Shown here: positions 1 to 64,000 of the stretch, piece after piece | How the letters are laid out: the number at the start of each line of letters is the position of its first letter | Position numbering within the stretch: position 1 is the stretch's first letter | Source: Pedosphaera parvula Ellin514 | GTDB lineage: Bacteria; Verrucomicrobiota; Verrucomicrobiia; Limisphaerales; Pedosphaeraceae | Direction of reading: 5' to 3' | NCBI RefSeq assembly: GCF_000172555.1 | Contig: NZ_ABOX02000002.1 | Coordinates: 283,578-347,577, forward strand | DNA: 64,000 bases | The notes under the pieces: model-generated | Database searches by the model: none | Seen by the model: only the letters and a program-made list of their open reading frames with translations | What the model was told of the DNA's origin: nothing | Made by a program: the position numbers and the translations under genes

Positions 1-2
1 CA

Positions 3-410
3 TTTGTCGGCAGGCTGGCACATCCCAAAGTTCTAAATCGGATGGCGACCGCGGTGGCTACCATTGTGCCAAGCAGAAATGAGGCTTTTGGCCTGGTTAA
101 CATCGAATCGATGGCCGTGGGAACACCCATCATTGCTTCGAAAGTGGGAGGCATTGTTGAAATTGTAAGAGATGGCGTGGATGGGTTCCTGGTCTCCCCG
201 GATGATCCGCAATCCCTGGCGGATAAGCTTTATGCTCTGATGAGTAATCCCGACCTGCGTAGGGAAATGTCGTTGAATGCGAGAAAGCGTTTTCTCGCCA
301 CGTTTGAACAACATCATGTTATCCAACAACAGGCGGATTGGCTGGAAGCAATCATGGCAGGTGAACCCAAGCCGGCAATCGTGGATGTGAGCTATGGCAC
401 ATTATCTTGA
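3..410 (+). CDS. Glycosyltransferase family 4 (GT-B), C-terminal part; 5' end outside window
   Basis: Open reading frame that enters from the left edge; the frame is open from base 3, so the ATG at 42 is probably internal. The visible 135 residues are the C-terminal Rossmann half of a GT-B glycosyltransferase. They start with a FVGRL-like strand, then a PSRNEAFGLVNIESMA segment with the E-x7-E pattern that binds the nucleotide-sugar donor, then GTPIIASKVGGIVEIV and a C-terminal helix. Family knowledge: GT4 enzymes add one sugar from a nucleotide donor during capsule, exopolysaccharide or LPS assembly, at the cytoplasmic face. The stop overlaps the next gene by 17 bases, so the two are translationally linked. 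Acceptor and donor cannot be told from this fragment. Confidence 0.85.
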   Translation, partial: FVGRLAHPKVLNRMATAVATIVPSRNEAFGLVNIESMAVGTPIIASKVGGIVEIVRDGVDGFLVSPDDPQSLADKLYALMSNPDLRREMSLNARKRFLATFEQHHVIQQQADWLEAIMAGEPKPAIVDVSYGTLS

Positions 411-1845
411 AAAGATTTATCCCTTTGTTCCCATTCCAATTCAAAACCTTGGAATATCGCTCTATGGCCTGGCTTGGAGGCACGAGCGATTAGGCGGGGA
501 TTTCGGTAAATATGTGACTGGGTTTCAAAAGCGCTCGGGCTGGACAGCAGAAAGAATGCAAGGATATGTCGCAGGGGAGTTGCAGCGGGTTCTCATCCGA
601 GCTTATAAGGAGGTGCCCTATTACAAGAAGGCATGGGCCTCCGTCGGCGTTACTCTTTACGACCTGGATCGGATGACAGTCGAGGGGTTGTCGAAGTTGC
701 CGATCACGTCCAAATCAGATTTAAGAGCGGCTCCGGATGCATTTGTTGCCAGTTGTGCCCTGGCGGGAGGCAAGCTCCATCGCTATCACAGCAGCGGCAG
801 TACAGGAACGCCGATCACTTCCATATGCTCAGCGGAGGATCATAGGAGATTTATTGCGGCCAGGGAGGCACGGTCGTTTAACTGGGCTGGGTCAACGATT
901 CATGCGTCTCGGGCCATGATCGGCGGCAGGATGGTTGTTCCCAGAGGAGTGGCCCAACCTCCGTTCCATCGGTATAATTGGGCTGAGCGCCAGGCTTATT
1001 TTTCAGCCTATCACATTGCACCCGCGCACGTGCCGGATTATGTGAAGGCGTTCAACACTCACCAGCCCCGGCTGCTGACCGGGTACGCGAATTCCTATTA
1101 CCAGCTCGCCAGGATGATGAATGAGCAGGGAATCAAACTGAATTACGCACCAGATGCCCTGGTCTTGTGCAGTGAGAAACTGACGCCGGAAATGAAGGGA
1201 GTAATCAGGCAGGCTTTCCGGGCGCGTGCCTATGAAGAGTATGGCGCCGTTGAAAACTGTGTGCTGGCCACGGAATGCAAGCATGGCAGTTTGCATGTCA
1301 GTCCCGATTTTGGAGTGATGGAAATTGTCGATGATGAAGGAAAACCCGTTCCTCCAGGGCAGGAAGGCAGAATTTTATGCACCTCGTTGCTGAATGAGAC
1401 GCAGCCACTTATTCGATATGAGATTGGAGATATCGGCGTCTGGGCCGAAGGGAACTGCCAATGTGGGCGGGATCAATTACCAATACTAAAAGAGTTGGTT
1501 GGACGATTGGAGGACGTGGTAGTAGGACCTGATGGTCGCGAAATGGTTCGATTCCATTGGATGTTTATCAATATGCCCAATGTTTTGGAGGGGCAGGTCG
1601 TTCAGGAGGATTTGGATCGATTTACAGTCAAGGTGGTGGGGACAGGCAGTTTTAATGCAGAAGATGAGGCAATGATACGAGACGGTTTGTGGAAAGGTTG
1701 GGGGAGAGTAAATGTGGTCATCGAGAAGGTTAACGAGATACCCCGGACAGAACGGGGAAAAATCAGGGCGGTTATTTCCAAATTGAAGCCGGAACAACAT
1801 AAACAAATCAAGATGAACGCTGAGCAGGCGGGTCTCGTTTCCTGA
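394..1845 (+). CDS. CapK/PaaK-like adenylate-forming enzyme (phenylacetate-CoA ligase family)
   Basis: A 483-residue member of the ANL superfamily, in the branch holding phenylacetate-CoA ligase, coenzyme F390 synthetase and capsule protein CapK. The ATP-binding loop HSSGSTGTPI lies near residue 133. A YEEYGAVENC motif with the conserved aromatic and acidic residues lies near residue 280. An IRYEIGD motif near residue 346 binds the AMP ribose. The C-terminal subdomain follows and carries the late lysines (RGKIRAV). In this neighbourhood, between two glycosyltransferases, a role in activating an acyl or amino-acyl substituent for a surface polysaccharide is more likely than phenylacetate degradation; that is inference. 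It overlaps the upstream GT4 gene and is followed after 28 bases by a GT2 gene, suggesting one operon. Confidence 0.85.
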   Translation: MAHYLEKIYPFVPIPIQNLGISLYGLAWRHERLGGDFGKYVTGFQKRSGWTAERMQGYVAGELQRVLIRAYKEVPYYKKAWASVGVTLYDLDRMTVEGLSKLPITSKSDLRAAPDAFVASCALAGGKLHRYHSSGSTGTPITSICSAEDHRRFIAAREARSFNWAGSTIHASRAMIGGRMVVPRGVAQPPFHRYNWAERQAYFSAYHIAPAHVPDYVKAFNTHQPRLLTGYANSYYQLARMMNEQGIKLNYAPDALVLCSEKLTPEMKGVIRQAFRARAYEEYGAVENCVLATECKHGSLHVSPDFGVMEIVDDEGKPVPPGQEGRILCTSLLNETQPLIRYEIGDIGVWAEGNCQCGRDQLPILKELVGRLEDVVVGPDGREMVRFHWMFINMPNVLEGQVVQEDLDRFTVKVVGTGSFNAEDEAMIRDGLWKGWGRVNVVIEKVNEIPRTERGKIRAVISKLKPEQHKQIKMNAEQAGLVS

Positions 1846-1873
1846 AACAAGAGCGAGCGGCCATTCAAGGAAT

Positions 1874-2953
1874 ATGGAAGCGGGATTGGAAAAATCTTTT
1901 TTGCCTCAAAACGAAATCGCGCGGGAACTTCCGTTCGTGAGTATTATCATGCCGGTGTTTAACGAAGAGCGTTACATCGGAGGCATACTCGATGCAGTGC
2001 TTAAGCAGGACTATCCATCCGAGCGGATGGAAATCATTGTTGCTGACGGAGCATCGACCGACCAGACCCGTGATATTATAGTCTCGTTTCAAAGAGGACA
2101 TGGGAACCTGCGTTTGATTTACAATCCTGACCGCATCGTTTCGACAGGATTGAATCGGGCGATCGGCTGCGCGCGAGGGGAGATCATTGTTCGGTTGGAC
2201 GGACACTGTGAATATCCCAAGGACTATCTCCGCCGAGTGGTGCTACTGAGAGAGCGACTGGGGGCCGATAGTGTCGGGGGCACCCTGGTTCCGATCGGAT
2301 CGGGGTATATACAAAGCGCCATCGGAGCTGCGTATTATTCTCCGGTGGGAATTGGCGGAACGGCGCTCAAGGCTGTGGATGGGGTGGAAACGGTGCGCGA
2401 GGTCGATGCAGTGCATGGTGGTTGTTGGCGGGTGGAGAGATTACGCAAGGTGGGAGGTTTTGATGAGGAAATGGTGCGAAACCAGGATGATGAACTGAGT
2501 TTTCGGTTGCGCAAGGCCTCCGGTCGCATCTATCAGTGTACCTCCATCAAGGTGAAATATCACGTGCGTGACAGCTTTAAAAAATTGTTCATGCAGTTCG
2601 CGCAATATGGTTATTGGAAAGTCAGGGTGGTGAAGAAGCACCCGAAACAGGCCAGCGCGCGGCATTTCGTGCCGGCCTTGTTCGTGTTGTTCATCACCGG
2701 TTGCGCATTGGCTGCCCCTTTTACCCTGTACGCATTGTATGGGTTGTCGGGTGGCTTGGGGATATATCTTTCCGTGCTCGGTGTGGTGTCATTCCTGCAA
2801 ACAGCATCAAAGGACCGAAAACTTTGGCCGGGAATAGTGTTGGCGTTGTGCTCGATGCATTTCGGATACGGAGGAGGGTTTGTTCTGGGTTGGGTGAGGT
2901 CGTGGATAGGGCCCCTGCCAACGGATTCCATATTTGAGCGAACCACACGTTGA
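1874..2953 (+). CDS. Glycosyltransferase family 2, ExoA-like, membrane-associated
   Basis: 359 residues. The GT-A domain starts with SIIMPVFNEERYIGGIL (residues about 24-40). DGAST supplies the nucleotide-binding aspartate, a second acidic site is VRLDGHCEYP near residue 107, and NQDDELSFRLRK near residue 202 resembles the ED/D-x-D acceptor region. Two or three hydrophobic helices near residues 255-345 should anchor it in the inner membrane, as in ExoA of succinoglycan synthesis. It probably adds a sugar to a lipid-linked polysaccharide repeat. An AAGG purine run sits just before the ATG. It is last in the operon and ends 172 bases before a convergent gene, with a strong hairpin between. Confidence 0.88.
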   Translation: MEAGLEKSFLPQNEIARELPFVSIIMPVFNEERYIGGILDAVLKQDYPSERMEIIVADGASTDQTRDIIVSFQRGHGNLRLIYNPDRIVSTGLNRAIGCARGEIIVRLDGHCEYPKDYLRRVVLLRERLGADSVGGTLVPIGSGYIQSAIGAAYYSPVGIGGTALKAVDGVETVREVDAVHGGCWRVERLRKVGGFDEEMVRNQDDELSFRLRKASGRIYQCTSIKVKYHVRDSFKKLFMQFAQYGYWKVRVVKKHPKQASARHFVPALFVLFITGCALAAPFTLYALYGLSGGLGIYLSVLGVVSFLQTASKDRKLWPGIVLALCSMHFGYGGGFVLGWVRSWIGPLPTDSIFERTTR

Positions 2954-3044
2954 CTTAATGCCGGTGGATTACAGCATGCCAATCGCGCCAAAAGGTTCCT
3001 CGAACAGCCTGGCGACAGAGGATGCGAAGGCTTATAAAAAGTTT

Positions 3045-3091
3045 TGCGCCGCTGGCAGGCAATTCGGTGAAATTGCCCGACCAGCGGCGCA
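3045..3091. terminator. Bidirectional intrinsic terminator between convergent genes
   Basis: Perfect 11-bp inverted repeat, TGCGCCGCTGG with CCAGCGGCGCA. Inner arms GGCAATT and AATTGCC extend the stem to about 18 bp around a CGGTGA-type loop. TTTT precedes the stem on the left and ATTT follows on the right, so it can work in both directions for the GT2 gene and the minus-strand beta-helix gene. Confidence 0.8.
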
Positions 3092-3125
3092 GATTTAAGA
3101 CCAGTGCTCGACTGGCTGGTTATAC

Positions 3126-6100
3126 TTAGATAGTGCGATAGAACTTGGACCGAAAGGACGATGCACTGTTATCAGTGAACGCAATCAGTCCGTCGTTGCC
3201 GGCACTTACATTGCCCAAGGTCACCCAGGTCTGCAGATCGGAGGAGACCTGGAGATTGTAATTGGTTCCAGGATTGCCCTTCAAGACCACCTGGACTGAG
3301 CCGTCGGCCTGTTTTTGCAGGGGAACGCTGGCTGTGCGAACGGGAGCCGCCTGAACGGTGATCGTTGCAGTAGCACTGCTGCTATTACCCGAGCTGTCAG
3401 TCAGCGTGAAGGTAAACGTATCCGAGCCGGTAAAACCCGACTTGGGCGTATACAGGATGCCGCCGTCACAGGAACTCACGGTACCGCCTTGAGTCGTGTA
3501 GGGGCTGGCAATGCTGACCAGGATGGTGTCCTTGAACAGATTGGTAGTTCCCTGGAACGAGGTGGAGGTGAATTGAGTCGTGGTGTTGCCATTGGCCGTC
3601 AGAGTGATGCTGTTCGCAGCGACGTCTTTGGGCACGAATGTTGGATCGTTCGAGACGATAATACGATCAAGTGTCGCATTGGCTTCGCGGCCGCGGAACT
3701 TGATCGAGTGGCTACCCTGGGAGAGGGTGAAGGTTCTCGGGTTCAGCGCGAGTGGCTGTCCAGTGGTGCCACGTCCGTTCACGGCTGTCCATTGCCAGTT
3801 ATTGGACCAGACACCTTCGGCATCGTCATAGACATCTTCGGTGCCGCCATCCACGGAGACATAGAAGGAGTCGGCTGCGAACGAAGGTGAAAGCACCTTG
3901 CCCCAGATGTAGTAAGTGCCGGCGACAGGAACGTTCACGATGAACGTGACGCTGCCCTGTTCAGCAGTGGTGGTCGCAACGTAACGCTGAGAAGAATTCT
4001 GAGCGTTGGTGAATACCGTCATGGGGGCGACGAGGAGACCGGCTTCGGCTTCCAGAGGAATTGTGACCGTCTGGGCTGGAGCAGTGGGGGCAGTCACCGT
4101 GAGCGGGAACGTGGTGGTGCTGGAGGCGCTACCGTCGTTCACAGTAATGGTGATGTTGGCCGTGCCGGACTGGTTAGCAGCCGGAGTAACCGTGACCGTG
4201 CGATTGGAGCTGCTGCCGCCAAAGACGATGTTCGCATTAGGAACAAGCGTCGGATTGGAGGAAGTGCCCGCGAGGGTCAGGCTGGTGGCAGCCGTTTGCG
4301 CATCACTGACTGTGAAGGCAATCGCCGCGGTGGCCTTATTGGTTACGGTCGTCTGAGCGGTGATGGTAGAAATCACCGGAGGCGTATTGACGGGAGTAGC
4401 CGAAACAGTAACCGTGAAGGTTTTGCTGCTCGTAAGGCTGCCGTCGCTGACGGTGACCGTGATGTTGGCTGTGCCGGACTGGTTGGCAGCCGGAGTAACC
4501 GTGACCGTGCGATTGGAGCTGCTGCCGCCAAAGACGATGTTCGCATTAGGAACGAGCGTCGGATTGGAGGAAGTGCCCGCGAGGGTCAGGCTGGTGGCAG
4601 CCGTTTGCGCATCACTGACAGTGAAGGCGATCGCCGAAGAGGCAGTGCCCGCATTGAGGGTCTGGTTGGCGATGCTGGAGATCACCGGCGCCGAATTGGT
4701 GGCCGGAGGAGGTGTATTTGTTACCGAGCTGGTGGGCAACAGAACATAGGCGCCGAAGTTCGGCCCGGCAGCAGGAGGAGCAGAGGCCCCGACTGGAGCG
4801 GCAACTGGGAGACCCATCATAGGCACCATGATCGAACCGCCGTTATAGGTTCCCTTGACTACGGGAGTGCCGTAGAAGTTCTGGGCGCTATGCACTTCGT
4901 AAGCCGTGCCGACAGGTAGCACCTGGCTGACATCGACAGCCACGGAGTTCAGCTTTTCCCAGTTGTAAACGAGGATGTTGGCGCGTCCCGGCTCGTACTT
5001 GTTAGGACGAACAGCGATAACGTTCTTCGTTGGCGTTGTGGTCAGGTAACTATTGTTTGGATAGCTGCTCTGCGTGAGGCCGATGGTGGCACTGAGGAAG
5101 GTATTACCCGCCAGAGTCATGTTAGCGTTGGCGTTGAACATGGTGCTGGTCTGGAAGTAATTGCCCTGGCAAATGGCATTCGCAGAACCGCCGTCATAGC
5201 CCAGAAAGAAATCTGAACTGGTTCCCTGAGTGTCATAAATGAAGTTGGTGCGGACGACCGGATTTTGAGCCTGTCCCTGATAAGGGCCGATCAACAGATT
5301 TTGTTGATGCGAATTGGCCAGTGCGCCGTTCAGGAAGAAGGCGGAACCTTCGATGGTGAAGTTGTCGGCGATAGGACTGGCGGATCCAGTAGCTTGCATG
5401 CCCAGGGCGTAGTTGTTAAAAACGAGACTGTTTTCGACATACTTGACTGCCGGGGCTACGTTCTGTGCATAGATTCCATGACCGTGACCACGATCGGCAC
5501 CCTGCCACCCATTGTAATAGGAGAGCATGCCATAGACCTCGGTATTTCCAGCGGCCGTATTCATGCCTAAGCCGCCACCGATATTATCATGAATAACCAG
5601 GTTGATCAGCTTGCAGTTCGGGGCTCGCAGGTCGACTCCGCTCACGCAGAAGTCGATTTGCTTGCCGTCATAGGGAGCCCACCAGGTTGTGGGGAAAGGG
5701 CCGGTTTGAGTGCTGGTGCGGGTCGGAATCCATCCACTGGCGAATTGTTGGGAGTCCATGACTTCGAATCCCCAATAATTGACATAGCCACCGGTGCTTT
5801 GCGTGAGGTTGCCGTCAATGGTCGCGCGTTCGCCAGGATATTGCCGGACCGTGATGGGGGCAGCGGATGTGCCGGACAAACTGCTGGTGAACTTGGTGGG
5901 ACGGTTTAACTGACGATGAACACCGCCGCGCAACCAGATGGTATCACCAGGTTTAACGCTGGAAGCTGGTTCAACGCAGTCTGGAGATCCCACGGGCTGC
6001 TGGCGCTTCCGGTGCCGGAGGCGGTGCCGTGGGGGAGACATAGAACTCGGTGGCATGCTCTTGCCAGCGAGGCTGCGAGACCAAGTGTGACCAGAACTGA

Positions 6101-6226
6101 GGCTTTCAGAGTAGAACCAAATTTCGGAACCCGAAATTGGTTGGTTTTAAATTGTTGATTATGGGCCTTGCCACGGTATTGCACGCGGGCAGCCACACAA
6201 CGAGAGCACGGACACTGTGTTTTCAT
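3126..6226 (-). CDS. Secreted parallel beta-helix protein with cadherin-like, CBM6/35-like and C-terminal FYR domains (frameshifted near 5' end)
   Basis: The longest uninterrupted frame runs from 6056 to 3126 (976 residues). The natural start is probably 6226: that frame gives a signal-peptide-like N-terminus with the core LKASVLVTLGLAASLARA. The motif EFYVSPT, then GTASGTGSASSPWDLQTALNQ, then ASSVKPGDTIWLRGGVH, lie in three different frames between 6060 and 5920. Single missing bases would join them. Domains follow in this order: a right-handed beta-helix of the pectate-lyase type (about 5950-4750); two near-identical 103-residue cadherin/Ig-like repeats; a jelly-roll beginning EAEAGLLV that resembles CBM6/35; a cadherin-like domain with SGFTGSDTFTFTLTD; and a C-terminal 60-residue domain ending FYRTI. 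It is probably an extracellular polysaccharide-binding protein or lyase. The catalytic residues are not recognisable by eye. Confidence 0.8.
4152..4628 (-). repeat. Two near-identical direct repeats, period 309 bp, encoding cadherin/Ig-like modules
   Basis: About 168 bases at 4152-4319 recur at 4461-4628 with only a few substitutions (for example tta/ttg in the ggttagcag segment and acaagc/acgagc). The offset is 309 bases, or 103 codons, so the unit is one protein domain. Flanking parts of each domain differ far more, which points to recent duplication or gene conversion of the core. Confidence 0.85.
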
Positions 6227-6598
6227 TATGATGTTCTTAAGTATTTCTTATGTTACAAATGCAAAACTTCTCTAGGATGAATTGCACACAGGCTCAAATG
6301 AGCGTCGCCATGGTATGCGGGGTGTGATGAATGGTCATTGGAAAAGGCTGTAGGAATACTCCCGTTTTTTTGTAGGTCGATGTCTTACAAAAAATCGGCG
6401 GCACTGGAGGACCATACTTTCTGCCCACGAATGCGACTGACTTTCAATCGACCCGAGAAGAGTTGGAATCGGAACTTCAAAAGGCGACATGCCGGTTTGT
6501 TTCTGATGAAGCAAGCCACCTTGGGAGGAATTTAATCTACGAATGAGCCCGATAAGCAAGGGGCTCAGTACACCAATGCAAATGAAAGGAACTACAAT
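6227..6598. other. Divergent intergenic region (372 bp) between beta-helix gene and PKS-NRPS gene
   Basis: No convincing gene. It holds an AT-rich 9-bp inverted repeat, TTTTTTGTA at 6366-6374 and TACAAAAAA at 6386-6394, with an 11-base loop, which could be an operator or a weak terminator. A good ribosome binding site, AAAGGA at 6585-6590, sits 8 bases before the ATG at 6599 and fixes the PKS start. No clear sigma-70 promoter was recognised. Confidence 0.45.
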
Positions 6599-7579
6599 AT
6601 GATAGAAACAGTGACAGAAGGCATCGCCATCATCGGGATGACCGGGCGGTTTCCTGGCGCTTCAAACATTGAGGAGTTTTGGCGAAATCTTGCTACTGGT
6701 GTGGAGTCCATTTCCACGTTCAGCGATGATGAACTGGCGGCTTCCGGATTGGATGTGGCGGCAATCAGGAAAACACCTGGTTATGTTGCTGCACGTGGTA
6801 TTTTGAAGAATGCCGAATGGTTCGATGCGGCATTCTTTGGGATGAATTCGAAGGAGGCGGAGGTTACAGATCCACAGCAAAGACTCTTCCTGGAAGGAGC
6901 CTGGGAGGCATTGGAGCATGCCGGGTATGATCCTGAGAGGTACGCGGGTTCTGTTGGTGTGTATGCCGGCATGGGAAACAACACCTATTACATTAATAAC
7001 CTGCACTTGCGTCCGGATGTCCTCGAGTTGGTTGGTCCGATGGCAACGATGATGGGCAACGAGAAGGATTATCTGACGACGCGCGTTGCGTATAAACTTA
7101 ATTTAAAGGGCCCTGCAATTAATGTTAATACCGCCTGTTCGACATCATTGGTGGCGGTGTGCCAGGCGTGCCAGAGTTTGCTGAACTATCAATGCGACAT
7201 GGCGCTCGCAGGCGGCATTTCTGTCTCCTTTCCGCAGAAGCGCGGTTATTTTTATCAGGAAGGTGGGATCACATCCTCCGACGGACATTGTCGTGCGTTC
7301 GATGCTCAGGCACAAGGAACCGTTTCGAGCGACGGACTGGGAATAGTGGTGTTGAAACGTTTGGCTGAGGCTATCAAGCATGGGGATCAAATTTATGCCG
7401 TAATCAAAGGTGTGGGGCTGAACAACGATGGTTCCTTCAAGGTGAGCTTCACTTCTCCAAGTGTTGGCGGTCAGGCTGAGACCATTGCCCTCGCCCAAGC
7501 CCAAGCCCGGTTTCGACCCCGATACCATCACCTATGTCGAAACGCATGGTACGGGCACACCATTAGGCGACCCGATTGA
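6599..7579 (+). CDS. Hybrid PKS-NRPS, N-terminal ketosynthase part (separated from the rest by a local frameshift)
   Basis: Start of a beta-ketoacyl synthase (KS) domain of the modular PKS type. It shows GIAIIGMTGRFPGA, FDAAFFGM, DPQQRLFLE and the active-site NTACSTSLVAV with Cys180 (codon at 7136). The frame is lost at about 7506-7510 (run of C, CAAGCCCGG). The next conserved segment, GFDPDTITYVETHGTGTPLG with the catalytic His of HGTGT (codon 7545), is read in another frame. The original frame resumes at about 7588-7592, where GLAQAF needs one extra T in GGTTGG. The two shifts cancel, so this piece and the ORF from 7589 are in the same frame and almost certainly form one gene of about 2418 residues. 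A sequencing error is the simplest cause; otherwise the KS is inactive. Confidence 0.85.
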   Translation: MIETVTEGIAIIGMTGRFPGASNIEEFWRNLATGVESISTFSDDELAASGLDVAAIRKTPGYVAARGILKNAEWFDAAFFGMNSKEAEVTDPQQRLFLEGAWEALEHAGYDPERYAGSVGVYAGMGNNTYYINNLHLRPDVLELVGPMATMMGNEKDYLTTRVAYKLNLKGPAINVNTACSTSLVAVCQACQSLLNYQCDMALAGGISVSFPQKRGYFYQEGGITSSDGHCRAFDAQAQGTVSSDGLGIVVLKRLAEAIKHGDQIYAVIKGVGLNNDGSFKVSFTSPSVGGQAETIALAQAQARFRPRYHHLCRNAWYGHTIRRPD

Positions 7580-7588
7580 GATTGCAGG

Positions 7589-10500
7589 TTGGCCCAGGCA
7601 TTCGGTGACGCAGGCGGAAAAAGTAAATTTTGTGCGATTGGTTCAGTTAAGTCCAATATTGGTCACTTGGATACCGCCGCCGGCGTGGCAGGACTGATCA
7701 AGGCAGTGTTGGCGCTGAAAAATAAGCAGCTGCCACCCAGTCTGCATTACACGAAGCCCAATCCGAAAATTGATTTTGAGAACAGCCCGTTCTTTGTGAA
7801 TACGCAATTGACCGACTGGAATCCGGGAGGGATTCCCCGTCGAGCAGGTGTCAGTTCATTCGGTCTGGGGGGCACCAATGCACATGTGGTCTTGGAAGAG
7901 CCGCCGACAATGCCTGCTTCAAGTGCATCCCGTGAGTGGCAATTGCTGCTGCTGTCAGCAAAAACGAAGTCGGCTTTGAACGATGGGACCGCCAACCTGA
8001 CAGCCCATTTCAAAGCCAATCCTGGGCTCAAACTCGCGGACGTGGCCTACACCCTTCAGGTTGGAAGAGGGGTATTTGGCCATCGGCGAATGCTGGTATG
8101 CCGTAATGCTGCCGATGCAATCAAGACGCTGGAATCAGGGGACTCCAAGCGTGTGTTCACACAGCGCTCGGCTCTGAAAGATGTCCCCGTGTTTTTCCTG
8201 TTTCCAGGCCAGGGGGCACAATATGTGAGCATGGGGGCAGACCTTTACCGCACTGAACCAGTTTTCAAGGAAGAAGTTGACCGTTGCAGGAAACTCCTGC
8301 AGCCACAACTGGAGCTGGATCTGCATCAGATTCTATTTCCCCAGCCGGAACAGGCTGATCTGGCGAAGGAACTTTTGGTGCAAACCCGCACCACCCAGCC
8401 CGCGCTGTTTGTGGTTGAATATGCCTTGGCCAGGCTTTGGATGTCATGGGGCATCAAACCGAAAGCAATGATCGGCCATAGCGTGGGTGAATATGTCGCC
8501 GCCTGTCTGGCAGGTGTATTCACGTTGGAAGAAGGGCTGAGGTTGGTTGCCAGCCGCGCCCGGTTGGTGCAGGCGCAACCTGGCGGAGTGATGCTGGCGG
8601 TCAGGCTGTCTGAGGATGAATTGCAATCTCTGCAGGTCGATGACCTTTCCATTGGCGCAGTCAATGCCGCAAACCTGTGTGTCGTGTCAGGGCCAACCGG
8701 GCAGATTGAAAAGTTGGAAAAGGAACTGGACGCCCGGAACATCGGCAACCGCCGTCTATCGACATCGCATGCGTTCCATTCGACGATGATGGAGCCGGTG
8801 GTGTCACCCTTTTTGGAACTGTTAAAGAAGGTAACTTTCAAAGCCCCGACCATTCCGTACGTGTCGAATGTCACAGGCAAATGGATTACCCCTGCCGAGG
8901 CAACCGACCCGGTTTATTGGGCTCGACATGTGCGAAAGACTGTTCGATTTGCGGAAGGTGTTACAAAGTTATTGGAGGATTCACAAGCGATCCTGCTGGA
9001 GGTCGGACCGGGCAAGACGTTGACAACTTTGGTGCTTCAGCATGCGGCAAGGTCTCCTGACCAGATGGTGATATCCTCCATGATGCCCGGGAAAGACGAG
9101 GGGCAGGAAATGCTGAATGCGCTTGGAAAACTTTGGCTCGCAGGCGCCACCGTGGATTGGCCGGGCTTCTATCAGCAGGAGAGCCGCTGTCGAGTTGCGC
9201 TCCCGACCTATGCGTTTGAACGGAGCCGGTTCTGGATTGAACCTCCTGCCGTGAACACAAGGCAATTGGCTGCCCTGGCAAATCCAATGAGAGAAGTAGC
9301 GACTGTTTACGAAGTGGCAAGGAGCGCCCTCACAATCGAAGAAAGTCGGAATGGGATCACACGGAGCAGTCGGTTGGAGCATGCACTCAAGGGGCTTTTT
9401 GAGGAAATTTCGGGAATACAGATTTGCCATTCATCACGTTCGGAAGCATTTGTGGAGCTGGGTTTTTATTCCCTCTTACTCGCACAGGCAAGCCAGTTCA
9501 TTCAGAAGCGATTTGGCATCGAGGTCACATTCCGACAGCTACAGGAGGAGTTATCCACCTTAAAGGATTTAGCTCAATATCTCGATGTCCGGTTGCCCGC
9601 AGAAACACCAGCTGTTGGTCAAGGAAAAGTTGAAGAGGTCGAGATTCCGCCGGCATCCACTGGATCAGAAAGCCAAACGAGTTCAGAGCCTACGATCTTT
9701 CCCTTGACTGAAGGGCAGACCGAGTTGTGGCTGGCCGCGCAGTTGGGGGCGGATGCTTCCCGCGCATTCAACCAAAACTTCCTCCTGCATCTTAGGGGCC
9801 AATTGAGGCAGGAATTCCTGATGCAGGCTCTTCAGGAAGTTGTAAATCGGCACGATGCCTTGCGGACCACCTTTCTTCCCGACGGGAAGGAGCAACAAAT
9901 TGCAGCCCATCTAGAGATCGAGGTTCCATTTGTGGATTTGTCATCCATTGCTGAGCCAACCCGCGACCAAAAAATCAGAGAACTACTCAAGGAAGAGGAT
10001 GAATTCACCTTCGATCTGGCGAAGGGACCGCTGTTTCGCGCAAAAATAATCAAGGTTTCCACCGAATACCATATGCTCGTGATTTCATCCCACCATATTG
10101 TAATGGATGGATGGTCAATGGGAGTTGTCTTTAATGAGGTTAGTAGAATCTATTCGGCAAAACTCGAAGGAAAGGCGGGGTTGCTCGCGCCAGCCATGCA
10201 ATTTAAGGAATATGTGGAATGGCAACAGGGGACAGAGGCCTGCAAGAAAAGTGCGGAAGCAGAGGCGTATTGGCTGCGGCAATATGAAACTGTGCCAACC
10301 AACCTGGAATTGCCTGCGGATAACGCGCGTCCCTTGAATAAGACCTATAAAGCTGGCACCGAGTGCCTGGTGATTAGTTCCGCTCTTTATAAGACTTTGA
10401 AAGAAGCAACAGTGGAGCAAAGGTGCACGCTTTTTACTTATCTGCTCGCGAGTTTCAATGCCTGGCTTTATCGGTTGAGCGGGCAGGAGGATATTGCCAT

Positions 10501-13500
10501 TGGCGTTCCCACTGCCGGGCAAATTGCCGCCGCGAACCATGGCCATTCAGGAAACAGAATGCTCCTGGGTCATTGTGTAAACCTCCTTCCATTTCGCAGC
10601 CGTTGTAATGGGGCAATCGCATTCAAAGATTACCTGAAGGAGGTCAAGCGAGTGGTTCTGGAAGGCTATGAGCACCAGCACCTCACTTATGGCAGACTGG
10701 TGAACAAGCTGAATCTGCCGCGAGATACGAGTCGCCTGCCATTAATTTCCATGACTTTCAATGTTGTGCAGGTCACGAATGGCGTCCATTTCAGTGGATT
10801 GGAATCAGAAATTGGGCTGTTAACCAAAAGTTGCAACTTCTTCGATATCACATTCGACTTGATGGATTCGGAAAAGGATCTCCTGATCGAATGCCGTTTT
10901 AACCTGGATTTGTTTGGCCCGGGCACAATCAAAAAGTGGTTGAAGCATTGGAAGACCATGTTGGAAGCCGCGGCAGCGAATCCGGCACAGCAGATCTGCG
11001 CCATTCCACTTTTAGATGAGGCTGAGCGCAAACAAATCCTCTGTGATTGGAATGATACGGATAAGGATTATCCAAAATCCAAGTGCTTGCACCATTTGAT
11101 CGAGGCACAGGTGGAACGGACGCCTAAAGCGGTGGCCGTGCAGTTTGAGAGCAGCCAACTGACCTACGATGAACTGAACAAAAAAGCGAATCGTTTAGCC
11201 CATCACCTGAAAAGGTTGGGAGTGGGGCCTGAGACGCTGGTGGGATTATGTGTTGATCGTTCGTTGGAAATGGTGGTCGGTTTGCTCGCCATTTTAAAGG
11301 CGGGAGGTGCTTACGTTCCTCTGGATCCACATTATCCAAAGGAACGTCTGGCTTTTATTCTGCACGATTGCCGGACGCCCGTGCTTTTGACCCAACAACG
11401 TTTGCTGGAAAGCCTGCCCAAGCTGATTCCAGAATCCGAGACGAGTTCCAATGCGAAAACGCCGACCGTTATTTGTCTTGATTCCGATTTATTGACCGTT
11501 GAGCAAGGAGATGAGAGGAATCCCAAGACGACTGTCAGCGCTGAGAATGCAATCTACGTGATTTTCACATCCGGCTCAACTGGACAGCCGAAGGGGGTGC
11601 TGATTTCGCATCGGTCGTTCATAAACTTTCTAATCGGCATGCAGCAGGAACCGGGGCTTGAAAAGGACGACGTGATTCTGGCAGTAACCACGCTTTCCTT
11701 TGATCCCGCAGGATTGGAATTGTGGCTGCCTCTCGTGGTTGGAGCAAAAGTGGTGATTGCCAAATCTGATGTAGCCATGGACGCGAAGCGGCTCTCAAAG
11801 CAACTCGCTGCCTGTGGAGCCACGTTATTGCAGGCGACCCCTGCCACCTGGCAACTCCTGCTTGATTCCGGTTGGACAGGCAGTCCGAATCTCAAGATTC
11901 TCTGTGGCGGGGAGGCATGGTCGAACGAGATGGCGGGGCAGCTTCTGCCCAGGTGCAGGTCATTGTGGAACATGTATGGCCCAACCGAAACGACCGTTTG
12001 GTCGGCAGCCACCAGAGTGGAAAAAGCTGAAGTGCCGCTGATCGGCAAATGCATTGCGAACATGCAGTACCATGTTTTGGATTCCCAATTGCAGCCAGTG
12101 CCAATTGGTGTGCCCGGAGAGTTGCATATAGGCGGGGATGGACTGGCCAGAGGATATTTGAACCGGGAAAAGCTTACCGGCGAAAGGTTCATTCCCAATC
12201 CATTCAAGGCCGATCCAAAATCGCGTTTATATAAAAGCGGCGATCTGGTCAGATATCGTGAGGATGGAAGAATAGAGTTCCTGGGACGTATGGACAACCA
12301 GGTGAAAATCCGTGGCCACAGGATTGAACTTGGTGAGATCGAAAGCACGTTGCGCAAGCATGCCGCTGTGCGCAATGTCGTGGTTGCGGCACAGGAGTTG
12401 GCACCGGGTGATAAACGCCTGGTAGCCTATTTGGTGCTGGAGGAGTCAGAGACCGTCACCACAGCGGCACTGCGACAGTTCGTAAAGGGGCAACTACCGG
12501 AGTATATGATTCCTTCGGCTTTCATGGTGCTGGAGAAATTTCCCTTAACTCCGAATGGCAAGGTGGACCGGAAAGCGCTGCCACTGCCGGATTCCCGGCG
12601 CACGAGCAAGAGCTCAGTGGCTCCGCGTGACCCCCTCGAATTGCAACTCGCGCAGATTTGGGAAAAGATTTTTAACATGCGCGATAGCATCGCGATGATT
12701 CTTTCCTGGCGGCACTCGCTGCTCGCGATACGTCTTTTGCTCAAATCGAGAAATTTACCGCAGAACCTGCCATTGGTCACGCTGTTCCAGGCGCCAACGA
12801 TCGAACAATTGGCCGGTGTGCTACGACAGCAAGGCTGGGAATCTCCATGGTTATCATTGGTGCCGATTAAAGCGGATGGCGCCAAACCACCGTTTTACTG
12901 CGTGCATGGGGTGGGGGGAAATATTTTGGAATACATGGATTTGGCCAAATACATGGATGCTGATCAGCCGTTTTACGGTTTACAAGCGATCGGTCTGAAT
13001 GGCAAGCGACCATGGCACAAAAGCGTGGAGGAAATGGCCAGCCATTATGTTGAGGAAATCAAGGCCTTTCAACCGCGCGGACCCTATTATATTGGCGGAT
13101 CATCGTTCGGCGGCCTCGTGGCGTTCGAGATGGCCCAACAACTCAAAGCGAAAGGAGAGGAAGTTGCGTTGCTGGCCTTTTTCGATACTCGTGCGCCAGG
13201 GTATCCGAGGTATTTAGCGAACGTATCGGCCTGGAAACTCAAGTTGAACCAGCTGGCGCATCGAGTGGCACTGCATTGGGGAAATTTCAGGGCTGCGCGA
13301 GGTGTTGAGAAAATAACATATATTAAGACCAAGGCGCAGAGATGGTACCGCAGCCAGATTTGGAGTTTCAATCGGATGCGGCGGCGTTGGAAGGAAAAGT
13401 TCGAGAGCATTTTTTGGCCCAAGGCGATTAAAGAAGCGCAGAAAAAAGGACTGCAGGCGGCCTGTGTGTATGTGCCTTCCAAATATGACGGGAGCGCGAC

Positions 13501-13855
13501 CTTGTTTCGTGCAACCGGACAGATCAAGGGGATTTACCCGGATCCAACACTAGGCTGGAGTGAACTGATCGGGAAGGGTTTGGAGATCTACGACACCCCA
13601 GGCCACCATGGAGCAATTGTAAGAGAACCGCGAGCGCGGGTGCTGGCTGAGCAGCTCAAAGAGAGTCTGCGCAAAACCCAGGCGGCAGTGATGCTCCGGC
13701 GGGAGCATGTGAATTCAAAAAAGCCGCATGCCAATAGTAACAGGAACGGTCAAACCCAGGAGCCTGCCGTCCCGGAAGAAAAAGAAGTCGGGCAGATTCT
13801 GATTACACCTTCAGGAACAACAAACGCGGAAGAACTTGCTTCCTGCCAGGCGTGA
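7589..13855 (+). CDS. Hybrid PKS-NRPS main body: KS(C-term)-AT-ACP-C-A-PCP-TE
   Basis: 2088 residues that continue the KS (NIGHLDTAAG, with its catalytic His). Next is an acyltransferase (about 8160-9060) with FPGQGAQY, active-site GHSVGEY (Ser codon 8480) and HAFHS, the signature usual for malonyl-CoA. The ACP (9370-9600) has GFYSL, Ser codon 9470, where GFDSL is usual. The condensation domain (9690-11030) has HHIVMDG. The adenylation domain (11070-12590) has FTSGSTGQPKG, GHRIELGEIE and NGKVDRKAL. The PCP (about 12630-12830) keeps HSLLAIRL (Ser codon 12716), but the preceding motif is scrambled by indels. The thioesterase has GSSFGG (Ser codon 13103) and a late GHHG His. No ketoreductase is present. 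The A-domain pocket by eye is D-P-L-Q-C-G-M-V-W, closest to the glycine code I recall. Inferred product: a beta-ketoacyl amino acid, released or cyclised by the TE. Confidence 0.92.
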   Translation: MAQAFGDAGGKSKFCAIGSVKSNIGHLDTAAGVAGLIKAVLALKNKQLPPSLHYTKPNPKIDFENSPFFVNTQLTDWNPGGIPRRAGVSSFGLGGTNAHVVLEEPPTMPASSASREWQLLLLSAKTKSALNDGTANLTAHFKANPGLKLADVAYTLQVGRGVFGHRRMLVCRNAADAIKTLESGDSKRVFTQRSALKDVPVFFLFPGQGAQYVSMGADLYRTEPVFKEEVDRCRKLLQPQLELDLHQILFPQPEQADLAKELLVQTRTTQPALFVVEYALARLWMSWGIKPKAMIGHSVGEYVAACLAGVFTLEEGLRLVASRARLVQAQPGGVMLAVRLSEDELQSLQVDDLSIGAVNAANLCVVSGPTGQIEKLEKELDARNIGNRRLSTSHAFHSTMMEPVVSPFLELLKKVTFKAPTIPYVSNVTGKWITPAEATDPVYWARHVRKTVRFAEGVTKLLEDSQAILLEVGPGKTLTTLVLQHAARSPDQMVISSMMPGKDEGQEMLNALGKLWLAGATVDWPGFYQQESRCRVALPTYAFERSRFWIEPPAVNTRQLAALANPMREVATVYEVARSALTIEESRNGITRSSRLEHALKGLFEEISGIQICHSSRSEAFVELGFYSLLLAQASQFIQKRFGIEVTFRQLQEELSTLKDLAQYLDVRLPAETPAVGQGKVEEVEIPPASTGSESQTSSEPTIFPLTEGQTELWLAAQLGADASRAFNQNFLLHLRGQLRQEFLMQALQEVVNRHDALRTTFLPDGKEQQIAAHLEIEVPFVDLSSIAEPTRDQKIRELLKEEDEFTFDLAKGPLFRAKIIKVSTEYHMLVISSHHIVMDGWSMGVVFNEVSRIYSAKLEGKAGLLAPAMQFKEYVEWQQGTEACKKSAEAEAYWLRQYETVPTNLELPADNARPLNKTYKAGTECLVISSALYKTLKEATVEQRCTLFTYLLASFNAWLYRLSGQEDIAIGVPTAGQIAAANHGHSGNRMLLGHCVNLLPFRSRCNGAIAFKDYLKEVKRVVLEGYEHQHLTYGRLVNKLNLPRDTSRLPLISMTFNVVQVTNGVHFSGLESEIGLLTKSCNFFDITFDLMDSEKDLLIECRFNLDLFGPGTIKKWLKHWKTMLEAAAANPAQQICAIPLLDEAERKQILCDWNDTDKDYPKSKCLHHLIEAQVERTPKAVAVQFESSQLTYDELNKKANRLAHHLKRLGVGPETLVGLCVDRSLEMVVGLLAILKAGGAYVPLDPHYPKERLAFILHDCRTPVLLTQQRLLESLPKLIPESETSSNAKTPTVICLDSDLLTVEQGDERNPKTTVSAENAIYVIFTSGSTGQPKGVLISHRSFINFLIGMQQEPGLEKDDVILAVTTLSFDPAGLELWLPLVVGAKVVIAKSDVAMDAKRLSKQLAACGATLLQATPATWQLLLDSGWTGSPNLKILCGGEAWSNEMAGQLLPRCRSLWNMYGPTETTVWSAATRVEKAEVPLIGKCIANMQYHVLDSQLQPVPIGVPGELHIGGDGLARGYLNREKLTGERFIPNPFKADPKSRLYKSGDLVRYREDGRIEFLGRMDNQVKIRGHRIELGEIESTLRKHAAVRNVVVAAQELAPGDKRLVAYLVLEESETVTTAALRQFVKGQLPEYMIPSAFMVLEKFPLTPNGKVDRKALPLPDSRRTSKSSVAPRDPLELQLAQIWEKIFNMRDSIAMILSWRHSLLAIRLLLKSRNLPQNLPLVTLFQAPTIEQLAGVLRQQGWESPWLSLVPIKADGAKPPFYCVHGVGGNILEYMDLAKYMDADQPFYGLQAIGLNGKRPWHKSVEEMASHYVEEIKAFQPRGPYYIGGSSFGGLVAFEMAQQLKAKGEEVALLAFFDTRAPGYPRYLANVSAWKLKLNQLAHRVALHWGNFRAARGVEKITYIKTKAQRWYRSQIWSFNRMRRRWKEKFESIFWPKAIKEAQKKGLQAACVYVPSKYDGSATLFRATGQIKGIYPDPTLGWSELIGKGLEIYDTPGHHGAIVREPRARVLAEQLKESLRKTQAAVMLRREHVNSKKPHANSNRNGQTQEPAVPEEKEVGQILITPSGTTNAEELASCQA

Positions 13856-13952
13856 CTTTCGTTGGACCAGAATCCAGGAGAAACAGCCAATAAGCTCCGT
13901 GGTCAAATCCTGGCTTTGGTTGCCAGAAGCTGGTTTTTTATGAAGTGAAAAA

Positions 13953-14219
13953 ATGCCTTTAAAAACTATGCATATGAAGGCGCTATTGCAGCAGATCGAA
14001 ACGGGATTTTATTTTAAGAGTCCGGGGCAATGGACGGCGAGCACCCGGGAGGCTTATGATTTTAAGTCATCCCTGAATGCGCGGAGTTACTGTGTCCGGT
14101 GCAAAATGCCTGGACTGCAAATCCGCCTGAAGTTTGAAGAGGACAAATACGACATTGTTTTACCCACGGAGTACCCAATCACCAACGAGGAATTCAAAAG
14201 GCCCCGAATTAATATTTAA
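13953..14219 (+). CDS. Hypothetical 88-residue protein downstream of the PKS-NRPS
   Basis: Short reading frame 97 bases after the PKS-NRPS stop, followed directly by an intrinsic terminator, so it is probably the last gene of that transcript. I do not recognise the family. The protein is soluble, with no signal peptide or membrane segment. It has a central SYCVRCKMPGLQIRLKF stretch with one C-x2-C pair and an acidic, Pro-rich C-terminus. ATG 13953 is taken as start; ATG 13968 is an in-frame alternative. No clear ribosome site is visible. The length, position and lone CxxC fit a small accessory protein of the biosynthetic cluster, but nothing shows a function. Confidence 0.5.
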   Translation: MPLKTMHMKALLQQIETGFYFKSPGQWTASTREAYDFKSSLNARSYCVRCKMPGLQIRLKFEEDKYDIVLPTEYPITNEEFKRPRINI

Positions 14220-14241
14220 GCTCACTCCGAGAACTCATAAC

Positions 14242-14275
14242 AACCCATCCCTGCATAGCGGGGGTGGGTTTTTTT
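14242..14275 (+). terminator. Intrinsic terminator after the PKS-NRPS operon
   Basis: Stem AACCCATCCC / GGGGGTGGGTT around a TGCATAGC loop, followed by a run of seven T. It is a textbook rho-independent terminator 22 bases after the small gene. Confidence 0.85.
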
Positions 14276-14405
14276 GGGTCCAGGCGGGACTGTAATCGAT
14301 GGCTCCGCCGAATCGGGTAATTAAAAAAACGTAGGTGAAGTACTTTTAATCTACCCCACTGTGCAGAGAGATGGTAAAACGATTTTGAATTCCGGTGATC
14401 GAACA

Positions 14406-14432
14406 GAGCCGACCGTGGGATCGGCTCAGTTT
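14406..14432 (+). terminator. Possible second terminator hairpin
   Basis: GAGCCGA and TCGGCTC form a perfect 7-bp stem with an 8-base loop, followed by AGTTTT. It sits between the PKS terminator and the heme-protein gene. It could be a back-up terminator or a leader hairpin of the next gene; the T-run is short. Confidence 0.4.
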
Positions 14433-14490
14433 TAAATTAAGTTATGCTTTCTTAAATAATAATGTATCTGGTTCGTCAGAACTTTTTCAT

Positions 14491-17400
14491 ATGCGATTAA
14501 AATCGTTTCGTCTTGGTGCCTGGTTGCCCGTCCTGCTCATGCCTCCCGGCTGAGTCCCGCTTCCCCTTTGAGCGCTGAGGAAGTGAAGCCGATTCGTGCG
14601 TGTTGGTAATTGGAGGATGTTGCCACGACTATCCCCAGCAGAAGAGGATTTTAACGGAAGGGATTTCTGCCCGGGCCAATGTTGAGTGGACAATTGTGCA
14701 TGAGGGTGATGGATCCACTTCGCACAGGATGAGTATTTACGAGGACCCGGATTGGGCGAAGGGATACGATGTGGTGGTGCATGACGAATGCTTCTCGGAT
14801 GTAAAAGACAAGGATTTTGTGGAAGGGATTCTCGAGCCACACCGGGAGGGTTTGCCTGCAGTAAACCTGCATTGTGCGATGCATTGTTACCGGGTGAGTT
14901 TCGATGACTTCAAGGACTGGTTTGAATTTACCGGCCTGGACAGCCGGGGGCATGGAGCGCAGTTGCCGATTGCACTTACCTTTGTTGATCCTGAGCACTC
15001 GATAACCAAGGGGATGCAAAATTGGACGACCATTCATGAGGAGCTTTATAACAATGTTCAAATTTGGAAAACAGCGAAGCCGCTGATTTATGGCCAGCAG
15101 GGAAATGACAAGAACATGGTCGCGTGGGTGAATGATTATCATGGAACCCGGGTATTCAGCACCACGCTTGGCCATAACAACGAAACGGTTGGTGATTCCC
15201 GGTATCTGGATCTGGTTACGCGCGGTCTGTTGTGGTCGGTGAATAAATTGAATGCTGATTATATGAAGCCGGCTAAACGTGTGCTTGCGCCGGTGAAGCC
15301 TGGAAAGAAGGTAATTGTTCCCGAGAATTTGGCGCTGAATAAACCGGCAACAGCTTCAGCCTCACAAGGCGGTCATGATCCCGTTCATGCCGTGGATGGG
15401 GAAACGGATACGCGGTGGTGTGCGCCCGACAATGGAAATGGCTATTGGTGGCAGGTGGATTTGCAAAAGGCGGAAGAGATTACCGGGTGCAAAATTGCGT
15501 GGGAAAGAGGGGGGGTGGCCTATCAATACAAAGTAGAAGGTTCGGCTGATGAAAAGACCTGGCAGACTTTTGTGGAAGTAAATGGCAACGAAGGACGGCC
15601 TGAAAACGATACACACAAGTTTGAAGCCAGTAATGTGCGATACGTCCGAATCACAGTCACAAAGGCACCAGAAGGTGCCTGGGCCAGCTTTTGGGAGTTC
15701 GAAGTTTTCGGAAAGAAGATGGTGGAAAAGGCCGCGAATCAGAACGATTCACGCCTGGCTGGAGTCAAAGTGCCAGCTGGCTTCAACAAGACTATTTTTG
15801 CGGGGCCGCCGGATATCAGCTATCCAACCTGCATTGCCGCAACTCCTTCAGGTGAGGTCTTTGTCGGAGTCGATCAGAACGGGTCGCTGGATGTTCAGCC
15901 GAATCGGGGTTGGGTGGTTCGTTGCCTGGATACAGATGGAGACGGGATAGCGGACAAGTTTAACATATTCGCGAAGATGGACAGTCCGCGCGGAATTGTT
16001 TTTAACCACAATACATTATACGTGATGCATCCGCCCGTGTTAGAGGCGTTTTATGATGATAACGGGGATGGTGTGGCGGACCGCTCGGAAGTGCTGGTGA
16101 GCGGATTGGGAAACAGCCTTAAATTTCGTGGCGCGGATCATACCTGCAACGGGGTAAGGATGGGAATCGATGGATGGCTTTACGTTGCGCTGGGCGATTA
16201 CGGGGCCCTCAAAGCAGTGGGCAAGGATGGAACAGAGTTGCAAGTTCATGGCGGAGGCATTGTGCGGGTGCGCCCGGATGGCTCCGAGCTTGAGTTGGTA
16301 TCCGAGGGAACACGCAACATATATGATGTCGCGATTGATCCATTGATGAATATTTTTACGTGCGACAATACCAATGACGGTGACGATTGGAACGTGCGGT
16401 TGAGTCACATGGTTCAGACAGCGAACTATGGATATCCCAGACTTTTTAGGAATTTTTCAGATGAGATCATGCCAACCATGGTGGATTATGGCGGCGGGTC
16501 GCCGACGGGCGCTTTATTTGTGGATGAACCAGGCTTGATGTCTGGTTTGCTCGCCTGTCAGTGGGGGTGGAACAGCGTGACCCATCATCCGCTGCAAGAG
16601 AGCGGAGCTACCTATAAGGCTGAGCGAGAGAATTTTGTTGAATTGCCGAGGCCGACTGGAATTGATGCCGACGGAGAGGGCAACTTGTATGTAGCCAGTT
16701 GGAAGGGCGCAACATTTACCTACAACGGGCCGGATGTTGGCTTCATCTTGCGGGTCAATCGGAACGATTACAAGCCGACTCCATTTCCAGATTTGAAAAA
16801 GGCAAATGAGATCCAACTCGTCCAGTATTTAGCTTCGCCCAGTGCGGCTTGGAGATTCCATATTCAACAAGAGATTCTTCGTCGAGGCAGGAGCAAGGTG
16901 GTTTCACAGGAACTGGAAAAACTGGCTGAGTCAAAGGAAAGTCTGGCTGTGCGTGTGGCAGCGATCTATACCCTTAAGCAACTGCTGGGGGTCGATGCGC
17001 AAGCAGCATTGGTAAAAATATCGAAGGATCAACAGGTCCGTGAATATGCGTTGCGCGCGATGGCAGATCGAAAGAAAGAAGCCGCCAAGATTCCGACGAA
17101 GACTTTCACAGCGTCACTGAATGACCAAAACCCCCGCGTGCGCCTGCAGGCAATTATTGCGCTCAACCAACTTGGAAGAACCGAGGCCGCGGATGCAATC
17201 CTGCCTTTGACCATGGCTTCAGATCCTGCCATTGCGCATGTGGCATATCGCGCACTCGCCGCGCTCAAGGCAACAGACACCTGTCTCAAAGCTCTTGATC
17301 AAACGAATGCCCTTTTGATTCCTGGCGCGATGCGGGCCTTGCGAAACATGCATGACGAGAAGACTGTGGATGGATTGATCCAACGACTCGCCCAAACCGA

Positions 17401-18745
17401 AGGCACGGTGCATCAAGCTGTCCTGACTGCATTATGCCGGCTCTATTATCGTGAATCGGATTGGGATGGATCGTGGTGGGGGACACGCCCAGACACCAGC
17501 GGTCCTTACTTCAAATGGAGCACCTGGGAACAGAGTGATAAAATCGGCAAGGCGCTGCGGAATGTGGTCGCGCAAGCCGATGAACCAACATTGCAATTCC
17601 TGCTCGCGCAGTTTAAAGCTCACAAGATTGATTTTCCAGACCTTGCGCCGATTGTAATCAAAGCTGCAACTCAAGAGCCAAAGCTTCGTTCCGCCGTCGT
17701 TCAGTTTTTGACCCAAAGCAGCTCCTATAGCCGGGAAACGATTTCATTCTTGGAAACAGTCGCTTCGAATTCCAAGGAGGAGTCCAGCGTGCGCCTTGAT
17801 GCGTTCAAAGGATTGGAACGGGCTTCGGACAAATCGGAAATTATGGATGCGACGGTGCGTGTACTCAGCGTTGCTGGAGGGGAGGAGAATAAAGAGTTTT
17901 CCAAGGGTTTGCGCGAGGCTTTTATTCGTGACGGGCGTCATGCAAAGAACGTCGGATACTTTGAAACACTGGCGGCCACACAAAATGAAGGTCAGGTTGA
18001 ACTGGCTTACGCGGTCCTGCTTCAAATTGCGGGAAACACCAAGGCACCGAAGCAGGCAAAAACTTCGGCACAACGAGCGATCGATGAGGCTTGGAACTCA
18101 GCAAATTTGGCCAGGCTTTTGCGGGCCGTTGGCGATAGTGGTTCCATAATTTATACCGAGCAAGCCAAGGCACGTGTCAATGATGCCAACCAGGAAGTTG
18201 CGGCTGCGGCCAGATACGCTTGTGAAAAACTAAGTGCGAACCCGGTTGTCAGGCAGAATTCTGACACTAAGGATACCATCGCTAAATTGTCTTATGAAGA
18301 AGTTGTGCAGAGAGTTGTTAAAGCCAAAGGAGAAGCCAAGGTTGGCGCCCATCTTTTCCAGACTGTAGGTTGTGTTAAATGTCATACCACTTCAAAAAGT
18401 GAACCCTTAAAAGGACCATTCCTGGGAGACATCGCCACTCGCTACAGCAAAACCGAAATCATCGAATCCATTCTTCGGCCCAACGCGCAAATCGCGCAGG
18501 GTTTTGTCACGACAACCGTGCAAACGAAGGATGAGGCGGAATACGATGGCTTTATTGTTCGTGAATCTGGAGATGAACTTGAGATTCGCAATATAGTTGG
18601 TGCCACCGTGATTGCGAAGAAGGACATTACCAAACGGGGGACCCGGACCATTTCGATCATGCCGGAAGGCCTTTTTGATCAGTTGACACCCGAGGACCTG
18701 GCGTCGCTTCTGGCCTATCTGCAATCATTCACCAAGAAATCATAA
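14491..18745 (+). CDS. ThuA - discoidin - membrane-bound quinoprotein-like - HEAT - heme-binding (CxxCH) fusion protein
   Basis: The uninterrupted ORF starts at GTG 14600, inside the ThuA fold. A better start is ATG 14491, giving MRLKSFRLGAWLPVLL and then, in the next frame, ASRLSPASPLSAEEVKPIRA: a signal peptide joined to LLVIGGCCHDY. Joining them needs one extra G near 14540 and one extra base near 14599. Domains: ThuA-like (to about 15270); F5/8 type C (about 15320-15720, NLALNKPATAS to ASFWEFEVFG); a verrucomicrobial membrane-bound dehydrogenase-like beta-propeller (15750-16770); HEAT-type helical repeats (16800-18240); and a cytochrome-like domain with GCVKCH at about 18367 and late MPEGL. 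It probably acts in the periplasm or on the cell surface in carbohydrate oxidation or binding. The substrate is unknown. Confidence 0.85.
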
Positions 18746-18761
18746 CCAAACATATTGCTGA

Positions 18762-19898
18762 ATGATGCGTTCCCTTGTTTTGAGCTTTGGACTCTGCTTC
18801 GGGTTACTGAGCGGCAGTGTGAGGTGCGTGGCGGATAGCGGAGCTTCGGAATCTGACCGCACCGCGATTGCCATTGAAGCCTTGAGCCGGTTAAAAGGAA
18901 TGGATCTTGAAACCAAGCCTTCCCTGAAGGCGGCGGTGATGAAGGTTTTGGATTCCACGCGTGGCACCACAAACTTCGTCACGATTGTGCGTGATTTTCA
19001 GTTGCAAGACCAGAATGTGGGCCTGCTTGAAGTGGCGGTGAAGTATCCCGCCGAGGAGTCCGGAGTGGAAGCGATGCGGTTGGTGTTGTCCAGCCATGAG
19101 CTCACTCAACTAAATGCATTTCTGCAAAGCACGAACGCGGCGGTTCCCAAAGCTATTGAGGCCATGGGAAATACTCGTGAAAAAGACATTGTGCCAGTGC
19201 TTTTGCCCATGGTGGGGAACAACCAACGTGATGTCAGCGTTCGGCGGCAAGCGGTGAAATCCCTGGCTCTAGTTCAGGAGGGCGCTACCGGACTGCTGCA
19301 ATTGGCACAGGAGGATAAACTGCCGAATGATGTTAAGTTCGTGGCGACCTCTGAGCTGAATCAGGTGCGCTGGCCGGAACTTAAAGCCAAGGCGGCGCAG
19401 GTGTTGCCACTTCCGCAAGGCAGGAATACTGAATCGTTGCCGCCAGTAGCCGAATTGCTCAAGAGAACGGGTGATTCCGCCCATGGTGCAGAGGCCTTCG
19501 CGCGGCAGGAGGTTGGTTGCATTAATTGTCATCGTGTGAAAGACAAGGGCGTGGACCTCGGTCCAGCCTTGACTGAAATTGGTGACAAACTGGGCAAGGA
19601 TGCGTTGTTTGAAGCGATTTTGGATCCCAGCGCCGGGATTGCATTTGGTTATGAGGCGTGGCAGCTCGAGTTGAAAAATGGAGATGAAGCTTTTGGCATT
19701 ATTGTGAGCGAGACCGCTGAGGAAATTACCATCAAGGACACTAAAGCCATTCCAACGCGCATCAAGAAAAGCGAAATTGCCAAACGGCAACAGATGAAGA
19801 CTTCCATTATGCCGGCAGGACTGCAGCAAACCATGTCCACGCAGGAGTTGGTGGATTTGGTGGAGTATCTTTCCAGGTTAAAGAAAGCGACTCATTGA
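18762..19898 (+). CDS. HEAT-repeat protein with C-terminal heme-binding domain (Pirellula/Verrucomicrobium type)
   Basis: 378 residues beginning with a signal peptide (MMRSLVLSFGLCFGLL, cleaved near CVADS). Helical repeats follow, then a c-type heme domain with VGCINCHRVKDKG (CxxCH at about 19518) and a distal KTSIMPAGL supplying a possible Met ligand. The last 130 residues are clearly homologous to the end of the preceding protein. This matches the domain I know as the Planctomycetes/Verrucomicrobia heme-binding family. It starts 16 bases after the previous stop, so the two are co-transcribed and may form an electron-transfer pair. No substrate-binding region is visible. Confidence 0.87.
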   Translation: MMRSLVLSFGLCFGLLSGSVRCVADSGASESDRTAIAIEALSRLKGMDLETKPSLKAAVMKVLDSTRGTTNFVTIVRDFQLQDQNVGLLEVAVKYPAEESGVEAMRLVLSSHELTQLNAFLQSTNAAVPKAIEAMGNTREKDIVPVLLPMVGNNQRDVSVRRQAVKSLALVQEGATGLLQLAQEDKLPNDVKFVATSELNQVRWPELKAKAAQVLPLPQGRNTESLPPVAELLKRTGDSAHGAEAFARQEVGCINCHRVKDKGVDLGPALTEIGDKLGKDALFEAILDPSAGIAFGYEAWQLELKNGDEAFGIIVSETAEEITIKDTKAIPTRIKKSEIAKRQQMKTSIMPAGLQQTMSTQELVDLVEYLSRLKKATH

Positions 19899-19988
19899 AT
19901 TCGACCTGTTATTTCGCTCAACGCTGGCCACGTCGTCGATACAGATGGCCTTGACATTGAAACCTGATCGTGAGATTCACAATCATCT

Positions 19989-21980
19989 ATGTTCCCCCGA
20001 AAAATAATCTGCTTCATCCTTGTTCTCGTCGCGTTTACTGCGCCTGAGGCGCTGCACGCAGCGGGAGACGCGAATCACCCCTTCGTTCACCCTTTATTTG
20101 CCGATCACGCGGTGTTGCAACGCGGCATCCGCATTCCAGTTTGGGGTTGGACTCAACCCGGTGAGAAAGTAAAGGTTTCCATGGGCAAAAAAAGTGCCAT
20201 TGCAGTGGCTGATGCCGATGGGCGATGGGAGGCGAAGATTGGTCCATTCAAGGCAGGAGGACCTTATACCCTTACCGTGAGCGGTCTCGAGACGGTTACT
20301 ATTAATGAGGTGTTAATTGGGGATGTTTGGATTTGTTCCGGCCAGTCGAACATGGAAATGGGGATCGGGGCTTGCAATGTCACCAACGATATTGCACAGG
20401 CAAATTTTCCACAAATTCGCCTGCTGACAGTGCCGCGGTTAATTACCACCAAACCGGCACAGACTTTGGAGTGCCAATGGCTTCCTTGTAATCCGGCGAA
20501 TGTGATGAAGGGACAGTGGGCCGGTTTTTCCGCGGCGGGATTCTTTTTTGGCCGGGAACTTCAGCAGGAACTTAAGATTCCAATTGGTCTGATTCATACC
20601 TCATGGGGTGGCACTGTGGCCGAGGCTTGGACCAGTCAGGAAGGTCTTAAGCCGTTGGGTGATTTCAACGCTCAACTGGAGCAGGTTAACAAGGTCAATA
20701 CTTTGAACAAAGATGAGGATCCTTCGAAGGAACTGGAGAAGTGGTACGCGCATAACGATCCAGGAACCGCGCAACATTGGGAGAAAGGTGATGCAGACTA
20801 TTCAAATTGGAAGAGCGCCAGCATGCCGCAGGCATGGGAGCAGGCCGGGTTGCCGAATTATGATGGCATCGTTTGGTTTCGGCACACCTTTAATCTGCCT
20901 GATGATTGGACAGGCAAAGACCTCACCTTAAGTCTGGGAACGATCGATGACATGAACACCACCTGGGTAAATGGTGTCAAGGTCGGTCAGAACAATCAAT
21001 ATACAGTGGATTGTGTTTACCAGGTGCCTTCAACCATCCTCAAAGCTGGCGAAAACGTAATCACCATCCGGGTGCTGGATACCGGCGGCCCGGGTGGTCT
21101 TACCGGTAAACCGGCGCAAATGCACGTGGCTCCGCGCAAGGATGCAGGCGCAACACCGATTTCATTGGCGGGTCAATGGCAGATGCACGACTCCGCGCCG
21201 CTCGCGAAACTTCCAGCTGTCCCCCAGATATGGAACCGCAACAATCCGAATGTCAGTACCGTGCTCTACAACGGTATGATTTCTCCTTTGTTGCCTTTCG
21301 GGATAAAGGGCGCCATTTGGTATCAAGGTGAGTCCAATGCAGGACGGGCTGAACAGTATCGAAAATTGTTGCCGGCCATGATCCAGGACTGGCGCAATCG
21401 CTTTGAGGTGGGAGAATTTCCATTTTACATCGTGCAATTGGCCGCGTTCACACGAACAGCAGCTGAACCGCGCAACAACGAATGGGCGGAGTTGCGGGAG
21501 GCACAAGCTTTGACGGCGAAGAACGTGCCGCATGCGGGCCTTGCTGTCGCAATCGATATTGGCGACGCAGCGGATATTCATCCCAAGGATAAGTTGGATG
21601 TCGGACGCCGGTTGGCCCTTTGTGCCCTGGCCGATACCTACGGAAAAAAGATCGAATCGTCTGGTCCGTGGTATAAATCGATGAAAATCACGAAGCAGGG
21701 GGTTTGTTTGAGCTTTGACCACTTGGCTGGCGGCCTGGTGGCGAAGGGGGACAAACTCACAGGCTTTGCGATCGCAGGGGACGATAAAAAGTTTGTCTGG
21801 GCAGATGCTGTTATCGACGGAAAGAATATATTCGTATCCTCTCCCAAAGTGAAAAAACCGGTGGCCGTGCGTTACGCCTGGGATGCCAACCCGGTTTGCA
21901 ATCTTTATAACAAGGCGGGATTACCAGCCGTTCCTTTCCGCACTGATGACTGGCCCATGTTGACCAAGAATAATAAATGA
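19989..21980 (+). CDS. Sialate O-acetylesterase family protein (SGNH hydrolase), secreted
   Basis: 663 residues with a signal peptide (MFPRKIICFILVLVAFTAPEALHA). An N-terminal Ig-like domain begins LFADHAVLQRG and is followed by the catalytic block CSGQSNMEMG, with nucleophile Ser120. GGTVAEAW, IWYQGESNAG and a DIHPKDKLDVGRR segment supply the other SGNH blocks and the Asp-His pair. A jelly-roll sugar-binding insertion (about residues 255-390, WVNGVKVGQ) splits the hydrolase domain, as is common in this family. Known members remove O-acetyl groups from sialic acids or from plant and bacterial polysaccharides. With glycosidase neighbours, deacetylation of a plant-type polysaccharide is the likelier role here. 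No good ribosome site precedes the ATG. Confidence 0.88.
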   Translation: MFPRKIICFILVLVAFTAPEALHAAGDANHPFVHPLFADHAVLQRGIRIPVWGWTQPGEKVKVSMGKKSAIAVADADGRWEAKIGPFKAGGPYTLTVSGLETVTINEVLIGDVWICSGQSNMEMGIGACNVTNDIAQANFPQIRLLTVPRLITTKPAQTLECQWLPCNPANVMKGQWAGFSAAGFFFGRELQQELKIPIGLIHTSWGGTVAEAWTSQEGLKPLGDFNAQLEQVNKVNTLNKDEDPSKELEKWYAHNDPGTAQHWEKGDADYSNWKSASMPQAWEQAGLPNYDGIVWFRHTFNLPDDWTGKDLTLSLGTIDDMNTTWVNGVKVGQNNQYTVDCVYQVPSTILKAGENVITIRVLDTGGPGGLTGKPAQMHVAPRKDAGATPISLAGQWQMHDSAPLAKLPAVPQIWNRNNPNVSTVLYNGMISPLLPFGIKGAIWYQGESNAGRAEQYRKLLPAMIQDWRNRFEVGEFPFYIVQLAAFTRTAAEPRNNEWAELREAQALTAKNVPHAGLAVAIDIGDAADIHPKDKLDVGRRLALCALADTYGKKIESSGPWYKSMKITKQGVCLSFDHLAGGLVAKGDKLTGFAIAGDDKKFVWADAVIDGKNIFVSSPKVKKPVAVRYAWDANPVCNLYNKAGLPAVPFRTDDWPMLTKNNK

Positions 21981-22085
21981 ATGGACAAGGTCGTGGGGAA
22001 AGATTCATTAGGCACAAACTCGGTGGAACCATCCCATGCGACTCACATTCACGTGGTTCATTCTTCATAACACAACGAACAACTT

Positions 22086-23228
22086 ATGAAAAAGCAGATC
22101 GTTTATCGTGGAAGCCTGGTTTTGGCCATGCTTCTGGGAGTAGCAATACAGGTCTCAGCCGGAGAGCAATGGACTGCCCAGAAGGCCCAGGACTGGTATG
22201 GGCAAAAAGGGTGGGCTGCGGGTTGCAACTTTACGCCGAGCACAGCCATCAATCAACTCGAGATGTGGCAGGCAGAAACGTTTGATTCTGCGACCATCGA
22301 CCGGGAGCTGGGCTGGGCTCAAGACATTGGATTCAATGCCGTGCGGATTTTTCTGCACAACATTCCCTGGGAGGAGGACAAGCAAGGTTTCTTGAAGCGA
22401 ATCGATCAGTTTCTCACGATCGCTGACAAGCATCACATCAAAGTGATCATGGTGCCATTGGATGCGGTATGGGATCCTTATCCAAAGGCGGGCAAGCAGC
22501 GCGATCCGAAGCCGCATGTTCACAATTCCGGCTGGGTGCAAAGTCCCGGCGTCGAGATTTTAAAGAACCCGGCTCGCCACGACGAATTGAAAGGTTACAT
22601 CCAGGGAGTGATCAGCCATTTCAAGGATGACCAACGCATCCTGGCGTGGGATATGTTCAACGAACCTGATAACATGAATCGTCCGGCGTATGAAGCCGCT
22701 GAACCGGCAAACAAAGCGCAGTTGTCATTGATGTTGCTCAAAAAAGCTTTCGCCTGGGCGCGCGAAATCAACCCATCCCAACCACTCACCGCAGGTGTTT
22801 GGATGGGCAACTGGGAACTGGCTGACAAGCTCCTGCCAATGGAAAAGTTTTGTCTCGAACAGTCGGACGTCATTTCTTTCCACAACTATGGGAATCTGGA
22901 GGATATGAAAAAATGTGTGCAGAATCTTAAGCGATATCACCGGCCGGTTGTGTGCACTGAATATATGGCTCGCCCGCAGGGCAGCAGGTTTGATCCGATA
23001 CTTGGTTATCTGAAGGAGGAAAAAGTTGGAGCCATCAATTGGGGTTTTGTGAATGGCAAGACACAAACGATTTATCCGTGGGACACCTGGACCAAGAACT
23101 ACACTGCGGCACCCAAAGTGTGGTTTCATGATATTTTTCAGCAGGATGGCACTCCTTACGACGCTAAGGAAGTCGCCTACATCAAGAGTGTGACTTTGAA
23201 AAACGAAGTAAGCTCAGCAAAAAGGTAA
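22086..23228 (+). CDS. Secreted clan-A glycoside hydrolase (GH5-like)
   Basis: 380 residues with a signal peptide ending near VSAGEQW. It is a TIM-barrel glycosidase of the GH-A clan. AWDMFNEPDN holds the acid/base Glu193 after strand 4, VCTEYMARP holds the nucleophile Glu292 after strand 7, and a closing INWGFVNGKTQT strand follows. Related proteins are usually annotated as cellulase-family hydrolases or 1,4-beta-xylanases, but the substrate is not fixed by these motifs. It lies 105 bases after the esterase and 66 bases before the mutarotase, on the same strand, giving an esterase-glycosidase-epimerase cassette. Exact GH family is uncertain. Confidence 0.83.
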   Translation: MKKQIVYRGSLVLAMLLGVAIQVSAGEQWTAQKAQDWYGQKGWAAGCNFTPSTAINQLEMWQAETFDSATIDRELGWAQDIGFNAVRIFLHNIPWEEDKQGFLKRIDQFLTIADKHHIKVIMVPLDAVWDPYPKAGKQRDPKPHVHNSGWVQSPGVEILKNPARHDELKGYIQGVISHFKDDQRILAWDMFNEPDNMNRPAYEAAEPANKAQLSLMLLKKAFAWAREINPSQPLTAGVWMGNWELADKLLPMEKFCLEQSDVISFHNYGNLEDMKKCVQNLKRYHRPVVCTEYMARPQGSRFDPILGYLKEEKVGAINWGFVNGKTQTIYPWDTWTKNYTAAPKVWFHDIFQQDGTPYDAKEVAYIKSVTLKNEVSSAKR

Positions 23229-23294
23229 AACAGTAGATGTGAGTTTTGTGCTGGCCCTCAAATCTGTGCTACAGTCTTTTGATGGTGCGGCTAA

Positions 23295-24362
23295 ATGGCA
23301 TCAGTGGGAATGTTTATGCATAAAGGGATTGAGAAATCGCGGTACGGTAAGCTTTCGAACGGGACAGAAGTCGAGCTTTACACCCTGCAGAATGCAAATG
23401 GCATCATCTGCAAGATCATTACTTTCGGGGGAGCGATTACCGAAATGCACCTGCCAGACCATGAAGGAAAATTTGCCGACGTGGTGTTGGGGTATGATGA
23501 TCTGGACGGCTATGTAAAGGATACTTCCTACTTCGGGGCACTCATTGGGCGCGTGGCGAATCGAATCGCAGAAGGCAAGTTCGAACTGAATGGCAGGAGT
23601 TATACCCTTGCAAAAAATAACGGGCCGAACCATTTGCATGGTGGGCCGAAAGGGTTTCATAAAGTTGTTTGGCAGGCTGAAGCGTCCAATACTGACAAGG
23701 GGGCAGTGCTGCGATTGACGTACACCAGTCCTGATGGCGAGGAAGGTTATCCTGGTGCATTGAAAGCTGTGGTCACTTACACGCTGAATGACCAGAACGA
23801 ACTGCTGCTGGATTATGAAGCGACGTCGGATCAGCCTACCCCGATCAACCTCACCAATCACAGCTATTGGAATCTCGCGGGTGGCGGGACAATTCTGGAT
23901 CACTTGCTTACATTGGAAGCAGATAGATTTACGCCCGTGGATGGGACGTTAATTCCCACTGGAGAAATAAAACCGGTGAAGGGGACGCCGATGGAGTTCA
24001 CTACAGCAAAAAGTATCGGTGCCGATTTGCAAAGAATGGGCGGCTCGCCGCCAGGCTACGATCACAATTTTGTGTTGAATGGTGGAACCAAGGTGAATTT
24101 GGCGGCGCGGTTGGTTGAGCCAAAAAGCCGTCGTGCTCTGGAAGTCTGGACTGATCAGCCGGGAATTCAATTTTACAGCGGTAATTTTCTGGATGGCTTG
24201 GTGAAGGGGAAACGGGGGGACTTTTATCAACGCTACACGGGCCTTTGCCTGGAGACGCAGCAATTTCCAGACTTTGTACACCATCCAAACTTTCCACAGA
24301 GCATATTGAAACCGGGGGAAATTTACCGGCAGAATACAGTTTTCCGTTTTCTGGTAATTTAA
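23295..24362 (+). CDS. galM: Aldose 1-epimerase (galactose mutarotase)
   Basis: 355 residues with the whole mutarotase fold. Visible are FGGAITEMHLPDH, the substrate-contacting GRVANRIAEG, NHLHGGPKGFHK with the first catalytic His, NLTNHSYWNLAGG with the acid His, GYDHNFVLN, and the C-terminal CLETQQFPDFVHHPNFP with the general-base Glu. It interconverts alpha and beta anomers of free aldoses such as galactose or glucose. No signal peptide is evident, so it is probably cytoplasmic. ATGs at 23310 and 23316 are alternative starts. It closes the esterase-glycosidase cassette and is followed by a strong terminator. Confidence 0.93.
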   Translation: MASVGMFMHKGIEKSRYGKLSNGTEVELYTLQNANGIICKIITFGGAITEMHLPDHEGKFADVVLGYDDLDGYVKDTSYFGALIGRVANRIAEGKFELNGRSYTLAKNNGPNHLHGGPKGFHKVVWQAEASNTDKGAVLRLTYTSPDGEEGYPGALKAVVTYTLNDQNELLLDYEATSDQPTPINLTNHSYWNLAGGGTILDHLLTLEADRFTPVDGTLIPTGEIKPVKGTPMEFTTAKSIGADLQRMGGSPPGYDHNFVLNGGTKVNLAARLVEPKSRRALEVWTDQPGIQFYSGNFLDGLVKGKRGDFYQRYTGLCLETQQFPDFVHHPNFPQSILKPGEIYRQNTVFRFLVI

Positions 24363-24383
24363 GCAGGGCTCTCTGTGATTGTT

Positions 24384-24421
24384 GAGATGGCTGCTTCCAT
24401 TCAGGAAGCAGCCATCTCTTT
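24384..24421. terminator. Bidirectional terminator between galM and the GtaA-like gene
   Basis: Perfect 15-bp inverted repeat GAGATGGCTGCTTCC / GGAAGCAGCCATCTC with a 5-base ATTCA loop, followed by TTTA. It sits in the 73-bp gap between convergent genes. Confidence 0.88.
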
Positions 24422-24435
24422 ATCCGCTGCCGAAA

Positions 24436-27045
24436 TTATTGCGCTTTGGAGAGCCGCTTGTCTGCTTCCATTACGCTGACGATCCCAATATCAATGTTTT
24501 GGCCACCGGTGGTTTGATGACAATGGGCCGCGAGGGTGATTTTCGCGCCCGGTTTGAGCAGTGACAGGGCTTGCGGGATGATTTCGAAAGGTTCGTAACC
24601 AGTGTTGAACCCCTGTTCCCTGGCAGCCAAGACCCCATTCACATAAATCTCCACGTCCTCGTCGTGATACACGAGGAATTGGAGATTCCCGCTGCTTTCC
24701 GTTGGCATGGTGAACTCGCGACGGATCCAGATGTCATCACTGTTCCACTGGGTGCGGATTACAGCTCCTGGTGGATTGGTTCCAAACCCGGCGGCGCCTT
24801 CCTTCCAATTCGTCGTATTAAAATCGGGCTCAGTCCAACCCGTGGGAGGCTTTTGAGTGGTATAGCGCCATAGGACAGGGTTTTTCTCAGATGTCGAAAC
24901 GACTTCCTTGATTTGAGGCGGTTCCGGCAGTGCGGCCCAGTTGCCCACTTTCAAGTGATCACGGCTGGCCCATTTTTTCCACATGCCTTTATCCGAAAGC
25001 ATCTTGATGAAAAGGCCACCCACAACTGGACGGGCATGCATGCCGTCACTCTTGATATCATCGGTGATGTAGGAATCGGCGAGGGGGCTTCTTGCACTCG
25101 TCTGATTTAAGTAATCATAGATCGGAGAGATGATAGTTTCAAAGTCTTCCTGGTTATCAGCGAGAGTGGCGCTCCAAACTGACCAATCCGTCTTGGTGAG
25201 GTGGGTGCGGGAATCAAGCGGCACGCCGTACCGTTGCATCACCTTCTTGTAATAAGAGACTTCCTTCTGCGCCACTTCCCGTGGGAAGACATTCAGACCA
25301 AGGATTCGGTCCCAGGCGAGATTATATTTTTGACTCCAGGTATTGGGCTTGTCAAAGGCCAGGCGGTAATGATCGCCTTCGGCGGCGGCCTGCATCCAAT
25401 GGGCTGCATCCGTTTTGGCGAGCTTGGCGTACTTTTCTGCGTTGACCAGGTCACCGCGCATCCGGCAGAGGTCACCGTAAGCGGCAAGGCCCAGAATCGC
25501 TTTGACCGAGAGGTTGGCATTGTGAGCCAGGTGCCCCATGAAATCATCCGTGCAAAGCTGATTTTCCGGATCCAGACCGTATTGTTCCAGATATTGTGCC
25601 CATTGGGTAAGTTGTGGCCACCAGGGAGTGACAAAGTCCGCGTTGCCTTCCGATTGAGCAATGGCATCGCAGAGCAGGAGCATATTGCCGCTTTCCTCAA
25701 CCGGCATGCCTTCGCCTCCGTCATCGGTGCCGCGGGCGTTTGGATAGGTGCCAAGGTCATGCGGAGCATTTGGAAACTTCCAGTGCCATGAGGCTGCGTA
25801 GCTAAGAATGGGAACGACGGAGGCCTTGGCCAATGTGGGGCTCAGCAGAATCAGCACAGGGTCCATGGGATAAAAGACATCCACCGTGGCAATGTCGCCG
25901 TTGCTGGTGTTTTCCTTGGTGAAGAAGAGCGGCTGCTTGTTGGCATCGGCAGCCAGACCACAAGCGGCGAGGCATTGACGATAAGCGAGGGCACAAATCT
26001 GAGCGTAGCGGCTACCTCCCACTTTGGTCAGGTCAGCAGTGAGTTGTTCGTCAAATTCTGCGCAACGCTTCGACAGCTTGGGATAATCCTTTGCGGCCAC
26101 CTGAAAGAGACTTGCAGGAGTGGCACCATTACGGCGCCAATAGGGTTGCAACTTTTGACCAAAATACTTGATGGAATAAACTTCATCATAGGCGATCATC
26201 ACCTGGCGCATGATGGGTTTGGCCGCTACTTCACCGAGATTGAAAACAAAAGCCAGAGCTGGTTGCTGATCGTGGACGGCGCGCGGCATCTTCTTTATAT
26301 CTTCATCGGGCAAATCTCCATTGCGTGCAAACGAGCGGGCCATGGTTTCGCCGGAGCCCATGGAGCTTTTGGACTGCGCCGCGGGGGCTGCTACATAAGC
26401 GTAACCCCAGTTAATCCGATGATCGTCACCGGAGGAGCGGAGAACAGGTTGTTCCTCGGTGCCAACTTTTAACAATGTAAGATCGCCGGCTTGTTCGCGA
26501 GCCCAGGTTACCTGTTCCTGTTCTTGATTGACGACCAATTGCGAACTGGTGCTGTCATATATTTGAACCTTATGTTTGGAGCCATCGACTGAGTGCACGC
26601 TCCAGGTGAGATAAGTTACGGGGCGGGCCAATACCTCCAGATCATCGGGCAGAGCAGGGGTCATGAAAGTGAGTTGGACATGCACGCCGGTGTCTTCAAA
26701 TTCATAAATGCTGCGCGTTGGGGTTACTTGCACGCTGACTTGAGGGAAGGCGGGAATGTCTTTCGGGTTGTTCCCCATCAAGCGAAAAGCCTTTCCATCC
26801 ACTCGAATGAGGCTGCTGAGCGAGTGCTCATGGTGGGTCCAATGACGAGTGGCATCATCGGTCAGATGATCGGCCTCAGACCAGATGCTGAAATAAGGAT
26901 CACTCGTGACCAACGGGACTGCCGGAGGGCGAAAAGCTGGGGCGGCATGAGATGTTTGAACTGACAGTGAGGAGAGACACAGAGCGACAGCAGCCAGAAT
27001 AGAGGCGCAGTTGTTGGTTGCCGGAAATGATTTGGATTTCGTCAT
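24436..27045 (-). CDS. GtaA-like secreted protein (DUF5127/DUF4965/DUF1793, glutaminase A family) with appended beta-sandwich
   Basis: 869 residues with a signal peptide (cleaved near SHAAPAFRPPAVPL). The N-terminal SDPYFSIW and WTHHEHSLSSLIRVDG blocks and the central six-hairpin region (GTYPNARGTDDGGEGMPVEE, DFMGHLAHNANLSVKAI) match the family that includes fungal glutaminase GtaA. The six-hairpin fold is shared with many glycosidases, so a carbohydrate substrate is equally possible in this setting. The last 140 residues (about 24439-24867) are a separate beta-sandwich with WKEGAAGFG, DDIWIRREF, YHDEDVEIYVNGV and HCHQT. The same module ends the GH2 enzyme at 34200-36485. It ends 73 bases from galM across a terminator. 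Confidence 0.82.
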   Translation of the reverse strand: MTKSKSFPATNNCASILAAVALCLSSLSVQTSHAAPAFRPPAVPLVTSDPYFSIWSEADHLTDDATRHWTHHEHSLSSLIRVDGKAFRLMGNNPKDIPAFPQVSVQVTPTRSIYEFEDTGVHVQLTFMTPALPDDLEVLARPVTYLTWSVHSVDGSKHKVQIYDSTSSQLVVNQEQEQVTWAREQAGDLTLLKVGTEEQPVLRSSGDDHRINWGYAYVAAPAAQSKSSMGSGETMARSFARNGDLPDEDIKKMPRAVHDQQPALAFVFNLGEVAAKPIMRQVMIAYDEVYSIKYFGQKLQPYWRRNGATPASLFQVAAKDYPKLSKRCAEFDEQLTADLTKVGGSRYAQICALAYRQCLAACGLAADANKQPLFFTKENTSNGDIATVDVFYPMDPVLILLSPTLAKASVVPILSYAASWHWKFPNAPHDLGTYPNARGTDDGGEGMPVEESGNMLLLCDAIAQSEGNADFVTPWWPQLTQWAQYLEQYGLDPENQLCTDDFMGHLAHNANLSVKAILGLAAYGDLCRMRGDLVNAEKYAKLAKTDAAHWMQAAAEGDHYRLAFDKPNTWSQKYNLAWDRILGLNVFPREVAQKEVSYYKKVMQRYGVPLDSRTHLTKTDWSVWSATLADNQEDFETIISPIYDYLNQTSARSPLADSYITDDIKSDGMHARPVVGGLFIKMLSDKGMWKKWASRDHLKVGNWAALPEPPQIKEVVSTSEKNPVLWRYTTQKPPTGWTEPDFNTTNWKEGAAGFGTNPPGAVIRTQWNSDDIWIRREFTMPTESSGNLQFLVYHDEDVEIYVNGVLAAREQGFNTGYEPFEIIPQALSLLKPGAKITLAAHCHQTTGGQNIDIGIVSVMEADKRLSKAQ

Positions 27046-27169
27046 GAAAATAGGGTTTGTGGCTTGTGAAAAGTGGGTTTATCCATCCTTGCTAAGCGTG
27101 GGGAAACTCCAAGAGCCCTGAATGGATTATGAGATTTACAACTTAAATGTTAGGGATAATTGAGACGAG

Positions 27170-28033
27170 CTATTGGTCCAATATTGCTTCTTGAGTTGGA
27201 TTAACTGTCCAATATGGCGTTGAGATGTCGTAATGAGGCTGGTTATCATTGTTCCAGCGACGGCGCCAAAGATCATTGTAGGGATTAATAACATCCTTCC
27301 GCAAAGGTCGGTCGGCATGCGAATCGCAAAACAGCATGTCGGTGCGTCGGCTATGCCGATTGGAGGGCCATTGGTCCGGTTGAGTCGGATCCATATTTCC
27401 CTCCCAGGTATGCGTGGTTTTCTGCCCTTGGCTGTCGCCGAGCATGATCATTTCGGTTGGAGCCACGACCATGGTGTCCGTCACGATACCTTTATATTGG
27501 GTGCCGTCGACATCTCCTCCCAGACCCAGTTGCGGGCTATGGCCCAAATCAAGACCCCAATCATTGTAAGCCAAGGAGAAACGAGAATTGGATGTAACCG
27601 CCCAAGGATTTGTGCCAAGGCCCAGGGTCTTGTTGACATTGGTATCCCAGGCGCTGTCGGGACTTGCTGCCGGGCATTGAAACACTGCACGGTTATTCCC
27701 CATCTCAGTCAGGAGCCGTTCCGGCCACACATAATAAAAGCTAGGCGTCGTGGAAACGCATCCTGGATAGGCTTTGTTGTCATTTATATATAGTGCCAGG
27801 CCAATACCGATTTGGCGCAAATTGTTGATGCAGGCAGTTTGTTTTGCCTTCGCTTTAGCTCTGGCCAAGGCAGGAAGCAACAGTCCTGCAAGGATGGCAA
27901 TAATGGCAATGACCACCAGGAGTTCAATCAGGGTAAATGCTGAGCGACCGCGGCATCTTTGGGTTCTTCCGATTCGACGACCTGCGCGATCTAATGGCCT
28001 CTTAATGCCGATTTGGCAGCTTTTAGTCTTCAT
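27170..28033 (-). CDS. DUF1559-type pseudopilin (type II secretion-like, verrucomicrobial)
   Basis: 287 residues. After a basic leader comes the prepilin processing motif and helix [33 protein letters not shown], with Glu at +5 of the mature protein. An [16 protein letters not shown] segment and a beta-rich C-terminal domain with H-x9-DG-like [10 protein letters not shown] follow. Verrucomicrobia and Planctomycetes carry many such paralogs, thought to form surface or periplasmic pseudopili or to help assemble secreted proteins. It lies 124 bases upstream of the GtaA-like gene on the same strand, so the two may be co-transcribed. Its promoter region is shared with the divergent GH127 gene. Confidence 0.88.
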
Positions 28034-28175
28034 ATCTCAGATGGTTTCGACGACATTCGCACAATCCAGTTCTGGTGGTGTTATGGGAATATATAAGACA
28101 AACTCGAATTGTGAATGTCACATGAAAAGGCCACAAGCAAGGACCTGGAATTACTGCTATTAAAGACACAACTCC

Positions 28176-30221
28176 ATGAACAAAATGTTATGTATGTGCC
28201 GATGGCTCCAAGCAGCCTGGGTTGCCGGTTTGTGTTTACCTCTAATTGTTAACGATGCCCCTGCCAGCGGCATGCAACCAGGAAACACAGATTTTCCGGG
28301 CACAAAGGGATGCGTAACCAACAGGTCTCCACTGGTTGCGACTCCGTTTTTTAAGTTGCCAATTGGAGCAATCAACCCAAAGGGGTGGTTGCGACATCAA
28401 CTGGAACTTGAGGCTGCGGGTATGACAGGGCATCTGGAGGAGATTTCGGGATGGTGCAAGTTCGAGGGGAATGCCTGGGTGAGTTCCGACGGCAAGGGGC
28501 ACAGTGCGTGGGAGGAGGTTCCCTACTGGCTTAAAGGTTACGGTGACCTTGGCTACGTGCTCAAGAATGAGAAGATTATTACTGAGGCGCGCAAGTGGAT
28601 TGATGGAGTTCTCTCCAGCCAGGAAGCGGATGGTTATTTCGGGCCGAGGGCCAACAAGACAGGGTTGAACGGCAAGCCCGATTTATGGCCGCACATGGTG
28701 ATGCTAAATGTATTGCAAACCTTTTACGAGGCCACTGGAGATGAGCGAGTCATTCCTTTCATGACCAAATACCTAAAATGGTTGAACCAGCAACCGCCTG
28801 AATACTTTGGGAACGGTTACTGGCCCAAGATTCGCTGGGGCGACACCATTGAATCGGCCTACTGGTTATATAACCGTACCGGGGATACATGGTTACTGGA
28901 TCTCGCCAAAAAAATTCATGAACACATGCAGGATTGGACCAGCGGGGTTCATGATTGGCACAATGTGAACATTGCCCAGGGATTTCGTGAGCCCGGTGTC
29001 TATTACCTGCAAGCAAAAGATTCCAGTTTTCTGCAGGCAGTTGAGAATAACTACGAGCAGGTCATGAATGCCTATGGGCAATTCCCTGGAGGAGGTTTTG
29101 CAGGAGATGAAAATTGCCGACCGGGCTACACTGATCCGCGCCAAGGTTTTGAAACCTGTGGGATGGTTGAATTCATGCACAGCTTTGAAATGCTGGAGAA
29201 AATCTCAGGCAATCCGGTCTGGTCGGACCGCTGTGAGGAGATTGCCTTCAATTCATTGCCAGCCGCGATTACTCCGGACTGGAAGGGGTTGCATTATCTG
29301 ACTTGCGCCAACCAGGTTCAACTCGACAAGGGAAATCATGCTCCTGAGATTAATAATGAGGGCACGATGTTTTCGTTCAGTCCTTTCCAGGTCTACCGCT
29401 GCTGTCAGCATAACGTTTCTCATGGTTGGCCCTATTATGCGGAGGAGCTTTGGTTAGGAACGAGCGACCATGGATTGGCGGCCTCGCTGTATGCAGCAAG
29501 CGAAGTGAGCGCGAAGGTAGGAAATGGTTCGGTCGTCAAAATAGCGGAAGAGACTGATTATCCTTTCGATGACACCATCACATTGAAAATTTCAACACAG
29601 AAGTCGATCAAGTTTCCGCTGCATCTTCGCATCCCAGGTTGGTGTGAACAACCAACTTTTAAAATCAATGGCAAACTTGCTTCGGTGAAGACACAAAAGG
29701 GCAGCTTTGCCATCATTGATCGCAAGTGGAAGGATGGCGATGTGGTTTCATTAAGGCTGCCGATGAAAGTCGCGGTGCGACATTGGGAAAAGAACCACAA
29801 TGCAGCATCCGTCGATTACGGTCCGTTGACATTTTCATTAAAGATTGGCGAAAAGTGGAATCGATATGGCGGGACGGATACGTGGCCGGAGTATGAGGTC
29901 TTCCCGGGAACCGCGTGGAATTATGGGTTGGAATTAGACGGGAAGAATCCGGGTTCATCCTTCAAGATTGTAAAGCGGGCTTTTGATTCGACTGCGAATC
30001 CATTCACACAAGGAACCATGCCGATCGAACTGCATGTGCAGGCGAAGAAAATTCCGGGCTGGAAAGTGGATGATCATGGCATGGTTGGGAAATTAATGGA
30101 TAGCCCCGTAAAAAGTGAAGAAGCGAGCGAAACTGTCACTTTGATTCCGATGGGCGCCGCGAGGTTGCGCATATCAGTTTTCCCGGTCGTGGGAGTAGAA
30201 GGGCGGAACAGTCAGCATTGA
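28176..30221 (+). CDS. Glycoside hydrolase family 127-like (DUF1680) beta-L-arabinofuranosidase, secreted
   Basis: 681 residues with an N-terminal signal segment (WVAGLCLPLIVNDAPASG). The (alpha/alpha)6-barrel region contains GYFGP, WPHMVMLNVLQTFYEATGD and PRQGFETCGMVEFMHSFEML, with a Glu and a Cys matching the family's catalytic/Zn ligands. FQVYRCCQHNVSHGWP has the paired cysteines that bind Zn in HypBA1. A beta-sandwich with LHLRIPGWCEQP and a proximal VDYGPLTFSLK follows. Family knowledge: these enzymes remove terminal beta-L-arabinofuranose by a cysteine-based retaining mechanism; related GH families share DUF1680. It is divergent from the DUF1559 gene across 142 bases. Confidence 0.85.
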   Translation: MNKMLCMCRWLQAAWVAGLCLPLIVNDAPASGMQPGNTDFPGTKGCVTNRSPLVATPFFKLPIGAINPKGWLRHQLELEAAGMTGHLEEISGWCKFEGNAWVSSDGKGHSAWEEVPYWLKGYGDLGYVLKNEKIITEARKWIDGVLSSQEADGYFGPRANKTGLNGKPDLWPHMVMLNVLQTFYEATGDERVIPFMTKYLKWLNQQPPEYFGNGYWPKIRWGDTIESAYWLYNRTGDTWLLDLAKKIHEHMQDWTSGVHDWHNVNIAQGFREPGVYYLQAKDSSFLQAVENNYEQVMNAYGQFPGGGFAGDENCRPGYTDPRQGFETCGMVEFMHSFEMLEKISGNPVWSDRCEEIAFNSLPAAITPDWKGLHYLTCANQVQLDKGNHAPEINNEGTMFSFSPFQVYRCCQHNVSHGWPYYAEELWLGTSDHGLAASLYAASEVSAKVGNGSVVKIAEETDYPFDDTITLKISTQKSIKFPLHLRIPGWCEQPTFKINGKLASVKTQKGSFAIIDRKWKDGDVVSLRLPMKVAVRHWEKNHNAASVDYGPLTFSLKIGEKWNRYGGTDTWPEYEVFPGTAWNYGLELDGKNPGSSFKIVKRAFDSTANPFTQGTMPIELHVQAKKIPGWKVDDHGMVGKLMDSPVKSEEASETVTLIPMGAARLRISVFPVVGVEGRNSQH

Positions 30222-30452
30222 AGTAACTGCGCGTCAAAGCGATACGGTTCACGTTGGGATCCGATTTTTGCGGTTCCGACTGGCAAGAGCTAACAATTCT
30301 TTACAGTCTGGGTGGCCGATTTGGCGGCTTTTTGGCACTAATCTTATGACACCGATCCCAGAGCGTCACAAGCATCCTGCATCGTTTCAAGGAGGATTCA
30401 GCAACGAAGGCTTTATTTTTCAAGCCGGACTTATAGAATCCAAGTCAGAATC

Positions 30453-33400
30453 GTGCATAGACCTTGTTACATTTTTTGGTGGCTCCTGTGCTTTATGCTG
30501 TCGGGTTGGACTGGATTGGCGCTGGCGAGTGAGCCGCAGCTTTTGCCGCCGGACCTCAGCTTGAAAAGCTGGACCCGGGAGGACGGTTTGCCGGCAAATT
30601 CAGTTACTGCCGTGCTGTTGACTCGTGATGGTTACGTTTGGGTAGGCACACCGAATGGGTTGGCCCGGTTTGATGGTTTGCGGTTCGTTTTGGTAAAGCC
30701 ATCCGGAATGAACTCAAACGACCTAATCCGTGTCACAGCCCTTTGTGAAGATTCCAGCGGGCGGCTCTGGGTGGGAACACAGGGAAACGGTTTATACTGC
30801 TACGCAGAAGGAGTTATCAAGAAGTTCAGTCGCAGCCACGAGTTGCTCGATCCGACCGTGACGAGCATCGCAGAAGACCGGAATCAAAACCTTTGGATTG
30901 GAACGCCATCCGGGCTGAACCGGTTTGAAGGATCCCGAATGGTGCGGATTACGAGTGCCGATGGGCTGCCCAACGATTTTATTTCAAGTATAAACATTTC
31001 CCGTTCAGGCAACGTTTGGATAACCACCAGGGGGGGCATGTGCCAGTATAAAAATGGCAAGCTGCTGCCGCTCCCCTTCGAGGCTGAAGGATTTAGCCGC
31101 AGCCCGGAATTCATTGGCGTTTACGAGGATGATAAAGGAAGCCAATGGGCATTTGGAGACACCTACCTGGTGAATCTGGACGAGGGGAAGCGGTTTAATT
31201 ATTTCCGCCGGGGTGATAATTCATCGTTCCGCATTTGGACCATTTGCGAAGGACGTAACGGGCATTTGTGGGTAGGCACCAGCGGTGAAGGATTGTTTTG
31301 CTTTACGGGCGGTAAATTTCTTCCGCCGATTCTGCGTGAAGGACGCCTGCCCAGTGATGTGCGAGCTTTGAGTGAGGATCCCGAGGGGAACCTTTGGCTT
31401 GGAACCTACGACGAAGGATTGGTGCGCCTGCAACCGCGCAGTGTGCGATTGCAGGAAAACAGCCTTGGTTTTCCCCGGAGTCCTGCCACATGTCTGGCGG
31501 TCGGACCGGACGGTCGTTTATGGGGTGCGTTTGAACATGGTGGAATTTATTCCGGCACACCTGACCATTTTGAACGCCTAAACATCGAAGGAGGAGGAGA
31601 ACCACAAAACCTGATTGTCTCGATGTGTGTGGCTCCTGACAACACCCTATGGGTTGCGACAATGGGCAATGGAGTTTCCGCAATCAAGGAGGGGTTGGTG
31701 ACGCATTACAGCACAGCTGATGGTTTGTCAGATGACTCAGTTTTGGCGATGGCGGCGCAAACTGACGGGGGAGTATGGGCCGGGACTCGCGCCGGAAAAC
31801 TGCATCGGTTCAAGGATGGATTGGCGCTAAGCGTTGGGCGGCAGGAGGGGCTATCCGGCAAACCAATCAGCGTCATCCTGCCAGCGAAATCCGGGGAACT
31901 TTGGGTGGGAACAGAGGGTGGAGAGATATTTAGCTGGAGCAAAAAAGCGATTAGATTTTCAGCCGAAGCGCGTGAACTCTTCGGCAAACCTATTCGTGCA
32001 CTGCATGAGGATGCTGGAGGGCGGTTATGGATCGGGAGCGCAGGAAACGGGCTCGCTTGTTTGTTCAGAGGCGCCTGTTTGAGATGGGGTATGGAGCAGG
32101 GCTTGCCTGACAATTCGGTAGTCGGGATTTTGGATGATGAGAAAGGGAACCTCTGGCTGGAGACGGGGAAGGGTATTTGTGCCATTTCAAAGACAGATGT
32201 GGAACTACTGGTTTCCGGCAGGGGAAATGTGCGCACCAAGTTGCTGCTTGAGGCTGAATCGATACCGAGCAGTTCACTCGGCAATGGATGGCCGCGAGTA
32301 GTGAAGTCGACTGAAGGCAAGCTTTGGTTTGCGACGGCCAATGGAGTGGTGGTATGTGATCCCAAGGGATTGGGGCCACTTTCCCGGCCGCCGCCCGTCT
32401 ATATCGAGGATGTCATGGTTAACGGCCAACTGCTATCCGCCGGGTCACACCAAGGCAGGTCAAGAGAACCGCAAGGCGGGTTGCTTAAGAATGACCCTGA
32501 CATTGCGAAATTGCCTACCAATCTGCGATCACTTGAGGTGCAATACACCGCGATCAGTTTTGTCGATCCTGAGAAGATACGATTCAAACATAAACTCGAA
32601 GGGTTTGATTCCGAGTGGGTGGAAGCTTCAGACCGGCGGGTTCGTTACGGCAAGTTGCCCTATGGAAATTATGAACTGAAAGTGCAGGCATGTAATGCCG
32701 AAGGAGTCTGGAATGAAACGGGAGCTAACTTTGCGTTTGTCGTGCCCACTCCCGCATGGCTTTCCTGGGAGGCTATAACTCTGTATGGGCTGGGAGCAGT
32801 GGCATTGGTTGCCGGGGCTGTCCGGTGGATTTCCTACCGCAGGTTTGGACATCGTCTCGCGCTTTCCCATGAGCAACAGGCAATGGAAAAGGAACGAGTT
32901 CGAATCGCGCAGGACATGCACGATGAGATTGGTTCCAAATTGACCAAAATTTCGTTTTTGAGCGAGAGAGCGAGAGGGGAAATAAACGGGAATGTCACCC
33001 TGGCAGCGAAGATAGAATCGATCGCGCATACCTCGCGCGATTTGCTGCTTTCACTTGATGAATTGGTCTGGGCGGTCAATCCGCGCAATGACACCCTGGA
33101 GCACCTGGCGGCCTACCTGGGACAATATGCTGTTGAATATCTTCAGAACACGGCGGTGGAATGCGAACTGCATATTCCGCGCGAGCTGCCGCACCATGCA
33201 GTGTCGGCCGAGCTGCGGCACAATCTATTCCTGGCATTTGAAGAGACGTTAAACAATGCCTTGAAGCATGCGAAGGCCTCCCGCATATCCATTACGATGG
33301 CCATGGAAACTTCCCAGTTCAGCATTGAAATTGAAGATAACGGAATGGGTTTTGATATTTCGGCCACGACTTTGGCCAATGGAAATCGGACAGAAAATGG

Positions 33401-33548
33401 AAAAATTATATATGGCAACGGATTGCTTAATCTCAAAAGCAGGCTGTCCAGCGTGGGCGGCCAATGTGGCATTCAGAGCAAACCCGGAAAGGGAACAAAA
33501 GTGGTGTTAAGCATACCTGTAGGAGCAACAAGTAGAAAGAAGCTATGA
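30453..33548 (+). CDS. Periplasmic beta-propeller sensor histidine kinase (Reg_prop - Y_Y_Y - HisKA_3 - HATPase)
   Basis: 1031 residues from a GTG start that gives a signal peptide (FWWLLCFMLSGWTGLALA). Two seven-bladed propellers are built of about 14 Reg_prop units (for example DGYVWVGTPNGLARFDG and GHLWVGTSGEGLFCF), to about residue 660. A Y_Y_Y domain follows (IRFKHKLEGFDSEWVEA, GNYELKVQACN). One membrane helix lies near 770-795. The NarX-type kinase core has His823 in IAQDMHDEIGSKL, the N-box NLFLAFEETLNNALKHA and the G-box DNGMGF. The periplasmic part should bind a glycan or sugar, as hybrid two-component sensors of Bacteroides do. Its stop overlaps the regulator start (ATGA), so the pair is coupled. 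No receiver is fused. Confidence 0.93.
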   Translation: MHRPCYIFWWLLCFMLSGWTGLALASEPQLLPPDLSLKSWTREDGLPANSVTAVLLTRDGYVWVGTPNGLARFDGLRFVLVKPSGMNSNDLIRVTALCEDSSGRLWVGTQGNGLYCYAEGVIKKFSRSHELLDPTVTSIAEDRNQNLWIGTPSGLNRFEGSRMVRITSADGLPNDFISSINISRSGNVWITTRGGMCQYKNGKLLPLPFEAEGFSRSPEFIGVYEDDKGSQWAFGDTYLVNLDEGKRFNYFRRGDNSSFRIWTICEGRNGHLWVGTSGEGLFCFTGGKFLPPILREGRLPSDVRALSEDPEGNLWLGTYDEGLVRLQPRSVRLQENSLGFPRSPATCLAVGPDGRLWGAFEHGGIYSGTPDHFERLNIEGGGEPQNLIVSMCVAPDNTLWVATMGNGVSAIKEGLVTHYSTADGLSDDSVLAMAAQTDGGVWAGTRAGKLHRFKDGLALSVGRQEGLSGKPISVILPAKSGELWVGTEGGEIFSWSKKAIRFSAEARELFGKPIRALHEDAGGRLWIGSAGNGLACLFRGACLRWGMEQGLPDNSVVGILDDEKGNLWLETGKGICAISKTDVELLVSGRGNVRTKLLLEAESIPSSSLGNGWPRVVKSTEGKLWFATANGVVVCDPKGLGPLSRPPPVYIEDVMVNGQLLSAGSHQGRSREPQGGLLKNDPDIAKLPTNLRSLEVQYTAISFVDPEKIRFKHKLEGFDSEWVEASDRRVRYGKLPYGNYELKVQACNAEGVWNETGANFAFVVPTPAWLSWEAITLYGLGAVALVAGAVRWISYRRFGHRLALSHEQQAMEKERVRIAQDMHDEIGSKLTKISFLSERARGEINGNVTLAAKIESIAHTSRDLLLSLDELVWAVNPRNDTLEHLAAYLGQYAVEYLQNTAVECELHIPRELPHHAVSAELRHNLFLAFEETLNNALKHAKASRISITMAMETSQFSIEIEDNGMGFDISATTLANGNRTENGKIIYGNGLLNLKSRLSSVGGQCGIQSKPGKGTKVVLSIPVGATSRKKL

Positions 33549-34180
33549 GCAAAGTGATTACAGTCTCAATTGTGGATGATCAGCAGGACATACGTGAAAA
33601 CATTGCAGGATATGTGGGTGGGACCAAAGGTTTTAGCTGTCTCAGCTCCTATGCGAGCGCGGAAGAGGCTCTTCCAAAGCTGGCCAAAGACAAGCCTGAC
33701 GTCATCCTCATGGACATCAACCTGGGCGGGATGAGCGGAATTGAATGCGTGCGGCAACTAAAGCCGAAGATTCCGACAACACAGATTGTCATGCTCACGG
33801 TTTTTGAGGATACCGAAAAGATTTTCAGCGCATTGGCGGCAGGAGCCAGCGGGTATTTGTTGAAACGGATGCCGCCTTCCAAGTTGCTGGATGCCATCCG
33901 GGAGGTAAATGAAGGGGGTTCCCCAATGTCCGCGCCCATCGCACGGAAGGTGGTTGAATCGTTGCAGGCCACGCGACCGCCAAAGCCCGATGACACGGCT
34001 GAACTGTCGCCACGTGAACGGGAGGTGCTGGAGGGGCTGGCCGAAGGTTGCGCTTACAAACAAATTGCGGACAAGCTTGGAGTAAGCATTCATACCGTGC
34101 GGAATTACATCCGCCGGATTTATGAGAAGCTGCATGTGCGATCCTCCTCGCAAGCGGTCGCGAGATACTACCGACATTAG
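33545..34180 (+). CDS. NarL/FixJ-type response regulator
   Basis: 211 residues. The receiver has DD at 11-12, phospho-acceptor Asp57 in VILMDINLGGMSG, Thr in MLTVFED and Lys in GYLLKRMPP. A LuxR-type helix-turn-helix begins LSPREREVLEGLAEGCAYKQIADKL and ends VRNYIRRIYEKLHV. It should be phosphorylated by the sensor kinase encoded just upstream, with which it overlaps by 4 bases, and bind promoters of nearby carbohydrate genes. The GH2 gene begins only 19 bases after its stop, so kinase, regulator and glycosidase are probably one transcript. Confidence 0.95.
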   Translation: MSKVITVSIVDDQQDIRENIAGYVGGTKGFSCLSSYASAEEALPKLAKDKPDVILMDINLGGMSGIECVRQLKPKIPTTQIVMLTVFEDTEKIFSALAAGASGYLLKRMPPSKLLDAIREVNEGGSPMSAPIARKVVESLQATRPPKPDDTAELSPREREVLEGLAEGCAYKQIADKLGVSIHTVRNYIRRIYEKLHVRSSSQAVARYYRH

Positions 34181-34199
34181 AAAATAGTTCATTATCGAA

Positions 34200-36485
34200 A
34201 TGGCAAAAGAAAAAAAATCCGGATTCAGAATCAATCGCGTGACAACGCGCGCGACCGTGGCGGCCTGGGTAATGCTGATGGTTTTTGGAGTGGTGCGAAC
34301 GGTGGTTGCAGAGGGATGGGAAGTGGCGAAGGGGCCGTTGATGACTCGTTGGGCCAAAGAGGTGAATCCCACCAATGCTCATCCGGAATACCCGCGTCCG
34401 CAATTGGTGAGGGCTGATTGGCTGAATCTGAATGGACTCTGGGATTATGCAATAACCCCCGGTGGGACATCCGAGGTTAAATCCTACCAGGGAAAGATTT
34501 TGGTTCCGTATCCATTAGAATCCGCGCTTTCAGGAGTGATGAAGCATTTGGATGAAACGAACAAACTTTGGTATCGTCGGACATTTACCGTACCAAGGGA
34601 ATGGTCCGACCGCCATGTGCGTCTGAACTTTGGAGCGGTGGATTGGCAAACCTGGATTTACGTCAACGGCAAGGAGGTGGGAGCGCATCGTGGAGGGTAC
34701 GACGCGTTTAGCTTTGATATCAGCGAATATTTGAAGAGGGAGGGGGAGGAAGAGATTGAAGTGGCCGTAATGGATCCCACTGAAGGCGACCAACCGCGAG
34801 GCAAACAATCCCGTAAACCGGAAGGTATATTTTACACACCCACCTCGGGCATATGGCAGACCGTGTGGCTGGAACCGGTATCGAAAGTGTGCATTGATAA
34901 CCTCAAGCTGGTCCCGGATATCGATGCCCAGGTGCTGACAGTCAAGGCGGGGGTAAACAGTTTAGCTGAGAATGTGATGGTTGAAGCGGTGGCGCTGGCT
35001 GGCGGCAAGGAAGTGGGAAGAGTGGTGGGATTGGCGAACAAGGAATTGTCGCTGAGGATTAATGCGCCGCATCTCTGGACTCCGCAGGATCCATTTCTAT
35101 ACGACCTGCAGGTGACACTCAGGCAGGGAGGACGGAAGATTGACAGTGTCGACAGCTACTTTGGAATGCGCAAGGTGAGTTTGCGGAAGGATTCCCGGGG
35201 GATCACACGCATTGCGTTGAATGACGTGCCGATATTTCAAATTGGCACGCTGGATCAAGGTTTCTGGCCCGATGGCATTTACACTGCGCCGACGGATGAG
35301 GCGCTGCGCTACGACATAGAATTTCTGAAGCAGGCCGGGTTTAATTTAACGCGCAAGCATGTCAAGGTGGAGCCCGATCGCTGGTATTACTGGTGTGATA
35401 AACTGGGACTGTTTGTATGGCAGGACATGCCCAGCGGAAACAATGGCACACCGGAGGGGCGCGCTGAGTTCGAGGGAGAACTGAGGAGAATGCTCCAAGG
35501 GTTGCGCAATCATCCCAGCATTGTGATGTGGGTGTTATTCAATGAAGGGTGGAGCCAGTATGACACGGAGCGATTGGTGCAATGGATAAAAACATTAGAC
35601 CCCACACGGTTGGTTGATAATGCAAGCGGTTGGACCGACAAACATACGGGAGATGTGGTGGACGCACATAGTTATCCAGGACCGGAAGCGGTGCTGGGGG
35701 AGTCAGGCCGGGCAGCGGTGCTGGGGGAGTTTGGAGGGTTGGGATTGGGAATGGAGGGGCACCAGTGGTCGAAGCAATCCTGGGGATACCAGATCATGGG
35801 AAATGTGGAGGCATTGAATGAACGGTACTGTGCGTTGATGAAACGCGTATGGACTTTTCACGAGTATGCGGGATTGAGCGCGGCAGTTTATACACAGACA
35901 ACGGATGTGGAGACCGAGTGCAATGGCTTGCTGACCTATGATCGCGCGGTTGCGAAGATTGATTTGAAAGTGGCTCAACCGGTGACCAGTGGAGCCAGGC
36001 GTGAGGCCTCGATGCAAATTGTCATGCCCGATGCGTTATGCGGTATGGTGACGTGGAAATATAGCTTCGAAGTGCCGGATACCAACTGGATGATGTTAAA
36101 TTATGATGCAGCAAACTGGAAGGAAGGCCCGGCAGGTTTTGGCACATTTGGTACACCTGGATCGATGGTGCACACGAAATGGAACACGTCGGATATCTGG
36201 TTGCGAAGGGAATTTACCGTCAATGAACGAAGCCTCGATGCGATTAAGTTTGAATTGCACCATGACGAGGATGTGGAGGTTTATTTGAATGGGGTGCTGG
36301 CCGCGCAAGCGAGCGGTTTTGTGACGGATTACTATCAGGTGGAGCCGTTTTCCGAAGCGGCGGCCACACTGCATCAGGGAACCAATCTGATAGCGGTCCA
36401 TTGTCATCAGACAGGAGGGGGCCAGTACGTGGATGTGGGGATAGTCAGGTCCGAGACCTTGCCAGCAGCAAATTCTAAAAAATAG
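34200..36485 (+). CDS. Glycoside hydrolase family 2 enzyme (beta-galactosidase/beta-glucuronidase-like) with C-terminal beta-sandwich
   Basis: 761 residues with an N-terminal membrane/signal segment (VAAWVMLMVFGVVRTVVAEG). Domains in order: sugar-binding jelly-roll (WLNLNGLWDYAITP, LNFGAVDWQTWIYVNGKEV), an Ig-like domain, and a TIM barrel with MWVLFNEGWSQYD (acid/base Glu449) and AAVLGEFGGLG (nucleophile Glu510). A separate C-terminal sandwich from 36046 on has WKEGPAGFG, DIWLRREF, HHDEDVEVYLNGV and HCHQT. The final module matches the end of the GtaA-like protein. GH2 covers beta-galactosidase, beta-mannosidase and beta-glucuronidase activities; the specificity is not settled here. It follows the two-component pair within 19 bases. 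Confidence 0.9.
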   Translation: MAKEKKSGFRINRVTTRATVAAWVMLMVFGVVRTVVAEGWEVAKGPLMTRWAKEVNPTNAHPEYPRPQLVRADWLNLNGLWDYAITPGGTSEVKSYQGKILVPYPLESALSGVMKHLDETNKLWYRRTFTVPREWSDRHVRLNFGAVDWQTWIYVNGKEVGAHRGGYDAFSFDISEYLKREGEEEIEVAVMDPTEGDQPRGKQSRKPEGIFYTPTSGIWQTVWLEPVSKVCIDNLKLVPDIDAQVLTVKAGVNSLAENVMVEAVALAGGKEVGRVVGLANKELSLRINAPHLWTPQDPFLYDLQVTLRQGGRKIDSVDSYFGMRKVSLRKDSRGITRIALNDVPIFQIGTLDQGFWPDGIYTAPTDEALRYDIEFLKQAGFNLTRKHVKVEPDRWYYWCDKLGLFVWQDMPSGNNGTPEGRAEFEGELRRMLQGLRNHPSIVMWVLFNEGWSQYDTERLVQWIKTLDPTRLVDNASGWTDKHTGDVVDAHSYPGPEAVLGESGRAAVLGEFGGLGLGMEGHQWSKQSWGYQIMGNVEALNERYCALMKRVWTFHEYAGLSAAVYTQTTDVETECNGLLTYDRAVAKIDLKVAQPVTSGARREASMQIVMPDALCGMVTWKYSFEVPDTNWMMLNYDAANWKEGPAGFGTFGTPGSMVHTKWNTSDIWLRREFTVNERSLDAIKFELHHDEDVEVYLNGVLAAQASGFVTDYYQVEPFSEAAATLHQGTNLIAVHCHQTGGGQYVDVGIVRSETLPAANSKK

Positions 36486-36786
36486 CATCCAATGACCTAA
36501 GGCTTCCTGGATTTCAGCAGTGGAAAGTTTTCCAACGGATCAAGTCAATTACTTCGGGGCTCTTTCCATGGCTTCGGCCACTGGACCTTCGGATAAGAAG
36601 CTGCCTGGGAGTGTAATATGCCTGCGTACAATTTTGAAAAGTCTGGGGATTCCTGCAAGAAACGCCAACGGGTTTGAAATATCAGGGGACGATTTCGCCT
36701 GTGGCCATTTTATGGCACACGACAGCTTGAGAGCCCGTGCTAGGATTTCCGCAATCCCTGACCGAACTATCGGTTCACTACGAACT
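36486..36786 (+). other. Intergenic region upstream of the LamG array gene
   Basis: The frame of the downstream gene stays open back to 36520, but that extension has no secreted-protein features and the signal peptide begins at 36787. I therefore treat these 301 bases as non-coding leader. I see no convincing promoter, hairpin or repeat in it. Confidence 0.4.
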
Positions 36787-39700
36787 ATGAAGACCATACG
36801 CACATTTGGTGCCTGCGCTTTTGCCATGGCGGGCCTTGTAATGCAGAGTCGCGCTCAAATTCAGACTGCGGGCACGCTGCTTGTTAATATCGATCCATCC
36901 AGCATGCCGACAGGCTCGTTGAGCTGGATTACGAATTCCGGCTCGGTTGGCGGAGTATTTGAAGCCACTGGCATTGCAACTGACAGCCTGCCACAGATCA
37001 TCAATGTGGGTGGCAGTGGTGGAACGTCGGGAATCATGCTTGACCGGCAGAGTTTCATGCAGCATGTGGCGGCACCAGGCGGGGCGGTTGTGCCCGCGCC
37101 AGCGAGCGTGGTGGGAGTGAATCCACCCTGCTCAATCGAAGTTTGGGCGATTAATCCCACGGTGAGCACTGAGGAAGCCATGGTGGCCTGGGGTGCGCGT
37201 GGATCGAATGGGCGGGACCGTGCATTTATCTATGGAACGAGTGGCGGATTTGGCGCTGCCGGACAATGGGGCAATGCAGACCTTGGCTGGAACAATTCGG
37301 GTGGCGCACCCGCTGCTGGCGTATGGCATCACCTGGTTTACACATATGATGGAACGACCACGCGGGTTTATGCTGACGGCGTGCTGTCAAACTCCGAGGA
37401 CGACTCTCCCTATGGTGGCTTAAACATTATTGCTGGCACACCCATTACACTGGGCGCACAACGCGAAAGTAACGGCACCGTTTCCACCGGAGCCGGGCGC
37501 GCTTCGCTGACACTTGGAAAAGTGCGCATTCACAGCGGCACGCTCACGGCTTCACAAATTTCAAACAACTACAATTTTGAAAAGAATTCGTTTGTGCTGG
37601 GAACACCAACTCCGCTGCAAACGTTCCCGATTCACCGGTATACTTTCAACATGGCGGCAACGAATGACGCAGTGGGAATGACGGTGCCTGACGTGGTTGG
37701 TGGTGCTGATGGCGTTGTACAGGGAATTTATGGCACTGCCACTGCTGGTTTTAATGGCTCAAGACTTTCCCTTGCTGGTGGTTCTTCAGCGACGGCGCCT
37801 TATGTGGATTTGCCGAATGGGTTGGTATCCAGCTTGAGCACGAACAATGGCGGGCCTGGAAAAGTCACGATTGAAGGTTGGGTGACCGCGACCGGATCAC
37901 AAGGCTGGCAGCGTATGTTTAGTTTCGGCAATAACACCGCGGGTGAGATTTCCGGTCCAGGGGGCACTTTTAATGGAACCACTGAGTTGATGATCTCTCA
38001 AAATGGCGGGGATCAGAATACCCTGCACGTAACGGTGGACGCGGTCGGTCGGGATACTGGTGGAAATTTTGGGACCGCATTTCCTTCGCTTGCGCTGACG
38101 TATTACGCGCTGACGTGGGACGAAGCGACAGGGGAAGTAACCGTTTATCAGAATGGCATTGAATCGGTTCGCCTCAAGGCCGCCGATCCATTTACCGCCG
38201 TAAATGACGTGAACGTTTGGTTGGGGCGCTCCAACTGGAGCGGGGATAACAATTTGCAGGGCAGCTATGACGACTTCCGTATTTATAACCGCGTGTTGAG
38301 TCCTGCGGAAGTATTAAACGATTATCAGGGCGGGGCCAATACTGTGTTAGTGTCACCTGGCCCAATTCAAACGGTTCACTTGCAAGTTCCTCGCGCAAAT
38401 ATGGTGGCGGGAACCTTCCAGCAGGTATCGGTTAGTGCGGATTTCCAAAACGTGACCAATGTCGTGGTAACCACCAAGGCTGGAATCGTATATACCTCCA
38501 GTAACACCAACGTTGCCACTGTCTCGGCGAGTGGATTGATAGTGGCCGTGAGTGCCGGCACAGCAACAATCACGACAACCTACCAGGGCAAATCGGATAG
38601 CTCGATCATAACGGTTGTGCCAGTCAGCGCCACCTTGCAACATCGCTACAGCTTCACTGCAGACATTAGTGATTCAGTTGGCGGCCCGGCGTGGGATGGG
38701 ACCGTTTTCGGTGGAACATCGTTTGACGGACACCAAGTGGTGTTGGATAGCGCGAGCGGGAGCTTCGTGCAATTGCCGTCCGGAATCATCAGCAATCAGG
38801 ATGCTGTAACCATAGAAGCCTGGGCCAGTATTGGTGCAAATGCAAACTGGTGCGAGTTGTTCGCGTTTGGTGACCAGAATGGTGCCGGGCAGGGCCGATA
38901 CCTGATGGCGTTCATCCCGCACAGTGGCGGTGCGGATGCCCGCATGACGATTGCGGATGGTGACCCGGGAAATACGCATGAGCAGTTTACAGCACGACCA
39001 GGTGTCCTGGATGGCCAGTCGAACGTGCACATCACTGCGGTTTACAATCCGTTGGCCGGCACGGAGAATCTCTATATTAATGGCCAATTGGTGGGCCAAA
39101 ACACCAATGTGAACATTTTAATTTCGGGAGTTCAGGATGTTTACAGTTATCTTGGACGGTCGCTCTATAATGGCGATCCATTGTTCAATGGGGCGATTGA
39201 TGAGTTGCGCATTTATAATGGCGTATTGACTCAGGATAAAATTGCACTGGATACCGCGGCTGGACCGGACGCGATGGTGAGCAATCCGGGCGCCTTGCAA
39301 TCGGTGCACTTGTCGGTAACCAACCAGATGATTCTCAATCTGACACAACAGGCGTCACTGGCAGGAAATTTCGCCAATGTGACGAATGTGAATCTGTTCT
39401 TTTACGGAGCGCCCACGGTCAGTTCCGCAAACACCAACATTGTGACAATCAGCCCAAGTGGTTTGATCAAAGCCGTGGCACCCGGAACAACCACGGTGAC
39501 GGCGTCCTATGGCGCGTTCAGCGATACGCAGACAATCACGGTGAGCATTCTGCCTGCAGTGCTTGGGCATCGATATAGCTTTGCAGTAGATGCGAGTGAC
39601 TCAATTGGTGGGCCAACCTGGGATGGCGCGCTGTTTGGAAATGCCACAATTGCCAATGGACAACTGGTATTGGATGGCGCAGGTAGTTTTGCGCAACTCC

Positions 39701-41334
39701 CATCAGGCATCATCAACGGCTATTATGCGTTGACGGTGGAGGCTTGGGCAAGTTTTGGGCAGAACAATGGCTGGGTGAGACTGTTCGATTTCGGTGATCA
39801 GACAGCTCAAGGTGGTGGGAATACCACCGCATTCTTCTCTCCGCACGACGGCGGCAATGCGATCCGCGCCAGCGTTTCAGACGGTGCTCAGGGACAATTC
39901 GCGAGCCGTGCCGGGAACCTGGACAACCAAACCAATGTTCATGTGGTGGTGGTGTTTGATCCGACGGCTGGAAAGGAGCTGGTTTATATCAACGATCAAT
40001 TAGCAGCTTCGCTGAATGGCCTGAATATTCCGCTGTCGGCGGTGAATGATGTGAACAGCTGGATTGGGCGTTCGATGTTTAACGCGGATCCATTTTTGGT
40101 GGGATCGATTGATGAGTTACGCATCTACAGTGGTTCATTGTCCGCAAGTCAAATTGCGCTCAATGCTGCCGCGGGACCAACCAATCTGGTTTCCAGTCCG
40201 GGTGCATTGCAGGCTGTGCATCTGAATGCAACCACCAACATGATCGTGGATCAAACTCAGCAGGTGCAACTGTTGGCTGATTTCGCGAATGTTTCCGGTG
40301 TGAATCTGTTCACATATGCTACTCCAGCCCCAACCATTTCCTCAAGCGATACAAATGTGTTGAGGATCAATGCCAGTGGATTTGCGACCGCTGTCGGACC
40401 GGGCAAGGCAATACTCAGCGTCACTTACAATTCGTCGATCTACACGCAGAGTGTGACGGTGGTGACAACGCCTTTCGCATTGAAGCATCGCTATAGTTTC
40501 AGCGATGCAACCAACAGCACCACGGTGGCTGATAGTATCGGTGGTGCAGATGGCACTTTGAATGGCGGGGCAGCGCTTAGTGGCACCGGCTCACTTACTC
40601 TTGATGGCGCAAATGGCTATGTGCAATTGCCTGCAGGAATTATTTCGAGCTTGACCAATGCCACGATCGAATTCTGGGTGACGCACAGTACGGCGGCAAA
40701 TTGGCAGCGTGTTTTCGATTTTGGTGAAGACAACGGAGCCGGCAGTGGTCTGGACTACCTGTTCTTTGCAGCGCAAGGCGCGCCTGGATTCCGGTTCACG
40801 GTGAAATCACCAACGGGTGGAGAAAGTCCCATTCTGGACGGTCCCAGTGGCCTTCTGGTGGGAGTGGAAACACACATCACCATCAACTACAACGTGAGTG
40901 CCGGGGTTGCCTCAGTTTACCAGAACGGTCAATTCGTGCTCTCGGGCGCCATTACCACTCCGCTGAACTTGATTAACGACGTGAATAACTGGCTGGGACG
41001 TTCCCAGTTCGCAGGGGATTCGTACTTCGGTGGTGTTTACGATGAATTCCGCATCTATGAAGGCACACTGACGCCCGCCGAAGCGGCAGCGAGTGAAGCA
41101 CTGGGCGCGAATATTCTTCCGTTCCCCAGCATGCAGGTCGTCGCTACCGGTGGAAGCATTCAGCTCTCGTGGCCAAGTTGGGCAGCCCGGTACACAACCG
41201 TGCAATCCAGCCCGACCGTGGGATCCGGGGCGGTATGGACGAACGAAAGCCTGACACCAGTTCGCAATGGCGATGTCATTACCGTGACGTTGCCGAAGGC
41301 CGGGCAGATGAAATACTACCGGCTTAAGAATTAG
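36787..41334 (+). CDS. Giant secreted LamG/Big2 array protein with C-terminal FYR-type domain
   Basis: 1515 residues from ATG 36787, which gives a signal peptide (TFGACAFAMAGLVMQSRAQ); a longer in-frame start at 36520 is rejected. It contains five concanavalin-A-like LamG domains (about 37060-37590, 37640-38320, 38640-39250, 39550-40160 and 40480-41090). Three Ig-like Big2 domains alternate with the last four, with S-x-NTNVATVSASGLI-type motifs. Each LamG closes with an EVRIYN/DELRIY-like strand. The C-terminus (about 41120 on) has LSWPSWAARYTTVQSS and ends YYRLKN. No catalytic domain is visible. It is probably a cell-surface or extracellular carbohydrate-binding or adhesion protein. Confidence 0.85.
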   Translation: MKTIRTFGACAFAMAGLVMQSRAQIQTAGTLLVNIDPSSMPTGSLSWITNSGSVGGVFEATGIATDSLPQIINVGGSGGTSGIMLDRQSFMQHVAAPGGAVVPAPASVVGVNPPCSIEVWAINPTVSTEEAMVAWGARGSNGRDRAFIYGTSGGFGAAGQWGNADLGWNNSGGAPAAGVWHHLVYTYDGTTTRVYADGVLSNSEDDSPYGGLNIIAGTPITLGAQRESNGTVSTGAGRASLTLGKVRIHSGTLTASQISNNYNFEKNSFVLGTPTPLQTFPIHRYTFNMAATNDAVGMTVPDVVGGADGVVQGIYGTATAGFNGSRLSLAGGSSATAPYVDLPNGLVSSLSTNNGGPGKVTIEGWVTATGSQGWQRMFSFGNNTAGEISGPGGTFNGTTELMISQNGGDQNTLHVTVDAVGRDTGGNFGTAFPSLALTYYALTWDEATGEVTVYQNGIESVRLKAADPFTAVNDVNVWLGRSNWSGDNNLQGSYDDFRIYNRVLSPAEVLNDYQGGANTVLVSPGPIQTVHLQVPRANMVAGTFQQVSVSADFQNVTNVVVTTKAGIVYTSSNTNVATVSASGLIVAVSAGTATITTTYQGKSDSSIITVVPVSATLQHRYSFTADISDSVGGPAWDGTVFGGTSFDGHQVVLDSASGSFVQLPSGIISNQDAVTIEAWASIGANANWCELFAFGDQNGAGQGRYLMAFIPHSGGADARMTIADGDPGNTHEQFTARPGVLDGQSNVHITAVYNPLAGTENLYINGQLVGQNTNVNILISGVQDVYSYLGRSLYNGDPLFNGAIDELRIYNGVLTQDKIALDTAAGPDAMVSNPGALQSVHLSVTNQMILNLTQQASLAGNFANVTNVNLFFYGAPTVSSANTNIVTISPSGLIKAVAPGTTTVTASYGAFSDTQTITVSILPAVLGHRYSFAVDASDSIGGPTWDGALFGNATIANGQLVLDGAGSFAQLPSGIINGYYALTVEAWASFGQNNGWVRLFDFGDQTAQGGGNTTAFFSPHDGGNAIRASVSDGAQGQFASRAGNLDNQTNVHVVVVFDPTAGKELVYINDQLAASLNGLNIPLSAVNDVNSWIGRSMFNADPFLVGSIDELRIYSGSLSASQIALNAAAGPTNLVSSPGALQAVHLNATTNMIVDQTQQVQLLADFANVSGVNLFTYATPAPTISSSDTNVLRINASGFATAVGPGKAILSVTYNSSIYTQSVTVVTTPFALKHRYSFSDATNSTTVADSIGGADGTLNGGAALSGTGSLTLDGANGYVQLPAGIISSLTNATIEFWVTHSTAANWQRVFDFGEDNGAGSGLDYLFFAAQGAPGFRFTVKSPTGGESPILDGPSGLLVGVETHITINYNVSAGVASVYQNGQFVLSGAITTPLNLINDVNNWLGRSQFAGDSYFGGVYDEFRIYEGTLTPAEAAASEALGANILPFPSMQVVATGGSIQLSWPSWAARYTTVQSSPTVGSGAVWTNESLTPVRNGDVITVTLPKAGQMKYYRLKN

Positions 41335-41379
41335 TTTCCGCAGAGAAGGATATTTTGGCGGAAAATCGATGGTTTGCAG

Positions 41380-41406
41380 GGGAGCGCGGACTGAGTCCGC
41401 GCTCCC
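41380..41406. repeat. Perfect GC-rich palindrome (REP-like hairpin)
   Basis: 12-bp perfect arms GGGAGCGCGGAC / GTCCGCGCTCCC with a TGA loop, 45 bases after the LamG array stop. No T-run follows, so it is not a classical terminator. It may be a repetitive extragenic palindrome or an mRNA 3'-end stabiliser. I found no second copy in this window. Confidence 0.75.
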
Positions 41407-41522
41407 GAATTTCAAGAGCTCGTGCTAAATGTAATTTTAAATCTATTTTCGCGTAGCTGCAGCAAATGTAACAACTTGTTTTAAGCCACAAACGGCGGAG
41501 TTTTCGCCATTCTTACTTATTT

Positions 41523-44500
41523 ATGTCTGTTTTGGGAAAAGAAATGCCGGGTCGTAATTCGTTGTCTTCCGCCAATTCTCAAGACCAACAAAGTGCACCT
41601 ATTCAAGTGGTTTTTGCGGGTTTGCTTTTGATTTTGCTGTGCCTGCTGGTTCGAACTCCGCTGCACGCACAGTCCTATGGTTTGGATATTGCGACTGCGG
41701 TGGGGCCGTACCTCAACAACATTTTTCCGCATTCCGCACCCAACACAACCGCGAAGTGGGATGTTGAGGTGGCGTATACCAACATGGTCTTCGATCAACC
41801 CATGTATATGACCCCATATCCCAGGACAAATTGGCAGGTGCTGGTGGAAAAGCCCGGAATTATTTACATCTTTCCCAACCGGCGGGACGTGGTGACAAAT
41901 GATCTCAGGCTTTTTTTGGATATCCGTTCGCGGCTCTACACTGTGTCAGATTCCGGCATGACTGGAATTGCCTTCCATCCGGAATTTGGACAATCGGGGT
42001 CAACGAATCGCGGCTTTGTTTATGTGACCTACAAATGGCGACCAAATCCGGATCTGGGTGCCAATAGTGATTATGCTTATATGCGGCTTTCCCGCTTTAC
42101 GGTTCCTGATGGTCAAATGGCGGCGGACCCGAATTCTGAAATGATACTCCTGCAGCAGCTGGACCTGCAGATGTGGCATGATGCCGGGTGCTTGATGTTT
42201 GGCCAGGATGGCTTTCTCTATTTCTCAATTGGCGATGAAGGTGGCGCTAATGATCAATACAATGTAACGCAAATTATTAACCAACGCCTGATGTCCGGGA
42301 TTTTTCGCATTGACGTAAATAAGAATTCCTCCTTGAGCCATGCGATTCGACGCCAGCCATTTCATCATCCCAGTACACCGTCAGGCTGGCCGGAAAGTTA
42401 TTCTACAAACTATTTTGTCCCGAACAATAATCCTTTCGTAAATTCGGATGGCAGCGTGCTTGAGGAATACTATGCCTTGGGACTGAGGAACCCGTATCGC
42501 TTTTCGCAAGATCCGGCCACTGGACTTATTTGGATTGGTGAAACCGGACAGGACACTCGTGAGGAATTGGATTTCTTGACTCCGGGCGCCAATTACCAAT
42601 GGCCTTATCTGGAAGGTATTTTTCCCGGTCCCAAGACTAAGCCTGCCACCATTATCGGGACGGAGAAGCTTCCAGTTTGGGATTATGGTCATACGAATGG
42701 CAACGGGTGTTTGATAGGTGGTTACGTCTATCATGGCACAGAGCATGCGCCGGGGCTGACCGGAAGGTATATTTGCGTGGATAATGTTTCAGGCCGCATC
42801 TGGGCTATAAGTTCCGATGGCAACACGCTGGGTTCTGTAGAGCAGATTGCAACCATGCCTTCGGGATCGGTATATGGGGGAACTTCCTCCTGTGGATTTG
42901 ATGCGAATGGAGAAATTTATTTTCTTAAATTTGGCGGCGTGGGGGCTGGACGCATTTTCCAACTGAAAACTGTTACTTCGTTCACTCCCGAGCCCCCCGC
43001 ACTGCTTTCACAGATCGGCGCATTTACAGATCTATCCAGCCTCAATCCAGCGCCGGGTCTTCATCCTTATACGGTGAACACACCACTCTGGTCCGATGGG
43101 GCAGTCAAGAAGCGTTGGATGGCCGTGCCCAACGATGGCACGCATGATACTGCGCAAGAAAAAATTGTATTCTCGTCAACAAACGAGTGGCAATTCCCGA
43201 AGGGAACTGTATTCGTCAAGCACTTCGAACTTCCGGTAGATGATTTAAATCCAGGCAATACGAGGCGCGTGGAAACCCGTTTTGTTGTGATGGACGATTC
43301 GGGAGGAGTCTATGGCGTCACTTACAAATGGCGCGCAGATGGATCAGATGCCGATCTCTTGCTCACCGGAACGAATACTGACTACCAGATCAGCGGTTTA
43401 GGAGGCACGACACGGACGCAAACCTGGCAATTCCCCAGTCGACAGGATTGTCTGACCTGCCATAACGCCAATGCCGGGTATGTGTTAGGAGTAAAAACCC
43501 ACCAACTCAATTGCAGCCTTTTTTATCCGGAGACCGGCCGCACGGATAATCAGCTCAGAGCGTTGGGGCACATCGGGATGTTTGGCTCGAATTATAGTGA
43601 GGTCCAAATTACGAACTATCTCCAGTCCTTTTCCATTTCGAATACGACGGCCTCGTTGGAATCGCGCGTGCGTTCCTATATTGATGCCAATTGTTCGCAA
43701 TGCCACAGGCCCGGTGGTGTGCAGGCTTATTTTGATGCACGGTATGCGACGCCTTTGGCGCAGCAGGGGTTGATCTATGGCCCGACCTACACGTTCATCA
43801 ATGATCCGTCTGACCAGGTTCTGGTTCCTGGAGACATTGCGCACTCCATGATGCACAACCGGGCCAGTCGGGTGGGGCAATTTCAAATGCCGCCGCTGGC
43901 CAAGAACGTCGTGGATACCAACGCAATTCAAGTTCTGGCCGATTGGATCAACAGCCTGCCTCCCGGTCCAGGTGTTGCTTTGGTCCTTGGAGAAGAACCA
44001 GGAGATTCGGTGGTCACCGGTCCGTTTAATGTGGATGTGGAATTTACAAGGTCGATCAGTGGTCTTACCTCAAATATGTTCCAAGTTGTCAATGGACAGA
44101 TCATCTCGTTTTCTGGTAGCGGCACCAATTATACCTTGAGGATTAATCCCCAAAATGAAGGGAGCATCACGCTGCAATTGCCGGGAGGTCAGGTCCTGGA
44201 TGGAACCGGACACACCAACTATCCCTCCAATTTGCTGGTGGTGGATTATCACAACCTGGATTCGTTTCTGCTGACGTGGCTGCGCTTTGATGAGAGTTCT
44301 GGTACTGTTGCGAGCGATGCATCCGGCAATGCGAATAATGGTGTCCTCTTCAATATGAATTCAGGTGCATGGGGACCGGGTTTGTACAATGGGGCTTTGA
44401 CGTTTAATGGAGTTAACAATTACGTGGAGATCAGCAATGCCTTGAGGCAGGATTTTACCATTGCCTGCTGGATCAAGACGGCGCAAACGTTTCCGGTCGC

Positions 44501-46316
44501 TGAAAATAGTTATGATGGAACGGGAATTATCTGGGCAGACGTGGGCGGTCCAGCGAATGATTTTATTTTTGGAGCGACTCGCAGCGCCGCGGGCGTGAAC
44601 CGACTTTCATTTTTTACTGGAGGAGGCGTTGAAACCTCGATCAGTGGGACAACTGAAATTAGTTCCGGCCAATGGACGCATATTGCAGCAACGCGTGATG
44701 GGACCACGGGCGAGATGAAGATCTATGTAGACGGCCAGTTGGATGCGACGGGAATGGGCAGCAGTGGCAGCGCCCTGAATGCGAATCCGGTGATTCACAT
44801 TGGTGGCAATACCCTTGATGGAAGATATTTTGCCGGAGTGATCGATGATGTGCGTCTTTACTCTCGAGTCTTATCAAGCTCCGAAATTCAGGGCGTGATT
44901 GCCATCAACGTTCCACCAACCATGTCTCTCATTGCATCGCTTGCCGTCAACAGGAATTCCACCACCGGGCCAATCAACTTTATCGTGGGTGATGCGGAAA
45001 CCCCGGCAGATCAATTAAGTGTTTCGGCCGCATCGTCCAATACAGTGTTGGTTCCGAATCAGAACATAGTGCTTGGCGGCAGCAGTGCGAATCGCACAAT
45101 TACTGTAACACCGGTGGTCGGCCAGATTGGTATGGCGACAATCACGGTTACGGTGAGCGATGGTTTAGCCACTGCACAACAGACATTCGCGGTAACTGTA
45201 AACGGAACGTTCGCCGCCTATTACCCATTCGATGGCAATGCCCAGGACATTAGCGGCAATGGCAACAACGGAACTATCAACGGGAATGCGACGTTTGTTA
45301 CTGGCAAGGTGGGCGCTCAAGCCCTGAATATGGATGGCGTCAGTGGTTATGTTCAGATTCCGAATTCAATTAAAACCAACTTCACCATCGCATTTTGGGC
45401 CAAGACAACGACGACGGGTGGAACCGGGCAATGGTTTAATGGCAAGGGATTTGTTGACGGCGAAGTGGCTGGGGCGACCAATGACTTTGGGACTTCTCTC
45501 ATCGGCAGCAAGTTCGGATTCGGAGTGGGAAATCCGAATACCACGATTTCTTCCATTAGCTCTGTCAACGATGGAGTGTGGCATCACCTCGCGGCGACGC
45601 GGGATGAAAGTTCGGGGCAGATGAATCTGTATGTCGATGGAGTATTGCAGGCCACTACCACTGGACCGACGGGGCCGCGGTTGGCTTCAGCTGGATTGAG
45701 AATTGGAGCGATTCAAACGGGTGGAAGTGGAAGTTTTCTGGCTGGAATTGTGGATGATGTGCGTCTTTACAATTATGTCCTTTCCTCGAATGAGATCATC
45801 GCATTGATCAATACCACACCGACGCTTGCGGCAATTTCGAATCGGACGATACTTGCCGGAAACATACTGCGAATTACCAACAGCGCCACCGATCCTGATC
45901 TGCCGCCGCAATCGCTCAACTACAGCCTTGTTGCGGCTCCGGTCGGAGTGAGTCTGAATGCAACAAGCGGTGTTTTGGTGTGGCGTCCTGCAATATCGCA
46001 GGGAGGGACTTCGAATTTACTTAGCTTGAGAGTTACGGATAATGGCACACCGAATTTGAGTGCCACCCAGAGTCTTTGGGTCACGGTGACTCGTCCGTCG
46101 CAACCGGGATTGAACTTGCAAACTCCCGGACCCGGCCCGTTCAAATTATTCATTTCCGGTGACGTAGGACCGGATTATACAGTTTTGGGTTCCACCAACT
46201 TGATAAACTGGACGACAGTCTGGAGCACAAATTCGCCGCTCACACCATTCCTCTTCACGGAACCCAATGAAACAAATTATGATCAGAGATTCTATCGCGT
46301 GATTCTTGGGCCATGA
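41523..46316 (+). CDS. Quinoprotein (glucose/sorbosone dehydrogenase-like) - diheme cytochrome c - LamG fusion, secreted
   Basis: 1597 residues with an N-terminal hydrophobic segment (FAGLLLILLCLLVRTPLHAQS). A PQQ-type sugar dehydrogenase propeller spans about 41750-42970 (GMTGIAFHPEFG, LGLRNPYRFSQDP, WIGETGQDTREELD). A diheme region like the SO2930 family follows, with VNTPLWSDGAVKKRW, CLTCH at 43449, CSQCH at 43692, and QMPPLAKN as a probable axial Met. Two LamG domains flank a cadherin-like module, then a He_PIG-like domain and a C-terminal domain ending FYRVILGP. It likely oxidises a sugar or polyol at the cell surface and passes electrons to its own hemes. Its stop overlaps the next gene (ATGA). 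Confidence 0.88.
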   Translation: MSVLGKEMPGRNSLSSANSQDQQSAPIQVVFAGLLLILLCLLVRTPLHAQSYGLDIATAVGPYLNNIFPHSAPNTTAKWDVEVAYTNMVFDQPMYMTPYPRTNWQVLVEKPGIIYIFPNRRDVVTNDLRLFLDIRSRLYTVSDSGMTGIAFHPEFGQSGSTNRGFVYVTYKWRPNPDLGANSDYAYMRLSRFTVPDGQMAADPNSEMILLQQLDLQMWHDAGCLMFGQDGFLYFSIGDEGGANDQYNVTQIINQRLMSGIFRIDVNKNSSLSHAIRRQPFHHPSTPSGWPESYSTNYFVPNNNPFVNSDGSVLEEYYALGLRNPYRFSQDPATGLIWIGETGQDTREELDFLTPGANYQWPYLEGIFPGPKTKPATIIGTEKLPVWDYGHTNGNGCLIGGYVYHGTEHAPGLTGRYICVDNVSGRIWAISSDGNTLGSVEQIATMPSGSVYGGTSSCGFDANGEIYFLKFGGVGAGRIFQLKTVTSFTPEPPALLSQIGAFTDLSSLNPAPGLHPYTVNTPLWSDGAVKKRWMAVPNDGTHDTAQEKIVFSSTNEWQFPKGTVFVKHFELPVDDLNPGNTRRVETRFVVMDDSGGVYGVTYKWRADGSDADLLLTGTNTDYQISGLGGTTRTQTWQFPSRQDCLTCHNANAGYVLGVKTHQLNCSLFYPETGRTDNQLRALGHIGMFGSNYSEVQITNYLQSFSISNTTASLESRVRSYIDANCSQCHRPGGVQAYFDARYATPLAQQGLIYGPTYTFINDPSDQVLVPGDIAHSMMHNRASRVGQFQMPPLAKNVVDTNAIQVLADWINSLPPGPGVALVLGEEPGDSVVTGPFNVDVEFTRSISGLTSNMFQVVNGQIISFSGSGTNYTLRINPQNEGSITLQLPGGQVLDGTGHTNYPSNLLVVDYHNLDSFLLTWLRFDESSGTVASDASGNANNGVLFNMNSGAWGPGLYNGALTFNGVNNYVEISNALRQDFTIACWIKTAQTFPVAENSYDGTGIIWADVGGPANDFIFGATRSAAGVNRLSFFTGGGVETSISGTTEISSGQWTHIAATRDGTTGEMKIYVDGQLDATGMGSSGSALNANPVIHIGGNTLDGRYFAGVIDDVRLYSRVLSSSEIQGVIAINVPPTMSLIASLAVNRNSTTGPINFIVGDAETPADQLSVSAASSNTVLVPNQNIVLGGSSANRTITVTPVVGQIGMATITVTVSDGLATAQQTFAVTVNGTFAAYYPFDGNAQDISGNGNNGTINGNATFVTGKVGAQALNMDGVSGYVQIPNSIKTNFTIAFWAKTTTTGGTGQWFNGKGFVDGEVAGATNDFGTSLIGSKFGFGVGNPNTTISSISSVNDGVWHHLAATRDESSGQMNLYVDGVLQATTTGPTGPRLASAGLRIGAIQTGGSGSFLAGIVDDVRLYNYVLSSNEIIALINTTPTLAAISNRTILAGNILRITNSATDPDLPPQSLNYSLVAAPVGVSLNATSGVLVWRPAISQGGTSNLLSLRVTDNGTPNLSATQSLWVTVTRPSQPGLNLQTPGPGPFKLFISGDVGPDYTVLGSTNLINWTTVWSTNSPLTPFLFTEPNETNYDQRFYRVILGP

Positions 46317-47875
46317 AAAGGAGAACCTTTTTGAAAAACTGCACCGGTCTGGCAGCAGGGCTGGGACTGAGCGGAGAACTAAGCAGTCTGGCCGCGGCAC
46401 AAGCAGGTGAAGCCAGGGATTCCGGCAATGCAATCGTCGTGGATACAAAACCGCTGTTCGACATTTCTCCTTATCTGTACATGCAGTTCATGGAACCGCT
46501 GGGAACAACGGATTCCTCCGTGGAGGCATCCTGGTCGTATGATGCTGATGATTGGCGGAGAGACTTTATTGAAACCAGCAAAGATTTGGCGCCTGATGTG
46601 GTTCGTTTTGGCGGATTGTTCAGTCGATATTACAAATGGCGCGAAGGAGTGGGGCCGGTGGAGAAGCGCCCCTGGATGCGCAATTATGTCTGGGGTGGAA
46701 AGGAAACCAATCGCGTTGGGACGCATGAATTTGTCGATTATTGCCGGCGCATCGCAGCGGAACCGTTGTATTGCGTAAACTTTCTGAGTGACGGTTTTCA
46801 ACATTACGCGCACACACGGGAAGGGAATCGCACGGCCGATGCGAAAGAGGCAGCGGAATGGGTTTCGTATGCGAATGATCCGGAGAGCTCTGAGCGCAAA
46901 GCACATGGTTACGACCAACCTTATGGGATTAAACTCTGGCAGTTGGGAAATGAAACGAGTTACGGAAAGGGCGGGTTCACCCGGGATCAATCCATTGCAG
47001 CAACGCTTGAATTTGCGAAGGCGATGCGTAAGCGTGACCCAGCAATCCAATTGATCGGTTGGGGTGACAATGGGTGGGCAGGGGAGTTATGTAAGCAGGC
47101 AGGTGAGCATTTAAATTATGTGGCGATCCACATGATGGGACAGACACCGATGCGCAAGGACACCGTGTTGAACGGCTTTGAGTATCAAAATGCACCGGAA
47201 CGGGCATGGGAAGAATTAATGGAGATGGTGCACGAGCGCGTCGAAAAGAAGCTTCTGGCGCTCGAAGCTGAGTTGGATGCGCATCAATCCCAACTGCCCA
47301 TCGCCATCACCGAGGGGCATCTAAGTCTCACACCACACAACGCCAATCCGCTTCTGACCGAATGGCTGACGGGTGTTTATCACGCACGCGTTCTCAACCT
47401 CTATCAACGCCATGGTGACCGGGTGAAGATTTGCACCGCCGCTGATTTCAATGGCTCGCGTTGGACCACCAATGCTTTGATCCTTCAGGTGCCAGGAGGC
47501 GTCAGTTATCTTCTTCCCGCGGGTGCGATCATGCGCTTGTTTAAAAAGCATAACGGAAAGCAAGGATTGAAAGTCAGGACACTGCCTTCGAGTCTGGATG
47601 TTGCCGCCAGCCGGACAGGTAATAAAATCTTTTTGCATGTGGCCAACATGGACTACTCACGAGCGATTGATACGACCTTTGCAATTGATGGAATGGTTGT
47701 CACTGGCGGCAGAGTTTTCGAGATCGCGCCGGAAAATCCCCGGCAGGAAATCAGTCACAAGAATCCGGATGTCTTCAAGCCCAGGGAGCGAGTGCTTGCA
47801 AAGGAAGAGATTTTGCGCTGGCGTTTTCCTGCACGCTCGGTAAGTGCGGTCGAGTTGGATTGTGTCCCTTCATAG
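46313..47875 (+). CDS. Alpha-L-arabinofuranosidase-like glycoside hydrolase (GH51-like), Tat-exported
   Basis: 520 residues with a twin-arginine leader (MKRRTFLKNCTGLAAGLGL, Ala-rich cleavage region). The barrel shows VVRFGGLFSRYYKWREG, KLWQLGNETSYG with the acid/base Glu of the NE pair, and LPIAITEGHLSL with a candidate nucleophile Glu. A C-terminal beta-sandwich carries FLHVANMDYSRA. The overall order fits GH51 alpha-L-arabinofuranosidases, which release terminal alpha-L-arabinose from arabinan or arabinoxylan. It is coupled to the quinoprotein gene by a 4-base overlap. That suggests the released sugar, or a derived one, is the substrate of the dehydrogenase; this is inference. Confidence 0.83.
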   Translation: MKRRTFLKNCTGLAAGLGLSGELSSLAAAQAGEARDSGNAIVVDTKPLFDISPYLYMQFMEPLGTTDSSVEASWSYDADDWRRDFIETSKDLAPDVVRFGGLFSRYYKWREGVGPVEKRPWMRNYVWGGKETNRVGTHEFVDYCRRIAAEPLYCVNFLSDGFQHYAHTREGNRTADAKEAAEWVSYANDPESSERKAHGYDQPYGIKLWQLGNETSYGKGGFTRDQSIAATLEFAKAMRKRDPAIQLIGWGDNGWAGELCKQAGEHLNYVAIHMMGQTPMRKDTVLNGFEYQNAPERAWEELMEMVHERVEKKLLALEAELDAHQSQLPIAITEGHLSLTPHNANPLLTEWLTGVYHARVLNLYQRHGDRVKICTAADFNGSRWTTNALILQVPGGVSYLLPAGAIMRLFKKHNGKQGLKVRTLPSSLDVAASRTGNKIFLHVANMDYSRAIDTTFAIDGMVVTGGRVFEIAPENPRQEISHKNPDVFKPRERVLAKEEILRWRFPARSVSAVELDCVPS

Positions 47876-47918
47876 AAGCAAAGGCGAACATTACATTTTT
47901 CAGAGGTTGCCGACGTTA

Positions 47919-50900
47919 TCAAGCTACAATTTGGCGCACGCGTTCCAATTCCTGATCCAGTCTCTTGGCGGAAACAGGTACAGCGGTGCCAAGCTCCTGC
48001 GCGAAGATTGATACTTTAAACTCTTCTACCAGCCAGCGGAATTCCTCAATCTGTTTTTGAGCTTCGGGTGACTTGGATTGTGAAGATTGGAATTTCCGCA
48101 ATGCTTCCTGGTAAGGAGCGAGTTGGCGGGAGCGCTCCTGATCTTTGAGAGGATTCAATTTCGCACGTTCGGCACGCGTATGCAGGGCTTTCAAATAACG
48201 CGGGTAATGTGCCAGTTGCTCGTACGGAACCGATTCGAGGAAGCGCTTTGGAAATAAAGCTTCAAGTTCATTTGCCAGTGAGGCAGTGCTGTTGGCTGCA
48301 GTGGGCTTGGCGCCTAGATGTTTCAAATCCGTCAAGGTTTGCGGACCTTTCGTAATTGCGGTTGAAGCCGGGCCGACTCGACGAAGAACATCCTGCCGCA
48401 GTTGAAAAATGTTGCCAAGCCGATCAATCAATTGTGACGCCAGCCCTGGAATGCGACTCTTGACCTGATTAACAGCTAGATTGAAATGGTTTTCAGTCAG
48501 GGCCGGCAAGGGTTCGCGTGGAAGAATAAAGCGCTTGAGATTTTCAAAAGCACTCTCCTGTAACTCTTCGACACCACCGGGGGGAAGCAGTGGTTGGAAA
48601 CGTGAAAAGCCACGCAAATCTTTTTGCAACCATGCGAGATCCTTTTGAAGGGCGAGCTCTACGAGGCGCTGAACGCCGGTCAAGCTGGCACGCCGGGCGG
48701 TATCCTGGCTCGGGAAAAGGTGAACATTTACATGATTTTCCTCCACCTGTAATCCTGGCCAGCCGTAGACGGGGACAACCTCACCTTCACTCACGGTAAT
48801 CCTTTCTGGCAGGTCACCAAAAGTCCAGCCTGTGCGGCCGAATCGTTCCCACTTTGCAGCGGCACTCTTCCAGGCGGGTGGGGCGCCAACAGGTTTTACT
48901 TTTACGTTCTGAAATTGTTCGCGGAGTTGGCTGAGATCGCGACCCGCGCCAAGAGTTTTGTGGTCGTTACCCACGATTTCTATACGAGGTCGGAGATGTT
49001 GCGGGAGGGCGTCAGAGGGCCAATCAGTTGGAGATACTTCAATGTGATAACGCTCTTTAATAAAATTGGCCAAATCCTGCTTCAACGATTTGCCGGTGGG
49101 GCGGAGATCGCGCGTGATCTCGGCAACCTTGGGAGGGAAGGGCATCAACTCGCGACGGATTGTCTTGGGCAAGGCGCGGAGCAGCTCGCTTACCAGGGAT
49201 TCCCGCAAACCCGGCACCGCCCACTCCGTACTGGCTGGTGATACAGATTCCACAAGCGAAAGAGGGAGCTTCAGTGTGACACCATCCATCTCCTCACCGG
49301 GTGCATAGGCATAGGACAACGCGACGGGCTGGTTCGCAAGTGAAACGGAATCGGGAAAAGCCTCAGCATCGAATTTCAATTCCTGATCACCGATAAGGTC
49401 GGCTTCAGTGACGCAGAGGTAACCCGGTTCGGGATGATCGCGCAGGAGGCGATTTAATTCATGGAGCGAGGAGACATTTTCGATTCGCCTGGCGTAAAAC
49501 TCGCACATCGCCTTGTCCAAGTCGGCCAGATCGTGGCGACGCATGCGGGTTTGCCAGGTTTCAATCTTTTGACGAACCTGGCGATTGTTTTCCAAGAACT
49601 GATAACGGGCAGGCGGTTTCTCCTTTTCGGCTGCAATCGAAGCGAGCATCTGCGGGGTTGATTTAGCCAGAACATCGTCCTGCTCGTGGCGGTTGCGTGG
49701 TGGCTCGGGAAACAAGTTCTCTTCAACCAGGGCTGAGCGGATAAAGATGTCAGTTGCCTCCTTTGGATTAATGTTGCCGTAGACCACCCTGCGGTTGTGG
49801 ATCTCCATTCCATAGAGCGAAACCTTTTCATCCGCAAGGACGCGGCCGGAGTTGGCGCTCCAATGGGGATTATGATGCGTCAGTTTGCACAGATGCGGAG
49901 CGATTTGAAGAATCCAAAGAGGATCAATCCCGGCAACGGTGCGGGCAAATAATTGAGAGGTTTCAACGATTTCGCCCGCAACAATCCATTGTGGTTGATT
50001 GGAAGCACGCGGCTTGGGCTGAGTTCTCGGTTGTGATGGCGACGGCTTCTTCGGCTTTTCCGTCCGATCATACAGAACTGAACCCGGGAAGACTGTTAGT
50101 TGACGATTGCCGGTGGCTTTGTAGAGATTGCGTTCGGCTTTGGTCGCAACGTGACCGAGGAGCCCCGCGAGAATGGAGCGATGGATGGCATCGTAAGCGG
50201 CGTTGCTCTCATTGAGCTTCAACGTGCGTATATCATCCAGAGCATCGTGGAGTTGCGTATATAAATCCTGCCATTCGCGCATACGAGTGTAGGAGAGAAA
50301 GTTTGCTTTGCAGAATTTGCGACGTTGATTTTGCGTTCTGAGTTTGTCCCATTGATCGTGAACCGCATTCCAGATGTTCAGCAGGGCCAGGAAATCAGAT
50401 TGCGGATCAAGAAAGCGCTTGTGAGCTGCATCCGCCGCGCTCTTCTGGTCCAACGGGCGTTCGCGTGGATCTTGAATGCTCAGGCCGGCGGCGATGATCA
50501 GCAATTCCTGGGTGGCATGTTCCCGTTGAGATTGAAGCAGCATGCGGCCGAGAGTGGGATCAATGGGAAGACGGGCGAGGTCCCGGCCGAGCGGAGTTAA
50601 ATCGCGATTCTCATCCAGCGCGCCGAGTTCCTGCAATAGTTTGTAGCCGTTATCGATGGCGGCGGGCGTCGGAGGATTCAGGAAAGGAAAAGATTCAATC
50701 TCACCCAGGCGGAAGGCTTTCATGCGCAGGATAACCTCAGCGAGGTTGGCTCGCTGGATTTCCGGCTGGGTAAAAGGTGGGCGGGCGTTGAAGTCTTCTT
50801 CAGAATAAAGGCGAATGCAGATGCCGTTCTGAACGCGGCCACTGCGTCCCTTGCGTTGATTGGCGCTGCTCTGAGATACAGGTTCGACGGGCAGACGTTT

Positions 50901-52040
50901 AGTGCGGGTGCGGGAATTGTAACGGCTGATGCGCGCCAGACCGGCATCGATCACGTAGCGAATACCGGGAATGGTGAGGGAGGTTTCAGCGATGTTTGTG
51001 GCGATTACGATTTTGCGTCGTGAAGATGGCGCGAAGACTCGTTGCTGATCGCCGGAACTAAGTCGGCCATAGAGCGGGATGACATCGGCATCATTGCCGA
51101 ATCGGCCCTCGATTTGATCACTGGTTTCACGAATGTCACGCTCGCCCGGCATGAAGATGAGAATGTCGCCATCACCTGATTCATACATGGACTTTTCCGT
51201 CGCGCTAACAGCGGCGTCGATGAAAGTCAGGTCACCGCTTTCTTCAGAGGCGGCATCGAATGGGGCGTAAATAACTTCGACGGGGAAGGTTCTGCCGGAG
51301 ACTTCGATTATGGGAGCGTTATTGAAAGCACGAGAAAACGCTTCTGTGTCGATCGTTGCGGACGTGATAATGAGTTTTAGATCGGGGCGTTTGGCCAATA
51401 ACCCCTTGAGATAACCCAGCAGAAAATCAATATTCAAACTGCGCTCGTGGGCTTCATCGATGATGATGGCGTTGTATTCTGAAAGCAGCGGGTCACCCTG
51501 GGTTTCAGCGAGCAGGATGCCATCCGTCATCATCTTTATATAGGTGTCCGAACTGGAGCGGTCATCAAAGCGGATCTTGCAGCCGACTTCCTTCCCCCAA
51601 GTGACGTTGAGTTCCTCGGCAATACGGCGGGAAATTGAAAGGGCGGCGACACGACGGGGTTGAGTGCAGCCAATCTTGGCTTCAATCCCCAGGCCAGCTT
51701 CCAAGCACATCTTGGGAATTTGCGTGGTCTTGCCGGAACCAGTTTCTCCGGCAATAACAATCACCTGGTTTGAACGAATCGCGGTGACGATCTCGTTCCT
51801 GCTCGCACTAATTGGCAATGAAGGGGGATAATCGATGCGGGGTAACTGTGAGCGGCGCCGTTCGCGCAGTTCAACCGAAGCCCTGGCTTGCTCCAGCAAT
51901 CGGTTCAAAATTGAGTTGTGAGCGTCGGGATGATGTTGATCCTTCAAAAGACGCACGAGCCGAGAGCCAAGACGCACCCAGTCAGGTGTCATGGCTTTTG
52001 GAAGCAAATTTTTAATTTCTTCGATTCTAGCGTCGTTCAT
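47919..52040 (-). CDS. hrpA: ATP-dependent RNA helicase HrpA (DEAH box)
   Basis: About 1373 residues from ATG 52040 (MNDARIEEIKNLLPKAM). In-frame ATG 52067 and TTG 52082 upstream are possible but give no better context. All DEAH helicase motifs are visible: GETGSGKT (I), TQPRRVAALSISRR (Ia), IIDEAHERS (II), ITSATI (III), TNIAETSLTIPGIRYVID (V) and QRKGRSGRV (VI). The HA2/winged-helix region, OB-fold and long HrpA-specific C-terminal domain (DUF3418-like) follow. The length is close to E. coli HrpA (about 1300). It acts in the cytoplasm on mRNA or stalled ribosomes. It is a housekeeping gene with no link to its carbohydrate neighbours. Confidence 0.94.
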   Translation of the reverse strand: MNDARIEEIKNLLPKAMTPDWVRLGSRLVRLLKDQHHPDAHNSILNRLLEQARASVELRERRRSQLPRIDYPPSLPISASRNEIVTAIRSNQVIVIAGETGSGKTTQIPKMCLEAGLGIEAKIGCTQPRRVAALSISRRIAEELNVTWGKEVGCKIRFDDRSSSDTYIKMMTDGILLAETQGDPLLSEYNAIIIDEAHERSLNIDFLLGYLKGLLAKRPDLKLIITSATIDTEAFSRAFNNAPIIEVSGRTFPVEVIYAPFDAASEESGDLTFIDAAVSATEKSMYESGDGDILIFMPGERDIRETSDQIEGRFGNDADVIPLYGRLSSGDQQRVFAPSSRRKIVIATNIAETSLTIPGIRYVIDAGLARISRYNSRTRTKRLPVEPVSQSSANQRKGRSGRVQNGICIRLYSEEDFNARPPFTQPEIQRANLAEVILRMKAFRLGEIESFPFLNPPTPAAIDNGYKLLQELGALDENRDLTPLGRDLARLPIDPTLGRMLLQSQREHATQELLIIAAGLSIQDPRERPLDQKSAADAAHKRFLDPQSDFLALLNIWNAVHDQWDKLRTQNQRRKFCKANFLSYTRMREWQDLYTQLHDALDDIRTLKLNESNAAYDAIHRSILAGLLGHVATKAERNLYKATGNRQLTVFPGSVLYDRTEKPKKPSPSQPRTQPKPRASNQPQWIVAGEIVETSQLFARTVAGIDPLWILQIAPHLCKLTHHNPHWSANSGRVLADEKVSLYGMEIHNRRVVYGNINPKEATDIFIRSALVEENLFPEPPRNRHEQDDVLAKSTPQMLASIAAEKEKPPARYQFLENNRQVRQKIETWQTRMRRHDLADLDKAMCEFYARRIENVSSLHELNRLLRDHPEPGYLCVTEADLIGDQELKFDAEAFPDSVSLANQPVALSYAYAPGEEMDGVTLKLPLSLVESVSPASTEWAVPGLRESLVSELLRALPKTIRRELMPFPPKVAEITRDLRPTGKSLKQDLANFIKERYHIEVSPTDWPSDALPQHLRPRIEIVGNDHKTLGAGRDLSQLREQFQNVKVKPVGAPPAWKSAAAKWERFGRTGWTFGDLPERITVSEGEVVPVYGWPGLQVEENHVNVHLFPSQDTARRASLTGVQRLVELALQKDLAWLQKDLRGFSRFQPLLPPGGVEELQESAFENLKRFILPREPLPALTENHFNLAVNQVKSRIPGLASQLIDRLGNIFQLRQDVLRRVGPASTAITKGPQTLTDLKHLGAKPTAANSTASLANELEALFPKRFLESVPYEQLAHYPRYLKALHTRAERAKLNPLKDQERSRQLAPYQEALRKFQSSQSKSPEAQKQIEEFRWLVEEFKVSIFAQELGTAVPVSAKRLDQELERVRQIVA

Positions 52041-52299
52041 GCCGGTCCAGACAGTGTAAGCGAACATGGGTAAGGGTTGCAAATGCCGTCGGTGGATTTG
52101 AAAACTGGCGGTTGTAACCTGCTGAGAGCCGAGGCCAGGAGAGTCGATGCTGATGCACAGACTCTAATGCACATGCATTGTGGCGTGGAGTTCGTTTCCC
52201 TTCCTAAAAAAAATATACTTCTTTCAATTACTCACAAACGAGGGTAGTAACGAACAATCATCACTTTAGCGCGTTTAAAAGGCAGTAGAAATAATTTCA

Positions 52300-53487
52300 A
52301 TGCGAGTTAATGTAACAAAACTAACGGGAGTTGCAGTTTCCATTTTTATGGCTTTATCGGGTTTGAATACCAAGGGGCAGGTGGCCAAGACGAGAGCAGC
52401 CGAGGCTGATGCAAAGAGTGAATGCCTGGTCTATGTGGGCACTTACACAAATGGGAAGAGCAAAGGGATTTATGGCTACCGAATGGACCTGCGCACTGGT
52501 GGCCTTAATTCAATTGGTCTAGTGGTAGAAACTCCCAATCCTACTTTTTTGGCTATAGACACCGAGCGTCATTTTCTTTTTGCGGTGAACGAAATCAGCC
52601 GTTTCCAAGGCAAGGCAGCGGGAGCAGTCAGTTCCTTCTCCATCGATACACAAACGGGAATGCTGAAGCTGATCAACCAGTATTCATCGGTTGGGAGCGG
52701 GCCGTGTCACATTCAGCTCGACAAGGAAGCATGCCATGCCTTGGTGGCAAATTACGGAAGTGGAAGTGTCGCAGTGTTGCCGATTGAGAAGAGCGGTAAA
52801 TTGGAAGAGGCCTGTGCTTTCAATCAACATGAGGGCACCAGTATTAATTCCGAACGACAGGAAGGGCCGCATGCCCATTGCGTGACGTTGGACAAGGGAA
52901 ATCGTTTTGCGTTTGTGTGTGATCTGGGACTGGATAAAGTCCTGAGTTACCGATTTGACTTGAAGCAGGGCACACTGGTTCCCAACGAGCCGGCGTTTGC
53001 GAAAATTCATCCTGGAGCAGGGCCCAGGCATCTGACTTTTTCACCGAATGGCAAACATGCCTATCTCGTGAATGAGATGAGTTGCACCGTGAATGTGTTT
53101 GATTATGACGCGAAACATGGTGTTTTGAAGGAAGTTCAGACGGTGGAGGTTTTGCCCGAGAACTACAAAGGATTTCATTCAGGAGCAGAAATTGAGGTGC
53201 ATCCTTCGGGCAAATTTGTTTATGCCTCGGCTCGTGGGCCTGATCTGATAGCTGTATTTGCAGTGGATGCCAGGAATGGCAAGTTAACGCTGGTGGAGCG
53301 GCAGTCAACTCGGGGGAAGACACCCCGGCATTTCGGCGTTGACCCAACGGGAAAGTATCTGTTGGTGGCCAATCAGGATTCAAACAATATTGTTGTTTTC
53401 AGCATTGATGCAAGCAGCGGCCGGCTGACACCGACAGGGAAAATTTTGGAAGTCGGTGCGCCGGTTTGCGTGAAGTTTTGCCAGTAG
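52300..53487 (+). CDS. Lactonase-family seven-bladed propeller (6-phosphogluconolactonase-like), secreted
   Basis: 395 residues. A signal-peptide-like start (GVAVSIFMALSGLNTKGQ) precedes CLVYVGTYTNGKSKGIYGY, the usual first blade of this family. Other blades carry PTFLAIDTERHFLFAVNE, GPHAHCVTLDKGN and GPRHLTFSPNGKHAYLVNE. Cytoplasmic relatives (YbhE type) hydrolyse 6-phosphogluconolactone. An exported copy more likely opens unphosphorylated sugar lactones, the direct products of the quinoprotein dehydrogenases in this window; that is inference. It is divergent from hrpA with a 259-base gap. Confidence 0.88.
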   Translation: MRVNVTKLTGVAVSIFMALSGLNTKGQVAKTRAAEADAKSECLVYVGTYTNGKSKGIYGYRMDLRTGGLNSIGLVVETPNPTFLAIDTERHFLFAVNEISRFQGKAAGAVSSFSIDTQTGMLKLINQYSSVGSGPCHIQLDKEACHALVANYGSGSVAVLPIEKSGKLEEACAFNQHEGTSINSERQEGPHAHCVTLDKGNRFAFVCDLGLDKVLSYRFDLKQGTLVPNEPAFAKIHPGAGPRHLTFSPNGKHAYLVNEMSCTVNVFDYDAKHGVLKEVQTVEVLPENYKGFHSGAEIEVHPSGKFVYASARGPDLIAVFAVDARNGKLTLVERQSTRGKTPRHFGVDPTGKYLLVANQDSNNIVVFSIDASSGRLTPTGKILEVGAPVCVKFCQ

Positions 53488-53550
53488 CGGAAAATGGCGA
53501 AAGTTGGCGGCAATCTTTTGCCACAGGTTGAATTTCACGTTCGTTCGAGA

Positions 53551-53815
53551 TTATACCGAATGCCAAAATTAATTTCCGGAATGGGGAAAAGAACCGGAAT
53601 GAAAGGAGCCAATAAGCCGGATGAAAGTGGAGACTGAAAAAGCCATGGCCTTGGGGATGAGGAAGATTCATTGGTCATTGGCTGCAGGGTGCTTTTGATT
53701 TGAGGCGGCGTTGTCGGCCTTGGCGTTATCTTTCAGATAGCGCCTGCGGCCTCCGCCTTGCCTCAAACCAAAATCCCTCCTGCCATCCGGAAATTACTTT
53801 CGGCATTCGGTATAA
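53551..53815. mobile_element. MITE-like element with 30-bp terminal inverted repeats and an internal REP-like palindrome
   Basis: 265 bases with no gene. The left end (53551-53580, begins TTATACCGAATGCC) and the right end (53786-53815, read inverted) match at 28 of 30 positions. An imperfect CGAG extension lies outside each end. Inside lies a complex palindrome (about 53699-53767): GAGGCGG-like outer arms around the hairpin GGCGTTATCT-TTC-AGATAGCGCC at 53722-53744. It fills the gap between the lactonase gene and the convergent kinase gene. No clear target duplication was seen. Confidence 0.75.
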
Positions 53816-53852
53816 CTCGGCTTGAATGAAGCAGTTTTGCGGGCTGAGGAAA

Positions 53853-56800
53853 TTACTTCTTTATGCGAACGGTAAATTTGATGCGTGTGCCTTCGCCGTG
53901 GGTACTGCTGATCTCACAGAGGCCTTCAATTTCCTCGAGTCGCTTGCACATGTTGATGAGTCCATTGCCGGAAGAAATGCGATCCTGAAGCCTGGAATCA
54001 GCGGACGCGGACAGGGGCGCCTTGGGATCAAAACCCCTGCCGTTATCGGCGACGAACAGATTAAATTCTTTGTTGGAAAGAGTAAGTGAGACCCGCACTT
54101 CGGTTGCGGCGGCATGCTTGAGCACGTTGTTCAACGCCTCCTTGAAGGCAAGGAAGAGGTTGTGTCGCACTTCGGCAGTAAGCGGCCAGTGTGGCAGTTC
54201 GATAGGCACATCCAAACGGCAGCGGATTCCAGCGACGCTCAGAAAGTCCTGAGCAAATTTACCGAGATAGGAAACCAGGCTGTCGAGAGTGTCGTGTTGG
54301 GGGCTTACGGCCCAGACAATTTCGTCCATGGCCTTGGTTAATTCGCGAGCAGTGCGGTAAATATGATCCAGGTCGGCGGCGGCCTGATGAGGGTCCTCGG
54401 CATCGGTACGGCCCGATTGGCTGAGCATGGTGATACGGGTAAGGCTGGCACCGAGGTCATCGTGAATATCCTTGGCGATTCGGGCGCGTTCTCTTTCCAA
54501 GGCGCGTTGCCGTTCCAACTTTTCCATTCGTTGGCGGAGACGGCGGCGGGTGGCGTAGCGCGCGCCGCCAGCGACCGCACAAATGCCGGCCATAACGCCC
54601 CCGGAGGTGAACCACCAGGTTTGCCAAAACTGAGGCAGAATGGTGAGCGGAAGGCTGGCACCGGTTTCATTCCAAACACCGTCGTTGTTGCAAGCAGTGG
54701 CTTCGAAGGTGTAAGTGCCGGGTTTGAGATAGCTGTAATAGGCAATACGACGGTTGTTGGCATCGACCCACTCCGATTCCAAGCCTTTCAGCCTATATTT
54801 AAAGCGGACTTTGTCCGGAGCGACAAAGCTCAGGCCTGTGTAGCGGAATTCAAAACGTTGTTTGCCGGGCGCGACAGTAAGGCCGGATTGAGTTCCGTGC
54901 TGATCGACGGGAGAAAGAGGAATTAAGTCCCCATCAACGGTTACTTCTTCGATCACGACTGGTGGTGGGCGCGGGTTGATTTTGACATCTTCAGGGTCCA
55001 GCACGGCCAGGCCCTTGCTGGTTGGAAACCAGAGACGCCCATCGGGTGTTTTGCAGCCCGCGGGTTGGAATCCGCCGGAGCATTCGAGCGTGCTGAGCCC
55101 ATCTGCCTTGCCGTAAGAAATACAATGGATCAGTTTCTGTTTGCCATCGGCACATTTATTCAACTCTTCCCGGCTGACACGAAAGATGCCGCCGTAAGAA
55201 CTCATCCAGTAATTGCCATGGCCATCGTCCGCAATATGGCAAACGACGTTGTTGGGCAATCCTTCGCGGGTAGAGATGGTAACGAATTTACCTTGCTTTA
55301 AACGGCACAGTCCACTGCCGAAAGTGCCAATCCATAGGGTGCCGTCTGGCTCGGAGTGCAGGGACCAGACAAAGTCGTTGGCGAGGCCGTCAGATTTGTG
55401 GAATTGAGTGATCTTGTCGTCCTGAATTTTGCCCAACCCGCCACCCGACATGCCGAACCAGATCGCACCGGTCGCATCTTCAGTGATCGCCCGGACATCC
55501 GGCACAGCCAGGCCTTCCTGCCGGGTGAACCAGGTGCAAAGACCCTTATCATAACGAGCAAGGCCGGACCGGGTGCCGATCCAAAGCATGCCTCTGCGAT
55601 CTTGATGAAGCGCCAGCATGGGGCGGGAAATGTCTTCCAATCCTGGAATGGTTCGAAAACCTTTTTCCTCGCGTATCCGCAGACCGCCACCCCAAGTGCC
55701 CACCAACAACTGATGTTGGCGATCCTCCAAGAGGGACCAGACGAAGGAGTTTGGTAAACCGGCGGATTGGTCATACCGGGTCAGTTTGCCATCCAGTAAA
55801 TGATACAACCCGGCGCCTTCAGTTCCCACCCAAAGGCTGCCATCGTAACTGGGAGTGATGGAGAGCAGAGCACGGCCCTGCCATTCATCGGGCGCCTTGA
55901 TCATTTCCACCTTGCGGCGACGAAAGGCATCCAAGCCGCCACCGCCCGTGCCAACCCAGAGATTGCCTTCAGAATCCTCACGGAGAGAACGAATCCAATC
56001 GCCAGAAAGTCCATTTTGGCGCGAGAGATGTTTGCGGGAGCCATCGGGCAGGATCAGGAAAATGCCCTCCTTAAGAGTACCGACAAGCAGTTCGCCGCTG
56101 CGGGCTTCCAGCATGGTGGTGACGGAACTATCTATCGGCGCATAACCGGAGTCCTTGATGACACCATCCGGCGTGCGTTTGACCAGTTTGCCATTGTTGA
56201 CGAGCCAGAGGCCGCCATCGTGGGCGGCACAGCCGAGTTGAAAATTGTTGGTGCCGTTTGGTCCCGTCGTATCGCAAATAATGATCTCCCGCTTTTCCAG
56301 TCCACCAAAGAGGCTGCCCCGAACAACCCAGAGTGTGCCGTCCTTTTCCCTGGCAAAGGAGGGAAGGGTTTCGCCGGGCTCATTGCCCTGGCCGCAGCGA
56401 AAACCTTTATTGTCCTTGAGACAGAGGAGCCAGCTGGCATCACTGAGAAGCCAGAGGTCGCCATGCTTATCGGCTTCAATGCCGGTGATAGGGCCGCCGG
56501 GCCAGTTGGTGCCAAGCGGGATGTGGCTGAAGATGCCGTTGTGATATTTGGTGAGGTCACCAGTTTCATGACCAATCCAGAGAGCCTTTTGGGCATCCTC
56601 GTAGAGGCTGGTGATGCGACGGCCAATCAGTCCGGGAGTATTACTGGTGTCGAAAACCGTGAAACGGACTCCATCGAAGCGGACCAATCCATTGTAAGTG
56701 CCGAGCCACAGGTAGCCATCCTGGGTTTGCGCGATCGAGGTTATGGAGTTTTGCGGCAGCCCATTCTCGGTTTCCCAGATATCAAACGAGTAATCCGAAC

Positions 56801-56915
56801 TGGTGGTGGGATGTTCAGCTGAAAAAGCAGGTTGCATTGTGAACAGACAACCGAGAAGGAGCAAAGTGTGCCTGGCGACACGCCAACCAGAAAAGACATT
56901 ATATCCAGGGAACAC
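53853..56915 (-). CDS. Second periplasmic beta-propeller sensor histidine kinase (Reg_prop - Y_Y_Y - HisKA_3 - HATPase)
   Basis: 1020 residues with a signal peptide (RHTLLLLGCLFTMQPAFSAEH). It has the same architecture as the kinase at 30453. Reg_prop blades such as DGYLWLGTYNGLVRFDG and GTLWIGTFGSGLCRL run to about residue 660. A Y_Y_Y domain follows (VRFKYRLKGLESEWVDA), then a membrane helix near 755-780. The kinase core has His818 in IAKDIHDDLGASL, the N-box NLFLAFKEALNNVLKHA and the G-box DNGRGFDP. No receiver is fused and no regulator directly abuts it. The nearest, on the same strand, is the frameshifted gene at 58307-58967, separated by a plus-strand gene. The ligand is presumably a glycan fragment. 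Confidence 0.93.
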   Translation of the reverse strand: MFPGYNVFSGWRVARHTLLLLGCLFTMQPAFSAEHPTTSSDYSFDIWETENGLPQNSITSIAQTQDGYLWLGTYNGLVRFDGVRFTVFDTSNTPGLIGRRITSLYEDAQKALWIGHETGDLTKYHNGIFSHIPLGTNWPGGPITGIEADKHGDLWLLSDASWLLCLKDNKGFRCGQGNEPGETLPSFAREKDGTLWVVRGSLFGGLEKREIIICDTTGPNGTNNFQLGCAAHDGGLWLVNNGKLVKRTPDGVIKDSGYAPIDSSVTTMLEARSGELLVGTLKEGIFLILPDGSRKHLSRQNGLSGDWIRSLREDSEGNLWVGTGGGGLDAFRRRKVEMIKAPDEWQGRALLSITPSYDGSLWVGTEGAGLYHLLDGKLTRYDQSAGLPNSFVWSLLEDRQHQLLVGTWGGGLRIREEKGFRTIPGLEDISRPMLALHQDRRGMLWIGTRSGLARYDKGLCTWFTRQEGLAVPDVRAITEDATGAIWFGMSGGGLGKIQDDKITQFHKSDGLANDFVWSLHSEPDGTLWIGTFGSGLCRLKQGKFVTISTREGLPNNVVCHIADDGHGNYWMSSYGGIFRVSREELNKCADGKQKLIHCISYGKADGLSTLECSGGFQPAGCKTPDGRLWFPTSKGLAVLDPEDVKINPRPPPVVIEEVTVDGDLIPLSPVDQHGTQSGLTVAPGKQRFEFRYTGLSFVAPDKVRFKYRLKGLESEWVDANNRRIAYYSYLKPGTYTFEATACNNDGVWNETGASLPLTILPQFWQTWWFTSGGVMAGICAVAGGARYATRRRLRQRMEKLERQRALERERARIAKDIHDDLGASLTRITMLSQSGRTDAEDPHQAAADLDHIYRTARELTKAMDEIVWAVSPQHDTLDSLVSYLGKFAQDFLSVAGIRCRLDVPIELPHWPLTAEVRHNLFLAFKEALNNVLKHAAATEVRVSLTLSNKEFNLFVADNGRGFDPKAPLSASADSRLQDRISSGNGLINMCKRLEEIEGLCEISSTHGEGTRIKFTVRIKK

Positions 56916-57277
56916 GTGAGGGATGATATCAGTTTTACGGAGGGAAGCAAGAGTGGGGCACCTTTAGCCAGCATTAGCGCGGAAAGGGGATTTCGACGGT
57001 GAACCGAACACGCAAACACGAATAAGTAGAGGTTTCGGAGGCGAATTCTTCTAGGGGGAAGACCTACCGACGAAACCTTTGACAATTCGACACTTATCAC
57101 CAGACAATGTCCGGGGCAGAAGAACTCCACTTGTTTGAGATCACGAAAGAAATGGCTAAATTATTCGGGATTGTTTTCCCGGATGCCGGTCAACTTTGGT
57201 GATTTCATTGCGATGGATTCGTAATTGACAATACAAATGATTCATGGTTTTAAACGGCGCTTTTAATTCTAGTGCAT
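56916..57277. other. Divergent intergenic region between kinase and outer-membrane gene
   Basis: About 360 bases without a gene. The right part holds the promoter candidate listed at 57225-57254. The left part should contain the kinase promoter, but no strong -35/-10 pair is obvious there. No repeat or structured RNA was recognised. Confidence 0.4.
57225..57254 (+). promoter_or_regulatory. Sigma-70-like promoter for the outer-membrane protein gene
   Basis: A perfect -35 TTGACA at 57225-57230 and a -10 TTTAAA at 57249-57254 (4 of 6 matches), with an 18-base spacer. Transcription would begin near 57261, about 17 bases before the ATG at 57278, giving a short leader. Confidence 0.45.
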
Positions 57278-58243
57278 ATGAAGAAATCCGTTCGTCGCGG
57301 TGCTGCTCCTTCGATTTCGGTGACTCCGTGCTTTGGAGTCAGTCAGCTTGTTGCCCTCTCGATTGGGATTTTCTCCATCCAGTCAGCAACCGGCACTGAA
57401 AATGTTCCTCATGCTCCTTTTGCTCAGTGGGCCGAAGTTCCGGCTAAAGGGCAGATTATTGCCGGACTCTTCTATGATGAATCAGAGTCCTACCATATTT
57501 GGGCTAAAAACAGTTATCACAACATTTCGGTGAAGGCTGATGGAGAGACTTACGGCATCGACATCAATCAGGGCTATTTGGCGCTGCAATACGGCATCAC
57601 GGAAAGGTGGGCAGTCGATGCGGCGGTTGGGTATACGACGTCGGGGTGGCGATTTTTTTCACCCAACTTTCAGCCTCAGTCCACCTCAGGATTCATGGAT
57701 TTCGCGTTTGGTGTGCGGTACCAGATTTTCAAAGAAGACGAATCAGTTTCTCCATGGCAGCCTACTCTCACCTTCCGGGCCGGGGCCGTGTTGCCGGGCA
57801 CTTACGCTCAGGATTTTCCTTTTGCACCTGGAACCCGTTCGACGGCAGTGGAACCGGAAATTCTTATCCGGAAGCATTTCGGCTGGCCGGGACTTGGCGT
57901 TTACGGCGACGGGCTCTTTCGTTGGAATCGGACCACACACAACGACCAGTACATCGTTTCGACCGGACTGTTCCAACAGATTAAGGGGTGGGAATTGAAT
58001 GTAGGCTATCGCCATCTGGGAACGATCACCGGTGAAGACATTGTTTTAAACCCGGACCGCTCGATTTTCTATCCCAGGATGCTGCGTGAAAACAGCGATT
58101 CAAGTGAAGCCGGATTCAGTTATACCACTTCCAAGCGGCAAATCCAGTACGGCTTCTATACCCGCTCAGTTTGGGGCGGGTCGAACACAGACGGAAAATT
58201 TTGGTTTGGAGGTTATGTCAACGTCCCTTTTGGAGGTAAGTAG
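57278..58243 (+). CDS. Probable outer-membrane beta-barrel protein of unknown function
   Basis: 321 residues from ATG 57278 (GTG 57272 is an alternative). A signal peptide (VSQLVALSIGIFSIQSATG) is followed by alternating amphipathic strands: QIIAGLFYDESESYHIW, YGIDINQGYLALQYGITERWAVDAAVGY, FMDFAFGVRYQIF, PTLTFRAGAVLPG, ELNVGYRHLG and RQIQYGFYTRSVWGG. It ends in FGGYVNVPFGGK. The pattern fits a 10- to 14-strand barrel of the transporter/phenol-MetA-like kind, but I cannot name the family. It sits between a sensor kinase and a response regulator, so it could be their regulated porin, or part of sensing. Confidence 0.72.
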   Translation: MKKSVRRGAAPSISVTPCFGVSQLVALSIGIFSIQSATGTENVPHAPFAQWAEVPAKGQIIAGLFYDESESYHIWAKNSYHNISVKADGETYGIDINQGYLALQYGITERWAVDAAVGYTTSGWRFFSPNFQPQSTSGFMDFAFGVRYQIFKEDESVSPWQPTLTFRAGAVLPGTYAQDFPFAPGTRSTAVEPEILIRKHFGWPGLGVYGDGLFRWNRTTHNDQYIVSTGLFQQIKGWELNVGYRHLGTITGEDIVLNPDRSIFYPRMLRENSDSSEAGFSYTTSKRQIQYGFYTRSVWGGSNTDGKFWFGGYVNVPFGGK

Positions 58244-58306
58244 CTTTTTTGGGAGCAATTGCAAAATCTTCACCTGCCTGGGCCGGCAGAAGTGAAAAGA
58301 TTTGAA

Positions 58307-58967
58307 TTATGTCTTGGTTTTCGGCAACTCTTCGCGGCCGGCAAATCGGGTATACTTTGCCACCGCCTGGGCTCTGGAACGCACGTGCAGCTTCTCGTAA
58401 ACGCGGCGAATATAGGTATTCACCGTCGCCACGCTGATGTTTAAGTTTTCGGCAATTTCCTTGTACAGGTAGCCTCGGGCGAGCAAATCGAGCACCTCTT
58501 GTTCACGATTCGACAACTCATCAGCTTCGGATGCATGAGGCCTGGTTTGTTGGAAGGATTGAACGACTCGGCGGGCAATATTGCTGGCCATGGGCGAGCC
58601 ACCACGGTTGACTTCCTGGAGAGCTGCCAGCAACTCAGGACGGGGTGTCTGTTTCAATAAGTACACCTGTGGCACCAGCGGCGAGAGCGTTGAAGATGTG
58701 ATCCGCATCTTCGTAAACTGTAAGCATAACGAATTGCGTATCCGGCAGAATGCCCTTCAAGCGACGGACACATTCGACACCATTCATTCCGGGGAGGTTG
58801 ATGTCCATGAGCACCACGGCAGGCTGCTCCTTTGGCAGGATTTCGAGGGCACTTTCAGCTGATCCATGATCGCTGAGAAAGCGGAATCCCTCAGCACGAG
58901 CGATCCAACCGGCGAGAACCTTGCGAGCCTGGGTGTCGTCTTCAACGATGGATACGGTCATTGCCAT
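58307..58967 (-). pseudogene. NarL/FixJ response regulator, frameshifted between receiver and DNA-binding domain
   Basis: Two overlapping frames make one regulator. The frame from 58967 gives the receiver, with Asp55 in VVLMDINLPGMNG, a MLTVYED block and GATG, then runs out at 58635. The frame ending at 58307 begins with YLLKQTPRPELLAALQEVN, including the conserved Lys, and carries the LuxR-type helix-turn-helix LSNREQEVLDLLARGYLYKEIAENL. The switch lies at about 58661-58668, where GGT-G-TAC has one base too many for GATG-YLLK. Both halves are otherwise well conserved, so a sequencing error or very recent mutation is likely. It closely resembles the regulator at 33545 and is the likely partner of the kinase at 53853. 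Confidence 0.8.
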
Positions 58968-59376
58968 AAATTTTTTTACGTCTTTTGATCAGGGCAGGCG
59001 AATTATGGGTTCAAACTTTTATTAGCTTCAGTGCCTGATCGTATAGTCAAGTTGCTCTGTCAAAATCAATGTTGCAAGACTCCGGCGGTTGCAAACAACC
59101 CTATTTCAAATCAAAACGCCAGTCGGTCTATCCAACAACACGGATTAAATAGAAGCTACCATGACGTGACGGAAATGTGTTGTCATCAAAATAGACTACA
59201 GTTGGCCGGTTGTGACATGAGTTTTGATCACATTGAAAGGCGCCGTTAATACCAAATCTAGATTTCTTCGGAACGATTTCCTTGGGATCAAAGACTTGCA
59301 GATTTTGCTGGATTTCGGGTTGTTTTATCCAATACTTAGCTACAAGAGCGCCCCAGATCCTTTCGAAACATTCGTC

Positions 59377-62300
59377 ATGCGTAAGCTTTTGCTGATCATT
59401 TGTACAATCGTGCTGCCTTGGATAGGGGGTGGTGGCGCTTTGGCATCCTCTCCTTATGGACTCGATGTCCGTGAGCAGATGGGTGTTTTCCTGAATAATC
59501 ATCTGCCGCCAGTTTCGGTTGATGCTTCAGGCGGATGGGTGACGGTTCCAGCATTTCCAAACCTCACCTTCGAGGATCCCACCTTTCTGACCCGCGCACC
59601 GGGAACAAGCAGGCTTTACGTTTGCGGTCGGCAGGGGATCATCTGGTTTTTTGTCAATGATCCCAGCACCTCCAACAAGACGGTTTTCCTAAATATATCG
59701 AATCGCACCCAAGGCAACGATGACTGTGGCCTTACGGCGATGGTATTTCATCCTGAATTTGGCCAACCCGGTTCAACGAACCGGGGATATGTTTATATTT
59801 GGTATCAGTTTAGCCCCAGCCCGGTGAATCCAGCTCCTAATCGGCCCGATCCGGACACGCCAAGTTATAATCGACTGTCGCGATTCACGGTTCCTGATGG
59901 ATCATCAGTGGCAGATCCCAACTCCGAACTTGTCCTTATCAACCAATTTGATCAGAACCTCTGGCATAACGGCGGAGGCATGCTGTTTGGTGAGGACGGC
60001 TTCTTATACTTAACCAACGGCGACGAAGGCGGGGGAGATGACGGTTATCGCAACACACAGAAGATCAATAAAGGCTTATTTTCCGGGGTGCTGCGCATCG
60101 ATGTAGATCAAAATCCTGCGAAGAGCCATCCAATTCGCCGCCAACCGCAAAGCGGCGTCACTCCACCCGATGGTTGGCCCAACAGTTACACTGCCAATTA
60201 TTATATTCCCAATGACAATCCTTTTGTGAATGCCGATGGGAGTGTGCTGGAGGAATTTTATGCGATTGGCTTTCGCAATCCGTTCCGTATGAGCTACGAC
60301 AGTGTCAGCAAACATATTTGGCTGGCAGACGTGGGTGATAGTGCCCGCGAGGAAGTGGATATTGTCGTAAAGGGCGGCAATTATCAGTGGGCCTATGGGG
60401 AAGGGTTGATTTTAGGACCGCGAGACAAGCCTGCCACCATAATTGGAACGGAAGTCCCTCCCATTTATGATTATCTGCATAGTGAGGGGAATTCCTGCAT
60501 CATAGGGGGGTATGTTTACCGGGGGTTGCAGTTCGCTGCTGATTTGAGCGGGAACTACATTTTTGGAGACAACTATTCCGGGCGCATATGGGCCATGTCT
60601 TACGATGGCAGCAACGCGCCGGTTGTGACGTATTTGTGCAACATGCCCCCGGGACTGAGTTATAATGGACTGTCTGCTTTTGGGCTCGATGAGAAGAATG
60701 AGCTCTACATGTGCCAAATGGGGACCAATGGGGCGATATATAAACTCGCACGAACGGGAGCGGATTACGCGCAACCTCCAGCCGTCCTCTCCCAGGTCGG
60801 TGTCTTCACGAATCTATCGAATCTTGCGACCGATTCGGGCTTAATTCCTTATGATGTCAATTCACCTCTTTGGTCCGATGCGGCGCTGAAAAGCAGATGG
60901 ATTGCAGTGCCGAACGACGGAGCGCCTGATTCCAGCGACGAACAAATTGGATTCGCGGCTACCGGAGAATGGAACTTTCCCATCGGGACCGTCCTGGTAA
61001 AACATTTCGAACTTGCAGTTGATGATACCAATCCCAATATCCGCAAACGTTTGGAGACCCGCCTGCTGGTCCGGGGGACCAATGGAAGTTTCTATGGCTT
61101 GACATACAAATGGCGGGCAGACAATAGCGAGGCTGATTTGCTGACGAACAGCCTGGCCGAAGACATCGTTATTACCACGGGCAGCAGCAGTCGCACGCAG
61201 AGGTGGTATTATCCCAGCCGCCAAGATTGTCTCATCTGTCACAATCCTAATGCCAATTATGTTTTAGGAGTCAAAACGCGGCAATTGAATGGGAATTATG
61301 CCTATCCAGATACTGGAGTTACGGATAATCAACTGCGCACGTGGAATCACCTTGGATTATTCAACCCCTCCATCGATGAAACGACGATTACAAACTATGC
61401 TGCCATGGTGCACGTTACCAATACCACGGCTTCGCTGGAAGCGCGGGTGCGTTCTTATTTGGACGCAAATTGCGCACAGTGTCATCGCCCTAACAGTGGG
61501 ATTCAAGCGTATTGGGATGCCCGCTTCGACACACCATTGGCAAGCCAGGCAATTACGAACGGAGCGGTGGTCGCAGATTTGGGAATAGCAGGCGCCAGAG
61601 TCGTTGCTCGGGGGGATGTATCGAAATCAATTCTGTATACGCGGCTGAATACAACAGGTGCCGTCGAGATGCCGCCTCTGGCGCGCAATTCAATCGATAC
61701 GAATGCCGTGGCTACGGTGGCTGCGTGGATCAACAGCCTGAAAGTGCTCATAACAAATACACCGCCGACCATCGTCGCCCAGCCTCAAAGTCTGATTCTC
61801 AATCAAGGCGCGAATGCTGCCTTCAGTGTGACTGCGTCTGGCACCGTACCATTGAGATACCAATGGCTGAAGAATTCATTCATCATCGCTGGTGCGACGG
61901 GCAGCAGTTATGACATTGTCATGGCTCAGCCGGGGGATGCGGCAGCTTACTCGGTGACAGTCACCAACATGGCTGGAAGTATTACGAGCGCCACTGCGAG
62001 GCTGACCGTAAACATTCCCCCCAACTTTTCGATGCGGCCACATGATGTGACAGCAAGGCAGGGAACCAATGCCACTTTTATTTCCTCTGCGAGTGGGACT
62101 TTACCATTGAAATACCAGTGGCGGCACAATTCATTAGACCTTGCAGGCGCCACCGACCGCGCCATTACCATTTCCAATGTGCAGCCTGCGGACTCGGGAA
62201 ACTATGCTGTGGTGGTGACAAATATCGCGGGAAGCATTACCAGTTCCAGCGCACTGCTAACGGTGATCACTCCGCCCGTCGTTACCGCCCAACCGCTTAA

Positions 62301-63411
62301 TCTGATTTTAAGCGCCGGTGAAAATGCAACTTTTAGCGTGGGATCAACGGGAACAGCGCCCCTTGGTTACCAGTGGCAGTTTAACAACACAAAAATTGTC
62401 GGCGCATCAAGTTCCTTGCTGCTTTTGACCAACATCCAGGCGATCAACGCTGGCAATTACGCAGTCGTTTTGACCAATGCCCTGGGCAGTGTGAGAAGCT
62501 CAAACGCCACGTTGACCGTGTTGCCAGTAACCATCCCTTCTCCCCCTGGTTTGGTGAACTGGTGGCCGGGTGATGGCAATGCAAAGGACATTCAAGGCAC
62601 TAATAATGGTTCCCTTAAGAATGGCACCACTTTTACAAAGGGCATTGTGGGCCAGGCTTTCAACTTTGATGGGAAGACGAACATGGTTTCAGTCGGCATA
62701 CTCCCTGCTGCGATAACCAATACCTTTACGATTGAGTTTTGGGTCAAACCTCAGGCTTCACGCCGCTCCACTGTCGAAGCCAATAAGGGAATCACGGGGA
62801 CTACCGGACAGCGCTATGCGATTTTTCCAAGGCATGGGGCTTCCGCTTTTGGTGCGGGTCATGTGGGCGCTGGTGTGTCAGTTGGAACAAATGGGTTAAG
62901 TGTGTTTGAACATACCGGTAACTATCTCGGATCGCCCTTGGTGTTAAATACATCCATTAGCGGTTGGAATCATATTGCGGTCGTTTATCAAGGCAGGCGG
63001 CCGAGTGTTTACATCAACGGAGTATTGAAGCGTACTGGCGTGACCAGCACCAATATTGTGCATCCGAGTGGAGACATGGGAGGTCCTTATGGATTCTTCA
63101 GCGGTGCCCTGGACGAGGTGGGAATTTATAATCGAGCCCTTACTGCAAAGGAGATTCAGTCCATTTACAACGCCGGCACTGCCGGTTTGATCAAGGGAGC
63201 TGAGTTCACACGCATCGACAAAATGGCCGGCGGAAAGCTTCAGTTCGACTTGAAAGCAAAAGCTGGTGGCAAGGTGAGGATCGATATCTCCACCAACCTG
63301 CTTGATTGGACTTCCGCCACTTTGCTGACCAATACGAATGGAGTGGTTACGTTTATCGATTCATCCACCAATGCGCCGGCGCGTTTCTATCGATCTGTCA
63401 TTGTGCCTTGA
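59377..63411 (+). CDS. Second quinoprotein - diheme cytochrome c - Ig - LamG fusion, secreted
   Basis: 1344 residues from ATG 59377, which starts a clear signal peptide (MRKLLLIICTIVLPWIGGGG); the frame is open further upstream only from a TTG. The N-terminal 840 residues parallel the protein at 41523. The sugar-dehydrogenase propeller spans about 59560-60740 (MVFHPEFGQPGSTNRGYVY, IGFRNPFRMSYD, WLADVGDSAREEVD). The SO2930-like diheme region has CLICH near 61231 and CAQCH near 61471, with EMPPLARN. The tail differs: three immunoglobulin-like domains (61760-62530, YQW and DSGNYAV motifs), one LamG, and a C-terminal domain ending FYRSVIVP. Surface oxidation of a sugar with internal electron transfer is the likely role. 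Confidence 0.88.
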   Translation: MRKLLLIICTIVLPWIGGGGALASSPYGLDVREQMGVFLNNHLPPVSVDASGGWVTVPAFPNLTFEDPTFLTRAPGTSRLYVCGRQGIIWFFVNDPSTSNKTVFLNISNRTQGNDDCGLTAMVFHPEFGQPGSTNRGYVYIWYQFSPSPVNPAPNRPDPDTPSYNRLSRFTVPDGSSVADPNSELVLINQFDQNLWHNGGGMLFGEDGFLYLTNGDEGGGDDGYRNTQKINKGLFSGVLRIDVDQNPAKSHPIRRQPQSGVTPPDGWPNSYTANYYIPNDNPFVNADGSVLEEFYAIGFRNPFRMSYDSVSKHIWLADVGDSAREEVDIVVKGGNYQWAYGEGLILGPRDKPATIIGTEVPPIYDYLHSEGNSCIIGGYVYRGLQFAADLSGNYIFGDNYSGRIWAMSYDGSNAPVVTYLCNMPPGLSYNGLSAFGLDEKNELYMCQMGTNGAIYKLARTGADYAQPPAVLSQVGVFTNLSNLATDSGLIPYDVNSPLWSDAALKSRWIAVPNDGAPDSSDEQIGFAATGEWNFPIGTVLVKHFELAVDDTNPNIRKRLETRLLVRGTNGSFYGLTYKWRADNSEADLLTNSLAEDIVITTGSSSRTQRWYYPSRQDCLICHNPNANYVLGVKTRQLNGNYAYPDTGVTDNQLRTWNHLGLFNPSIDETTITNYAAMVHVTNTTASLEARVRSYLDANCAQCHRPNSGIQAYWDARFDTPLASQAITNGAVVADLGIAGARVVARGDVSKSILYTRLNTTGAVEMPPLARNSIDTNAVATVAAWINSLKVLITNTPPTIVAQPQSLILNQGANAAFSVTASGTVPLRYQWLKNSFIIAGATGSSYDIVMAQPGDAAAYSVTVTNMAGSITSATARLTVNIPPNFSMRPHDVTARQGTNATFISSASGTLPLKYQWRHNSLDLAGATDRAITISNVQPADSGNYAVVVTNIAGSITSSSALLTVITPPVVTAQPLNLILSAGENATFSVGSTGTAPLGYQWQFNNTKIVGASSSLLLLTNIQAINAGNYAVVLTNALGSVRSSNATLTVLPVTIPSPPGLVNWWPGDGNAKDIQGTNNGSLKNGTTFTKGIVGQAFNFDGKTNMVSVGILPAAITNTFTIEFWVKPQASRRSTVEANKGITGTTGQRYAIFPRHGASAFGAGHVGAGVSVGTNGLSVFEHTGNYLGSPLVLNTSISGWNHIAVVYQGRRPSVYINGVLKRTGVTSTNIVHPSGDMGGPYGFFSGALDEVGIYNRALTAKEIQSIYNAGTAGLIKGAEFTRIDKMAGGKLQFDLKAKAGGKVRIDISTNLLDWTSATLLTNTNGVVTFIDSSTNAPARFYRSVIVP

Positions 63412-63519
63412 CTTGATTTGAAATGGTGTTTTTTTCGATTGCCAATCAAGAATCGATTGGCAACAGAGTGAAACCGTAATCTGGCTTCCGCAACGTAGCG
63501 TGAAAACATTCGGTATTCC

Positions 63520-63647
63520 TTCAGAATTCCTTTCGGTTTCTCCAACGATTTACCTTTGGTTTCAGGAACGAAAAGCGGGATGGTGAGATCCGGCACGCCG
63601 TAGGCGACAAAATCCCTCTGCGGGAAAAAGAGGATGGCACCAACCAA
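63520..63647 (-). pseudogene. Remnant of an MFS sugar-transporter C-terminus
   Basis: The minus strand encodes LFVPETKGKSLEKPKG (about 63530-63580), which contains the PETKGKSLE signature that ends sugar-porter family transporters. Upstream sequence in this frame (GAILFFPQRDFVAYGV) no longer gives a proper membrane helix. No transporter gene continues in any frame before 63860. The remnant is therefore short and decayed. A chance match of nine residues is unlikely but possible. Confidence 0.45.
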
Positions 63648-63749
63648 ATTCTACGAGGCTGCACCAAATCTGGCAGTTTACGCCTGAACTTCCAAGTTAC
63701 TCGCAATAAGGAGCATGTACGTACAGGAAAAATTTATGTAAAGTTTCTG

Positions 63750-63778
63750 TTGACGGTGCGTTAGTAGTGTAATACAAA
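63750..63778 (+). promoter_or_regulatory. Promoter candidate with overlapping imperfect palindrome
   Basis: -35 TTGACG at 63750-63755 and -10 TACAAA at 63773-63778 with a 17-base spacer. Around the -10, GTAGTG and the later TACTAC form an imperfect inverted repeat that could bind a regulator. It lies about 80 bases before the ATG at 63860. Confidence 0.35.
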
Positions 63779-63859
63779 ATACTACAAATCCCGCAACCAA
63801 AAACAGATAACTGATCGACAATTATCTACAAAACCAACCGATTACTCGGAAAGGGAACC

Positions 63860-64000
63860 ATGCGAAACAACCTATCAACTATAAGAAGCATTAGGGAAAT
63901 CACCGGGAGGGTGTTTTCCGGAACGAAAACTTTGCGGTGTGTAGTGATTGCCGCCATCTGCTGTGGAGTTGGCGCTGATCTCCATGCAGCGAACGTGTTG
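63860..64000 (+). CDS. N-terminal part of a secreted protein; 3' end outside window
   Basis: ATG 63860 preceded by a good AAAGGGA ribosome site (63850-63856). The frame stays open to the window edge (47 codons). The N-terminus is basic (MRNNLSTIRSIREITGR), then CVVIAAICCGVGADLHAAN forms a signal peptide with a probable cleavage after HAA. Nothing can be said of the mature protein. A promoter candidate lies about 80 bases upstream. Confidence 0.7.
   Translation, partial: MRNNLSTIRSIREITGRVFSGTKTLRCVVIAAICCGVGADLHAANVL

What the first reader, a model, noticed from the sequence alone, without database searches (positions are those of the whole stretch)
6599..13855. Single-protein hybrid PKS-NRPS, KS-AT-ACP-C-A-PCP-TE, without reductive domains
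One verrucomicrobial megaenzyme of about 2418 residues carries one PKS and one NRPS module plus a thioesterase. The AT shows GHSVGE/HAFHS (malonyl type). There is no KR, DH or ER, and only one small gene follows before a terminator. The predicted product is a small beta-ketoacyl amino acid or its cyclised form (for example a tetramic acid or butenolide-like scaffold). Such a minimal stand-alone synthase in this phylum is not one I recognise as characterised.
Basis: partly seen in the sequence, partly recalled or inferred. Interest (0 to 1): 0.72.

Follow-up and report, generated by a model that had tools for sequence, protein, structure and literature searches.

The report
Chimeric synthase gene at polysaccharide locus
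In a soil verrucomicrobium, a hybrid polyketide-peptide synthase gene whose reading frame is interrupted in this assembly sits at the end of a large sugar-polymer gene locus that, here and in one sister genome, has peptide or polyketide synthase genes at both ends; its front and back parts belong to different enzyme lineages, so it was likely spliced together by recombination and would probably work with a partner gene 34 kb away rather than alone.

Summary
The domain order KS-AT-ACP-C-A-(PCP)-TE without KR, DH or ER is confirmed, but not as one open frame: a TGA ends the first ORF at 7579, the segment with the KS HGTGT motif is out of frame, and the PCP core is scrambled. Assembly error or decay: unresolved. 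The architecture is not unique (intact ORFs in at least four relatives of like length). "Stand-alone" fails on context: the gene lies at the 3' end of an exopolysaccharide (EPS) locus whose 5' end carries a C-A-PCP NRPS gene. The one other genome held for the genus has the same EPS locus (24 collinear genes, 52-84% identity), also bracketed by NRPS/PKS genes. The protein is a chimera: its C domain falls in a clade (100/100) of KS-AT-ACP-C-A-PCP proteins, 8 of the 9 others without TE; its TE is sister (100/99) to that of the sister genome's C-A-PCP-TE. The junction is near 12,550, at the A/PCP boundary; PCP-TE and a conserved 88-aa gene behind it are collinear. Best reading: the front of a terminal NRPS subunit was replaced in place, leaving a split line (U, then W) around an EPS locus. 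Product, pairing and EPS link are inferred.

The parts
6599..7579 (+). First ORF (326 aa): KS N-terminal part with the active-site Cys (TACSTS); leaves the KS frame near 7508 and ends at an in-frame TGA
   Evidence: (PF00109 E 1.3e-72)
7509..7594 (+). KS segment readable only in another frame; holds HGTGT
   Evidence: tblastn HSPs of intact relatives in another frame at 7509-7631
7589..13855 (+). Second ORF (2088 aa): end of KS, AT, ACP, C, A, damaged PCP, TE
8195..9148 (+). AT domain (GHSVGE, HAFHS)
   Evidence: PF00698 E 4.4e-58
9383..9583 (+). ACP domain (LGFYSLLL)
   Evidence: PF00550 E 1.6e-10
9695..11041 (+). Condensation domain, in a clade of KS-AT-ACP-C-A-PCP proteins
   Evidence: PF00668 E 1.2e-93; tree, 10-row clade 100/100
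11102..12562 (+). Adenylation domain; code DPLQLGMVWK, many relatives DILQLGMIWK
   Evidence: PF00501 E 6.7e-88, PF13193
12437..12570 (+). Chimera junction: X-type before, Y-type after; DNA similarity to Y found by blastn (query 12300-14700) starts at 12548
12680..12765 (+). Scrambled PCP core (several small indels)
12890..13210 (+). Thioesterase domain, best Pfam stretch (GGSSFGG)
   Evidence: PF00975 E 9.6e-24; TE region 76% identical to that of G001 Y over 265 residues
13953..14219 (+). 88-aa gene, no Pfam or NCBIfam hit, conserved behind the TE gene in G001 (62.5% over 88 aa)
14242..14270 (+). Terminator-like hairpin with T-run
   Evidence: 12 such sites found, 13.9 expected in shuffles; not evidence alone
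394..1845 (+). PaaK/CapK-like adenylate-forming protein, 3' part of the EPS locus
   Evidence: partial NCBIfam hits below cut-off (NF045666 and others); 68.5% ortholog in G001
1874..2953 (+). Glycosyltransferase family 2, last collinear EPS gene
   Evidence: PF00535 E 7.9e-26; 73% ortholog in G001
3126..6056 (-). 976-aa Big_9/cadherin-like protein between the EPS genes and the synthase, opposite strand

Best explanation
The gene (W) is a chimeric hybrid synthase whose KS-to-A part and PCP-TE part group with different protein lineages, and it was likely made when recombination replaced the front of a terminal NRPS subunit at the 3' end of an exopolysaccharide locus. Inferred working: the C-A-PCP protein U at the 5' end of the same locus loads the first residue (perhaps acylated); W's KS would take it, extend it by one malonyl-derived unit left as a beta-ketone, condense it with glycine (predicted from the A-domain code), and the TE would release the beta-ketoacyl-glycine, possibly as a tetramic acid. 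Shown: domains, locus layout, chimera trees, conserved 88-aa gene. Inferred: U-W pairing, substrates, product, any tie to the polysaccharide, and that the frame breaks are assembly errors.
For: Domains. EPS locus bracketed by NRPS/PKS in both genomes held for the genus: own genome; sister genome G001 (24 of 29 ORFs between the two NRPS genes match collinearly, 52-84% identity; 1 partial, 4 without match). Chimera: domain identities (C 58% to X but 31% to Y; TE 76% to Y, no TE in X as held); trees; AU tests reject W's C domain with P0024/P0050/P0078 (p 6e-6) and with Y (p 2e-53) (groups named after seeing the tree); sliding identity. 3' collinearity of PCP-TE and the 88-aa gene with G001. Donor rule: a carrier protein lies just before the KS in 12 of 13 relatives. 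Paralogous adjacent pair C21 [C-A-PCP][KS-AT-ACP-C-A-PCP]; U's C domain is sister to the C21 C-A-PCP's (100/100), and W's C lies in the clade of the C21 KS protein (P0058). No near-identical paralog at the junction that would suggest a misjoin.
Against: W's frame is broken in two places, KS and PCP, so it may be dead. U lies 34 kb away, and in G001 the close relative of U with the same two upstream neighbours sits next to a different KS protein on another contig, so the U-W pairing may be accidental. U's A domain is unlike that of the C21 pair (41%). The Wza-proximity statistic is modest and depends on the radius: 2 of 35 loci at 15 kb (P 0.18), 6 of 35 at 25 kb (P 0.0013), not independent. 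In own genome 14 of 17 Condensation matches lie over 100 kb from any listed Wza or on contigs without one.
Confidence: 0.5

Rival explanations
1. W is a decaying relic: recombination joined the halves, the donor module was lost, and indels in the KS and PCP inactivated it.
For: In-frame TGA and out-of-frame KS active-site segment, scrambled PCP core; no carrier-protein match just upstream, unlike 12 of 13 relatives; each of the 24 EPS orthologs has its top match, over most of the query, in a single frame, so breaks are not spread over the locus (a 25th ORF, 296 aa in G001, gives only two short pieces in two frames).
Against: The reading frame returns to the same phase after both clusters and 6.2 kb stays open; conserved motifs (GHSVGE, HHIVMDG, GGSSFGG, even HGTGT in its own frame) persist. 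The PCP indels are packed into about 100 bp, which looks like poor sequence.
Confidence: 0.3
2. Ordinary hybrid PKS-NRPS, lying next to the EPS genes by chance and kept there by descent within the genus; it makes a small secondary metabolite unrelated to the polysaccharide.
For: G000 has 17 Condensation-domain matches, 14 of them far from the Wza genes listed; related synthases occur away from Wza (29 of 35 loci at 25 kb).
Against: Both genomes held for the genus have NRPS/PKS at both ends; G199:C86, another family, has a Wza/Wzz/DegT/Bac_transf/CapD stretch between NRPS/PKS genes on both sides; G127, G056 and G267 have such synthases within 25 kb of Wza.
Confidence: 0.4
3. The chimera is an assembly misjoin of two paralogous NRPS genes.
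For: 17 NRPS C domains in a 102-contig draft; sequence trouble sits just downstream of the junction.
Against: The other matches in the assembly to 12200-12900 are 69% over 199 bp, 71% over 96 and 79% over 53, too little for a misjoin through a repeat; the 3' side is collinear with G001 through the 88-aa gene; similar but separately derived KS...TE fusions exist intact. A collapsed repeat absent from the assembly cannot be excluded.
Confidence: 0.12
4. Minimal stand-alone synthase that primes its KS from acyl-CoA or acyl-ACP.
For: No adjacent donor gene.
Against: A carrier protein lies just before the KS in 12 of 13 relatives.
Confidence: 0.12

Closest known systems
KS-AT-ACP-C-A-PCP-TE proteins P0024, P0050, P0078 and the G127:C453 ORF (uncharacterised)
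   Same: Same domain string and length; P0024, P0050, P0078 50-53% identical to the window over about 2370-2418 positions; the G127 ORF is 50% identical to P0024
   Different: Their C domains lie in other clades, so the string arose separately; G127 has an A-PCP gene directly upstream; their frames are intact
KS-AT-ACP-C-A-PCP proteins without TE (own C21 locus, P0042, P0052, P0064, P0066, G001 X)
   Same: KS N-terminal piece 74-78% (not X, whose KS is not held), C 50-58%, A 61-66% identity to W
   Different: No TE; other PCP type; at C21, adjacent to a C-A-PCP gene
WcbR/RkpA capsule-linked type I PKS of Burkholderia, Nitrosomonas and Rhizobium
   Same: A PKS gene inside a locus for polysaccharide synthesis and export (PMC3908369, passages read)
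   Different: A type I PKS inside a capsule cluster; the passages mention no NRPS part and no split around the locus
Glycopeptidolipid loci of mycobacteria (recalled, not looked up)
   Same: NRPS, PKS and glycosyltransferase genes together
   Different: No Wza/Wzz/Wzy-type polymer machinery in that recalled locus

Membership tests
Type I modular PKS-NRPS hybrid | KS, AT, ACP, C, A, PCP, TE in one polypeptide | tested here: inconclusive
   All but the PCP found by Pfam in order; the frame is broken, so no single polypeptide as sequenced
Type I modular PKS-NRPS hybrid | Catalytic motifs present | tested here: inconclusive
   KS Cys, AT GHSVGE, C HHIVMDG, TE GGSSFGG in frame; KS HGTGT out of frame; PCP core damaged. 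Motif meanings recalled
Wzy-dependent EPS locus (neighbour) | Initiating sugar transferase, Wza, Wzz, Wzy in one locus | tested here: met
   Bac_transf, Poly_export, Wzz, Wzy_C by Pfam; the 547-aa flippase candidate has no Pfam hit
WcbR/RkpA capsule-linked PKS | PKS gene encoded within a polysaccharide locus | tested here: met
   but at its edge, behind a minus-strand gene
WcbR/RkpA capsule-linked PKS | Sequence kinship of the PKS to WcbR/RkpA | not tested
   No WcbR/RkpA sequence was compared
Tetramic-acid synthases | Dieckmann-type release of a beta-ketoacyl-aminoacyl thioester | not testable with these tools
   Chemistry needs an assay; only the absence of reductive domains fits

The most novel reading that the evidence does not exclude
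Pedosphaera and relatives make an exopolysaccharide that carries, or is anchored by, an NRPS-PKS product: the split assembly line that brackets the EPS locus makes an acyl-aminoacyl-(beta-keto)-glycine group for the polymer, and the group is changed between species by in-place replacement of the module in front of a fixed PCP-TE.
Probability: 0.15. Interest if true: 0.82.

Novelty: new variant of a known kind. Interest (0 to 1): 0.55.

Why it matters
If the link is real, peptide-polyketide assembly lines would serve a bacterial surface polymer, a role for which the capsule-linked PKS of Burkholderia and rhizobia is the one precedent I met here. Independently of that, the pair of genomes gives a natural example of a swap at the A/PCP boundary, with the TE and the next gene left in place: a cut site of the kind that assembly-line engineers look for.

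Tried and rejected
Close match to a characterised cluster: none seen in NCBIfam (of the 21 families for the first ORF and the 25 shown of 121 for the second, only the general AA-adenyl-dom model passed its cut-off; 96 were not shown) or in the paper searches (listings read; passages read in PMC9600693, PMC3908369 and PMC7298704 only). No paper on EPS-bracketing NRPS-PKS genes appeared in those listings; most subscription papers are not held. A PDB search of the A domain gave 220 sequences (60 shown, mostly NRPS and related adenylating enzymes) but no substrate. Homologue search 11 scored only 7990 candidates and listed 120, so relatives may be missed.

Assembly misjoin through a repeat: no long near-identical paralog. 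Inheritance of the whole domain string from the P0024 group: rejected by AU test. C146 as left neighbour of C280 in G001: ends only 81.6% identical over 572 bp, so not the same gene; C146 to C200 remains possible but unproven. G000:C1 has Wza 28 kb from a KS-AT-ACP-C-A gene, but apart from Wza itself the ORFs up to the NRPS genes matched none of my EPS seeds. U's A-domain code (DLKNLGTDVK) could not be assigned. Structure prediction was not used.

The 35 loci were picked by hand (hits that include the KS, plus two cut by contig edges, G001:C200 and G068:C240) in 25 genomes whose Wza positions I had; neighbouring Wza hits were merged by hand; weaker unlisted hits were not counted; the 25 kb radius was chosen after seeing the layout. 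For the trees I used 31 of 76 TE rows and 41 of 138 C-A rows, mostly leaving out Bacteroidota and other distant rows. One search also scanned G001 contigs C170, C189 and C129, which hold other NRPS genes without EPS seed matches.

Full report
Observation. The stretch 6599-13855 encodes, in order, KS, AT, ACP, C, A and TE domains, with a weakly readable PCP between A and TE, and no KR, DH or ER. It is not one open frame. The ORFs are 6599-7579 and 7589-13855. Pieces of intact relatives match 7409-7507 in the gene's frame, 7509-7631 in another frame, and the gene's frame again from 7595; the out-of-frame piece holds HGTGT. In the PCP, 14 residues of a relative face 11 codons at 12680-12712, and a piece similar to FAQIKKLTGK reads in a third frame at 12736-12765 (that last match is weak, E 23). 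The frame is regained after both spots. Several bases seem lost in about 100 bp of the PCP, which looks to me like poor sequence, but decay cannot be excluded. By contrast, each of the 24 collinear EPS orthologs has its top match to the sister genome's protein in a single frame over most of its length; one further ORF (296 aa in G001) gives only two short pieces in two frames.

Identity of the genome. G000 has 7,410,698 bases in 102 contigs, consistent with Pedosphaera parvula Ellin514, whose draft is given as 7.41 Mbp (PMC9600693, passages read). This is an inference. G001 is likely Pedosphaera sp. RYN_629: contig lengths 48,455 and 14,565 coincide with L011 and L009.

Relatives. The same domain string occurs intact in P0024 (2395 aa), P0050 (2353), P0078 (2400) and G127:C453 (open frame 2404 aa, 2353 from its first start), and by my seed scan in four longer frames of 2481-2984 aa (L010, L012, L031, L042), which may hold further domains the seeds do not see. 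Many other relatives are KS-AT-ACP-C-A-PCP proteins without TE, or split KS-AT-ACP and C-A-PCP-TE proteins. Among 43 distinct KS-first ORFs with enough upstream sequence, 35 have a PCP-ended ORF within 700 nt upstream; among the 13 that begin KS-AT-ACP-C, 12 do. The exception, own-genome C49, has an A-PCP ORF upstream with 1.2 kb in between. The window gene is one of the 43 (as its KS fragment, L100) and has none; no domain seed matches window 1-6598.

Locus. Upstream of the window lie NusG, an epimerase, DegT, a bacterial sugar transferase, a CapD-like protein (not scanned itself; its 57% relative in G199 has Polysacc_synt_2), Poly_export (Wza), Wzz, glycosyltransferases and Wzy_C, continuing into the window with the PaaK/CapK-like gene and the family 2 glycosyltransferase. 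The 5' end is a C-A-PCP gene, U, at C2:252649-256059, about 34.1 kb before W and on the same strand; two minus-strand genes lie between U and NusG. In G001, contig C200, 24 of 29 ORFs between two NRPS genes match collinearly (52-84% identity), with an ACP-C-A-PCP end (X, cut by the contig edge) 5' and a C-A-PCP-TE protein (Y) 3'. Thus 2 of 2 genomes held for the genus have this EPS locus bracketed by NRPS/PKS genes. In G199:C86, of another family, Wza/Wzz/DegT/Bac_transf/CapD genes lie between a KS-AT-KR-DH-ACP-TE protein with its NRPS neighbour on one side and another NRPS protein on the other; a glycosyltransferase with 42% identity to the window's GT2 follows the KS...TE gene after about 20 bp. 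These synthases are not orthologs of W. G127, G056 and G267 have Wza within 25 kb. The count is 6 of 35 loci at 25 kb, at most 1.23 expected, P 0.0013; 2 of 35 at 15 kb, P 0.18; 7 of 35 at 30 kb, P 0.0005. The loci are not independent and the choice was made by hand.

Chimera. W's C domain is 58% identical to X, 53% to C280 and 51% to C21, but 31% to Y; its TE is 76% identical to Y and 56-62% to P0024, P0050 and P0078. In trees the W C domain falls in a 10-row clade (100/100) of KS-AT-ACP-C-A-PCP proteins that excludes Y and P0024/P0050/P0078; of the 9 other members 8 show no TE and one, L010, has a TE only 28% like W's. Within the clade W's place next to X is weakly supported (87/50). The W TE is sister to Y (100/99). 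AU tests reject W with the P0024 group (p 6e-6) and with Y (p 2e-53) for the C domain; these groups were named after seeing the tree. The switch lies at W residues about 1617-1660, and DNA similarity to Y found by blastn starts at 12548, at the A10 motif. Behind the TE the 88-aa gene is conserved (62.5% over all 88 residues, 97 nt behind the TE gene here and about 370 nt in G001). So the 3' border of the locus is fixed, and what stands before the PCP-TE differs: C-A in G001, KS-AT-ACP-C-A here.

Mechanism (inferred). U would load residue 1; its A code DLKNLGTDVK is not assigned. W's KS would extend it by malonate; the A code DPLQLGMVWK, with DILQLGMIWK in 9 of 16 A domains compared, resembles the glycine code as I recall it; the TE would release a beta-ketoacyl-glycine. 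Against the pairing: in G001 the close relative of U (60%), with the same Big_9 and FG-GAP neighbours, stands before another KS protein on contig C186, so U may have come to this place by rearrangement. In favour: the C21 locus has such a pair adjacent, U's C domain is sister to C21's, and W's C lies in the C21 KS protein's clade.

Known and new. PKS genes in capsule loci are known (WcbR/RkpA, PMC3908369, passages). The searches named in Tried and rejected listed no paper on NRPS-PKS genes bracketing an EPS locus. I judge it a new variant of a known kind, with the gene's function uncertain.

Noticed in passing
window 13953-14219; L136:15023-15286: 88-aa protein with only 6 matches (own included) in the search of 5.8 billion proteins, conserved behind the PCP-TE in two genomes; a possible marker for this locus.
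   Followed up: partly
G199:C86 38546-75798 (L160, L161): Different NRPS/PKS genes (KR, DH, aminotransferase, luciferase-like, formyltransferase domains) on both sides of an EPS core, with a glycosyltransferase about 20 bp behind the KS...TE gene.
   Followed up: partly
G127:C453, G267:C81, G056:C18 (L138, L155, L139): A conserved glycosyltransferase (STSVIQRG/STSVVQRG type; 76% and 57% identity to the G127 copy) lies within about 5 kb of the NRPS-PKS genes in three families of the order.
   Followed up: no
L174 (G001:C186) versus L130: The order Big_9 protein, FG-GAP protein, U-like C-A-PCP is kept in both genomes, but is followed by a KS protein in G001 and by the EPS locus in G000: a rearrangement around U. 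A further FG-GAP relative stands behind Y in G001.
   Followed up: partly
L133 (G000:C1) and L130: The A domains of C1's A-PCP and of U share nearly the same code (DLKNLGTDIK / DLKNLGTDVK) and 58% identity although U also has a C domain: perhaps another domain exchange.
   Followed up: no
window 3126-6056 and L130:3096-5270: Big_9-containing proteins stand at both ends of the bracketed locus in G000.
   Followed up: no
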